This document shows, one piece after another, positions 1-38,188 of a stretch of 38,188 bases of DNA. The stretch is from a virus: IMG/VR virus record IMGVR_UViG_3300010148_000037, positions 1-38,188 of that record; one strand, written 5' to 3'. Position numbers and translations under genes: made by a program. The notes under the pieces are model-generated. The model was not told where the DNA came from. It saw only the letters and a program-made list of their open reading frames with translations, and did not search any database. Every line of letters starts with the position of its first letter. The stretch's first letter is position 1.

Positions 1-718
1 ACTCTCCAGGAGTTACTCCACCATCTTTATCTATCTTACCACCGTCTTCCATTCCAACATATTTATTTGGGTTTAACCCTTGATAACCACCTGAGCCAAA
101 CAAAGAACCATCAAGTTTTGGTGTTCTACCAGTTCCACCACCAGTTCCACCACCAGTTCCGCCACTAGGGGACATTTGACCAATACCACTAGCTATATCT
201 TCAATACCACCAAATATATTTTGAGTACCTGCAGCTTTTTCAGCTTGTATACCTTTAAGTTCTGCTTCAGCAACACCTAGTCTTTGAGTCTCAGCCATTT
301 GCTGTTCTCTAGCTAAATTTTCCATAGCTCTAGTTTTAGCCTGCTGTTGCATACCTAAAAGACCTGTTCTTTGTTTTGCAGCCTGACCCTCTAAAGCTTG
401 AACCCCTGCTAAAACATTTCTAGGATCTTTAGCTAAAGCACCCATAGCAGATGCTCTATCAGAAGCCTGCTGTTGTTGAAGTTGATTTATATAACTTTGA
501 TCTATAGGTTGATCAGCCAACTTTTGTGTTGCAGAGCTAACTCCTCTCTCTAATCTACTCTTGTCAAAAGCTCTCTCTGCCTTTTTAGCTCTACCAGCTT
601 GTACAGCTCCAAATATAGATTTACCTAAGCCAAGTGCAGCTGTTGCAGCTCCAACAAATGCTTTAGGTGTTTTCTTTTTTTTGTTATATTTTATTTTAGG
701 TTTTACTCTACGTGCCAT
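1..718 (-). CDS. Virion-associated protein, truncated at window edge
   Basis: The reading frame starts at the ATG at 718 and stays open through base 1, so 239 residues are visible and the C-terminus is missing. The N-terminus (MARRVKPKIKYNKKKK) is very basic. It is followed by a Gly/Ala segment (AALGLGKSIFGAVQAG) that could be membrane-active, then a long Gln/Ala-rich helical stretch (about residues 50-150), a Gly-Thr linker built from three 12-bp repeats, and MEDGGKIDKDGGVTPGE at the edge. Marine phage virion proteins often carry a similar GGxxTPGE segment shortly before the C-terminus. The gene lies just downstream of the giant tail protein, so an internal or ejected virion protein is plausible. 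The exact function is not recognised. A TACATTTG box 16 bp upstream may give it its own promoter. Confidence 0.7.
   Translation of the reverse strand, partial: MARRVKPKIKYNKKKKTPKAFVGAATAALGLGKSIFGAVQAGRAKKAERAFDKSRLERGVSSATQKLADQPIDQSYINQLQQQQASDRASAMGALAKDPRNVLAGVQALEGQAAKQRTGLLGMQQQAKTRAMENLAREQQMAETQRLGVAEAELKGIQAEKAAGTQNIFGGIEDIASGIGQMSPSGGTGGGTGGGTGRTPKLDGSLFGSGGYQGLNPNKYVGMEDGGKIDKDGGVTPGE
129..164. repeat. Three 12-bp tandem repeats encoding a Gly-Thr linker
   Basis: Units CCAGTTCCACCA, CCAGTTCCACCA and CCAGTTCCGCCA follow each other exactly. On the minus strand they encode a flexible (GGTG)n linker in the truncated virion protein. Copy number could vary by slippage without breaking the frame. 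Confidence 0.85.
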
Positions 719-733
719 TGATTTGAATTTTTA

Positions 734-741
734 CAAATGTA
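734..741 (-). promoter_or_regulatory. Candidate flavobacterial -7 box for the leftmost gene
   Basis: The minus strand reads TACATTTG, an exact match to the TAnnTTTG -7 consensus of Bacteroidota housekeeping promoters. It lies in the short gap between the giant gene's stop and the ATG at 718. No TTG (-33) element is seen at the usual 17-23 nt spacing, so support is partial. Confidence 0.4.
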
Positions 742-755
742 CTAAATTTTTTTTA

Positions 756-3700
756 TTATCTATTACTAAGCTCACTCTTGTCTACATCTGCGTTTGCAGC
801 GTAAAGATTAAACTTATTTTTAGATTGATTACTGTTAGTAGCCAATATAGTCCTCATATAACTACCCTTCATTCTTTCACCTTCTATAGAGCCAGTTTTA
901 GTCATGAATAAAAAGCCTCCATCAAAGCTAGTGTCGTAATCGTAACTCCCAGCGATAAGTATCTTATTTGCACTTTTTTCATTAAAAGTACCAGACTTTA
1001 TCTGGTATGGATACCCTAAAAATACAGTATCTCCATTAAGTTTTTTAATATACAAGCTAAGATTGGCACTCATAACTAAACTATTCCCAGATGTGTTAGT
1101 ACCATTATACGTTATAACATCACCTACAGATGCTTGACCAGGTAAGTAAGATGAATCTGAACTAGTAATTAAAGTATCTTCTCCATCAAGCAAGTTTACT
1201 ATAACATATCTTGCTCCGTTAACCATTTCGCTTAATTTTATAACCTTGTTAAGATTTGAGTTTGATAGATTTGTATTAATAGATAAGTTTTTCTTATCAT
1301 CATCTAAACCTAAAACTACACCAACACCTTGTATATCTGATCCGTCACCAAAATTATTTTTAACTATTTTAGAGTCTACACTAGATTCACAAAATGGAAT
1401 GTCAGCATACTGTATACCCTCCTTAGACTTATAGTCAATAACTAGCATAGTGTTATTTTTTAAACCTACATTTACCTTATCCTTAACAATTATTAAGGTG
1501 TTTGATACTATTCTAGATACTATATGGTACTCTTCAGAAGAAATTCCGATAACTTTAATTAAATCACCTGGAGATACGTCTTCATAAAATTTAGTATTTA
1601 TACCAATTATTTCAAAAGGTGAACCATCTGAATTAATACTACAAGTTCCATTTACCTTTTTAAAGGCAATATTTGTAGTTATAACCTCATCATAACCACC
1701 ATAATATTGTCCCATATTAGAGAATAGACCTGTAATAAATTTTGTATCACTCTCTAGTGATAAAGCATTATAAGTCTTAACAGATGATGGCTCTGCGTTA
1801 AATACAAAGTCAATATAAGACAAGTTGTTGTTACCATAAAACTTATTATAATATTGATTGCTTCTAGAGTATTTATCTGAATCGTTATGTCTATATAACC
1901 TACCTTGTTTAAAAGTAACAAGTTGTCTGTTAACTTTACAATAGTAATCAGGAATATAAGAATAAAAAGATGTCCATCTATTTGACTCTTCACTAAATGC
2001 TACAGTAACAGGATTAAATATAACGACTTTATCGTCAAAAGCATTTTCAGGTTTACTTGTTATATTGTCCCAAGTACTAATACTATCACTCCAAACATAA
2101 CTTTCACTTGTATGACTAGCACTCTTATTACCAATTATTGAATGAAATGTTACTATATACTCATTATACTTAGGATCGTAACCAGCAACAATAGAAGAGC
2201 TAAATTGTAAATCACTTGCATATTCAGACACTGAATGAAACTTATTGTACGCTGGATTATACTTTAAGTACAATTCACCCAAATCTCTAAAGTAGTCCTT
2301 CATACCATATTCAGATATAACTGTAATGCCATCATTAGATAATCTAAGGACAGAACCTCTTTGTATATCTGTAAAGTAAAACACATTACCCTGCTTAACT
2401 ATAGACTCAGGATTTAAACTGCAACCATACTGACCCGAATAAACAATAGAGTAATCACTTATAATATTATTAGATAAAGAAACTAAACCTTCTCCTGAGG
2501 CTGTATTAAGTATATCTTTACCTACTAAAACTCTACCAACTTTACTTTCATGGAATATGATTAAATCGTTATTCTGATTACTTAAATATTGAATAGATCC
2601 AAAATCTTTGTTGTAATCAAAATAAGGAGTGTTTGCTAGATTAAAGTTACTTAAACCATTTATAGCACCTGTACTCACATGAGGCTCAGAGAAAAACACA
2701 GAGGCTTTAAGTCTTCTTTCTTTTGAGTTGTTGTTAACTACATTTATACGACCTTTATCGTAGTGATTAGTTCTATGAAAATCATTTAAGAAATAGTCTT
2801 CACAAGCAAAAGATTCTGTATTTTCTAAAACATCACCAGAAGATGTGCTTGTAAACATTCTCCTAAATTTAACATAAACATCTCCACCATCTAAAGTTAC
2901 TTTAGCAGGTATTAAAGAAACTTCTGTATTTACATCTTTATCATAAAAATAATCAGGAACTTGATTTATTTGACCGCTATGGTATCTATTTCCTTTACCA
3001 GGATTTCCAATTTCTATTTTATCACCAATTTCGTAATAAACTAAGTTTTCCTGCTCTTGATTTAATTTAGGTCTGTATATCTCAGCTATAAGTTTATTGT
3101 AACCACTAGTAGCTAAATTAAATCCTGAGTGAGCTATACTAACAGATTCTCCATCTTCAATAGTTATAGAAGTACTTTCTGGGTCTGCAATTCTCACGTA
3201 AAACCCACTTCCGTTTTCTGTACTTGATATTGGGTTGTCTGAATCGTGAAAATCAAATCCTGTAATTTCAAAATCTAAATACTCTCTAAATAATTTTCTA
3301 TCATCACCAACCTTACAACTAATAAACCTAATTCTGTCTCCTTTAGTGGCATCAAAATCTATAAGAGCACCAGAAGAGTCTATATATCCTAAGTTTTCTG
3401 CTTTTAAAGAGTTTATAGATAAATAAATTTGAGTATCACTACCATCTCCAATAATAGCATCAGCTATAGTAATTTGGACAAATTCTGCAACAGAAGTGTT
3501 ACCAGCATAAAGCATTTGATAATGAGTTGCCCACCTAGGAGGTTTATTATATATATCAAAACTAATGCTAGAAACCTGACCAGGTAAAATATTATCTTCA
3601 GTAACAAAAGGATTATAACATCTAGTACCATTTAAATTAGGAAATACAGATTCTGTTCCAAAACCTTCTTGTAACTCAACTCCAGATCCAAAATCAGGAG

Positions 3701-6700
3701 CCACATTTACAAAAGAACATCTATTTGTCTCGTCAAAATATGCTACACCAAAATCATGAAAAGCACCGTTTTTAAAAGAGTTAGATGAAGCAGATCCACT
3801 AGTAAAAACAACGTCATTTTTAGTTCTAGTTAAAACAAATCCATCAAAAGAATTTTGCCATCCAGTGAAAACTCCTGAGTCTTCATTATTAGAACCATTT
3901 GTTTTACATATCCACTTAACTTTTATCATATTAACACCAGAGACTGTAAGTGTAAGTGATAGTAAACCTGAATCATTTGCTTGATCATAATTAGAAGATG
4001 TTAAACTAGCTCCTCCTTCAAACTGATCCTGATTAAATTGATCTATAATTCTTTCTCTAGCCTGATTTATTGTTGATGCACCTGTTATATCAACACTCAT
4101 TAAAAGTGTACCAGCTCTTTTCATTGGGTTTGCAAATGCTTCTGGCTTTCTTTTTACTCCCCACCCTAAATTTATATCTATAAATTGAGAGCTTGAATCA
4201 TTAAGACTAATACCAGATAAGTCTATAAAGAAACTAACTGTACAAGAGGCACTACTATTAGAATCCCATGATGAGTTTCCAAAAACACCCTGAATAGCAT
4301 CAGCTAAACCACTTGATTCAGCAGCACTGTTAGTATCGTCGTTACCACTTCCAATGGTTAGGGTAGGTACCGAATTAGAAGCACTACTATCAAAAAACAC
4401 ACCTACCTGTGAAGTAGAGGTCTCAACAACAGAGCTATCTTCGTTTAAAAACTCACTCTCAACCACCATAGGTGTGTTATCAAAACCTTCAACTACGTTA
4501 CCATAAGCGATTCTATTGTTAGACAATATTGTTTGTGCTTTAGCAAGTTTAGGAACAGAGTCAAATAATTTATTAGAGTCAGCTTTATCTACAAAAGGAT
4601 AAACACCATTGTTTTTAAATTTAATTATAGACTTAGGTACATCAAAGTGAAAAGCAGGATCTGATATAACATCATTTTTAATTTTCTTCAGATAACTAGT
4701 AAAGTTATTCTGAACAGTATCTACTAAAACAAACTCACCATCGTTTCCTGTTCTAGCTACTATTTCTATTTTTTTAACATCTGATATGGTGTCGAAATAC
4801 TCTACATCAATAACGTTTTTTATATTAGAATAATCGTCAACTTTTATAGGTACGTTTTTTGAAAATACCTTATCTGGTTGTATGTCAGATATTCCACTGT
4901 ATGATGTGTTTTCATTATCGTAATGAGTGTACCTATATTTAAACTGAAATAAATTATCTAGTATATTATTTTTACTAGATGAAGAGTCAATTTTTAGCTC
5001 AGTTTGAGGTCTTAATTCAGGTTGATGTTTAATAGCATCTAAATATTTAACCTTATCATGATAACCACCAAAACTAATCAAAGGTGAGTAAGCATCATCA
5101 GGATCTGCGTGCATTAGAATACCTAAAGCAACACCACTGTTCTCAAAAGGACAGTTGGTTAATATAGCACCTATAGATGTTTCTATATCGTTTACTAGTA
5201 TATTTAAAGGTTTTGCAGCTGGTGCTGTAAAATTAGGTGGTGTCTCAACTGTTATTGTAGTTGCATTTATGTTTGTGACTTTAAAGAATCTAGCGAAATT
5301 ATCATTATCCATAATCCCAATAAACTCTCCTTTAGCTAAAGTGTTGTTACTAAGTATTGACTGACTAGCAGTAATCGTATTACTACCACTGGTAACATTA
5401 AAAGTAAACCCAGTTAGAGGATCATTTGATATTCTTCTAACAATACCAATAACTTCAGACCAACCATTAAATTGAACTTGATTTATGTCTTCAATCTGTG
5501 AAACTGAAGGTTTCTTTTGATAAAACACGTTATCACCAACTTTAAGTGATCTTATTTTTTGATCTTCAAAAGATAAAAATGCTGATTTATCAAAACCACC
5601 AGGAAAGAATACATCCTCAATCTTAATAGCATTATTAATATTTTCTTCGTTCTTTTTACCTAACTCAACATTAATTTTTCTAGGTCTATTAAAATTATCT
5701 GTAAAATATAAAATATCATCAACCTTACTAACACCTGTAATTGAATTAAACTTATCAAAATTAAGAACAGTTTCTACATCACCATTAGATCCTAACCTAC
5801 CATCTTGATATACAGTTTTAATGTTATCTAATATTAAGTCGTACTCTAATATGCAGTCAAAATTGTTTACAGAGGTGTCATGAACAAAGTAATATATTCT
5901 ACTTAAAGGTTTATCTTCATAAGATCCAATACAAACAAAATCTTCACTAGCTAAACTAATAGACTTATTTTTCTCTAATATTGAATTGTAAACATATCTT
6001 CTAACGCCTCTTGTTATGATAGGTTTTTTATCTACAGATTTATTTACTATAATGTCAGAATTAGAAGATGGTACTGTTGATGGTGCATCTAAATTATAAG
6101 CACTATAATTATCAGATGATGCTGCTCTAACAAAGTTTTCTGCAGTTCCTGACTGTTGAGGCTGTGGTATACTACGATTTTGAGAATTTAAATTAGTTGA
6201 CAGTACTGAAATATCTACTTTAGCGTCACTTTCAATTTGATTAGTATTAGAAGCATCACCAACAGTGTTGTCCTTGTAAGAGTGCATACCATCACCTCCG
6301 TTACTATAATCAAGAATGTTTATAGAATTAAGCGAACTAAAGCTTTGACTATTACTAAGAAGCTGTGTATTATAAAGCTCTCCTAAAGCTGTATAAGTAT
6401 CTAAGTAAAGCTCCCATCCATCCCTATTATCTAACACTTTAATCATAAACTGATTATCATTGTTTGCTGAAGCAGCCCACGAAATATCGTTAGTTATACC
6501 ACCTTCAGCAAATGATGCGTAATTAGTATAATCCACTCCAAAACCAAAATCAAAGTCTACTTGTATTTCTATATTTTCGTCTCCAAAAGGAACTTGATAC
6601 CCATAAGACCCAGGGTTTAAAAGATATCCTGTATTGGGATCATGTCTATCTGATACGCCTGCATATCCTTTAAACATAGAGTCAACAGAACTTTCCTCAC

Positions 6701-9700
6701 TATAAGTATATAAATGATAATCTTTTATAATTGTTTTTACAATGTTTTGAAATGGAGCACCATCGTGAGCCTCATCGCTACTCCAAAACCCCTGAGTACC
6801 TTGGAGATTTTTTCTGTACTGTTGACTAATATGTTCAGCTTGAACAACTTTTCCAAAAGTATATTCTTCTCCTGGAAAAACATTTGAATTTTTTAAAACA
6901 AGAGTATAGGCGTAATTATTCATTGCTGCCGCACTACTAGTACTATAGTCTATACCAGTTGGCAAAAAGAACTCATAAAGATTATAACATGCAGTAGCTC
7001 TATTTAAATTTACATCAAATAAAAAACCTTCAGGATTCAGATCATCTGCAGGTAAACTGTAAACTTGACCCAAAAGGTAGGTTTGAAGGTCTGATAAAGC
7101 AATTATATCTTCATTAAGGGTAGCTTGATTATTTTCAAAAGCAAGTGTTACACCATCAATATAACCTTGATCTATAGTGCTTGTTAATGCCAACTCTTGT
7201 ATAGAATTGTTTATAGAAGTTTGAAGCTCATCAGAAATAGCATTAAATCTATTCAATAAATTTGTATAATCTTGTATTTGACTACTAATAACATCAAAAT
7301 CAGAAGATAAATCTGTTATAGAATCTTCTATAGCTTCATTTACAGATTCAGCAGATTCAGCTTGTTCTTGAAATAAATCTTTAAGGTTCGCTACAAAACC
7401 TTGTGTTAGACCTGAAACGCTATCAACATACGATATAGAAATGCTATCTATAGTAATTCCTGCAGTGAAATTATCTGGAGGTACAAAATTAGTGTTAAAA
7501 TCAGTACCCTTAACTTTTATTATATATCTTGCGTTAACTATATCGGGTCCAATATATGGATCAACTACTGAAAGTGTAAAAGTGCCAGTTTGACCTGGAT
7601 TAATTGCTGGTGAGTTTCCTTGATCATTTTTAAATACAGCTGGGTAGTTTGCTCCGTATTGATTATCGTCATCCCCGCTAACAAGATGAAATTCAAGTCC
7701 ACTCGCAGTTCCTGGTAAAATACCCATAAGTTCAAGGTCATTTTGAGGAACGTTAACAACAAGCCTAAGATAATTAACTTTACTTGCAGGTATAGTAACA
7801 TTTGTTACCTCACTAATTTGAGCAATATCAAAATATTGAGAAAAATTTTGATTACTAGGGTCGTCAAATTTAATAGCACCATTGGAATGAGAAAAAAAAG
7901 CTTGTTGATATCCCTCAACAGGAATACCCTGTTGAACAAAAGTACCAGAGTTAAGCAATGGATCTGGAACAATTTCTACAAAACTTAGACCAACTGTAGC
8001 ATTAAAGGTATCTATTGTTTCTTGTAAAGAATTATTAAGTTGTTCAGCTTCAAATAATGCAATTTGTACTGGAAGAAGCTGAAGTTGAGCTACTAGAGCA
8101 TTGTCTTGAGCCACTGCAAGATCAGCTTGAAGTTCCTCAATAAAATTACTAGCCTCAGAAGCAGCATCAAAGCTTGGATCATTAAATACAGATGGATCAA
8201 TTGTTGTCCCAGTAATAATTCCAACTACAGCAGCAGCACCTTCATTATAAGCCTCTGTAATATTATCTGACACTACATCCTCAACATTTGCTAATGCAGA
8301 TGCCTCACCGTTAGCAAAAGCTTGAATTACATCAAGCTCTAATTGATCTATTTCAGCCTGTTGATCAGCAATAGTAGCTGTTTGACTAGCAATAGTAACT
8401 TCATTTTCAGCAGCTTGAATCTGTAGGTCAGCAATGGTAATATTATTCTCAGCAAGTTGTACACCAGCAGCATCGTTATCAGATTCTGCCTCAGCAAGAT
8501 CAGATTGTGCCTGAGCAAGATCAGCTTGTGCATCATCAAGATCACCCTGTGCAACAGATAAAGCATCATCTGCAGCTTGCTTATCAGCTAATGCTTGATC
8601 TAATTCTGCTTGTGCTTGAGCAACAGCATTATCAGCAGCAATTTGAATAGCATCAATATTAGCTTGCGTTATACCATCTTCCTGATTTTCTAAAACTGCA
8701 TCATACAAATCTTTTAGTATATTAAATTCAGATGTTACTTCGGCAAGAGCTTGAGAAAAAGACGCTGCTTGAGCCATAACCGCATCTACATCAGCCTGTG
8801 TAATACCATCTTCTGGAGTTATCGAAGCAGCACCATCTGCATAAGCAGCAGCAACTATAGCTGCGTTATCAGAAGTAATATCTATTGAGAGAGCTCCCTG
8901 TGTAAAAGCAGCGTCAATTTCAGCTTGAGTTGCTAAAGATTGAGCATCATCTAATGCAGTTTGAAGACCATTAATTTGATCTTCATAGTTAGAAGATTGA
9001 ACATTAAGAGTATTAGAAATTAAGGCAGCAAGATTTTCTAAGGTAGCGGTCTCACCTAAGTAATCACTCGCATTAAGAAGTTCAGATCCTACTGCAGCTT
9101 CATACGAAGAAAAATTATCTGAAATATTATCTATTTCATTGTTTAAAATATTGATGTCACTAATTAAATTGTCATTTGCATTTTGAAGACCAGTTAATTG
9201 AGTATTTAACTCTACTATGGTATTATCTTTAACATTAATCTGCTGTTCTAAATCATTTAATTGAATTTTTAAACTTTCGTTTTCTGCTGTCAACTCATCT
9301 ATTGTAGCTTGAAGATCAGCATTAACAAGAGTAGTTGTAGATACGTTAACTAAGTCTGCAGCTATTAAATCAAGTGCATGATGAATACCTTCTATACTTC
9401 CTTCGTAAATATCAATAAGTTCTTCTGGTCTTGGATTTGAAACCTCTACTATAAAGTTTGCTATAATAGATTCTAATTGTCTTTGAGCATCTAAAAGAAC
9501 TTCATTTTCACGTTGAAGTCTGTCTGCAAATGCAACTGCGTTAGCTAACTCAATATTAACTTGAGCTAAGTTTGAATTAGCTACATCCAATTGATTTTGT
9601 AACTTAACTATTTGGGCATTATACGAGCTTGTTATTGAGTTTAGCTGTGCTGTTAAAACTCTTATTCTACTGTTAGCTTCATCTAACTCTAATAACAACT

Positions 9701-11534
9701 CCTGATAATCAACATTAACTGAAGATAAATCAGTTGTACCAATAGATCTATTAATAAGTTTTATTGAAGTACCACTATACCAAGATGGTAAAGTAGTAAC
9801 TGGATTTCCAGCTACTAAATCACTTCTTAACTGAGTTTCACTTGCTGCAAAAGCTAATTTAAACCTTGTTAAGCTTGGTGAAGCTAACCTAATAGTTAGG
9901 CTATCTACTTGCTCGTCTTCTAAAAATAATCTAACGCTTGTTAGGGTAAGGGTATCAGAAGATGTGAAATCTTTATCAAACTGTAAAAATATAACAGAAG
10001 AATTGTTAGGGTCGTTTATAAATATACTATGAGACCCGTCAGCACTTATTGTACCAAAGGTGTCATTACCTACATTAACAGTAAAACTATTACCAGATGG
10101 TAATCCTGATATAGTTAAATCTAACTTAAAGTTTTTACCCTCTATTATATTTGCGTTAAGAACATAAGTATTTATAGCTTTTACATCAACACCACTAAAA
10201 GTTAAAGTACCCTCACTAATACTAAATCCATCTCCCTCTGAAACCTCCTCACTATTGAAATAAAACTCTAACTGAGAATAACTAACACTATCTGGGTTAT
10301 TTCTACCTGCAACAGAGGCTTTACCACCAAGGCTTGTAGTTTTAACAAAGTTAGTTGTAATACTTGATAAATCAGTAGTACTACCATTAGTACCCTCTAT
10401 TATTACCTCTCCAAACTTATCATTAGATATAGCGTCATCAAAAAATTGAGATATACTATCTTGAGATGAACCAAACTGAAACTCACCACCACTGTCAAAT
10501 TTATCAGTTGACTCAGTTAAATTTAAAACTTCTGTTATAATATAATCATCAACAGATAGTCCATCTCCACTAGTTTGATCATAAGAATATATATTAACAC
10601 CACCAGTTGTAACTTCATCTGTATTAGGGTTAGTAACCTCAGGATCACCAGGATAAATTTCTGGTTGTTCTCCCTCAATAACTAAGTCTATTATACCTCC
10701 TCCTAAAACACTAACCGCAGGACCAGGACCAAATGAGGTCCCGTCATCATCTACATTAGTGTCATCGTTAGACTGAGAAAAACCATTAGAACTAGCAATA
10801 AAAATACTGTCTCCAATGTAATAACTTAAAGTAGCAGTATCGTAGAATAAACTACCATAATCCTCATTTAAAACATATAGTAAGTCAGGATAAGATTCAT
10901 TTGTATAAGACCCACTTTCCAAGACCAGGCTAAATTCACCACCAGGTTGAGTAGATGTAAATGTTACTCCAAATATATTTGAACCATCAAATACATCACC
11001 AGGAAGAAAATCTACTGAAGCAGTTATATTTAAACTAAGACCTGTGTTAATATCTACTACACTAAAAGAAGAAAGCGGACCTCCTGGACCAAATTTTTCA
11101 TAAAGTATATTTGAAGTAGAAGTTAATTGAGTATTACCATACCAAGAAGTAAAAGATGTATCTATAAAAACAGGATCACTTGATTCGCTAGTTTCATATC
11201 CTAGTGTAAAACTAGACTGATTGTTTATTGATTCTGTTCCTAAAAAAAATATAGTTTGAGATAAGAGTATAAGTTCAGGCTCAACATTTTCTATACTAAT
11301 ATTTGTACCATTAACACCTATACCTGATTCTACATTTACATACTGATTACTTTCAGTAATAAAATTATAAGGTACTAGCGTGTTACCTTCTATATTTTCA
11401 ACAGATCCTGCTGTAGAATCTGATGATGATACAGTTCTTATATTTAAAGCATCTCTGTAATCACCCTGTTTGATCAAGCGAGGATCAGAATCTTTATCCA
11501 TCCCACCTGTAAAAACTTTCTTATCTTGTGCCAT
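756..11534 (-). CDS. Giant (3592 aa) phage tail/stabilization-type protein with large internal insertion
   Basis: The N-terminus (GGMDKDSDPRLIKQGDYRDALNIR, here split as GGMDKDSDPRL + IKQGDYRDALNIR) is the hallmark of a large phage structural family often labelled tail or phage stabilization protein. In that family the opening normally runs directly into a core with a GSYED...IYYFVHD segment and a YFTDNFNRPRKINVE segment. Here that core only resumes near residue 1865. In between lie beta-rich Ser/Thr/Asp segments (about 60-600), a long coiled coil (about 605-1180) with repeats such as EDGITQADVDA and EDGITQANIDA, a beta-sandwich-like module (about 1180-1370) and a second helical region (about 1380-1500). 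The C-terminal third resembles the usual hub, ending LSNR. It follows the gp4-like connector gene by 6 bp, which fits a tail hub or muzzle role. Family assignment is from remembered motifs; the role of the insertion is inferred. Confidence 0.75.
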   Translation of the reverse strand: MAQDKKVFTGGMDKDSDPRLIKQGDYRDALNIRTVSSSDSTAGSVENIEGNTLVPYNFITESNQYVNVESGIGVNGTNISIENVEPELILLSQTIFFLGTESINNQSSFTLGYETSESSDPVFIDTSFTSWYGNTQLTSTSNILYEKFGPGGPLSSFSVVDINTGLSLNITASVDFLPGDVFDGSNIFGVTFTSTQPGGEFSLVLESGSYTNESYPDLLYVLNEDYGSLFYDTATLSYYIGDSIFIASSNGFSQSNDDTNVDDDGTSFGPGPAVSVLGGGIIDLVIEGEQPEIYPGDPEVTNPNTDEVTTGGVNIYSYDQTSGDGLSVDDYIITEVLNLTESTDKFDSGGEFQFGSSQDSISQFFDDAISNDKFGEVIIEGTNGSTTDLSSITTNFVKTTSLGGKASVAGRNNPDSVSYSQLEFYFNSEEVSEGDGFSISEGTLTFSGVDVKAINTYVLNANIIEGKNFKLDLTISGLPSGNSFTVNVGNDTFGTISADGSHSIFINDPNNSSVIFLQFDKDFTSSDTLTLTSVRLFLEDEQVDSLTIRLASPSLTRFKLAFAASETQLRSDLVAGNPVTTLPSWYSGTSIKLINRSIGTTDLSSVNVDYQELLLELDEANSRIRVLTAQLNSITSSYNAQIVKLQNQLDVANSNLAQVNIELANAVAFADRLQRENEVLLDAQRQLESIIANFIVEVSNPRPEELIDIYEGSIEGIHHALDLIAADLVNVSTTTLVNADLQATIDELTAENESLKIQLNDLEQQINVKDNTIVELNTQLTGLQNANDNLISDINILNNEIDNISDNFSSYEAAVGSELLNASDYLGETATLENLAALISNTLNVQSSNYEDQINGLQTALDDAQSLATQAEIDAAFTQGALSIDITSDNAAIVAAAYADGAASITPEDGITQADVDAVMAQAASFSQALAEVTSEFNILKDLYDAVLENQEDGITQANIDAIQIAADNAVAQAQAELDQALADKQAADDALSVAQGDLDDAQADLAQAQSDLAEAESDNDAAGVQLAENNITIADLQIQAAENEVTIASQTATIADQQAEIDQLELDVIQAFANGEASALANVEDVVSDNITEAYNEGAAAVVGIITGTTIDPSVFNDPSFDAASEASNFIEELQADLAVAQDNALVAQLQLLPVQIALFEAEQLNNSLQETIDTFNATVGLSFVEIVPDPLLNSGTFVQQGIPVEGYQQAFFSHSNGAIKFDDPSNQNFSQYFDIAQISEVTNVTIPASKVNYLRLVVNVPQNDLELMGILPGTASGLEFHLVSGDDDNQYGANYPAVFKNDQGNSPAINPGQTGTFTLSVVDPYIGPDIVNARYIIKVKGTDFNTNFVPPDNFTAGITIDSISISYVDSVSGLTQGFVANLKDLFQEQAESAESVNEAIEDSITDLSSDFDVISSQIQDYTNLLNRFNAISDELQTSINNSIQELALTSTIDQGYIDGVTLAFENNQATLNEDIIALSDLQTYLLGQVYSLPADDLNPEGFLFDVNLNRATACYNLYEFFLPTGIDYSTSSAAAMNNYAYTLVLKNSNVFPGEEYTFGKVVQAEHISQQYRKNLQGTQGFWSSDEAHDGAPFQNIVKTIIKDYHLYTYSEESSVDSMFKGYAGVSDRHDPNTGYLLNPGSYGYQVPFGDENIEIQVDFDFGFGVDYTNYASFAEGGITNDISWAASANNDNQFMIKVLDNRDGWELYLDTYTALGELYNTQLLSNSQSFSSLNSINILDYSNGGDGMHSYKDNTVGDASNTNQIESDAKVDISVLSTNLNSQNRSIPQPQQSGTAENFVRAASSDNYSAYNLDAPSTVPSSNSDIIVNKSVDKKPIITRGVRRYVYNSILEKNKSISLASEDFVCIGSYEDKPLSRIYYFVHDTSVNNFDCILEYDLILDNIKTVYQDGRLGSNGDVETVLNFDKFNSITGVSKVDDILYFTDNFNRPRKINVELGKKNEENINNAIKIEDVFFPGGFDKSAFLSFEDQKIRSLKVGDNVFYQKKPSVSQIEDINQVQFNGWSEVIGIVRRISNDPLTGFTFNVTSGSNTITASQSILSNNTLAKGEFIGIMDNDNFARFFKVTNINATTITVETPPNFTAPAAKPLNILVNDIETSIGAILTNCPFENSGVALGILMHADPDDAYSPLISFGGYHDKVKYLDAIKHQPELRPQTELKIDSSSSKNNILDNLFQFKYRYTHYDNENTSYSGISDIQPDKVFSKNVPIKVDDYSNIKNVIDVEYFDTISDVKKIEIVARTGNDGEFVLVDTVQNNFTSYLKKIKNDVISDPAFHFDVPKSIIKFKNNGVYPFVDKADSNKLFDSVPKLAKAQTILSNNRIAYGNVVEGFDNTPMVVESEFLNEDSSVVETSTSQVGVFFDSSASNSVPTLTIGSGNDDTNSAAESSGLADAIQGVFGNSSWDSNSSASCTVSFFIDLSGISLNDSSSQFIDINLGWGVKRKPEAFANPMKRAGTLLMSVDITGASTINQARERIIDQFNQDQFEGGASLTSSNYDQANDSGLLSLTLTVSGVNMIKVKWICKTNGSNNEDSGVFTGWQNSFDGFVLTRTKNDVVFTSGSASSNSFKNGAFHDFGVAYFDETNRCSFVNVAPDFGSGVELQEGFGTESVFPNLNGTRCYNPFVTEDNILPGQVSSISFDIYNKPPRWATHYQMLYAGNTSVAEFVQITIADAIIGDGSDTQIYLSINSLKAENLGYIDSSGALIDFDATKGDRIRFISCKVGDDRKLFREYLDFEITGFDFHDSDNPISSTENGSGFYVRIADPESTSITIEDGESVSIAHSGFNLATSGYNKLIAEIYRPKLNQEQENLVYYEIGDKIEIGNPGKGNRYHSGQINQVPDYFYDKDVNTEVSLIPAKVTLDGGDVYVKFRRMFTSTSSGDVLENTESFACEDYFLNDFHRTNHYDKGRINVVNNNSKERRLKASVFFSEPHVSTGAINGLSNFNLANTPYFDYNKDFGSIQYLSNQNNDLIIFHESKVGRVLVGKDILNTASGEGLVSLSNNIISDYSIVYSGQYGCSLNPESIVKQGNVFYFTDIQRGSVLRLSNDGITVISEYGMKDYFRDLGELYLKYNPAYNKFHSVSEYASDLQFSSSIVAGYDPKYNEYIVTFHSIIGNKSASHTSESYVWSDSISTWDNITSKPENAFDDKVVIFNPVTVAFSEESNRWTSFYSYIPDYYCKVNRQLVTFKQGRLYRHNDSDKYSRSNQYYNKFYGNNNLSYIDFVFNAEPSSVKTYNALSLESDTKFITGLFSNMGQYYGGYDEVITTNIAFKKVNGTCSINSDGSPFEIIGINTKFYEDVSPGDLIKVIGISSEEYHIVSRIVSNTLIIVKDKVNVGLKNNTMLVIDYKSKEGIQYADIPFCESSVDSKIVKNNFGDGSDIQGVGVVLGLDDDKKNLSINTNLSNSNLNKVIKLSEMVNGARYVIVNLLDGEDTLITSSDSSYLPGQASVGDVITYNGTNTSGNSLVMSANLSLYIKKLNGDTVFLGYPYQIKSGTFNEKSANKILIAGSYDYDTSFDGGFLFMTKTGSIEGERMKGSYMRTILATNSNQSKNKFNLYAANADVDKSELSNR

Positions 11535-11540
11535 TGTAAA

Positions 11541-12737
11541 TTATATCTTAGGAGATTGTTTAAATGCTTTTCTAGAAATTTGCATAGCAGCTTCTTTATT
11601 AAAGCTCATCATTCTAGCCCTAGCTAATCTTTTCTCGTTGTAATATGCTCTCTTAGCCATTTGTTTTTCGTTAGCAGGAACACCACGCTTTCTTTGAATA
11701 TATTTGTAATATATATAACATCTAAGAGCTTCTTCACAAAATTTGTGAACTCTAGGTCCTGATCCTTTAGAACCTTTTTGAATTAATTCAATTGGTGTTA
11801 TTAAAACTTTAATATTTGTTGTACCACCGATAGTTTGACTTGTATTAATATCAAGAAATGTTTTAGAAAGACTAGCAGGATCTACACCTATGTTTTTATA
11901 TGTTAAAATAACTTCATTCGAATTTGTATTTTGAGATGCTTTTATTTTAGTGTCTCTAGCAGATATAGCTAAATCAGGATAGCCTTCATTTATTATGGTA
12001 GAAAATTTTTCTGCTATAGTCTCAGAAGAATCATTTTCTGAAAACTTAATAATATAACCAGCACTATCGTTTGCACTTGTAGTTAGCTCTGAAGTCTTAA
12101 AAACAAAAGTGTAAGCAGCAAATGTAGTATCAGGTATTGGGATTTTTAGTAAAGCTCCGTTACGAATTTGATTACCTGACAAACCAGCAGAATTAAACGT
12201 AAGCTTTATGACATGATCTCTTGGTTGAGTAGAACCTATACCATCAGAAATATATTCTATAAATATTTTTTTACCAGCAAGGTCTGAAGAAAAGTTTATA
12301 GTGTTATCATTTCTGTTTAGTCTATAATATCCCAAGGAATTTTGACCACCTCCTACACCGTATTTTCTACCCATGTCAGTATGAAAATATGGATTGTTCT
12401 CATCATAAGGATCTTCGCTTATCTGTGAATTTACAGTTGCATCTAAAGATAGATTATCCTTATAACCTAAAGAAACAAACTCATCAGCACTGTTTTTATA
12501 ACCAATTTTTAACATTTTAACAAAATCATCAGGTAAAGTAATATTTAACTTACTTGAACTAACAATTTCTTCTATTGTTTTTACCTCTTGTTCTGCGTCA
12601 AACTTAAGCTCTCTTAATCCTTGTAATGCTAATAATCTTAATTGATAGATTTGTGCGTCTTTATCATAAGACGTATCATCCATCATTAATTGAAAGTCAT
12701 TTACGACCTCATCTATACTTGTGTAATCTATTGCCAT
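11541..12737 (-). CDS. P22 gp4-like head-tail connector (tail tubular) protein with inserted domain
   Basis: The 398-aa product has an N-terminal helical part (MAIDYTSIDEVVNDFQLMMD...LRLLALQGLRELKFD), a middle beta part ending in KKIFIEYISDG (about 157-166), and a C-terminal helical part (VHKFCEEALRCYIYYKYI about 320-337, then ANEKQMAKRAYYNEKRLARAR). These are features of the gp4-like connector/adaptor proteins that form a ring under the portal. In known relatives the EYLSDG segment is followed almost directly by the VHKFAEEAL helix. Here about 147 residues (about 171-318) with beta-sandwich character separate them, apparently an added surface domain. It lies between the 241-aa virion gene (2-bp gap) and the giant tail gene (6-bp gap), in one transcription unit. 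Confidence 0.7.
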   Translation of the reverse strand: MAIDYTSIDEVVNDFQLMMDDTSYDKDAQIYQLRLLALQGLRELKFDAEQEVKTIEEIVSSSKLNITLPDDFVKMLKIGYKNSADEFVSLGYKDNLSLDATVNSQISEDPYDENNPYFHTDMGRKYGVGGGQNSLGYYRLNRNDNTINFSSDLAGKKIFIEYISDGIGSTQPRDHVIKLTFNSAGLSGNQIRNGALLKIPIPDTTFAAYTFVFKTSELTTSANDSAGYIIKFSENDSSETIAEKFSTIINEGYPDLAISARDTKIKASQNTNSNEVILTYKNIGVDPASLSKTFLDINTSQTIGGTTNIKVLITPIELIQKGSKGSGPRVHKFCEEALRCYIYYKYIQRKRGVPANEKQMAKRAYYNEKRLARARMMSFNKEAAMQISRKAFKQSPKI

Positions 12738-12739
12738 AA

Positions 12740-13465
12740 TTAACTATCTGCTTTTAATTCACTTGCCTGTGCGTACTGAACAACATCAGCCTCTCTAATT
12801 GAAACCCCTAAATATTCTAATATTTTTACTACAATCTCTCCATGACATCTACTAGATATTTGAAATTCAGTTGATGATGAAGAATCATGAACAGGCTTAC
12901 CTGCTACAGTAACATAACTCCATTTTGGTGTATTAGTATTTCTGTAGTGGTAAATTATAACTTTATCTATACTTTCAGGAAATACACTAAACACCTTTGA
13001 TGTACCGCCATCTGCTCCAAGTAAAGCTACAGGATATTCTATAGATGGCTTAACCAAACTACTTCTAAGTATTTGACTTATATCTTTTGGCTCTACAATA
13101 TCTACAGGAATGTGATGTGAAATATCGTGATGTTCATCCGCATGAATAAACATGGATTCTACATAATCAGAAACTACACTCACAGTACTTCCCATGTATG
13201 GTACCGTTGTACTATTCGTATTTACATCAGCTCTATTTAAAAAGGTAGATATATCTTGTCTTGACAGCTCTGGAGATAAATTTTCTGCGTATAATCCTTG
13301 AGATTTTCTTGTAGGTGATTTTTGTTTTACTATAGAAAGTCTTTTATTGTACAGCTCATGTTCAGCTTGCTTTGCTAAAAGGTTGAAGTCAGATGGACTT
13401 ATAAACCCTCTCTGCTCCTTATTTGCAAATATCTGAACTAGCTTATATACTTCATCAATCGTCAT
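12740..13465 (-). CDS. Conserved virion structural protein of the connector region
   Basis: The 241-aa product begins MTIDEVYKLVQIFANKEQRG followed by FISPSDFNLLAKQAEHELYN. This opening is typical of a conserved phage structural family next to the gp4-like connector; members keep an ANKEQxGxI(S/T)PxxFN motif. The remainder is mixed alpha/beta with no catalytic motif seen. It is the first gene after a terminator-promoter pair (hairpin 13523-13542, TTG-N18-TACTTTTG at 13488-13516) and is followed within 2 bp by the connector gene, so it probably opens a separate tail transcription unit. A ring or adaptor role is inferred from position, not from a recognised fold. Confidence 0.65.
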   Translation of the reverse strand: MTIDEVYKLVQIFANKEQRGFISPSDFNLLAKQAEHELYNKRLSIVKQKSPTRKSQGLYAENLSPELSRQDISTFLNRADVNTNSTTVPYMGSTVSVVSDYVESMFIHADEHHDISHHIPVDIVEPKDISQILRSSLVKPSIEYPVALLGADGGTSKVFSVFPESIDKVIIYHYRNTNTPKWSYVTVAGKPVHDSSSSTEFQISSRCHGEIVVKILEYLGVSIREADVVQYAQASELKADS

Positions 13466-13487
13466 TATTGTTTATTTTATTCCCTAG

Positions 13488-13516
13488 CAAAAGTACGAAA
13501 TAAATCCGTATATCAA
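13488..13516 (-). promoter_or_regulatory. Promoter for the tail gene unit (TTG-N18-TACTTTTG)
   Basis: On the minus strand TTG (13516-13514) is followed after 18 nt by TACTTTTG (13495-13488). Both elements and the spacing match the flavobacterial TTG-N17-23-TAnnTTTG consensus. It sits 22 bp upstream of the ATG at 13465. Its -33 element overlaps the T-tract of the preceding terminator, so an upstream unit ends and a new one begins at the same place. Confidence 0.6.
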
Positions 13517-13542
13517 AAAAAAGGGAGACCGTTAAGTCCCCC
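13515..13542 (-). terminator. Intrinsic terminator after the 293-aa gene
   Basis: The minus strand has a hairpin GGGGGAC-TTAACG-GTCTCCC (7 bp including one G-U pair, 6-nt loop; 13542-13523) followed directly by eight T (13522-13515). This is a standard Rho-independent terminator form, 25 nt past the stop of the 13567-14448 gene. Confidence 0.75.
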
Positions 13543-13566
13543 TTCTATATATATAGTCTTAATGTA

Positions 13567-14448
13567 TTATCCATTAAGGGCTTGTAGCCTACGTTCTATC
13601 TCAGCGTACACTTGTTCTCCTTCACCTTGAGAGCAAAAGTCTACCATTCTATCAATAGGTTTAGTTCCTATAGCAGGTACGCATATTGTATTACCTGAAG
13701 AAACCCAAGTTATACCTGTTTTTCTCATAGAAATAATATTAAAATCTTGAGCCATTAATAGTAACTGCTTCATTTCTGTCCTAGGGTCATTCATACCTGC
13801 CAAGAAAGCTGTAGGATTTTTTTCTGCTTGAATTTTCATATCCCAGCGAATTTCATCAGTACTTTTATTAGTATTAACACCTAATACTTTAGCATATCCT
13901 ACAAGCTCATTTAAAGGCATTTTAAGAGCAGATTGAACAGCATCCATAGTATCTGTTACTTTTGCTATTTTATCTTGAGCAGATTTTTCATCGTCCTTTA
14001 AATTAAACATAATATTTTTAGACTTAATCCTATTAGGATTACTACCGTTTGCATTGCAAGTGTCCAAATAAAGTTTTAAAGTTGGATTTGTGTGATCTAC
14101 AAAAAGATAACCATTATTAAAAGCTATAGGCTCTCTCATCTTTGCGTTCTCTGCTTGGTCATCTACAAATATAGATGTCTCTCCAGGGACGTATCTAATT
14201 TTTCTATTTTCTCCTTTTTCTGGATCAAATATAACATCCTCAGCCTTAAGTAAAGAAACTATAGGGTATTGAGGCATTTTAGTTTTTTGATTTACAGATT
14301 TAGAAACTAATTGATAAACAGAAGGTTTATACTCTTGTTTTCTATTAGTAAATTGAGGAGTGAATTTTTTTTCTACTACGGGAGCTTTAGCTTCAACCTT
14401 AGTAGACGTAGGAGGCGTAACAGCCTTACGTGTTTTTGTTGGTGTCAT
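13567..14448 (-). CDS. Conserved phage protein of unknown function in the capsid block
   Basis: The 293-aa product has a disordered Pro/Lys/Thr-rich N-terminus (about 1-50), then a mixed alpha/beta region (YPIVSLLKAEDVIFDPEKGE, IRYVPGETSIFVDD, YLFVDHTNPTLKLYLDTCN) and a helical C-terminal half ending EIERRLQALNG. I see no catalytic or metal-binding motif and do not recognise the fold. It lies between two intrinsic terminators, downstream of the two paralogous small virion genes and upstream of the connector genes, so a virion or assembly role is likely. The tail could bind nucleic acid, since the N-terminus is basic, but that is speculation. Confidence 0.6.
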   Translation of the reverse strand: MTPTKTRKAVTPPTSTKVEAKAPVVEKKFTPQFTNRKQEYKPSVYQLVSKSVNQKTKMPQYPIVSLLKAEDVIFDPEKGENRKIRYVPGETSIFVDDQAENAKMREPIAFNNGYLFVDHTNPTLKLYLDTCNANGSNPNRIKSKNIMFNLKDDEKSAQDKIAKVTDTMDAVQSALKMPLNELVGYAKVLGVNTNKSTDEIRWDMKIQAEKNPTAFLAGMNDPRTEMKQLLLMAQDFNIISMRKTGITWVSSGNTICVPAIGTKPIDRMVDFCSQGEGEQVYAEIERRLQALNG

Positions 14449-14483
14449 AATAATTATTTTCTAAAATTAACTTAAAGTTTTAT

Positions 14484-14508
14484 AAAAGGAAGGGGACAAG
14501 CCCCTTCC
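14484..14508 (-). terminator. Intrinsic terminator after the second paralogous virion gene
   Basis: The minus strand reads GGAAGGGG-CTTGT-CCCCTTCC (8-bp perfect stem, 5-nt loop; 14508-14488) followed by TTTTATAAAAC. It is strong and lies 21 nt past the stop of the 127-aa gene. The T-tract is short, so partial read-through into the 293-aa gene is plausible. Confidence 0.75.
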
Positions 14509-14528
14509 AGTAATATTATCAATAAACC

Positions 14529-14912
14529 TTATGCAGGCTCATCAACTAAAATGGTAATACTAGTGGTAAAATCACTACTTGGCATTAAATTAGCATCAGA
14601 AGCGTCAGCTAAAACAACGAATCCATTGTCTTTTCCAACAAACTTGTTGATTGCTTGAACTATTGCTTTTGCAGCAGATTTTATATTATTACTAGTACTT
14701 ATTACAAAACTAATTTTATCCTTACCACCTGAATCATTAGCTGTGTCTGTACCTGCAGATTGAAGTGCCTCAAACATAAGATCAAAATTCTTATCATCAG
14801 TAGACATAAGACCTTTAAATCTAGATATAGGATAACAAACTGAGTCAGGAGCTGTAGCACTGTCTGCATCAAATGCACCATCTGTAGCAGCCATTATATA
14901 TAACATTTTCAT
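14529..14912 (-). CDS. Small virion protein, paralog of the adjacent 138-aa protein
   Basis: The 127-aa product aligns by eye with its upstream neighbour. Shared features are an FDADSAT/FSADTAST segment, (CYPISRFKGL versus MYPVSSFLGF), a central helix with KxxxKAIxxxxNK, a DNGFVVLADA / DSGFIVIADN strand and a beta-strand C-terminus. It is about 11 residues shorter and starts MKMLYIMAATDG; an in-frame ATG two codons later is also possible. Its place directly after the major capsid gene suggests a head-decoration or capsid-associated role, perhaps a beta-sandwich, but no motif confirms this. It is closed off by a strong terminator hairpin. Confidence 0.6.
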   Translation of the reverse strand: MKMLYIMAATDGAFDADSATAPDSVCYPISRFKGLMSTDDKNFDLMFEALQSAGTDTANDSGGKDKISFVISTSNNIKSAAKAIVQAINKFVGKDNGFVVLADASDANLMPSSDFTTSITILVDEPA

Positions 14913-14937
14913 ATTTCTTTTTTTTTAAAAGTTAAAA

Positions 14938-15354
14938 TTAAGAAGCAGCTCTAATAGTTACAACAACGCTAGTTACATGCTCACTAACATACTCAGAAGA
15001 AGATCCGTCTGCACCTTCATTATCTGCAATAACAATAAAACCACTATCTCTAGATAAAGGTTCATTTAATTTATCTGTAATAGCTTTAATAACATCTTTT
15101 TGCTTATTAGCAGTCACAGTTAAAGCCATTAAATCAACGTCATCAGAAGTTGCTGAAGCTGTATCATTAACAGATCTCAGAAGAGGCTTAAATCTCATAT
15201 TTAAAACAACAGTGCTATCACTGGTGTCTACAGTATCAAATCCCAAGAAAGAAGATACAGGATACATAGCAACATCACCACTTCCAATGGTACTTGCAGT
15301 ATCTGCACTAAATGTTTCTTGAAAATAAAAGAATTTTTCGTGTATATCTATCAT
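14938..15354 (-). CDS. Small virion protein, first of a tandem paralogous pair
   Basis: The 138-aa product begins MIDIHEKFFYFQETFSADTA and ends HVTSVVVTIRAAS. It shares the (S/D)AD(T/S)A, M/CYPxSxF, KAI and DxGFxVxAD landmarks with the next gene and so looks like the product of a tandem duplication. It follows the major capsid gene after a hairpin terminator, a position where capsid decoration or head-completion proteins are common. The sequence is acidic, small and predicted beta-rich. Function beyond 'virion-associated' is inferred from position only. Confidence 0.6.
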   Translation of the reverse strand: MIDIHEKFFYFQETFSADTASTIGSGDVAMYPVSSFLGFDTVDTSDSTVVLNMRFKPLLRSVNDTASATSDDVDLMALTVTANKQKDVIKAITDKLNEPLSRDSGFIVIADNEGADGSSSEYVSEHVTSVVVTIRAAS

Positions 15355-15371
15355 AATATATATATTTTTTT

Positions 15372-15402
15372 TAAAAAGATTAGGAAGGGATTACTCCCTT
15401 CC
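15372..15402 (-). terminator. Hairpin after the major capsid gene
   Basis: The minus strand reads GGAAGGGA-GTAA-TCCCTTCC (8-bp perfect stem, 4-nt loop; 15402-15383) followed by TAATCTTTTT and more T residues. It lies 15 nt past the capsid stop. A leaky terminator here would give more capsid transcript than downstream transcript. Confidence 0.7.
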
Positions 15403-15416
15403 ATTATCTAGGTTAA

Positions 15417-16838
15417 TTATGATTTTTTGAACAATAAGAAACGGTTAGGAGCAAATCCTTCAAAACCACGTTCAGTACGGTAGTGAGATCGCAACTCGTC
15501 TTTTTCGTTAGTTTTGTTTTGTAAAACTGCAGATCCAGTTAACCAGTGCTCCATCTCACGAGAGTAACCATTCGCAGCTTTGTATCGCATACGCAAAGAA
15601 GGAATACTTTCTCCTGATCGTGGATCTCTTTGGTTATCCATAGGAATACACATACCAAAACCGTTAAAATTAAATCCAGTACCACCTAACAAGTCAGGAC
15701 GATTAAATAGGTCATAAGTTTTCTTGTGGAAAGTGTAACCACCACGAGAAAAAGAGTTAAAGCCTAAATTCAACGCTATGTCTTTGCTGTTAGCAAAAGT
15801 ACCATAGTTAGCACCTCCAGCTGCGTAAGCACCTTGAGAAGCTAATAAGTCATCAATATCTAAAGATAAATTAATACCAGCGTAAAGAGCCATCTCTTTT
15901 GCACCTCTGTGTTTATCTAAAGATTTTACAGCAGCATCAAAGTCAGCCATTGTAATTGCTGAAGAACCAAGATCCATAGTCTGACCTTTGTTTTCAATAA
16001 AAGATAAAAGACCTTCTGTTGTTACTACTGTAGATCCAGCACCATCAGTAGCACCATCATCTAAAGTACTATCACCTGCTTGACCTACAATCATTGCAAG
16101 CTCAGAGTAGTCCATAAATCTTTGGTAAGTATCAGCCTCACCTTGTAAGTACCATAAGTAACCAGTACCAAATTCTTGGTTGTTTACTTTTACATAAATA
16201 ACATTTGTAGCTTCAGATCCTGAAACAGTAAATGATTCTTTAATAATTTGACACTTGTTTTGGTATTGATCTACACGAGGTGTAATACCAACTGGTTGAT
16301 CAGTTCTTTCTGCGTAAGCATTACCTACGATAGTAAATGATGTATCAGAAGGAGAACCAGCTAGAGCACCTGTAGAAACTAATTTTAATTGAAAGTTATC
16401 TTCTGGTTGAGAAGACGCAGAACCATCAGCTTTACCAGTTACATAATACATAACACCTGTATTACCTAACAAAAGGTCGCCATCACGAACTGCTGTATTA
16501 CCTGAAGCATTACCTAAATCATCAAAAGCATTATCAATAGTTAAATCGTTACTAGAGATAGCACCTGTAAAGTGATTGTGAAGGAAAGTTTCTTCATAGT
16601 GTTCAAAAGTTTGTTGAGTAGTTTCTTTCTTGTTACCCAACAATTCCATTAATCCAGTAATCCCTTGATTACCGTATCGTTTAATTAGTTGCTCATCTAC
16701 ATCACGTTTATGTAATGGAATACCATCTGTACCATCAGCATTAATTAACGTTGATGTACCTACATAGTTTGATGTGCTTGCAACTGCCACATTAGAAGGT
16801 GTTGGCACCATTCCTGAGGCTAAACTTACTGTTGCCAT
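15417..16838 (-). CDS. Major capsid protein (HK97-fold type, inferred)
   Basis: The 473-aa product has a weakly structured N-terminal arm with MATVSLASGMVPTP, then HKRDVDEQLIKRYGNQGITG and LMELLGNKKETTQQTFEHYE, a motif run seen in major capsid proteins of environmental phages. Later segments include a DYSELAMIVGQAGD region and a C-terminal NRFLLFKKS. Size (about 470 residues), order (portal, scaffold, then this) and a following hairpin that would favour high transcript level all fit the major capsid protein. Catalytic residues for cross-linking are not evident. The HK97 fold is expected for tailed phages but cannot be shown by eye. Confidence 0.75.
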   Translation of the reverse strand: MATVSLASGMVPTPSNVAVASTSNYVGTSTLINADGTDGIPLHKRDVDEQLIKRYGNQGITGLMELLGNKKETTQQTFEHYEETFLHNHFTGAISSNDLTIDNAFDDLGNASGNTAVRDGDLLLGNTGVMYYVTGKADGSASSQPEDNFQLKLVSTGALAGSPSDTSFTIVGNAYAERTDQPVGITPRVDQYQNKCQIIKESFTVSGSEATNVIYVKVNNQEFGTGYLWYLQGEADTYQRFMDYSELAMIVGQAGDSTLDDGATDGAGSTVVTTEGLLSFIENKGQTMDLGSSAITMADFDAAVKSLDKHRGAKEMALYAGINLSLDIDDLLASQGAYAAGGANYGTFANSKDIALNLGFNSFSRGGYTFHKKTYDLFNRPDLLGGTGFNFNGFGMCIPMDNQRDPRSGESIPSLRMRYKAANGYSREMEHWLTGSAVLQNKTNEKDELRSHYRTERGFEGFAPNRFLLFKKS

Positions 16839-16878
16839 TTTTTTATAATTTTAAATAAATAGTAATTAATTTTCTTTT

Positions 16879-17955
16879 TTAACCTAAAATTTGTTTTCTT
16901 AACATATCAAGAGTTGTCTGTTGCTTCTGAGGTGCATCTTGCTTGTCTTGTGCAAATGATGGGTTCTTAATCTCATTAATTACGCTTTCTGTTCCTTTGC
17001 TTCTGTACTGATTAGCGACACCTCGAACAATCTTATCTATGTTGTTCAAGATATACATATCTGTATTAAGCTTGTCAAAGTCCCAGTTACCACCTTCGTC
17101 TACATACTGATCAAAGAAACTTTCTAGGTCTGAGTTGTACCCCTTGATTTCATTCCTTGCAGAATCATCAAGTTGATAAACAAACTCCTCACCTTGATCG
17201 TTCATAGCGAATGATATACCATCCAAGTCATCAACCTCAGCACTCATAGTACCAATCCATTCTTCCCTATCCTCTGGGGATATAGAAGAACTTTCTGACT
17301 CTGTAGGCATAGCATACTCTTCTTTGACCTCGTTAAAGTAGTCTCTAGCAGCTTTAGCGTCCTTCATGAGCTGAACCTTACCAGCGTTCATTTGTCTCTC
17401 GTTATACTCCTCTTTGTCCATCTTGTATGTTGTAGCCATGTAATCATTTAACTCAGCTTCAGTTAAATTAGGATTATCTAATCTTAGATACTCCTTTAAG
17501 ACTGCATCATCAGACACGTTGGATAAATCAACAGTTTGAGTGTTTAGGTAATCTTGAACTGTACGACCAGTGTTTTTAACATACTCATTGATAACTCGTA
17601 GCTGATCGCTAGCAAAGTCATTGCTTTCTGTTTCTGTACTAGTAGTTGTGTTAAGATCATCAAATGATGTTAGGTCTCGCCCAAGCTTTTCGCTAAGGTA
17701 TTGTAAGACAACTTCGTCATCACTGATTTCCTCACCCTCTTGCTGTTGACTAACTTGAGATTCATCAACGTTAGTCTCCTCAGTATTTAAAGAACTCTCT
17801 TGTGTTAAATCTACAACGTTAGAAGGTTCCTGCGTTGTAGGTTGAGACTCAGCTGGTTGGTTTTCATCACCAGTTAAGTCTACAATATTTTGTTGGTTTT
17901 GTGGTTGAACAACCTCTCCACCAAGTTTACTTAATAAGTCTTCTCTTATATCCAT
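16879..17955 (-). CDS. Capsid scaffolding-like protein
   Basis: The 358-aa product is strongly acidic and low in complexity, with a Gln/Thr/Glu-rich N-terminal third (ENQPAESQPTTQEPSNVVDL), helical middle segments (DDAVLKEYLRLDNPNLTEAE), a weakly ordered Ser/Glu linker and a basic helical C-terminus ending QQTTLDMLRKQILG. Disordered acidic proteins with a short helical C-terminus encoded between portal and major capsid genes are usually scaffolds that bind capsid subunits during procapsid assembly. No protease motif is seen. A promoter (TTG-N19-TATATTTG) lies 30 bp upstream, so scaffold and capsid can be transcribed separately from portal and terminase. Confidence 0.6.
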   Translation of the reverse strand: MDIREDLLSKLGGEVVQPQNQQNIVDLTGDENQPAESQPTTQEPSNVVDLTQESSLNTEETNVDESQVSQQQEGEEISDDEVVLQYLSEKLGRDLTSFDDLNTTTSTETESNDFASDQLRVINEYVKNTGRTVQDYLNTQTVDLSNVSDDAVLKEYLRLDNPNLTEAELNDYMATTYKMDKEEYNERQMNAGKVQLMKDAKAARDYFNEVKEEYAMPTESESSSISPEDREEWIGTMSAEVDDLDGISFAMNDQGEEFVYQLDDSARNEIKGYNSDLESFFDQYVDEGGNWDFDKLNTDMYILNNIDKIVRGVANQYRSKGTESVINEIKNPSFAQDKQDAPQKQQTTLDMLRKQILG

Positions 17956-17984
17956 TGTCTTAAATTTAATTTATGTTAATTTCG

Positions 17985-18014
17985 CAAATATAATTTTTTT
18001 TATATTAATATCAA
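17985..18014 (-). promoter_or_regulatory. Promoter for scaffold and capsid genes (TTG-N19-TATATTTG)
   Basis: On the minus strand TTG (18014-18012) is followed after 19 nt by TATATTTG (17992-17985). This is a full match to the flavobacterial promoter consensus, in the 60-bp gap between the portal stop and the scaffold ATG at 17955. Confidence 0.6.
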
Positions 18015-18015
18015 A

Positions 18016-20415
18016 CTATTGAGATATCTTTTGTTCTTCACCTAAAGGACCTCTACGATCTTTTCTCTGTTCTATAAGTTGAGATTGATTCATAGCAGAC
18101 TGTTCTTGAATAGCCTTACGAACCTCTCCTTGAACAGACGCAGCACCCTCTTTACCTAAGTTACCTAACTCTATTTCTCTTAATCTTCTCTCGTGCTGAG
18201 ATTGCTCAAACTGTTCTTTTAGTTGGAACTCTAATTGCTTTAGCTGCATCTCTGCTTGATTTTTAGCCTGAATACGTGCTTGCTCTATTTGAACCTCAGC
18301 TTGCATTTGCTGTTGCTTTAGCTGTGCAGCCTGTTGTGCTGACTGTTGTTGCATCATAGCGTTTTGCTCTGATGCTTGTCTTGCTTGAGCTTGCTGCTCT
18401 TCTTGATATTTAGTTCTACGAAGAATAAGCATCTGATTAGCCATCTTAATATTTCTAATAGAACGTATCATTATAGCATCCTCAAGTCTAAGCTCTTTCT
18501 GAGCTAAAGAAACTTGAATGTTTTGCTCCATCATCTGTCTTTCTTCTTCACTAGGTGCAACCTCTAGAGTTATACCAAACTCATGTATAGACATCTTCTT
18601 CATCATATCTATGCTGTGCATTGCAGTGTCACCTATAACGTTGCTATACATACTATGTAGACCTTTATAATTTAAAAGATCTTGCATTCTCATAGATATA
18701 CACTGAGAAGTTCTTTTTGTAACATTTAAATAAGCATCATTTATATCTCTTGTAGCGTTATTAGATGCTAATAAAGCTAGCTTTTGAACACCTACAAGTG
18801 CTTCGCTAGATGGTTGAGAAGCATCTCGTGCTTCATTAATACCAGTCACATCACGAATCATCTGTAGATTATGATTATAAACATTTATTAAAGTTCCAAA
18901 ATCTCTACCTATACCATTTTCTAACTCAGCAATAGGTACTGCACCAGTCATATTACCTTCATCATCTATACGTCTATAGTATATATTACCAGTTTGATCG
19001 TATATCTCTTGAAGCTCTAAAGGAGTGAATGTTCCACCATCACCTTTTGATACGTTTTCTAAAGAACCAATTTCAAAGGCAGCACCTTTTGGTCTAGCCT
19101 TTGCAAGAACATGTTGTATTTTAAGGTGAGCTAATTGTATCTGATCAGCAAAAGGAATCATTCTATCAACCAAAGATTTGCTCTTCATCTTATAGAGATT
19201 AGGTTGATATATAATATATGATAAATTAGTCTCTGATAAATTAGATTTAGATCTAGGCATGTTTTCCATCATGCCATAATTAAATATATAATCTGTATTT
19301 ACTATATACTTACCAGTATAAACCACTTTTACTGAAGACCCTATGTTTTCTCTTTTAGTTTTTGACTTTTTAGGAGCCTTATAGTTAGATGCTTTTTTAT
19401 TTACAGAAAAACCACCAAACTTATTTTCTTTCTTCTCGTAATTTAAAGAGTGACTTGTAATAAACTCAGCGTCTAAAACATTAACACTAAACTTATCGTA
19501 ATCATAAGTTTCGTTACCATTATCATAATAAGCTCTATCACCATAAGTCATAGGGTTGTTATTCTTACCTGCATACTCTTTAGCTATCTTTTGATAATCA
19601 TCTTCACTAAACTGATCTCCAGCTTGCTGCTTAAGATCAGCTATAGTCATAGAATAAATCTCACCCGCATGCCTAACGTTTTTATAGTCAGGCTTTGATG
19701 AATATGAAGTAATAAGATTAGCAGGATCTACGTGTCTAATTGTAACACCTCTAGAAGGAGATAACTCAATTTTAGAAGAGCATAAACCTAAAACAACTAA
19801 ATCACGAATCATTAATCTTTTAACTTCATCGTAATCGTTTATATCTAAAGTATACTCTATTGCTTTTTCTAATGCTATCTCTACATTTTGTTTATAGTTT
19901 ATAGCCATAAACATATCTATTTCTTCAGAGCTCTTAGCAACAAAACCTTTAGGAGCAAGAGGTATACCAGTTTGATCTTCTAGACCTTCTACAAAGTCTT
20001 TGGTAATCATATCAGCATACATCTGCTTCTTCTTATTTAATCTTTCTTCTGCAGCTATAGGGTCTATAGATTTTGCTTTTATATCGTACTCCTGATTAAC
20101 CATACCGTTAACTATAACGTCAACAAACTTTGGTATTATTGATACTGGAGTAAAATCTATATTAAGATAAGCAGTATCACCTTGTACATCCAACAGGTCT
20201 TTATACTTTCCTATATCCTGACTACCCTCAGCGTATGCTCTATTTCTAGAATATCTTATCTTTCTATCTCTATGGTAGACATCTGAATTTTTACTATGAT
20301 CATAATACATAGCCTTAAAGTAATCAAGACCATACTTAATGTCAGCTTTTTCTTCATTCGTAGCTAACGGAGAAGGATAGCCATTTAACTTATCTTTTGT
20401 ATTATTATACATCAT
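18016..20415 (-). CDS. Portal protein
   Basis: The 799-aa product follows the terminase gene with a 4-bp overlap. The large mixed alpha/beta body contains DINDYDEVKRLMIRDLVVLG, a segment on residues near GVTIRHVDPANLI, and a mid-protein block (SLVDRMIPFADQIQLAHLKI, then DVTGINEARDASQPSSEALV) resembling the helical crown/wing region of large podovirus-type portals. The last 120 residues or so are an extremely Gln/Ala-rich coiled coil (QQQSAQQAAQLKQQQMQAEV), as in many portal C-terminal barrels. Size fits the large portal class of crAss-like and P22-like phages (700-800 aa). The assignment rests on size, order and these segments together. Confidence 0.8.
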   Translation of the reverse strand: MMYNNTKDKLNGYPSPLATNEEKADIKYGLDYFKAMYYDHSKNSDVYHRDRKIRYSRNRAYAEGSQDIGKYKDLLDVQGDTAYLNIDFTPVSIIPKFVDVIVNGMVNQEYDIKAKSIDPIAAEERLNKKKQMYADMITKDFVEGLEDQTGIPLAPKGFVAKSSEEIDMFMAINYKQNVEIALEKAIEYTLDINDYDEVKRLMIRDLVVLGLCSSKIELSPSRGVTIRHVDPANLITSYSSKPDYKNVRHAGEIYSMTIADLKQQAGDQFSEDDYQKIAKEYAGKNNNPMTYGDRAYYDNGNETYDYDKFSVNVLDAEFITSHSLNYEKKENKFGGFSVNKKASNYKAPKKSKTKRENIGSSVKVVYTGKYIVNTDYIFNYGMMENMPRSKSNLSETNLSYIIYQPNLYKMKSKSLVDRMIPFADQIQLAHLKIQHVLAKARPKGAAFEIGSLENVSKGDGGTFTPLELQEIYDQTGNIYYRRIDDEGNMTGAVPIAELENGIGRDFGTLINVYNHNLQMIRDVTGINEARDASQPSSEALVGVQKLALLASNNATRDINDAYLNVTKRTSQCISMRMQDLLNYKGLHSMYSNVIGDTAMHSIDMMKKMSIHEFGITLEVAPSEEERQMMEQNIQVSLAQKELRLEDAIMIRSIRNIKMANQMLILRRTKYQEEQQAQARQASEQNAMMQQQSAQQAAQLKQQQMQAEVQIEQARIQAKNQAEMQLKQLEFQLKEQFEQSQHERRLREIELGNLGKEGAASVQGEVRKAIQEQSAMNQSQLIEQRKDRRGPLGEEQKISQ

Positions 20416-22505
20416 GCCTTAATTCTTTTACTATACATCCCCTTAACATTATATTTTTTCACTATAGGGTTTGCTTTTTTTATTTCTTTTTTAGGTTTTA
20501 TATATTTCTGTGATGCTAGTAAAGCTAATGATGACGATATACTAGCATCGTACTTTGTTCTATTATCTATCTCAAATCTACTCCAATCATCTAAAAGCGT
20601 GTTAAAAAAACACTTACCAATCTCTCCAGTATCTGCATTATAACCAACGTGGTCATATATATATGTTGCTATAGCTTCTGCTTGAGCATTAATTACTGCA
20701 GCACCTGACCCAGGTATTCCTTTTGTTTTTTGTTTCCCTTTACTCCATTCTGTATGTGTCATATCTGGTCTATCCATCAGGTATTCATAATAACCTCTGT
20801 TTTCAAAATACTTTAGTATTCCTACTTTATTATTCTCTACTAGTATTTGACAACCATAAAAAACACACATTTTAATCATGTCTTCGTAAAATATCTCTGC
20901 TTTAGGAGGTCTATTAATGTACTCACACACAAACTGCATAGACGCATCACTTGCCATACTAAACTTATGGAATACATGAGCAGCAGCATCAGACCTTCTA
21001 CCATCCGTAGTGGTATCATGATCATAAGGGTCACATCCTGCAACCAAAGCATCTGATTTACCAGGGAACTTCTTGTTATACCTAGATGTAATAACATTTT
21101 GGTTTTGAAGTTCTGGAACCCAAGTAATCTCCCACTTACCTTTTCTGTGAGGTATCCATATAACCTCGCTGTCTTGTACGCCATTTTTCCAAACAAACTC
21201 TCCTCTTGTTGTAGGAGTATTATTAACTTCGTTATAATCCATCTGCTGATAAATCCTTTCGACATCAAATATACAACTTTGTGTGTCATTTCTAAATGCT
21301 TCCTCTACAGTAAATGGAAACTGACGTTTAAACTCTGATAACGCTGTTGTATCATCTTTTAAAACATCTCTTCTATTTTGTATATAATCTCTAGCACCAG
21401 TATCAATATACATATCGTCAATACCCATAACTGGCTTATCAGGAGTATCTATAACACTATATCCATACTCATCTATAAAACCTTCAAGATTATCATAAGC
21501 TGGTATAAAAAGTTTATACAAACCACTTTTAGTTCTACCATTAAGATCTTTTTCTTCCATGTTAGAGTCATAAAATATATCCTTAAACTCTGCACCACCA
21601 TCTTGTTGTTTATTAGCAGTAGAACCCATCATGCACTTACCAACTACTTTTCTACCCAATAAAAGACAAGTTTGAGTTACACCCCAGTTTTTCTTTATAG
21701 AGTTTTGACCTGTCCACTTACCAGCCTCATCATGTACTAAAAGCTTAAGCTTCATACCATCATAACTATTGTCAGCAGTATTCTTCCAATCTATTATAGA
21801 ATTAAGTGCTTCAGACTTCTCTATATGCTTTTGATTCCTTGTTATCTTCTTGGCAGGTTCTCTAAATGCCAACTCTACACGTGGATTACTAGAACCATCT
21901 TGTATGGGTTGAAAAAAGAATGGGTAGTTTCTATATATACGAACTACCTTATCTGTAAACATGGTTTTAGCATCAGCACCAGTTTTAGAAAGTAAACCAA
22001 AATTACTATCGTAAACTTGAGTAGCCTGATTAACTATCTCACTACTAGCCATATAAGAAAAACCACTACGTCTGTTTTTAAGAAAACACATTCCGTAAGA
22101 GTTTTTGTCGTTTTTACACGCTTCCCAAAAAATAAAGAACGTTCTGTTAGCATCTCTATAATCAGGATAACCAACATCTATTTTACTCCACTGAATAAAC
22201 ATATAATGCGATCCAGTAATATAAGTAGGAATACCATTATTATAAAACCATAAGCCATCTCTTCTTCTTCTAAACTCCTCATCTATATAGTCTACATAAT
22301 CTGTAGCATTCTCTCTTGTTAACCCTTTTGGTATATCCTCCCTAATCCATCTTTGTTGTTTTTTAGGTAGGTTATAATACAATATGTCTTTTTTATATCT
22401 AGGTTTTTTTGGCAGAACTATCTTTAAGTTTTCAAACTCTAAGACCTCTCCTTCATTACCCTCTACAAGATATATAGTATCACTTTTTTGCATACCGTTC
22501 AGCAA
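20412..22505 (-). CDS. terL: Terminase large subunit (TerL)
   Basis: The 697-aa product carries both terminase domains. The ATPase part has a Walker A-like loop LKNRRSGFSYM (about 142-152), where the usual GKS/T lysine is replaced by Phe and an upstream Lys (about 143) probably serves instead. Walker B is KLLVHDEAG (D259, E260) and the coupling segment is GSTANKQ (about 294-300). The nuclease part has three acidic positions expected for an RNase H-fold endonuclease: D492 in VAGCDPYD, E557 in ILVENN and D653 in RTKYDASIS. It packages DNA through the portal, whose gene follows with a 4-bp overlap. The start at 22505 overlaps the previous gene by 26 bp; an internal ATG four codons on (MQKSDT) would reduce this. 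Confidence 0.92.
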   Translation of the reverse strand: MLNGMQKSDTIYLVEGNEGEVLEFENLKIVLPKKPRYKKDILYYNLPKKQQRWIREDIPKGLTRENATDYVDYIDEEFRRRRDGLWFYNNGIPTYITGSHYMFIQWSKIDVGYPDYRDANRTFFIFWEACKNDKNSYGMCFLKNRRSGFSYMASSEIVNQATQVYDSNFGLLSKTGADAKTMFTDKVVRIYRNYPFFFQPIQDGSSNPRVELAFREPAKKITRNQKHIEKSEALNSIIDWKNTADNSYDGMKLKLLVHDEAGKWTGQNSIKKNWGVTQTCLLLGRKVVGKCMMGSTANKQQDGGAEFKDIFYDSNMEEKDLNGRTKSGLYKLFIPAYDNLEGFIDEYGYSVIDTPDKPVMGIDDMYIDTGARDYIQNRRDVLKDDTTALSEFKRQFPFTVEEAFRNDTQSCIFDVERIYQQMDYNEVNNTPTTRGEFVWKNGVQDSEVIWIPHRKGKWEITWVPELQNQNVITSRYNKKFPGKSDALVAGCDPYDHDTTTDGRRSDAAAHVFHKFSMASDASMQFVCEYINRPPKAEIFYEDMIKMCVFYGCQILVENNKVGILKYFENRGYYEYLMDRPDMTHTEWSKGKQKTKGIPGSGAAVINAQAEAIATYIYDHVGYNADTGEIGKCFFNTLLDDWSRFEIDNRTKYDASISSSLALLASQKYIKPKKEIKKANPIVKKYNVKGMYSKRIKA

Positions 22506-22767
22506 AAGATCCTTTAAAATCTTTTTTCTCTTCTATTAAGGATTCCCCTTCCTTGATTCTATCTTCAAGGTTTTTTATTCCTAAAAGAATTTCTTGACAG
22601 TCTTCAAAGCACTCTCTTTTTGCTTTGATAGCTTGCCTTCTTTTAGCATCATCTTCCTCTATTAAAGGTTTGCCTATTTCTTCTATAAGAAGATCTACAG
22701 CTCCTTTACTTGCTTCTATTAACTTCTCTAAAGTTTTAAGAGCATAATCTCTATTCTGCTCCTTCAT
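22480..22767 (-). CDS. Small helical protein upstream of terL
   Basis: The 95-aa product is almost wholly helical and highly charged (KTLEKLIEASKGAVDLLIEE, RRQAIKAKRECFEDCQEILL) and ends FAERYAKK. The gene overlaps the GroES-like gene by 17 bp and terL by 26 bp, so it is tightly coupled to both. Its place directly before terL is where many phages keep the terminase small subunit, but no helix-turn-helix is apparent, so that role is only a guess. Similar short proteins with a FAERYAK-like ending are often seen before terL in environmental phages. Confidence 0.6.
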   Translation of the reverse strand: MKEQNRDYALKTLEKLIEASKGAVDLLIEEIGKPLIEEDDAKRRQAIKAKRECFEDCQEILLGIKNLEDRIKEGESLIEEKKDFKGSFAERYAKK

Positions 22768-23326
22768 AAACTGCTAACACATCAAAGTTACGCATGCGAA
22801 GAAGTTTTTGCCCATCTATATTCATGTCATATTCAGAGTTTTCACTCCACATAACTCTGTCACCCTCTTTAACTCCCTGATCTTTCATCCAGTCATTTAT
22901 TATAACTGCTTTTCCATGAAGTTCTACTTCAGATGCTGAAGTTTCTAAAAATATACCAGATTCAGACTGCTCTGGCTCTTTCATCTCTTGCTCCATAAAA
23001 TTCCAAACTCCTACGGGAATATACTCCTCTTCTCTTTTGATAAGGTATATTTGTTCAGCAAAAGCTTGATATATATTATCCTTATCAACATGCTTGACAT
23101 TATTTGCCTCTGTTGCCACAAAATGGTGAAACCAAACTTTATCACCTTCTTGTATTCCAGTTTCTTTAGTGTCTTGCATTGGTGTTTTATACACCGTACC
23201 ATACTGTCTTGCTAATCTCATAGGATCGTAAGTTGTATCTCTATACAATTCTACTCCGTTTAACATTATAGTATCTTCTGTTTCTTTTTCTACCTCTATC
23301 CAGTAGATGTCTTTAATTGGCTTCAT
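22751..23326 (-). CDS. Tandem GroES-like co-chaperonin-type protein
   Basis: The 191-aa product reads as two GroES-type barrels in a row. The first (about 1-98) has GVELYRDTTYDP, then IQEGDKVWFHHFV and AFAEQIYLIKRE. The second (about 100-190) has YIPVGVWNFMEQEM, SGIFLE, VKEGDRVMWSENSEYDMNID and LLRMRNFDVLAVYE. In GroES the landmarks are a V.VGD.V.F strand pair and a C-terminal (R/K)..DILA(V/I) strand; both halves have them, the second more clearly. Normal GroES is about 95 residues, so this is double length. Phage co-chaperonins (for example T4 gp31) help the host GroEL fold capsid protein, and a gene near terminase and capsid genes fits that. The mobile loop is not certain in either half. 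Confidence 0.6.
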   Translation of the reverse strand: MKPIKDIYWIEVEKETEDTIMLNGVELYRDTTYDPMRLARQYGTVYKTPMQDTKETGIQEGDKVWFHHFVATEANNVKHVDKDNIYQAFAEQIYLIKREEEYIPVGVWNFMEQEMKEPEQSESGIFLETSASEVELHGKAVIINDWMKDQGVKEGDRVMWSENSEYDMNIDGQKLLRMRNFDVLAVYEGAE

Positions 23327-23351
23327 TTTTGATTATATTTACTTTTATTAT

Positions 23352-23630
23352 TTACTTAACCTCGTACTCTTCTTCCAGTACTGCAGTATTATATTCTATA
23401 GCAGTTGGTTGAGAAAAAAACCTTTTCCAAGGTCTTGAAAACTCTTCTTCATCTTTTTTTATATAAACGTCATAAACTACTTGTTGATGTTTATACCAAG
23501 CCGCTTCGTCTTGTATTATTGCGGTGACTTCTAGTGAACCTCCAAGCATCTTTTGACCTACCTGATAAGTCAGTCCTTGCTTTAAGTCCCCTATTGTTAT
23601 TTTTCTTATAATAGGATTTATTGCTTCCAT
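23352..23630 (-). CDS. Hypothetical small phage protein
   Basis: The 92-aa product (MEAINPIIRKITIGDLKQGL...NTAVLEEEYEVK) has an opening beta-rich half with RKITIGDLKQGLTYQVGQKM and a middle segment with EAAWYKHQQVVYDVYIKKDE. It lies between the fiber-like gene and the GroES-like gene with gaps of about 25-30 bp. No family is recognised. Same strand, tight spacing and normal amino-acid make-up support it as a real gene. Confidence 0.6.
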   Translation of the reverse strand: MEAINPIIRKITIGDLKQGLTYQVGQKMLGGSLEVTAIIQDEAAWYKHQQVVYDVYIKKDEEEFSRPWKRFFSQPTAIEYNTAVLEEEYEVK

Positions 23631-23662
23631 TTTTCTTTAATTTAAATTTACTATATATTTTA

Positions 23663-25210
23663 CTACTCGAATAAATCTCTTGATAATTTTATATACCCCA
23701 CCTGAACACCTCTACCTGATGAACTTAAAGATTGAACTCCTATAAAAGGAATTAAGTCTATGTCGTCAGTCATAGCTAAAGATTTTGTTGTGCTTATTGA
23801 CTGAGTTCCTCCACCTGCTGTTGCAGTAGTAACTAAACCATATTGAACATTATTTACAAAAACACTAATTTGTCTGTTTTCATCAAAAGATATTCTTAAT
23901 CTATAAACAGTACTAGCAGTTATTGTTATTCCCAAGTTTGTTATGAAATCTGTTCCGCCTACACTATAAACAAAATGTAAGTTACCATTTGTTGTTAAAG
24001 CACCCAAATCATCATCAGTAGCATACAAGAAATAAGCTTGATTTGCATCTGTAGCATAAGTTCCAACCTCTGTAAGTTTTAATCCTGCCCATATAGCAGA
24101 ATTAGTTATAGTTCCTGATGTGGATATAGCACAAGAAAAATCTATTTTGTTTTCTGTACCAAAAGGCACAGAAGACCAAGCTGAAGAATCAAAAGAATGT
24201 GGTAATTCAGTTTCTCCATCTCTAGGACTTAAAACAGAAAAATCATTATCAGTAGCTCCTGAAGTTAATTTAATACCAGCAAAACCAGCACCAGATCTTC
24301 CTGCATTATTACTTACTTGAATAGACCCAGAATTAGTACCACCTAAAACAAAATTTTGATTAGGAGTAACATAAGGATCTATTACAAAAAATAATTTAAA
24401 TGTTTGAGAAGCAACGTCAGTGCCGTTAGTACCAATTCTAATTTTACAACTACCATCAGCTATATCATGAACCATTACATTAATCATAGCATTATCAGCT
24501 ATAGTACCACCATCTTGTAAACTAACTAAAACTTGAGATGTTGTCCCATATATATGACTATTATTAAAAGTAAACTCAACAGTATCTGTAGCAGCTAAAT
24601 CGTGTGCTTGCATCGTTATTAAACCATATTTTGCGTTTAAAGTTACAGCAGTTGTAGCATCCGTTGATTGAGTTACTTGAGCATCTGTTATACCTAAACT
24701 TGGAACTTTTTCAAAATACTCTACAAGCTCAAATCTATCATCTGACTGAGATACCGTACCACTTACTCTAAGATTTCCATCTTTATCAATTTTTACTTTT
24801 TCAGAACCATTTGTGGCAAAAGATAAAGAATCCTTAGAATGATCGTAAAATATCTGACCTGAATTATTTCTACTTACATCTCCAAAATAAATATTACCAG
24901 CATTTGCTCTACCAGACAATATGGACATTCCACAATCTGAAGAGTTTTCTAAAACTATTTGGTTAGCAAAAGAACTGGCATTTACTGCTCCCACACTAAC
25001 TGATAAAACATGAAGTAAGCCATCAGGAGCTGATGACCCCGTACCTACACCTAGTTTAGTTACAGAAACTTTATCTGTAGATATTTTTAACGAAGTAATG
25101 TTACCGTCCCCTGTCTCTACATCTTTTAGCTTACCATCTGTTAATTCTACAGAAGTTTGCAGTAAATTCTTGTAAGTTGAGGATATAGATTTTCCCTTTA
25201 AACTACTCAT
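23663..25210 (-). CDS. Tail fiber/receptor-binding-type protein with LamG-like C-terminus
   Basis: The 515-aa product begins with a short helical segment (KGKSISSTYKNLLQTSVEL). It then has the repetitive strand motifs typical of phage fibers (about 105-150): GNIYFGDVSRNNSGQIFYDH, KDSLSFATNGSEKVKIDKDG and NLRVSG. The C-terminal half (about 310-515) is a beta-sandwich-like region with VYRLRISFDENRQISVFVNN and ending GVQVGYIKLSRDLF. This pattern of 'velocity, bind, display' strands is common in concanavalin/LamG-type lectin folds. A role in adhesion to surface glycans is inferred. It follows the holin gene directly (stop abuts start) and precedes the small genes before terL, separated from the other fiber gene at 32.9 kb. 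Confidence 0.65.
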   Translation of the reverse strand: MSSLKGKSISSTYKNLLQTSVELTDGKLKDVETGDGNITSLKISTDKVSVTKLGVGTGSSAPDGLLHVLSVSVGAVNASSFANQIVLENSSDCGMSILSGRANAGNIYFGDVSRNNSGQIFYDHSKDSLSFATNGSEKVKIDKDGNLRVSGTVSQSDDRFELVEYFEKVPSLGITDAQVTQSTDATTAVTLNAKYGLITMQAHDLAATDTVEFTFNNSHIYGTTSQVLVSLQDGGTIADNAMINVMVHDIADGSCKIRIGTNGTDVASQTFKLFFVIDPYVTPNQNFVLGGTNSGSIQVSNNAGRSGAGFAGIKLTSGATDNDFSVLSPRDGETELPHSFDSSAWSSVPFGTENKIDFSCAISTSGTITNSAIWAGLKLTEVGTYATDANQAYFLYATDDDLGALTTNGNLHFVYSVGGTDFITNLGITITASTVYRLRISFDENRQISVFVNNVQYGLVTTATAGGGTQSISTTKSLAMTDDIDLIPFIGVQSLSSSGRGVQVGYIKLSRDLFE

Positions 25211-25597
25211 TTAATTTTTTTTTATTTTTTCTATAGACCTACCCGCAAAGTAAGCTCCATATACTGTTATTAATAATGTTTGATATATAGGTATATAACT
25301 TTCTTGAATAGCAAACTCTCCTATATTACCGTCAAACACTGACAAAACTACAAAAATTGCAGTTAAAAATATACATATTAAAGGTCTAATGTTCTTAGAT
25401 AGCCAGTTGTCAGACTTCATGTCAGCTTCCCAACGTCTAGTGACTTGTTCCTGTGCTTGAGACTCAGCTTGCATAAGAACCTCTTCCATTTTACGTTTTG
25501 CTTCTAATCTTTCTTCTTCAGAAGTACTAAGATTATCTATTACATCTCCAACTTGTTTAACAACACCCCCTCCTAAAAAATTTAATAACTTACTCAT
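25211..25597 (-). CDS. Holin (3TM/GTA-holin-like)
   Basis: The 128-aa product has an amphipathic N-terminus (SKLLNFLGGGVVKQVGDVID), a long charged helix (EERLEAKRKMEEVLMQAESQ), a conserved-looking WEADMKSDNWLSKNIRPLIC segment, and two clear membrane segments (about 77-93 and 102-120), ending in a basic tail KKN. The order 'amphipathic helix, charged helix, DxWLSKxxRP, two TM' is characteristic of the 3TM holin family found in gene transfer agents and many phages. Holins form the membrane lesion that lets the endolysin reach the cell wall. The endolysin gene lies 2 bp upstream on the same strand, forming a holin-endolysin pair. Confidence 0.75.
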   Translation of the reverse strand: MSKLLNFLGGGVVKQVGDVIDNLSTSEEERLEAKRKMEEVLMQAESQAQEQVTRRWEADMKSDNWLSKNIRPLICIFLTAIFVVLSVFDGNIGEFAIQESYIPIYQTLLITVYGAYFAGRSIEKIKKN

Positions 25598-25599
25598 AA

Positions 25600-26049
25600 C
25601 TACACTAGTTTATAAGCAGTTTTTCCTTTCTCATTTTTATAAGCCTCAAGAATCTGACTTCTATTTTCTCTTGACTTAAGAGATATGTGTATCCAAGAAT
25701 AATCAAACTCATTTATCATTTGGTCAAACTCTACACCTGATTCTAATACCCAATCATAAATAACCTTATTATTCATTTTTCCCTTTTCCCAAAATTGCAA
25801 ATCCAAAGCCTCACCCTTACTATGTTGGCTACGAGATGATCCACCAATAGCTTTATTGAGTTTCGGGCTACGATAACCACTACTAATGCGAATAGGACCA
25901 ATAGCGTCACGCATAGGTTGTATAAGATTATCAACAACCCTTTGCATGTTTTCCAAATGTTTGTTGGACATCTCATTACTAATACCTAATCTTTTTGCTG
26001 TGTTACTGTGTTCTATCTCTGCACGAGAAAAATTTTTACTTAACTTCAT
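25600..26049 (-). CDS. Endolysin: M15-family peptidase
   Basis: The 149-aa product has the full zinc-binding set of M15A peptidases: SSGYRSPKLNKAIGGSSRSQ with the following H76-SKGEALD83 (pattern SxHxxGxAxD) and a third ligand in WIH121IS. N-terminal KLSKNFSRAEIEHSNTAKRL resembles the short N-terminal helix of phage single-domain M15 endolysins. The enzyme cuts peptide cross-links in peptidoglycan. It has no signal peptide and so depends on the adjacent holin for export. Size (about 150 residues) is typical. The neighbours on both sides (holin downstream, exported proteins upstream) place it in a lysis or envelope cassette. Confidence 0.85.
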   Translation of the reverse strand: MKLSKNFSRAEIEHSNTAKRLGISNEMSNKHLENMQRVVDNLIQPMRDAIGPIRISSGYRSPKLNKAIGGSSRSQHSKGEALDLQFWEKGKMNNKVIYDWVLESGVEFDQMINEFDYSWIHISLKSRENRSQILEAYKNEKGKTAYKLV

Positions 26050-26058
26050 AATTTAAAT

Positions 26059-26394
26059 TTAAAACGCTTCCATAACTATTTCATCTATAGAGTTTTGTAC
26101 ATCACTCTTAGTAGCCTCCATAGTCATCATTATATTTGCTTGAAATCTTTTTACCTCTTCGTTATTGTTAAATATAACAATAGTAGGGACAACCACTATT
26201 TTATATTCTTTAGACCACCTTGAATCTGCAGTTATATCAACTCTCTGTATTTCACAGTCTGATAGTTTTGAAAGCCAAGTTACTTCGTTAGATTTATTGA
26301 AACTAGCATTAAACTCAACAGCAACCATTCCGTCAGGAAAATCCTGAGCAATTCCTATAAAAGGAAATAATAATAATAATAATAATTTTTTCAT
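26059..26394 (-). CDS. Exported thioredoxin-like protein lacking the CxxC active site
   Basis: The 111-aa product starts with a signal peptide (MKKLLLLLLFPFIGIAQ; likely cleavage after A16). The mature part has a thioredoxin-fold layout: a VAVEFNASFN strand where the CxxC would follow, LSDCEIQRVDIT, and the cis-proline motif KIVVVPTIVIFNNNEEVKRF. The position of the CxxC is occupied by NASFNKSN, so oxidoreductase activity is unlikely; one cysteine remains in LSDCEI. A structural or binding role in the periplasm is possible. The gene overlaps the YfiM-like gene by 4 bp. Six identical TTA codons encode the leucine core of the signal peptide. Family assignment is by motif, moderate confidence. 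Confidence 0.6.
   Translation of the reverse strand: MKKLLLLLLFPFIGIAQDFPDGMVAVEFNASFNKSNEVTWLSKLSDCEIQRVDITADSRWSKEYKIVVVPTIVIFNNNEEVKRFQANIMMTMEATKSDVQNSIDEIVMEAF
26368..26385. repeat. (TAA/TTA)6 microsatellite inside a signal peptide
   Basis: Six consecutive TTA codons (minus strand) code L4-L9 of the thioredoxin-like protein's signal peptide. Slippage in units of three would lengthen or shorten the hydrophobic core without a frameshift. Confidence 0.9.
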
Positions 26395-26693
26395 ATTGCT
26401 ATCCTTATAGTTATTAATCCTAATGTGGTTCCTATTGTATTTGCTAGCATGTCATTCCAATTAGAATCTCCATGTTTTCTATCATAAATTTCTTTGCCTG
26501 CTCCTATTAATAAAGAAACTACTAATCCTGACATTAAAGCTTGATTTTTATTTTCTGTTTTGTTGTATAATATAGAAGAAACAGTAGAGCTTATTGCATA
26601 TGAACCACCCATATGTAGTAGTTTATCGTTTTGTAGCATTTGTGCTCTTGCAGTTAAATTTATAAATAATATAATCCAAAACAGTTTAATCAT
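26391..26693 (-). CDS. Exported YfiM/DUF2279-like small protein
   Basis: The 100-aa product starts with a signal peptide (MIKLFWIILFINLTARAQ, likely cleaved after A17). The mature part includes NDKLLHMGGSYAISSTVSSI, a second hydrophobic stretch (ALMSGLVVSLLIGAGKEIYD) and NWNDMLANTIGTTLGLI. A His in DKxxH, a GKE(I/V)YD motif and a D-(L/M)LANxxG motif are features I associate with DUF2279/YfiM-type periplasmic or lipoprotein-like membrane proteins. No lipobox is seen here. It sits directly between the TM/coiled-coil gene (abutting) and the thioredoxin-like gene (4-bp overlap). The function of this family is not known to me. Confidence 0.6.
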   Translation of the reverse strand: MIKLFWIILFINLTARAQMLQNDKLLHMGGSYAISSTVSSILYNKTENKNQALMSGLVVSLLIGAGKEIYDRKHGDSNWNDMLANTIGTTLGLITIRIAI

Positions 26694-26978
26694 TTATTTT
26701 AATTTATCAATCTTATCTTCCATTCTAATCATTTGACTTTTAATGTCTTTAACATCGTCTTGTGTAGACATAATAGTTTGACGTATAAGTTGATCTTTCA
26801 TATCATACTCCATACGAGTAATTTCAGGATCAGGAGGAAGAGGTAATTCTTTAGCATCTGCTATATCGTTTTGTAGTGTAAACCACATTCCTACTAATGT
26901 AAATATAAGAACAGCAATACCTGCTAATGTTTTTAAACTTATATTAAATGATGTTTCTTCGCTTAATTCTTTTGCCAT
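26694..26978 (-). CDS. Membrane-anchored coiled-coil protein (possible inner-membrane spanin-like)
   Basis: The 94-aa product has a short N-terminal cytoplasmic part, one membrane segment (about 15-34: LKTLAGIAVLIFTLVGMWFT), a Pro-rich linker (KELPLPPDPEI) and a C-terminal coiled coil (DDVKDIKSQMIRMEDKIDKL). This topology, single N-terminal TM then a periplasmic coil, is that of i-spanins, and the gene is near the holin and endolysin. No clear outer-membrane lipoprotein partner is visible, so it might instead pair with another exported protein in this cassette. It abuts the next gene without a gap. Confidence 0.6.
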   Translation of the reverse strand: MAKELSEETSFNISLKTLAGIAVLIFTLVGMWFTLQNDIADAKELPLPPDPEITRMEYDMKDQLIRQTIMSTQDDVKDIKSQMIRMEDKIDKLK

Positions 26979-26980
26979 GA

Positions 26981-28015
26981 TTAAAATATTACATAATTAA
27001 GGCCAACACTAAAGTTGTGCCACTGCCTGTTCCAGTACTTATTATATCTACCTTCTACAAATATACCTAAACTTTTATTAAATCTATAACCATATATTAA
27101 GCCAAGAGAATAGTCTATCCATTGACCATTGTTAAACTTGTGATATGAGTATATATTATCAGTGTCTAAGTGGTAGGGCATAATGTTTCCCCAAGTATGA
27201 AACCAAAAATCTTTTGTAAAGTGATAATAGTCTAAACCTAAAACAAAAGAGTACTCTACAATATTAGATATAGAATTTCTTTGTTTTTCTACATAATTAT
27301 TTATAACTTGTGGTATAACAACCTCTTCCCACACTTCTTGACTGTTTGCTACAAGCTCTCCGTCAGGAGAAAAATATTCCCCCCCTAGGGTGATGTTGTA
27401 TCCCTCTTGAAGGGCAAGGTATGTATAATGAAGTGTACCATTATCAAGTACCCAATCAGAAAGAGGATCAAACCCGTAAGGTTCGGCAAGTCTTTGCACT
27501 AAACCCCCGTTAAACGAAAGCTTGCCTTCCCTTACTTGTTTTCTATATCTTTGTGATGCTTCAAAGTATTTTATATCAGCAAAACCATCTTCTAAGTATT
27601 CTACCTTGGCAACCCAATTGTCAGCTACATATCTTACAAAATGATGCTGATTAGTATAGTTTACACCTAAACGTCTTACAAAGTCAGCTTCAAATAAATA
27701 CTCAAAACCATCTACTCTACCAATTGTAGCTGCGTCACTATATGAGTTTTCTGTACCATTATAAAAAGTTAAAGCTCTATTTTCGTATCCAAATCTTTTT
27801 ATCTTTCTAAGACCTATAGAAAAAGTGTAATCAAAAGGTGTTTCTATTACATCTTCTTCAAGGGACCCTGATGTTACAGACCAAACTTGATTATCCCCTA
27901 AAGAAGTACCACCATTAATAGCAGCATAGAAAGTAGAGTATTTAAATATCTTATGTAATCCTTGAGCACTTCCTAAAAAAGGGATAAATAATAATATTAA
28001 TAGTATTCTTCTCAT
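26981..28015 (-). CDS. Exported protein, probable outer-membrane beta-barrel
   Basis: The 344-aa product has a signal peptide (MRRILLILLFIPFLGSAQG, likely cleaved after SA). The mature protein alternates short strands rich in aromatic residues with turns, such as FDYTFSIGLRKIKRFGYENR, FVLGLDYYHFTKDFWFHTWG, IDYSLGLIYGYRFNKSLGIF and the terminal WHNFSVGLNYVIF. Amphipathic strands and a terminal aromatic residue are features of Bacteroidota outer-membrane barrels. It overlaps the upstream T9SS gene by 4 bp (ATGA), so the two are probably co-translated. A phage gene for an outer-membrane protein could alter surface receptors or block superinfection; that is inferred. No specific family is recognised. 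Confidence 0.65.
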   Translation of the reverse strand: MRRILLILLFIPFLGSAQGLHKIFKYSTFYAAINGGTSLGDNQVWSVTSGSLEEDVIETPFDYTFSIGLRKIKRFGYENRALTFYNGTENSYSDAATIGRVDGFEYLFEADFVRRLGVNYTNQHHFVRYVADNWVAKVEYLEDGFADIKYFEASQRYRKQVREGKLSFNGGLVQRLAEPYGFDPLSDWVLDNGTLHYTYLALQEGYNITLGGEYFSPDGELVANSQEVWEEVVIPQVINNYVEKQRNSISNIVEYSFVLGLDYYHFTKDFWFHTWGNIMPYHLDTDNIYSYHKFNNGQWIDYSLGLIYGYRFNKSLGIFVEGRYNKYWNRQWHNFSVGLNYVIF

Positions 28016-30423
28016 CTCTTTAATAGTTTTGTTGTGCTAGTACTACCATTATATGTTACGCTAAAATTATATACACCAGAAGGTAGTAAACTTACATCTA
28101 ATTGATTTAAACCTTTATGTGTTTGACTTTGTTTTATTTTAATAACAAGTTTACCTGCTATGTTGTATACTTTTATTCCTACGGGACCATTTGTTAATAT
28201 ATTCAATATGTCGCTCATAGGATTAGGGTACATAACTATATTATGACCTCTAAGTAAATCTCTAGTATCAAGTTCGCTATCTCCACTACAGCTCCAATAT
28301 AACTGCTGACATTTGTCATCCCAGCTATTATTACAACAGTATGGGTCAACCATAATAACCCAAGCATAGCATGTATCGTTTAACCAATATGGAACTCCAG
28401 GATCTCCAACACAACCTGCATCATACAAACAGCTTCCATCATCTGTATTATATATAGCATCATAATTATAAGCAATAGGATCCATACATCCTTCTAATAC
28501 ATCTATACAACCATCGTTATCAGTATTTGCTAAAGAGTCATAATTAAAAGCTGTTTCATCTGTGCAACCGTACACTACATCAATACAAGAAAAATCTTCT
28601 GTATTAGCCTCTAAGTTGTAATTAAAAGCATTTGGATCTGTACATCCAGGAGTTACTGGGATGCAAGACTCATTATCAGTGTTAGCAACAGGGTCGTAGT
28701 TAAAAGCAGTATTATCAGTACACCCAAATATAAAAGGGATACAATTATCGCTTGCTGTGTTCGCTTCATCATTATAATTATACATTGTAGGGTCCATACA
28801 TCCTATTATTACAGGAATGCAGCTACCATCATTAACATTAGACTCTATATTAAAATTAAAAGCATCTGGATCTGTACACCCAGGTATTGGATATATACAG
28901 TTATCATTATTTACGTTTGCTGTGCTATCATAGTTAAGAGCTAACTGATCAGTGCACCCAAAATACAAACAAGATTCATCTGCTGTATTAGCATCTGGAT
29001 TAAAATTCCAAGCTTGTTCGTTCATACAGCCAACAACTACTGCCACACAACTTTCGTCATCTACGTTGGCAAGTGAATCATAATTAAATGCGAAGGGTGA
29101 GGTACAACCCTCTACAATCTCTATACAGCTACCATCGTCTGTATTAGCATCTAGATTGTAGTTTAGTGATTGTTCATCCAAACACCCGTAAATTTTTGGT
29201 ACACAGTAATCACCACAAAAAGGCATAGCATCATATACGTGCCAAAAAGGTGGTTTATAAGGTTTAAGTGCTCCTTGCCCATTATTAGAAAATGGAAACA
29301 TACCACCTTGTAGTGTTACATTACCGTTTGAGTTTATAAGTCTAAAAGAGTTGTGCATAGTTTGAAACGCAACTTCTGCAGGAGGAGTTTGAGGGCTAGC
29401 TATCTCAAAGTAATAAACTTTAACAGCTTTATCTGTTTCTAAAGTTAAATTAAACTCTTGTGAGTAAAATCCAGGACCCATAGTGTATGTGCCAAGAATA
29501 CTGTCTTCTTGTACTACACCTATATAACAATCACCCCAACCATCACCACCATCATCTTCAATTATAAGAGTGTAGTTACATGTAGGCACTATTTCGTTTA
29601 ACGTAGCCTCAGGGTTGTAATTAAATGAATTTGGATTTATGCAGCCTAGCGTGTGTAATGTTTCGCATGATCCATCATCAAAATTAGCAGATGGACTAAA
29701 CTCTATATATGTATTATTTGTACATCCTTCTACTATAGGTAAGTCACATTGTTGTAACCATATAGGACCAGAATATGCAGCACTACCAAACCCTGCACTA
29801 TCTAATGACCATAAAGTATCTAAACTACCACAAGGCTCTGCATCTCCAAGTATTATAAAACCACCATCTTCACCGCCCCACAGAGAACCCTCTAAACCAT
29901 CACCATACGTGTCACTTAATATAAGTTCTACTCCTGTTTCAGGCACACATAAATCATACACAATAGTCTGATTAGCTTCCTCGTAAGAATACTCACCAGC
30001 TACTACATTATCCACAGGCTGACCATTAGATAAATCTGTTAGTATCCATCCAGTTTCACTTGGATACTGATCTAATGTAAGTTTAAGGATCATTTTAGCT
30101 TCACCGTCAGAACAGCTTAATCCTATACAAGTATTATTATCAAACTCAGCCCAAGGATTGTAATTAGGTGCTTCAGGATTTGTACAACCATATACTCCTT
30201 CTGGCTCAGGAGGCAGTGGTTCTTCGCAATCTCCTGCATCATAACCAAACTCTTCACAATTAAAATTTATAGGAGTTCCGTTCCAGGTGTAAGAACCATC
30301 ATCGCAAAATCCATCACCTAACCAGTTTTCAGGAGCTTCATTTGCTTCACAATCTATAAATAAACTATCTTGAGAGTTTGCGTTTAAAGATATAATTAGT
30401 ATTAAATAAAATATTTTTTTCAT
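28012..30423 (-). CDS. T9SS-secreted Cys-repeat protein with LNR-like domain and Por sorting domain
   Basis: The 803-aa product has a signal peptide (MKKIFYLILIISLNANSQ), then an LNR/Notch-like Cys domain (about 23-70: APENWLGDGFCDDGS, DAGDCEE). A GCTNPEAPNYNPWAEFDNNT unit and a beta-domain follow, with LTLDQYPSETGWILTD and ILSDTYGDGLEG. A second such block contains IIEDDGGDGWGDCYIG. Ten tandem repeats of about 26 residues (pattern GCxDxxAFNYDxxANxDDxSC; 28417-29187) come next, then a Cys/Trp-rich segment. The protein ends in a T9SS C-terminal sorting domain: MYPNPMSDILNI, VYNIAGKLV, SLLPSGVYNFSVTYNGSTST, KLLKR. T9SS exports such proteins across the outer membrane of Bacteroidota. The calcium-binding look of the repeats (acidic D/N loops) suggests an extracellular adhesin-like rod. 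It begins at TAATG, overlapping the stop of a phage basic gene. Confidence 0.85.
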   Translation of the reverse strand: MKKIFYLILIISLNANSQDSLFIDCEANEAPENWLGDGFCDDGSYTWNGTPINFNCEEFGYDAGDCEEPLPPEPEGVYGCTNPEAPNYNPWAEFDNNTCIGLSCSDGEAKMILKLTLDQYPSETGWILTDLSNGQPVDNVVAGEYSYEEANQTIVYDLCVPETGVELILSDTYGDGLEGSLWGGEDGGFIILGDAEPCGSLDTLWSLDSAGFGSAAYSGPIWLQQCDLPIVEGCTNNTYIEFSPSANFDDGSCETLHTLGCINPNSFNYNPEATLNEIVPTCNYTLIIEDDGGDGWGDCYIGVVQEDSILGTYTMGPGFYSQEFNLTLETDKAVKVYYFEIASPQTPPAEVAFQTMHNSFRLINSNGNVTLQGGMFPFSNNGQGALKPYKPPFWHVYDAMPFCGDYCVPKIYGCLDEQSLNYNLDANTDDGSCIEIVEGCTSPFAFNYDSLANVDDESCVAVVVGCMNEQAWNFNPDANTADESCLYFGCTDQLALNYDSTANVNNDNCIYPIPGCTDPDAFNFNIESNVNDGSCIPVIIGCMDPTMYNYNDEANTASDNCIPFIFGCTDNTAFNYDPVANTDNESCIPVTPGCTDPNAFNYNLEANTEDFSCIDVVYGCTDETAFNYDSLANTDNDGCIDVLEGCMDPIAYNYDAIYNTDDGSCLYDAGCVGDPGVPYWLNDTCYAWVIMVDPYCCNNSWDDKCQQLYWSCSGDSELDTRDLLRGHNIVMYPNPMSDILNILTNGPVGIKVYNIAGKLVIKIKQSQTHKGLNQLDVSLLPSGVYNFSVTYNGSTSTTKLLKR
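28417..29187. repeat. Ten tandem about 78-bp repeats coding GCxDxxAFNYDxxANxDDxSC units
   Basis: Ten imperfect units of roughly 72-78 bp follow one another inside the T9SS gene on the minus strand. Each codes for a Gly-Cys start, an AFNY(D/N) core and an acidic DD/DN-x-(S/N/G)C end. Three isolated further units lie nearer the N-terminus. DNA identity between units is moderate, showing old duplication rather than a recent expansion. Confidence 0.85.
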
Positions 30424-30671
30424 TACGCATTTCTTACTTTTTGGGCTACTTTTTTACTATATTTTGCAAATTGTTTACCTTTTTTTCTAGCTCTTTTTTT
30501 AGCTCTATTTGTAGCAGCTTTCTCACTAGGACTTAAAGATTCTCTGACAGATTTAGGTAGGTATCTACCTCTTTTACTTATGGGCTTTTTTTTGTCTTCC
30601 TTGCTGACATAATCCCAATCCTGATCCCCCCAATCTTTTAAACTTTTTTGTGATTTTCTTAAAGCCTTCAT
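30423..30671 (-). CDS. Small Lys/Arg-rich phage protein
   Basis: The 82-aa product is strongly basic (EDKKKPISKRGRYLPKSVRE, then SEKAATNRAKKRARKKGKQF). The gene is linked by TAATG overlaps to both neighbours: its ATG overlaps the stop of the 66-aa gene and its stop overlaps the ATG of the T9SS gene. This fixes the start at 30671 and indicates coupled translation. Small basic proteins of this kind are common in environmental phages. A nucleic-acid-binding or virion-DNA role is inferred from charge only. Confidence 0.7.
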   Translation of the reverse strand: MKALRKSQKSLKDWGDQDWDYVSKEDKKKPISKRGRYLPKSVRESLSPSEKAATNRAKKRARKKGKQFAKYSKKVAQKVRNA

Positions 30672-30871
30672 TAGTTTCTATATCCGCCTCCTGCAGCTTT
30701 ATAAGCTTTAGCTAACATCTGAGCTTTTCTAGCAGACCACTGACCTGGAGCTCCACCTTTTCCTCCAGCTTTTATTCTATTGAATATACGCTTTCTCATT
30801 CCAGGTTTTGTATAATTACCTGCTTTATTTACAGTGCTACCTTTTTTAGCTTTTTTTATTGCTTGTGCCAT
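30671..30871 (-). CDS. Conserved small basic phage protein (GQWSARKAQ family)
   Basis: The 66-aa product (KPGMRKRIFNRIKAGGKGGA, PGQWSARKAQMLAKAYKAAG) carries a 'RKRxFNxIKAGxKGGxPGQWSARKAQxLAxxYKxxGGGY' pattern. It is widely conserved in aquatic phages and large algal viruses as a domain of unknown function. The gene starts 2 bp after the stop of the 104-aa gene and overlaps the 82-aa gene (TAATG). The high positive charge suggests binding to nucleic acid, but no catalytic motif is seen. Recognition of the family is from memory of the pattern. Confidence 0.75.
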   Translation of the reverse strand: MAQAIKKAKKGSTVNKAGNYTKPGMRKRIFNRIKAGGKGGAPGQWSARKAQMLAKAYKAAGGGYRN

Positions 30872-30872
30872 A

Positions 30873-31187
30873 TTACCATTTAACTTTATCAGCCCAATAA
30901 GCTGCAGACATTTTACCTTTAGCTATATTTTTACCATGACGTGCTTTAAATGATTTTCTTTTAGCTTTCATTCTAGCACTTTCACCTTTTTTTGGTTTAC
31001 CTGCAGTCCCAGATAATGATCCTACTTTTTTTCCTTGCTGACCAAAACGTATGGTTTTAATCTTATTACCTTCTTTTGCTACAACTATATGAGATTTAGT
31101 AGGATGATTAGGAGTACGTTTAGCTTTATTATAACCAGATACTCCAGCTTTTTTCAATCTATTATCTTTCTTTACTGCTTTTGCCAT
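30873..31187 (-). CDS. Conserved small basic phage protein (TPNHPTKSHIVVAK family)
   Basis: The 104-aa product has TPNHPTKSHIVVAKEGNKIK, then TIRFGQQG and a C-terminal block KAKRKSFKARHGKNIAKGKM with SAAYWADKVKW. This is a well-conserved phage family of unknown function, often next to the GQWSARKAQ protein, as here. It starts at a TAATG overlap with the membrane-protein gene. The conserved His, Asn and aromatic residues (SFKARHGKN, AAYWADKVKW) are more than a simple charged tail would need, so an enzymatic or structural role remains possible. Confidence 0.75.
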   Translation of the reverse strand: MAKAVKKDNRLKKAGVSGYNKAKRTPNHPTKSHIVVAKEGNKIKTIRFGQQGKKVGSLSGTAGKPKKGESARMKAKRKSFKARHGKNIAKGKMSAAYWADKVKW

Positions 31188-31399
31188 TATTTTTTAGCAA
31201 ATTTTTCTACGCCAGAAATACCAAACGAGCCTAACACAACCCATACAAATGAATCGTATACAAACTCGTTTATTACTAAGTCTGACCCTACCCATCCTGT
31301 AACAAGGTCAGCTATCATTATAAGGCACATAATAGCAAAGGCTATAAACCCTACGATAGCTTTCTCATTCCAAGCGTTATCGTTTTTAAATATTTCCAT
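31187..31399 (-). CDS. Small two-TM membrane protein
   Basis: The 70-aa product has a long membrane segment (about 14-37: AIVGFIAFAIMCLIMIADLV) and a second weaker one (FVWVVLGSFGISGVEKF), ending in a basic tail. A second holin or an antiholin is possible, but it lies far from the endolysin gene. The function is not recognised. It overlaps the next gene (TAATG) and starts 2 bp after the preceding gene, so it is part of the same operon. Confidence 0.65.
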   Translation of the reverse strand: MEIFKNDNAWNEKAIVGFIAFAIMCLIMIADLVTGWVGSDLVINEFVYDSFVWVVLGSFGISGVEKFAKK

Positions 31400-31401
31400 T
31401 A

Positions 31402-31764
31402 TTAATGCTTTGGTGCTAGATAAGCTATTACAGAGCCTCCTGCTAATGTAAAACCTGTATATCTACCGTATATAGTTATTCCAGCAGGAAAAGAGTCATT
31501 ATCTGCTATCACTAAACCACCAGAACCTTGGTCAGCAGTTTCAGATCCAGTACTTTCATTGTGAGCAGCACCATCTCCTGTAGCAAACATGGTTGTTGTT
31601 GCACTATCTTCTACTGTTAATTCTGTAAATGTAGCTGCAGCTAAAACTGTAATAGCACATATTATATAATCTGTAGGTACTGCTACAGCTCCTGTGCCAT
31701 CTGTAAATATTGAACCGAACTGACCTAATTGAGCCATTTCGTATTTTGCTCCTGATAAAGCCAT
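31402..31764 (-). CDS. Small beta-rich protein, first gene of the leftward block
   Basis: The 120-aa product (GAKYEMAQLGQFGSIFTDGT, DYIICAITVLAAATFTELTV, then IADNDSFPAGITIYGRYTGF, ending AYLAPKH) is rich in small residues and beta strands with no charged core. Proteins with 'FPAGxTIYGRYTGFTLAxG' endings are often seen near phage virion genes, so a virion component is plausible. It is the first gene after the divergent promoter region and has a TACATTTG box 35 bp upstream. Confidence 0.6.
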   Translation of the reverse strand: MALSGAKYEMAQLGQFGSIFTDGTGAVAVPTDYIICAITVLAAATFTELTVEDSATTTMFATGDGAAHNESTGSETADQGSGGLVIADNDSFPAGITIYGRYTGFTLAGGSVIAYLAPKH

Positions 31765-31798
31765 AATGTTTTTATTTTAAATTTTTTTATTTTATACG

Positions 31799-31844
31799 CA
31801 AATGTAATGATAATTTTTTAATTATAAGAAAATTATTATCTTTG
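31799..31844. promoter_or_regulatory. Divergent promoter region with two TAnnTTTG boxes
   Basis: The 100-bp gap between the first leftward gene and the first rightward gene is about 85% A+T. It holds TACATTTG on the minus strand (31806-31799) and TATCTTTG on the plus strand (31837-31844). Both match the -7 consensus and face away from each other. TTG elements at usual spacing are not seen for either. This is the only divergent gene pair in the left 35 kb, so it probably drives most of the leftward late block and the rightward fiber unit. Confidence 0.55.
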
Positions 31845-31864
31845 ACCTAATTTAATCTAAGACA

Positions 31865-32188
31865 ATGAGGAATTACCTGAAGTATCTCAGTGATACCTTG
31901 TACTCCTTCCAAAGAAAGTACGACCTTACGGATAATCAAATGAGGTTCCTTCTTTTTATAAATGATGAGAAAGGATCTTTTACCAAAAGGTTTATAAGGG
32001 AAAACATGTACGTTAGTAAAAACTTTAATGATAGAATGTTTCCTGAACTAGTTAAAAGGGATTACATCTTTGTCTTTGAAAAACGAGCCTGGAACTCAAA
32101 TCAACCGAACCAGTATCGTGTAACAAGTAAAACTAATAGGTTGATTAATAAATTTTATAATGTTCTTGAAGGAACAGAAGAAATATAA
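31865..32188 (+). CDS. Winged-helix-like small protein (possible regulator)
   Basis: The 107-aa product (YDLTDNQMRFLLFINDEKGS, FTKRFIRENMYVSKNFNDRM, FPELVKRDYIFVFEKRA, QYRVTSKTNRLINKFYNVLE) shows the order helix-helix-helix with a beta wing that is typical of MarR-type winged-helix proteins: a core helix ending in LxFI, a candidate recognition helix, then a two-strand wing and a C-terminal helix. Its place right beside the divergent promoters fits a regulator of late transcription. No experimental family match can be shown by eye, and DNA binding is inferred. Confidence 0.6.
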   Translation: MRNYLKYLSDTLYSFQRKYDLTDNQMRFLLFINDEKGSFTKRFIRENMYVSKNFNDRMFPELVKRDYIFVFEKRAWNSNQPNQYRVTSKTNRLINKFYNVLEGTEEI

Positions 32189-32190
32189 AA

Positions 32191-32862
32191 ATGCCAGGAG
32201 TTAAAAAATCAAAACATGATGGTGCGTTAACTATAATGATTGCACCTGTAAAAACAAAAAAAATGAAAGCAGTAAAAAAAGCACCAGGCGGTGCAGCAAT
32301 GGGTAAAATGAAAATGAAGATGATGAAGAAGGGTGGTAAGTTAAAAATGGTTAAAGGACCAGATGGAAAAATGGTGCCGTTTTATGCTGCTGATGGAAAA
32401 GGAAAAATGATGGACGGTGGATCTATGAAAAAGAAAATGTCTTTAGGTGGTCGTATGGGAAGTAAAGAGATGATGGAAAGTATGAAAAAAGACGACAAAA
32501 TGCTAAGAGATGGAGGTAAAGTTAAAGGTAAAATGATGTACGGTGCCTCTATGAAAAAAGCTATGTATGGTGCCAAAATGAAGAAAAAGGCTATGTATGG
32601 TGCTAAGATGAAGAAGATGGAAAATGGTGGTAAAGTAAAAAAAGATTTAGAAAAACAGAAAAAAAATTTATTGTCAAGACAAAATATAATGAGATATGGC
32701 GATAAAGAAAGTGGATTTTCTAAAGGCTCTATAGAAAAAATGGGAGTAATAGCTTATCAAAATAAAAAGAGATATAATAAACCACAAACAGGGGTATTAA
32801 ATAAAAAAGCTATTAGTAAACAAAAAGTAACACCTAAAGTTAAAAAAACTAATAAAAGGTAA
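32191..32862 (+). CDS. Lys/Met/Gly-rich low-complexity protein
   Basis: The 223-aa product is made largely of Lys, Met and Gly: MGKMKMKMMKKGGKLKMVKG, then DGGKVKGKMMYGASMKKAMY and GAKMKKKAMYGAKMKKMENG. MYGA(S/K)MKK occurs three times in a row. The last third (KKDLEKQKKNLLSRQNIMRY on) is more ordinary and helical. It lies 2 bp after the winged-helix gene and 6 bp before the tail fiber gene. Similar Met/Lys/Gly-rich proteins with 'MMYGGKMxKK' repeats are frequent in environmental phages. The function is not known. The charge suggests nucleic-acid or virion-interior binding. The annotated ATG is the first in the frame; internal ATGs are too many to choose between. Confidence 0.6.
   Translation: MPGVKKSKHDGALTIMIAPVKTKKMKAVKKAPGGAAMGKMKMKMMKKGGKLKMVKGPDGKMVPFYAADGKGKMMDGGSMKKKMSLGGRMGSKEMMESMKKDDKMLRDGGKVKGKMMYGASMKKAMYGAKMKKKAMYGAKMKKMENGGKVKKDLEKQKKNLLSRQNIMRYGDKESGFSKGSIEKMGVIAYQNKKRYNKPQTGVLNKKAISKQKVTPKVKKTNKR
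32524..32616. repeat. Short tandem repeats encoding MYGA(S/K)MKK
   Basis: Three near-identical units encode MMYGASMKK, AMYGAKMKKK and AMYGAKMKK in the Lys/Met/Gly-rich protein (plus strand). The units differ by a few bases, showing local duplication. They have the look of unstable low-complexity DNA. Confidence 0.7.
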
Positions 32863-32868
32863 ATTTAA

Positions 32869-34935
32869 ATGAAATCACCAAAGAAAAATGGTATAGGTGA
32901 GGTAGTCACCGACTATGGTCGAAGAGTGATGAGGATTTTTAAGAAAGGGCTACTACAACGTAGCCTTTTTGATTTTTACGGAGATATTAAAGCTGACTCT
33001 GTAAAGATAAAAGAATCATCATCAGTTCCTTCAACTCCAGTAGATGGAGACGGTGGTGTAATATATATTAAGTCTACAGACGGAAAGTTATACTTTAAAA
33101 GTAATGAAGTTGCAGAAGTTGAACTTAGTGCTGCTGATACAGTATTAACTTCAGAACAAGTTCAAGACATTGTTGGTGCAATGTTTTCTAGCAATACCGA
33201 AACCAACATTACAGTTACTTATCAGGATGGTGATGGTACAATAGATCTTGTAGCTACAGACACAAATACACAACTTACTACAGAAGAAGTTCAAGATATA
33301 GTAGGTGCTATGTTTACCTCTAATACTGAAACTAGAATAAGTGCAACGTATGAAGACAGTGATGGAACAATCGACTTAGTAGTTGATGATATGACTGCTG
33401 ATACGCAGCTTACAACAGAACAGGTGCAAGACATAGTTGGAGCTATGTTTAGTGGAAACACAGAGACTAGAATATCTGTTACATACGAAGATGGTGATGG
33501 TACAATAGATTTAGTTGTAGATGCTATACCTGTAGATTTAACAGTAGATGGTGCAGGAACTATACACGCCAATAATGTACCTACATTAAATCAAGATACT
33601 ACAGGTAACGCTAATACAGCTACAACTGCACAAAGAATAATAGGTGCAGCAGATGCTGACGTTGCTATTACATCTGATGGAAATGTAAATATAACTCTTG
33701 ACAATGATGATGATGAAACTTCTCAAAAATTAAAAATACTAAATAGTGCAGGTACAGAGGTTGGCTCAATAAGTGAAGACGGAGATTTTTATGTTACTGG
33801 TAATGTTACAAATTCAGGATCAGACAATAATTTAGAAATACATTCTGACGGAAACATGAGTTTTATTATTGATAGAGATAATGATGAAACAAGTCAATCT
33901 TTTTCTTTTAAAAATTTTAATGTAGAGATAGCAAACTTAGATGAGTCAGGAAATTTACAAATAGATGGAGACTTAACTGTATCAGGTGGTAATATAACAA
34001 ATGCAGTTACATTTGATAGTGGTTTAAATTGCACTGGAAATTTAACGGTTAATGGTGATTCAGTAACGTTTGAATCTGCTAATGCAGACGATCCAATATT
34101 TACTATAAAAAATACTAGTAATGATACTAACGATGCAGCTCAAATGATCTTTGTTAAAGATAGAGGTGTAGCTCCAGCTGTAGGTACTAATATTGGTGAG
34201 GTGCGATTTAAAGGTGAAGATAGTAATCAAAACTCTCAAGAGTATGGTGGATTTTTATGTGAAATTGATGTTGCCACAGATGGACAAGAATCTGGAATGT
34301 TTGGTATTTTTGTTGCAACTCATGATGGTGAACTTCAATATGGACTTCAGTTAACTGGTGGTAGTGAAGAAGACGAAGTAGATGTTTCTATAGGTCAAGG
34401 ATCTAATTCTTCAACATCTGTAGCTGGTAATTTAAATGTTACAGGAATAATTACTGGTAAACAATATCAAGTGTTTCCAACTAACTTTATAGATGATTTT
34501 GGTACTTCTGAAGTTTTCATGCCTATACATGGAACAACATTTGAACAAGCTCAAGTTTATCAAGATGATGTGGCTTTGTTAGCTCCTTGCGATGGTAGAG
34601 TAGTATCTGTTACTCTTAGCATATTGAGTGTAACTGGTAATGCAGACCTTACAGTTAGAGTTTATACTTTAGGTCCTAACGTATCTGGAACAAGTTTGAG
34701 TAGTTGGACTCTGGAAGAATCTGAAGTCTTACCTATAACATCTACAGATGATAACCACGTTTTACATTTTGGATTTAGCAACGCTAAACACTTTGAAAGT
34801 ACAGAAAAATTTGCAGTATCAATACAGGCTGACTCAGATATAATGGGTAACACTTTTATATATGCAACAACAGTAATAGAGTGGGATTATAACACTTTAC
34901 TAGGGAGTAGTGCAGAATATGACTCTGTACCTTAA
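32869..34935 (+). CDS. Tail fiber protein with QVQDIVGAMF repeats
   Basis: The 688-aa product has a basic N-terminal part (YGRRVMRIFKKGLLQRSLFD), a short strand region (GGVIYIKSTDGKLYFKSNEV), and then three tandem 37-45-residue repeats (residues about 93-218). Each contains EQVQDIVGAMF, NTET and YEDGDGTIDLV. This repeat is common in tail fibers of marine cyanophages and other aquatic phages. Two DNDDDETSQ / DRDNDETSQ modules with strand-rich spacers (about 280-360) follow, then a long middle region, and a C-terminal beta-domain (about 540-688: LLAPCDGRVVSVTLSILSV, LTVRVYTLGP) probably used for receptor binding. It lies in the rightward unit. Confidence 0.8.
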   Translation: MKSPKKNGIGEVVTDYGRRVMRIFKKGLLQRSLFDFYGDIKADSVKIKESSSVPSTPVDGDGGVIYIKSTDGKLYFKSNEVAEVELSAADTVLTSEQVQDIVGAMFSSNTETNITVTYQDGDGTIDLVATDTNTQLTTEEVQDIVGAMFTSNTETRISATYEDSDGTIDLVVDDMTADTQLTTEQVQDIVGAMFSGNTETRISVTYEDGDGTIDLVVDAIPVDLTVDGAGTIHANNVPTLNQDTTGNANTATTAQRIIGAADADVAITSDGNVNITLDNDDDETSQKLKILNSAGTEVGSISEDGDFYVTGNVTNSGSDNNLEIHSDGNMSFIIDRDNDETSQSFSFKNFNVEIANLDESGNLQIDGDLTVSGGNITNAVTFDSGLNCTGNLTVNGDSVTFESANADDPIFTIKNTSNDTNDAAQMIFVKDRGVAPAVGTNIGEVRFKGEDSNQNSQEYGGFLCEIDVATDGQESGMFGIFVATHDGELQYGLQLTGGSEEDEVDVSIGQGSNSSTSVAGNLNVTGIITGKQYQVFPTNFIDDFGTSEVFMPIHGTTFEQAQVYQDDVALLAPCDGRVVSVTLSILSVTGNADLTVRVYTLGPNVSGTSLSSWTLEESEVLPITSTDDNHVLHFGFSNAKHFESTEKFAVSIQADSDIMGNTFIYATTVIEWDYNTLLGSSAEYDSVP
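33145..33522 (+). repeat. Three tandem fiber repeats (about 130 bp each)
   Basis: Inside the tail fiber gene, three copies encode LTSEQVQDIVGAMFSSNTET, LTTEEVQDIVGAMFTSNTET and LTTEQVQDIVGAMFSGNTET, each followed by a (Y/T)xDGTIDLV strand. The DNA sequence between copies is clearly diverged. Repeat-number change would lengthen or shorten the fiber shaft. Confidence 0.8.
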
Positions 34936-34954
34936 ACAAAATAAAATAATTTCA

Positions 34955-34962
34955 TATATTTG
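34955..34962 (+). promoter_or_regulatory. Candidate -7 box before the 132-aa gene
   Basis: TATATTTG matches TAnnTTTG exactly, 21 bp upstream of the ATG at 34984 in the only gap (48 bp) of the rightward fiber unit. No TTG lies at the usual spacing. Confidence 0.45.
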
Positions 34963-34983
34963 CAACTTAATAAATAAAATAAA

Positions 34984-35382
34984 ATGGCAACAGTAACAAC
35001 AAAATTAACAATATCAAGTTCAGACTTAACATCTCAGTCTTTAAGCCTAAACTTAAACAAGTCTATATCTGCAACTTCAACTACAGGTTTAGCTCGTAAA
35101 GCTATAACATCTACAGCTAAAGGTACAGCCTCTGGTCAAGTTACAATACACACAGCAGCAGATTTTACAGCTCCTGCTTATGTATATGTAAAAAATACGG
35201 ACACCACTGCTACAGATCACGTAATAGTTTATGATGCTACTACATCTGGAAATCCTATATTACTATTATTGAAAGGTGGAGAGTTTGCTTTTTTACCAGC
35301 TAACAACTCTATAGATTTAAAAGCTTTTGCTGTAACTAGTGGAACTATAGTTGAGTTTATGGTATTTGGTACAGAAGCTTAA
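34984..35382 (+). CDS. Small beta-rich virion-type protein
   Basis: The 132-aa product is Thr/Ser/Ala-rich (TVTTKLTISSSDLTSQSLSL, TSTTGLARKAITSTAKGTAS) with ordered strands (YVYVKNTDTTATDHVIVYDA, LLLLKGGEFAFLPANNSIDL) and ends VEFMVFGTEA. The pattern resembles small phage virion or decoration proteins. It follows the fiber gene with its own -7 box and may be needed in large amounts. Its stop codon overlaps the stop of the leftward HNH gene by 4 bp, so the two units converge here. No specific family is recognised. Confidence 0.6.
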   Translation: MATVTTKLTISSSDLTSQSLSLNLNKSISATSTTGLARKAITSTAKGTASGQVTIHTAADFTAPAYVYVKNTDTTATDHVIVYDATTSGNPILLLLKGGEFAFLPANNSIDLKAFAVTSGTIVEFMVFGTEA

Positions 35383-35759
35383 TTCTTCTTATCCCATCTT
35401 TTTCTAGACTCACTTTGAACCTTTTTGCATCCTTCACATCGGCAGCCATTTCTATAAGCTGTCGTTGAAGGACAAGGTTTACCCTTTCTGTTTCTAGCTG
35501 CTTTGTAGTTGCAGCTTTTATGAGAGAAGGCAATGTTGTTAATATCAAAAAACAAACCCCTAGGATCTTCTGAATGAAGCCAAGGGGTTTTGTGTTCTAT
35601 AGTAAAATCATCACAATCTTCTATCTCTGCACCACACTGATAACACCAGTGCATGTCTAATCTCTTTGCAAACTCAAATAATAAGTTCTTCTTAAGTCTA
35701 TTTGAAGCAGTACCAGGATTCATTCCCAGCTGCTCTGTTTTTTTATCCTTAACACTCAT
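35379..35759 (-). CDS. HNH endonuclease
   Basis: The 126-aa product has paired zinc-type cysteines (WCYQCGAEI and CRCEGCKK) and the core DDFTIEHKTPW, FDINNIAFSHKSCNYKA. This is the HNH nuclease layout: the first His in the EHKTPW strand, Asn-Asn in the helix before AFSHKSCN, with the final His. The start at 35759 (MSVKDKK) is preferred over an upstream ATG at 35789 because the stop of the 40-aa gene overlaps it by 11 bp (ATGAGTGTTAAG). The C-terminal AYRNGCRCEGCKK is a second Cys cluster. Phage HNH proteins near packaging genes can assist DNA cutting, but this one lies well away from terL; a homing nuclease is an alternative. Confidence 0.8.
   Translation of the reverse strand: MSVKDKKTEQLGMNPGTASNRLKKNLLFEFAKRLDMHWCYQCGAEIEDCDDFTIEHKTPWLHSEDPRGLFFDINNIAFSHKSCNYKAARNRKGKPCPSTTAYRNGCRCEGCKKVQSESRKRWDKKN
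35554..35590. terminator. Inverted repeat inside the HNH gene, possible convergent terminator
   Basis: AAACCCCT (35554-35561) and AGGGGTTT (35583-35590) form an 8-bp stem; CTTC/GAAG (35567-35570/35576-35579) adds an inner one. On the plus strand the stem is followed by TGTGTT, on the minus strand by T-rich sequence. It lies about 170 bp past the stop of the rightward 132-aa gene, antisense to HNH, and might stop rightward read-through. It is coding sequence, so this could also be chance. Confidence 0.3.
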
Positions 35760-35871
35760 CGCTAGATGATATACTAATAATGTTTCCAAAAGTATCTTGA
35801 CAAACTACAACACATAAATCATCAGTAATCCAAAATACGTTGTATATCATACTGTAAATACTTCCAAACAT
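35749..35871 (-). CDS. Very small hypothetical protein (40 aa)
   Basis: The ATG at 35871 is joined to the stop of the 37-aa gene as TAATG, and the stop (35751-35749) overlaps the HNH start by 11 bp. The product (MFGSIYSMIYNVFWITDDLC, VVVCQDTFGNIISISSSDEC) is short and hydrophobic in its first half with three Cys. Coupling on both sides argues for a translated gene rather than a chance frame. Function unknown. Confidence 0.5.
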   Translation of the reverse strand: MFGSIYSMIYNVFWITDDLCVVVCQDTFGNIISISSSDEC

Positions 35872-35984
35872 TATTTCTTAATTTTATTTAAAGTGCCGTA
35901 TACATATCTATCTTGAAGCTTTTTATCTTTAGGAAACTTCTTTTTTGCTCTTTTGTATAATTTTTTCTTTAAAGCCTTAGGCAT
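35871..35984 (-). CDS. Very small basic protein (37 aa)
   Basis: The product (MPKALKKKLYKRAKKKFPKD, KKLQDRYVYGTLNKIKK) is strongly basic. Its ATG overlaps the preceding gene by 8 bp and its stop is joined to the next start as TAATG. A '(A/F)P(K)DKxxQDxYVYGTxNKI' ending is common to a family of short phage proteins of unknown role, often in groups of small basic genes like this one. Confidence 0.6.
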   Translation of the reverse strand: MPKALKKKLYKRAKKKFPKDKKLQDRYVYGTLNKIKK

Positions 35985-36270
35985 TTCTATTTCTTCTTAT
36001 AGATTCTTTACCACGCTTGAATATACTAGCAACTTCATTTTTACCCATAACTTTAGCACGCTGCTCACCAACAGTTAATATCTGTATTTTTCTAGCGTAC
36101 GGTTTACTAATCCGCTTTACCTTAGCAACAGTTGCCCTAGCATCTGAAGGAGTAGCAAACTTAATACTAACAGTATCCTTAGGATTCTCGTCAGTGTAGA
36201 GTCGTCTACCAGAACCTTTTGGCTTTTTACCAGTACCAACCTTTGGATCTCTTTTAACAGCTTTAGGCAT
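35977..36270 (-). CDS. Conserved small basic phage protein (DENPKDTVSIKFAT family)
   Basis: The 97-aa product has KVGTGKKPKGSGRRLYTDEN, PKDTVSIKFATPSDARATVA and RKIQILTVGEQRAKVMGKNE. The pattern GRRLYTDENPKDTVSxxF...VKxxxKPYARKIQILTVGEQRAKVMGK is conserved in many environmental phages, with no function known to me. The block reads like a small alpha/beta fold with a basic N-terminal tail. It starts 2 bp after the stop of the 54-aa gene (tight spacing), in an operon of tiny basic genes. Confidence 0.7.
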   Translation of the reverse strand: MPKAVKRDPKVGTGKKPKGSGRRLYTDENPKDTVSIKFATPSDARATVAKVKRISKPYARKIQILTVGEQRAKVMGKNEVASIFKRGKESIRRNRNA

Positions 36271-36271
36271 T

Positions 36272-36436
36272 TTATTTTTTTTCTTCTACTTTGAATTTAA
36301 CAGTAAGACTTGCTCCAGGATAAGGAACAAAAGATCCTTTGTTTCTAACTAGACTATATCTATCTATGCCCTTTCTAATCCAATGAAATCCAAAAGGAGC
36401 TCTAACACTTTTTGTTTTTTTAACAGATCTAGGCAT
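36272..36436 (-). CDS. Small basic protein (54 aa)
   Basis: The product (MPRSVKKTKSVRAPFGFHWI, RKGIDRYSLVRNKGSFVPYP, GASLTVKFKVEEKK) is basic and probably a small beta fold. Its ATG at 36436 overlaps the stop of the preceding gene (TAATG), so translation is coupled. It resembles the MPR/MPK-type small proteins in the same operon but has no shared motif beyond charge. Unknown function. Confidence 0.6.
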   Translation of the reverse strand: MPRSVKKTKSVRAPFGFHWIRKGIDRYSLVRNKGSFVPYPGASLTVKFKVEEKK

Positions 36437-36633
36437 TAAGTTCCAACTTTACGTTGAGCCTTTTTATGAGATTGTCCAAATGTTGCACCAGCCTTCATAG
36501 CCTTAACCATTGCAGCTATATGTTTTTTAGTGTGGTGAACTGAATGCTTTTGAAGTGTTTTTGCCTGCCTAGATGTTAGACCCTCTGTGCTAACACCCTT
36601 AACAGGTTTATTCTTTTTAATCGCTTTTGCCAT
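36436..36633 (-). CDS. Conserved small basic phage protein (KTLQKHSVHHTKKHIAAM family)
   Basis: The 65-aa product (MAKAIKKNKPVKGVSTEGLT, SRQAKTLQKHSVHHTKKHIA, AMVKAMKAGATFGQSHKKAQ) has a 'LTxRQxKTLxKHSxHHTxKHxxxMxxxMxxGxxFxxxHKxAxxKVG' pattern that is widespread in phages and of unknown function. The ATG at 36633 (MAKAIKK) is chosen over one 6 codons upstream because it begins with the usual MAK-type basic start. It is the first gene of the leftward small-protein operon, at the left edge of the non-coding region. Confidence 0.7.
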   Translation of the reverse strand: MAKAIKKNKPVKGVSTEGLTSRQAKTLQKHSVHHTKKHIAAMVKAMKAGATFGQSHKKAQRKVGT

Positions 36634-36800
36634 GATATAAATTTTTTGCAATGTACAAAAATTTTTGAGAAACGAAAAGGGTGGGGGTTATATATGTATA
36701 TACGACCCGACACACCGACACCGAAACCCAAATGTCAAAACGGTGTACCCAAACTAAAATAGTATGCACTGAATACAAATGTCGTTTCTATTTTTAGATT

Positions 36801-36830
36801 ATCTCCTGGAGTATCCTGGAGTCTCCTGGA
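36801..36830. repeat. Three 10-bp tandem repeats with TCCTGGA core
   Basis: The units ATCTCCTGGA, GTATCCTGGA and GTCTCCTGGA lie in exact 10-bp register, one DNA turn apart. The core (CTCCTGGAG) is nearly palindromic, which suits a protein-binding site. Iterons of this type are found at some replication origins and operator arrays. Confidence 0.7.
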
Positions 36831-36868
36831 TGCTTATGCCAATTAACCGAAACTTTGCCTTACATCAT

Positions 36869-36914
36869 CCCTAATACACCTTAATCGGAGTGTATCGCAT
36901 CTACTATTATAGGG
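36869..36914. repeat. Nested inverted repeat
   Basis: ATACAC (36874-36879) pairs with GTGTAT (36890-36895). Outside this CCCTA (36869-36873) pairs with TAGGG (36910-36914). The arms are 6 and 5 bp with asymmetric spacers, giving a possible operator or cruciform in the non-coding region. Confidence 0.45.
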
Positions 36915-37001
36915 AAAGCAGTAGAGAAGTAGGGCATAATATCCCGATCAAACACACCAAACCCGAAAATATACAATCAATCTAAAAAAAATTTTACCCT
37001 C

Positions 37002-37028
37002 TCAATCCCTTGATATTGCTGGGATTGA
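37002..37028. repeat. Perfect 8-bp inverted repeat
   Basis: TCAATCCC (37002-37009) and GGGATTGA (37021-37028) flank an 11-bp spacer, 35 bp upstream of the TACATTTG box. Following sequence is not T-rich, so an operator is more likely than a terminator. Confidence 0.5.
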
Positions 37029-37062
37029 TGACAATCATTAGTATTAATATGTAAAAAAACTT

Positions 37063-37070
37063 TACATTTG
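37063..37070 (+). promoter_or_regulatory. Candidate -7 box TACATTTG for early operon
   Basis: It matches TAnnTTTG exactly and is 64 bp upstream of the ATG at 37135. No TTG is seen at the usual -33 distance. Confidence 0.4.
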
Positions 37071-37073
37071 CCA

Positions 37074-37103
37074 TTGTTATTCCAAAAAGTATTATAATAT
37101 TTG
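37074..37103 (+). promoter_or_regulatory. Candidate promoter TTG-N19-AATATTTG for early operon
   Basis: TTG (37074-37076) and AATATTTG (37096-37103) are 19 nt apart. The -7 box differs from TAnnTTTG only at its first base. It would place transcription start around 37110, giving a leader of about 25 nt before the first early gene. Confidence 0.45.
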
Positions 37104-37117
37104 CAACATCAATCATT

Positions 37118-37137
37118 AATTAAAACTATTTATTATG
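37118..37137 (+). repeat. 20-nt start-site leader, copy 1
   Basis: AATTAAAACTATTTATTATG, ending in the ATG of the 113-aa gene, is repeated exactly at 37537-37556. It contains no Shine-Dalgarno sequence. The A/T-rich sequence with AAACTAT probably serves as the translation-initiation region, as A-rich leaders do in Bacteroidota. Confidence 0.8.
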
Positions 37138-37476
37138 GAAACATTACAAGATTACCTAAACGAATTAGACACATTTAAAATAGTAAGTGTGAATAGAGAT
37201 GCAACAGAAGTACACTTTAGCAATGGGCTTAAAGCTACATATAGAGTAGAAACAATGCAGCACTCATATAGCTTAATGGTATTTCAAGCAGTATTACAGA
37301 TAAGATTAATAGAAAGTGGCGGCAATTATGTGCCTATTTTTTGGGGTAGCTCATCAGAAGAACACAATAGACAAATTGTTGAATGGTTTAAAATGGCTTC
37401 TCTAAGATCAAGTGCAGTTATCAGAAGTCAAAAGAACAGTGAGTATAACAGATTAACAAAGCAGTTTAAAGCATAA
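37135..37476 (+). CDS. First early-operon protein, unknown function
   Basis: The 113-aa product (METLQDYLNELDTFKIVSVN, RDATEVHFSNGLKATYRVET, then a helical C-terminal half with EEHNRQIVEWFKMASLRSSA) is a small alpha/beta protein without a recognised motif. It is preceded by promoter boxes and the 20-nt leader. It ends with TAA at 37474-37476, and the hammerhead core begins at the next base. The 3' end of the coding sequence (37463-37469) can also pair with the leader of the next gene to form an outer stem I. So ribosomes reaching the stop codon would disturb the ribozyme. Confidence 0.65.
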   Translation: METLQDYLNELDTFKIVSVNRDATEVHFSNGLKATYRVETMQHSYSLMVFQAVLQIRLIESGGNYVPIFWGSSSEEHNRQIVEWFKMASLRSSAVIRSQKNSEYNRLTKQFKA

Positions 37477-37532
37477 GGTTAACTGATGAGACTTTAGTAG
37501 TCGAAACCTTGTCTTAGGGCAAGGTCTTAACC
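37477..37532 (+). ncRNA. Type I hammerhead ribozyme
   Basis: Every core element is present in order. Stem I 5' GGTTAA (37477-37482); CTGATGA (37483-37489); stem II GACT/AGTC (37490-37493, 37499-37502) with loop TTAGT; GAAA (37503-37506); stem III CCTTG/CAAGG (37507-37511, 37520-37524) with 8-nt loop TCTTAGGG; TC (37525-37526); stem I 3' TTAACC (37527-37532). U37525 pairs with A37506 and the cleavage triplet is the favoured GUC, so cutting is predicted after C37526. Ends lie in stem I, hence type I. Beyond an internal loop (AGCATAA / AAAGAA), AGTTTAA (37463-37469) can pair with TTAAAACT (37539-37546) with one bulge; a stem I internal loop is where type I ribozymes dock with loop II. Self-cleavage itself is not shown by sequence. 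Confidence 0.88.
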
Positions 37533-37536
37533 AAAG

Positions 37537-37556
37537 AATTAAAACTATTTATTATG
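37537..37556 (+). repeat. 20-nt start-site leader, copy 2
   Basis: It is identical to the sequence at 37118-37137 and ends in the ATG of the 41-aa gene. It begins 4 nt after the hammerhead core, and part of it (TTAAAACT) can form the outer part of ribozyme stem I. Confidence 0.8.
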
Positions 37557-37679
37557 TTAGAAACTTATATCAGAAATGTCAGAGTGTTTTACAAAAATAA
37601 TTACTCTTATTATACTATGTTAAAGTACACTATTCGATTTATTCTTTGTAATATTTTCGGTAAAAAGTACACAAAATAA
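37554..37679 (+). CDS. Very small early protein (41 aa)
   Basis: The product (MLETYIRNVRVFYKNNYSYY, TMLKYTIRFILCNIFGKKYT K) is basic and aromatic-rich with a hydrophobic segment (YTIRFILCNIF). It begins at the second copy of the 20-nt leader, which strongly supports translation. After ribozyme cleavage its mRNA would start with a 5'-hydroxyl about 27 nt before the ATG. No family recognised. Confidence 0.55.
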   Translation: MLETYIRNVRVFYKNNYSYYTMLKYTIRFILCNIFGKKYTK

Positions 37680-37707
37680 TTATCAATCAATTAAACAATT
37701 AGAAACT

Positions 37708-37869
37708 ATGAACAAGAAAGAAATCGTAACAATGAAGTTCAATACTGAAGAAATGAACTTACTATCTGAAGCAGTAGAATTACTATACAATAGAACTATT
37801 GGAGAGATGATGTATAAGACTGAAAATGACTTAAGAGAATTATTAAATAAGATAAACCAAAATAAATAA
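37708..37869 (+). CDS. Very small early protein (53 aa)
   Basis: The product (MNKKEIVTMKFNTEEMNLLS, EAVELLYNRTIGEMMYKTEN, DLRELLNKINQNK) starts with a beta strand followed by helices, possibly a ribbon-helix-helix-like shape, though this is not proven. The leader TTAGAAACTATG is like those of its neighbours. It ends 5 bp before the next start. Function unknown. Confidence 0.6.
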   Translation: MNKKEIVTMKFNTEEMNLLSEAVELLYNRTIGEMMYKTENDLRELLNKINQNK

Positions 37870-37874
37870 AAACT

Positions 37875-38081
37875 ATGACAACAAAATTTGAAAAGTACAG
37901 ACAGAACTTAACACAAGTAGGCAACAATATTTATAGCTATGATGTAATAGTTGCTTACATCAATGGTAATGACTTAATACAAAATAAGAATCCATTCAAA
38001 GCAAATGGTCGTTGGTCAGTTACCACACAAAAGCACATAAACTATGTAGCGAAATATTATAACCTTAACCTTAAAAAATAG
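37875..38081 (+). CDS. Small early protein (68 aa)
   Basis: The product (MTTKFEKYRQNLTQVGNNIY, SYDVIVAYINGNDLIQNKNP, TTQKHINYVAKYYNLNLKK) has a pattern I associate with small phage proteins of unknown function: VAYxNGNDLI followed by WSxTTQKHINYVAKxLNLxL. It starts 5 bp after the previous stop with the leader AATAAAAACTATG and ends in TAG, 5 bp before the next ATG. Confidence 0.65.
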   Translation: MTTKFEKYRQNLTQVGNNIYSYDVIVAYINGNDLIQNKNPFKANGRWSVTTQKHINYVAKYYNLNLKK

Positions 38082-38086
38082 AAACT

Positions 38087-38188
38087 ATGAGCAGTTACAC
38101 AACAATAGGCTACCTGCAATCTAAGATGATCCGTATGCCTTTAAACCTAAACACGAATTGGAATAACGACATCAATTCACTATCATCT
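38087..38188 (+). CDS. Early gene, cut by the window edge
   Basis: The frame opens at ATG 38087 with the leader ATAGAAACTATG and stays open for 34 codons (MSSYTTIGYLQSKMIRMPLN, LNTNWNNDINSLSS) to the last base. It continues the early operon. The visible part shows no recognisable motif. Confidence 0.55.
   Translation, partial: MSSYTTIGYLQSKMIRMPLNLNTNWNNDINSLSS

Follow-up and report, generated by a model that had tools for sequence, protein, structure and literature searches.

A compact type I hammerhead ribozyme between two small phage genes, and the group of viral and cellular hammerheads to which it belongs

The ribozyme and its gene neighbourhood

The window, by which we mean the whole stretch of 38,188 nucleotides that was analysed (positions 1 to 38,188 of IMG/VR record IMGVR_UViG_3300010148_000037), derives from a phage of marine bacteria. 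Exactly between two of its small genes lies a sequence, at 37476-37533, that is almost certainly a type I hammerhead ribozyme, with cleavage predicted from the sequence. The features of the locus are as follows.

37107-37694, plus strand: cassette of about 575 bp with the 113-aa gene, the hammerhead and the 41-aa frame; missing in the nearest relative, L315
37135-37476, plus strand: upstream gene, 113 aa, no assigned function (open reading frame; TAA stop at 37474-37476)
37476, plus strand: conserved A adjoining stem I on its 5' side, with which the stop codon ends (258 of 260 canonical relatives have A here)
37477-37482, plus strand: stem I 5' strand, GGUUAA (GGTTAA in DNA), 6 bp (fold, alignment)
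37483-37489, plus strand: catalytic core CUGAUGA (sequence, alignment)
37490-37502, plus strand: stem-loop II, GACU-UUAGU-AGUC, 4 bp, 37490-37493 with 37499-37502 (fold, alignment)
37503-37505, plus strand: catalytic core GAA (sequence, alignment)
37506-37525, plus strand: stem-loop III, ACCUUGUC-UUAG-GGCAAGGU, 8 bp, including the A15.1-U16.1 pair (fold; identical hairpin in L316 and L310)
37526-37527, plus strand: predicted cleavage site, C37526 / U37527 (position from the hammerhead consensus)
37527-37532, plus strand: stem I 3' strand, UUAACC (TTAACC in DNA; fold, alignment)
37533, plus strand: conserved A 3' of stem I (A in 248 of 260 relatives)
37533-37553, plus strand: leader of the next gene, A+T-rich (AUG 27 nt after the cut)
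37554-37679, plus strand: downstream 41-aa reading frame, its leader AATTAAAACTATTTATTATG identical to that of the 113-aa gene

The core is perfect (CTGATGA at 37483-37489, GAA at 37503-37505, A15.1 at 37506, U16.1 at 37525 and C17 at 37526), and the match to the hammerhead consensus (CUGANGA ... GAA, A15.1-U16.1, H17) that had been claimed from the sequence alone is therefore confirmed at 37483-37489, 37503-37506 and 37525-37526. Three helices surround this core and are kept by compensatory changes; the minimum-energy structure (RNAfold) is the hammerhead fold itself, at -18.5 kcal/mol (z -2.8), in which stem I is open and loops close stems II and III, as in type I. The sequence-only reading had given the stems 6, 4 and 5 bp, which is right for stems I and II, while stem III really has 8. 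It had also extended stem I outwards, with an internal loop, to 37463-37546 and made the leader of the next gene part of this outer stem. Neither idea is supported: in a comparison of 258 related ribozymes, the longest outer helices average 5.07 bp, no more than the 5.09 bp obtained with downstream flanks swapped between sites, and the ribozyme proper spans 37476-37533. Loop II, UUAGU, agrees with the pattern UNARU found throughout the group described below; together with the conserved A on either side of stem I it suggests a compact contact, and these elements probably stand in for the internal loop that stem I usually has.

As first proposed, the ribozyme directly follows the stop codon of the 113-aa gene, which ends one base before stem I (37476 and 37477, respectively). 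The 113-aa protein has no match in Pfam or PHROGs and a pattern search of viral contigs yielded no relatives; one distant homologue, with 38% identity, is encoded in L317. For the 27-nt leader that a cut would leave, no stable fold is predicted. This placement had been thought unusual, yet 219 of 258 relatives likewise sit between a stop codon and an ATG. The stop codon ends at a median of 1 nt past the start of stem I, often within stem I or the UGA of the core, and the distance from cut to ATG has a median of 23 nt (quartiles 21-27 nt), although such short distances could reflect compact packing alone. Of the 258 ribozymes, 5 are spanned by a same-strand reading frame; for random positions the figure is 51%. 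A record with a match has between one and seven ribozymes, mostly clustered, and the 5.8-kb contig L397 has nine within 4 kb, between units of one to three genes.

That the genes are early may be inferred from their position beside a divergent, promoter-like region. A scan for consensus sigma-70 promoters found no more sites than in shuffled sequence. A near-palindrome, TGTAAAAAAACTTTACA (37050-37066; kept in L315 at 4376-4392), precedes the first plus-strand gene and is a possible operator. Almost every plus-strand gene of the operon is preceded by AAACTATG or AAACTATTTATTATG (37121-38087), and this recurring leader may also be a recombination site for gene exchange. Elsewhere in the window, beside virion genes, a very large reading frame of 3592 aa occupies 756-11534 on the minus strand.

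Detection by covariance models and chance expectation

The window ribozyme scores below all curated Rfam thresholds. Its top match is RAGATH-1-hammerhead (RF03152), at 32.2 bits against a cut-off of 56.3 (E 0.11 over the window, 0.0007 over a 241-base stretch). RAGATH-1 resembles the window ribozyme in the core, the GACU start of stem II, stem III and the cleavage triplet, but has an extra 5' hairpin of which two of the four pairs do not form in the window; with those pairs broken and the score under the cut-off, we do not count it as a member. Hammerhead_1 (RF00163) and Hammerhead_3 (RF00008), whose core chemistry equals that of the window ribozyme, gave no match in the window even at E 10, and a search of the window's own record with RF00163 was as empty as that of control genomes. 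However, none of 14 related loci with good hammerheads passed the Rfam thresholds, so that the miss in the window reflects the models. Our own covariance model, R2, built from 35 sequences with the window, L316 and L310 left out, recovers the window ribozyme at 69.1 bits (E 7.6e-15). The covariance-model check suggested by the sequence-only reading thus failed at the Rfam thresholds and succeeded with a model made without the window. Rfam thresholds have a blind spot for these hammerheads.

A descriptor requiring the core and stems of at least 6, 4 and 5 bp matched once in the window, and twice by chance when 10,839 random windows with its dinucleotide composition were scanned, whereas the bare core with gaps is common (5 matches, 2.7 expected).

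A large group of compact hammerheads in viral genomes

A pattern with core and stem II fixed matched at least 120 viral stretches, most of which fold as hammerheads in which changes in stems I and III are compensated. Among the matches listed, 81 of 102 distinct sites have a stem I of at least 5 bp and a stem III of at least 4 bp, as opposed to 15 of 2040 (0.7%) after shuffling of the flanks and 5% after exchange of the downstream flank between sites, the latter value being due in part to sites with a common stem I. When stem I was fixed by the pattern instead, both free pairs of stem II were complementary in 113 of 115 cases, in many different combinations. In each of these two tests the helices assessed were ones on which the pattern had not selected. 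In an alignment of 48 sequences, standard pairs fill 99.9% of pair cells, 12 of the 15 pairs have changed on both sides, affecting all three helices, and the covariation score is 0.778 (0.145 when shuffled). The sequence-only reading had held that homologues with uncompensated stem changes would speak against a ribozyme; in L316 and L310, where stems I and III are as in the window, stem II reads GGAT/ATCC instead of GACT/AGTC, that is, two compensated pairs. The compensated stems, the alignment and model R2 together strongly support its central claim, namely that two phage genes are separated by a type I hammerhead.

The group consensus is A-G-N4-A CUGANGA G-NNU-UNARU-ANN-C GAA A...U C U-N4-C-A, its features being an open 6-bp stem I between A and A and loop II UNARU. 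Some members score below threshold with Hammerhead_1 (RF00163) and Hammerhead_3 (RF00008). This is a large group of compact hammerheads, previously uncurated and missed by the Rfam cut-offs.

Precedents exist in the type I hammerheads that occur in clusters in prophages and phages. Cutting between cistrons was proposed as a principle for prophages in 2011 (Perreault et al. 2011, PMC3088659), and tandem prophage hammerheads are described there as self-cleaving in vitro and in E. coli; by position alone, the window ribozyme likewise lies between genes of one transcript, where cutting would give gene- or operon-length mRNAs. The principle is therefore known and the window ribozyme adds one more case. 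That paper stresses pseudoknots, loop-loop contacts and integrase or prophage neighbourhoods, in contrast to the open 6-bp stem I with A...A, the UNARU loop II and the fixed stop-ribozyme-ATG spacing of the present group, most of whose carriers resemble tailed phages of Bacteroidota, although the two memberships may overlap. HDV-like theta ribozymes of gut phages (PMC10879173) are also self-cleaving RNAs that process phage transcripts, but they have a different fold and adjoin tRNA genes. In the open-licence literature we found no report linking hammerheads to crAss, Bacteroidetes phages or TonB. Measured against the open literature that was searched, four aspects are new: how large the group is, how fixed its architecture is, the stem I common to one genome, and the cellular operon in which a hammerhead is conserved (see below).

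A second type of phage hammerhead, with a 7-bp stem II, loop II GGGG and ACCC directly 3' of stem I, occurs in L006, L007, L020, L030, L081 and others; its sequence suggests a pseudoknot of loop II. Separately, in L396 (Mucilaginibacter pedocola) a hammerhead of the present group precedes, by about 170 bases, a match to the twister-P1 ribozyme that is below threshold (sites 7472-7527 and 7698-7752; twister-P1 at 37.4 bits, E 8e-5).

Carrier phages

In L315 and L316, two records some 60 kb long, the large terminase shares 93-96% identity with that of the window phage, and in the Flavobacterium elemo phages 37%; there is no near-identical phage in GenBank. Since 26 of 31 long records (30 with the ribozyme, plus L315) encode a relative of this terminase, most of the group belongs to a single broad set of flavobacterial phages, though there are outliers. 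Most carriers resemble tailed phages of Bacteroidota and were not found as prophages. The strict pattern had no match in 257 Gb of genome sequence from bacteria and archaea. A looser pattern found 11 stretches in bacterial genomes, several of them apparently phage contigs that had been binned with a genome, and pointed to the chromosomal cases described below.

The window phage has the ribozyme and so do some of its close relatives, but the nearest, L315, lacks it; furthermore, none of 80 loci collected by the neighbouring minus-strand 97-aa protein has a hammerhead. It is thus not essential.

The cultured carriers are the Flavobacterium elemo phages, which grow on strain BAL314. Isolates from this one host show three states of stem II, namely GACU/AGUC, GGUU/AACC (paired) and GACU/AACC, whose two mismatches are found in three isolates (elemoD, E and F); in elemoA 7-9A stem II is paired. 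Nature has thus supplied a test set in which stem II is either paired or mispaired. The positions are:

L450-L455, about 411-473, and L001, 3995-4057: elemo ribozyme; stem II versions differ between close isolates

In most elemo records the deposited annotation draws a small reverse-strand gene across the ribozyme.

A chromosomal hammerhead in marine Flavobacteriales

With the covariance model, a single chromosomal hammerhead was found in 18 of the 52 genomes that belong to the same bacterial family as L398, and in 23 of 396 genomes sampled from its order:

L406-L428; for example L398, 5186-5246, and L403, 6185-6241 (minus strand): chromosomal hammerheads in metagenome-assembled genomes of marine Flavobacteriales

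Wherever the flanks of the retrieved cases could be read, it follows a gene for a TonB-dependent receptor (Pfam PF00593 in L398) and lies 12-27 nt before a gene for a Cys/His-rich lipoprotein; its helices covary. Of the 21 family genomes in which the lipoprotein gene was detectable, 17 have a model match, three a hammerhead recognised by eye, and in one the site is cut by the contig end. Measured against the open literature searched, this operon of TonB receptor, hammerhead and lipoprotein is new. That the architecture also occurs outside phages speaks for mRNA processing between cistrons as its function.

Stem I tends to be shared within a genome

Among 65 ribozymes from 24 non-redundant contigs, chosen without regard to stem I, the identity between stem I sequences of one contig was 0.847, versus 0.558 with permuted labels (reached in 0 of 2000 permutations). 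Stem III showed some excess (0.462 versus 0.290) and stem II none (0.484 versus 0.472). Contigs with a common stem I and differing stem II include L024, L042, L097, L112 and L397. Stem I is the sole helix present in both cleavage products. Its sharing could possibly give processed mRNAs a common 5' hexamer, allow cleavage products to re-pair in trans, or reflect descent by duplication with stem II changing faster.

Function and alternative explanations

We consider it likely, judging from the sequence, that the ribozyme marks the point between two genes at which the transcript of a phage operon is cut, splitting it into gene-sized mRNAs. From the fold, the compensated changes and the fixed stop-to-start place, all of which can be seen in the sequence, we infer cleavage in the cell, the chemistry of the ends and an effect on expression, along the following lines. 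Once the upstream stop codon lies behind and the 57 nt carry no ribosome, the RNA would fold and cut itself in cis between C37526 and U37527. The upstream mRNA would then end in the hairpins of stems II and III and a 2',3'-cyclic phosphate, while the downstream mRNA would begin with 5'-OH-UUAACCA, followed by the unstructured 27-nt leader to the AUG, and the gene-sized pieces of the polycistronic transcript might differ in stability and translation. Because stop codons abut or lie within the ribozymes, competition between translation and ribozyme folding is plausible.

An alternative, which we regard as a serious though somewhat doubtful possibility, is that the ribozyme does cut but is used mainly to provide the upstream mRNA with a protected 3' end, as a substitute for a terminator or processing hairpin, any downstream effect being secondary. 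No terminator-like site was found near the window ribozyme, and two orthologous gene ends have a hammerhead in some phages and a plain G+C hairpin in others: the 68-aa gene (MNKKRLTKKHY...) is followed by a hammerhead in L310 and L274 and by GGGGGGCTTGCCCCCC in L315, the 113-aa gene by the hammerhead in the window and by GGGGGGAGAAATCCCCCC in L317. Nevertheless, the enrichment of hairpins at orthologous gene ends without a hammerhead is modest (34 of 172, or 20%, against a background of 12%), and the cut-to-ATG distance is also tight, suggesting that the downstream end matters too. With two cases and a weak overall enrichment, a general replacement of hammerheads by G+C hairpins was rejected.

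One may also consider a selfish or modular RNA that moves with gene cassettes and is tolerated at gene ends with little effect on the phage. The distribution is indeed patchy, an identical stem III hairpin follows three different genes (in the window, L316 and L310), and the cassette missing in L315 has the short repeat ATCAATCA at both junctions (37107-37119 and 37682-37694; also in L315 at 4434-4446). Yet strong compensatory conservation, stop-to-start placement and near absence from coding sequence indicate selection, as does single-copy conservation in a cellular operon, and no transposase or reverse transcriptase was noticed adjoining the ribozyme, which makes this explanation unlikely. 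Finally, a chance hammerhead-like fold or a decayed, inactive ribozyme, to which the missed Rfam gathering thresholds could point, is scarcely credible given the perfect core, the rarity of chance matches in random windows, the E-value of the independent model and the 14 of 14 related loci that miss the same thresholds.

The role of hammerheads in prokaryotes and their phages is an open question (PMC6155905). Beyond the cut mark in this one operon, we tentatively propose, as something that may quite possibly hold, that dedicated hammerhead mRNA cutting extends throughout marine and freshwater Bacteroidota phages and to one vertically inherited operon of the host lineage (TonB receptor, hammerhead, lipoprotein), and that each phage genome would keep one common stem I, giving equal 5' hexamers or permitting re-pairing and rejoining in trans, while stem II drifts. 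The function of these ribozymes is directly testable, since they offer one uniform architecture with natural variants in the hundreds, phages in culture and, in cellular genomes, a case with a single copy.
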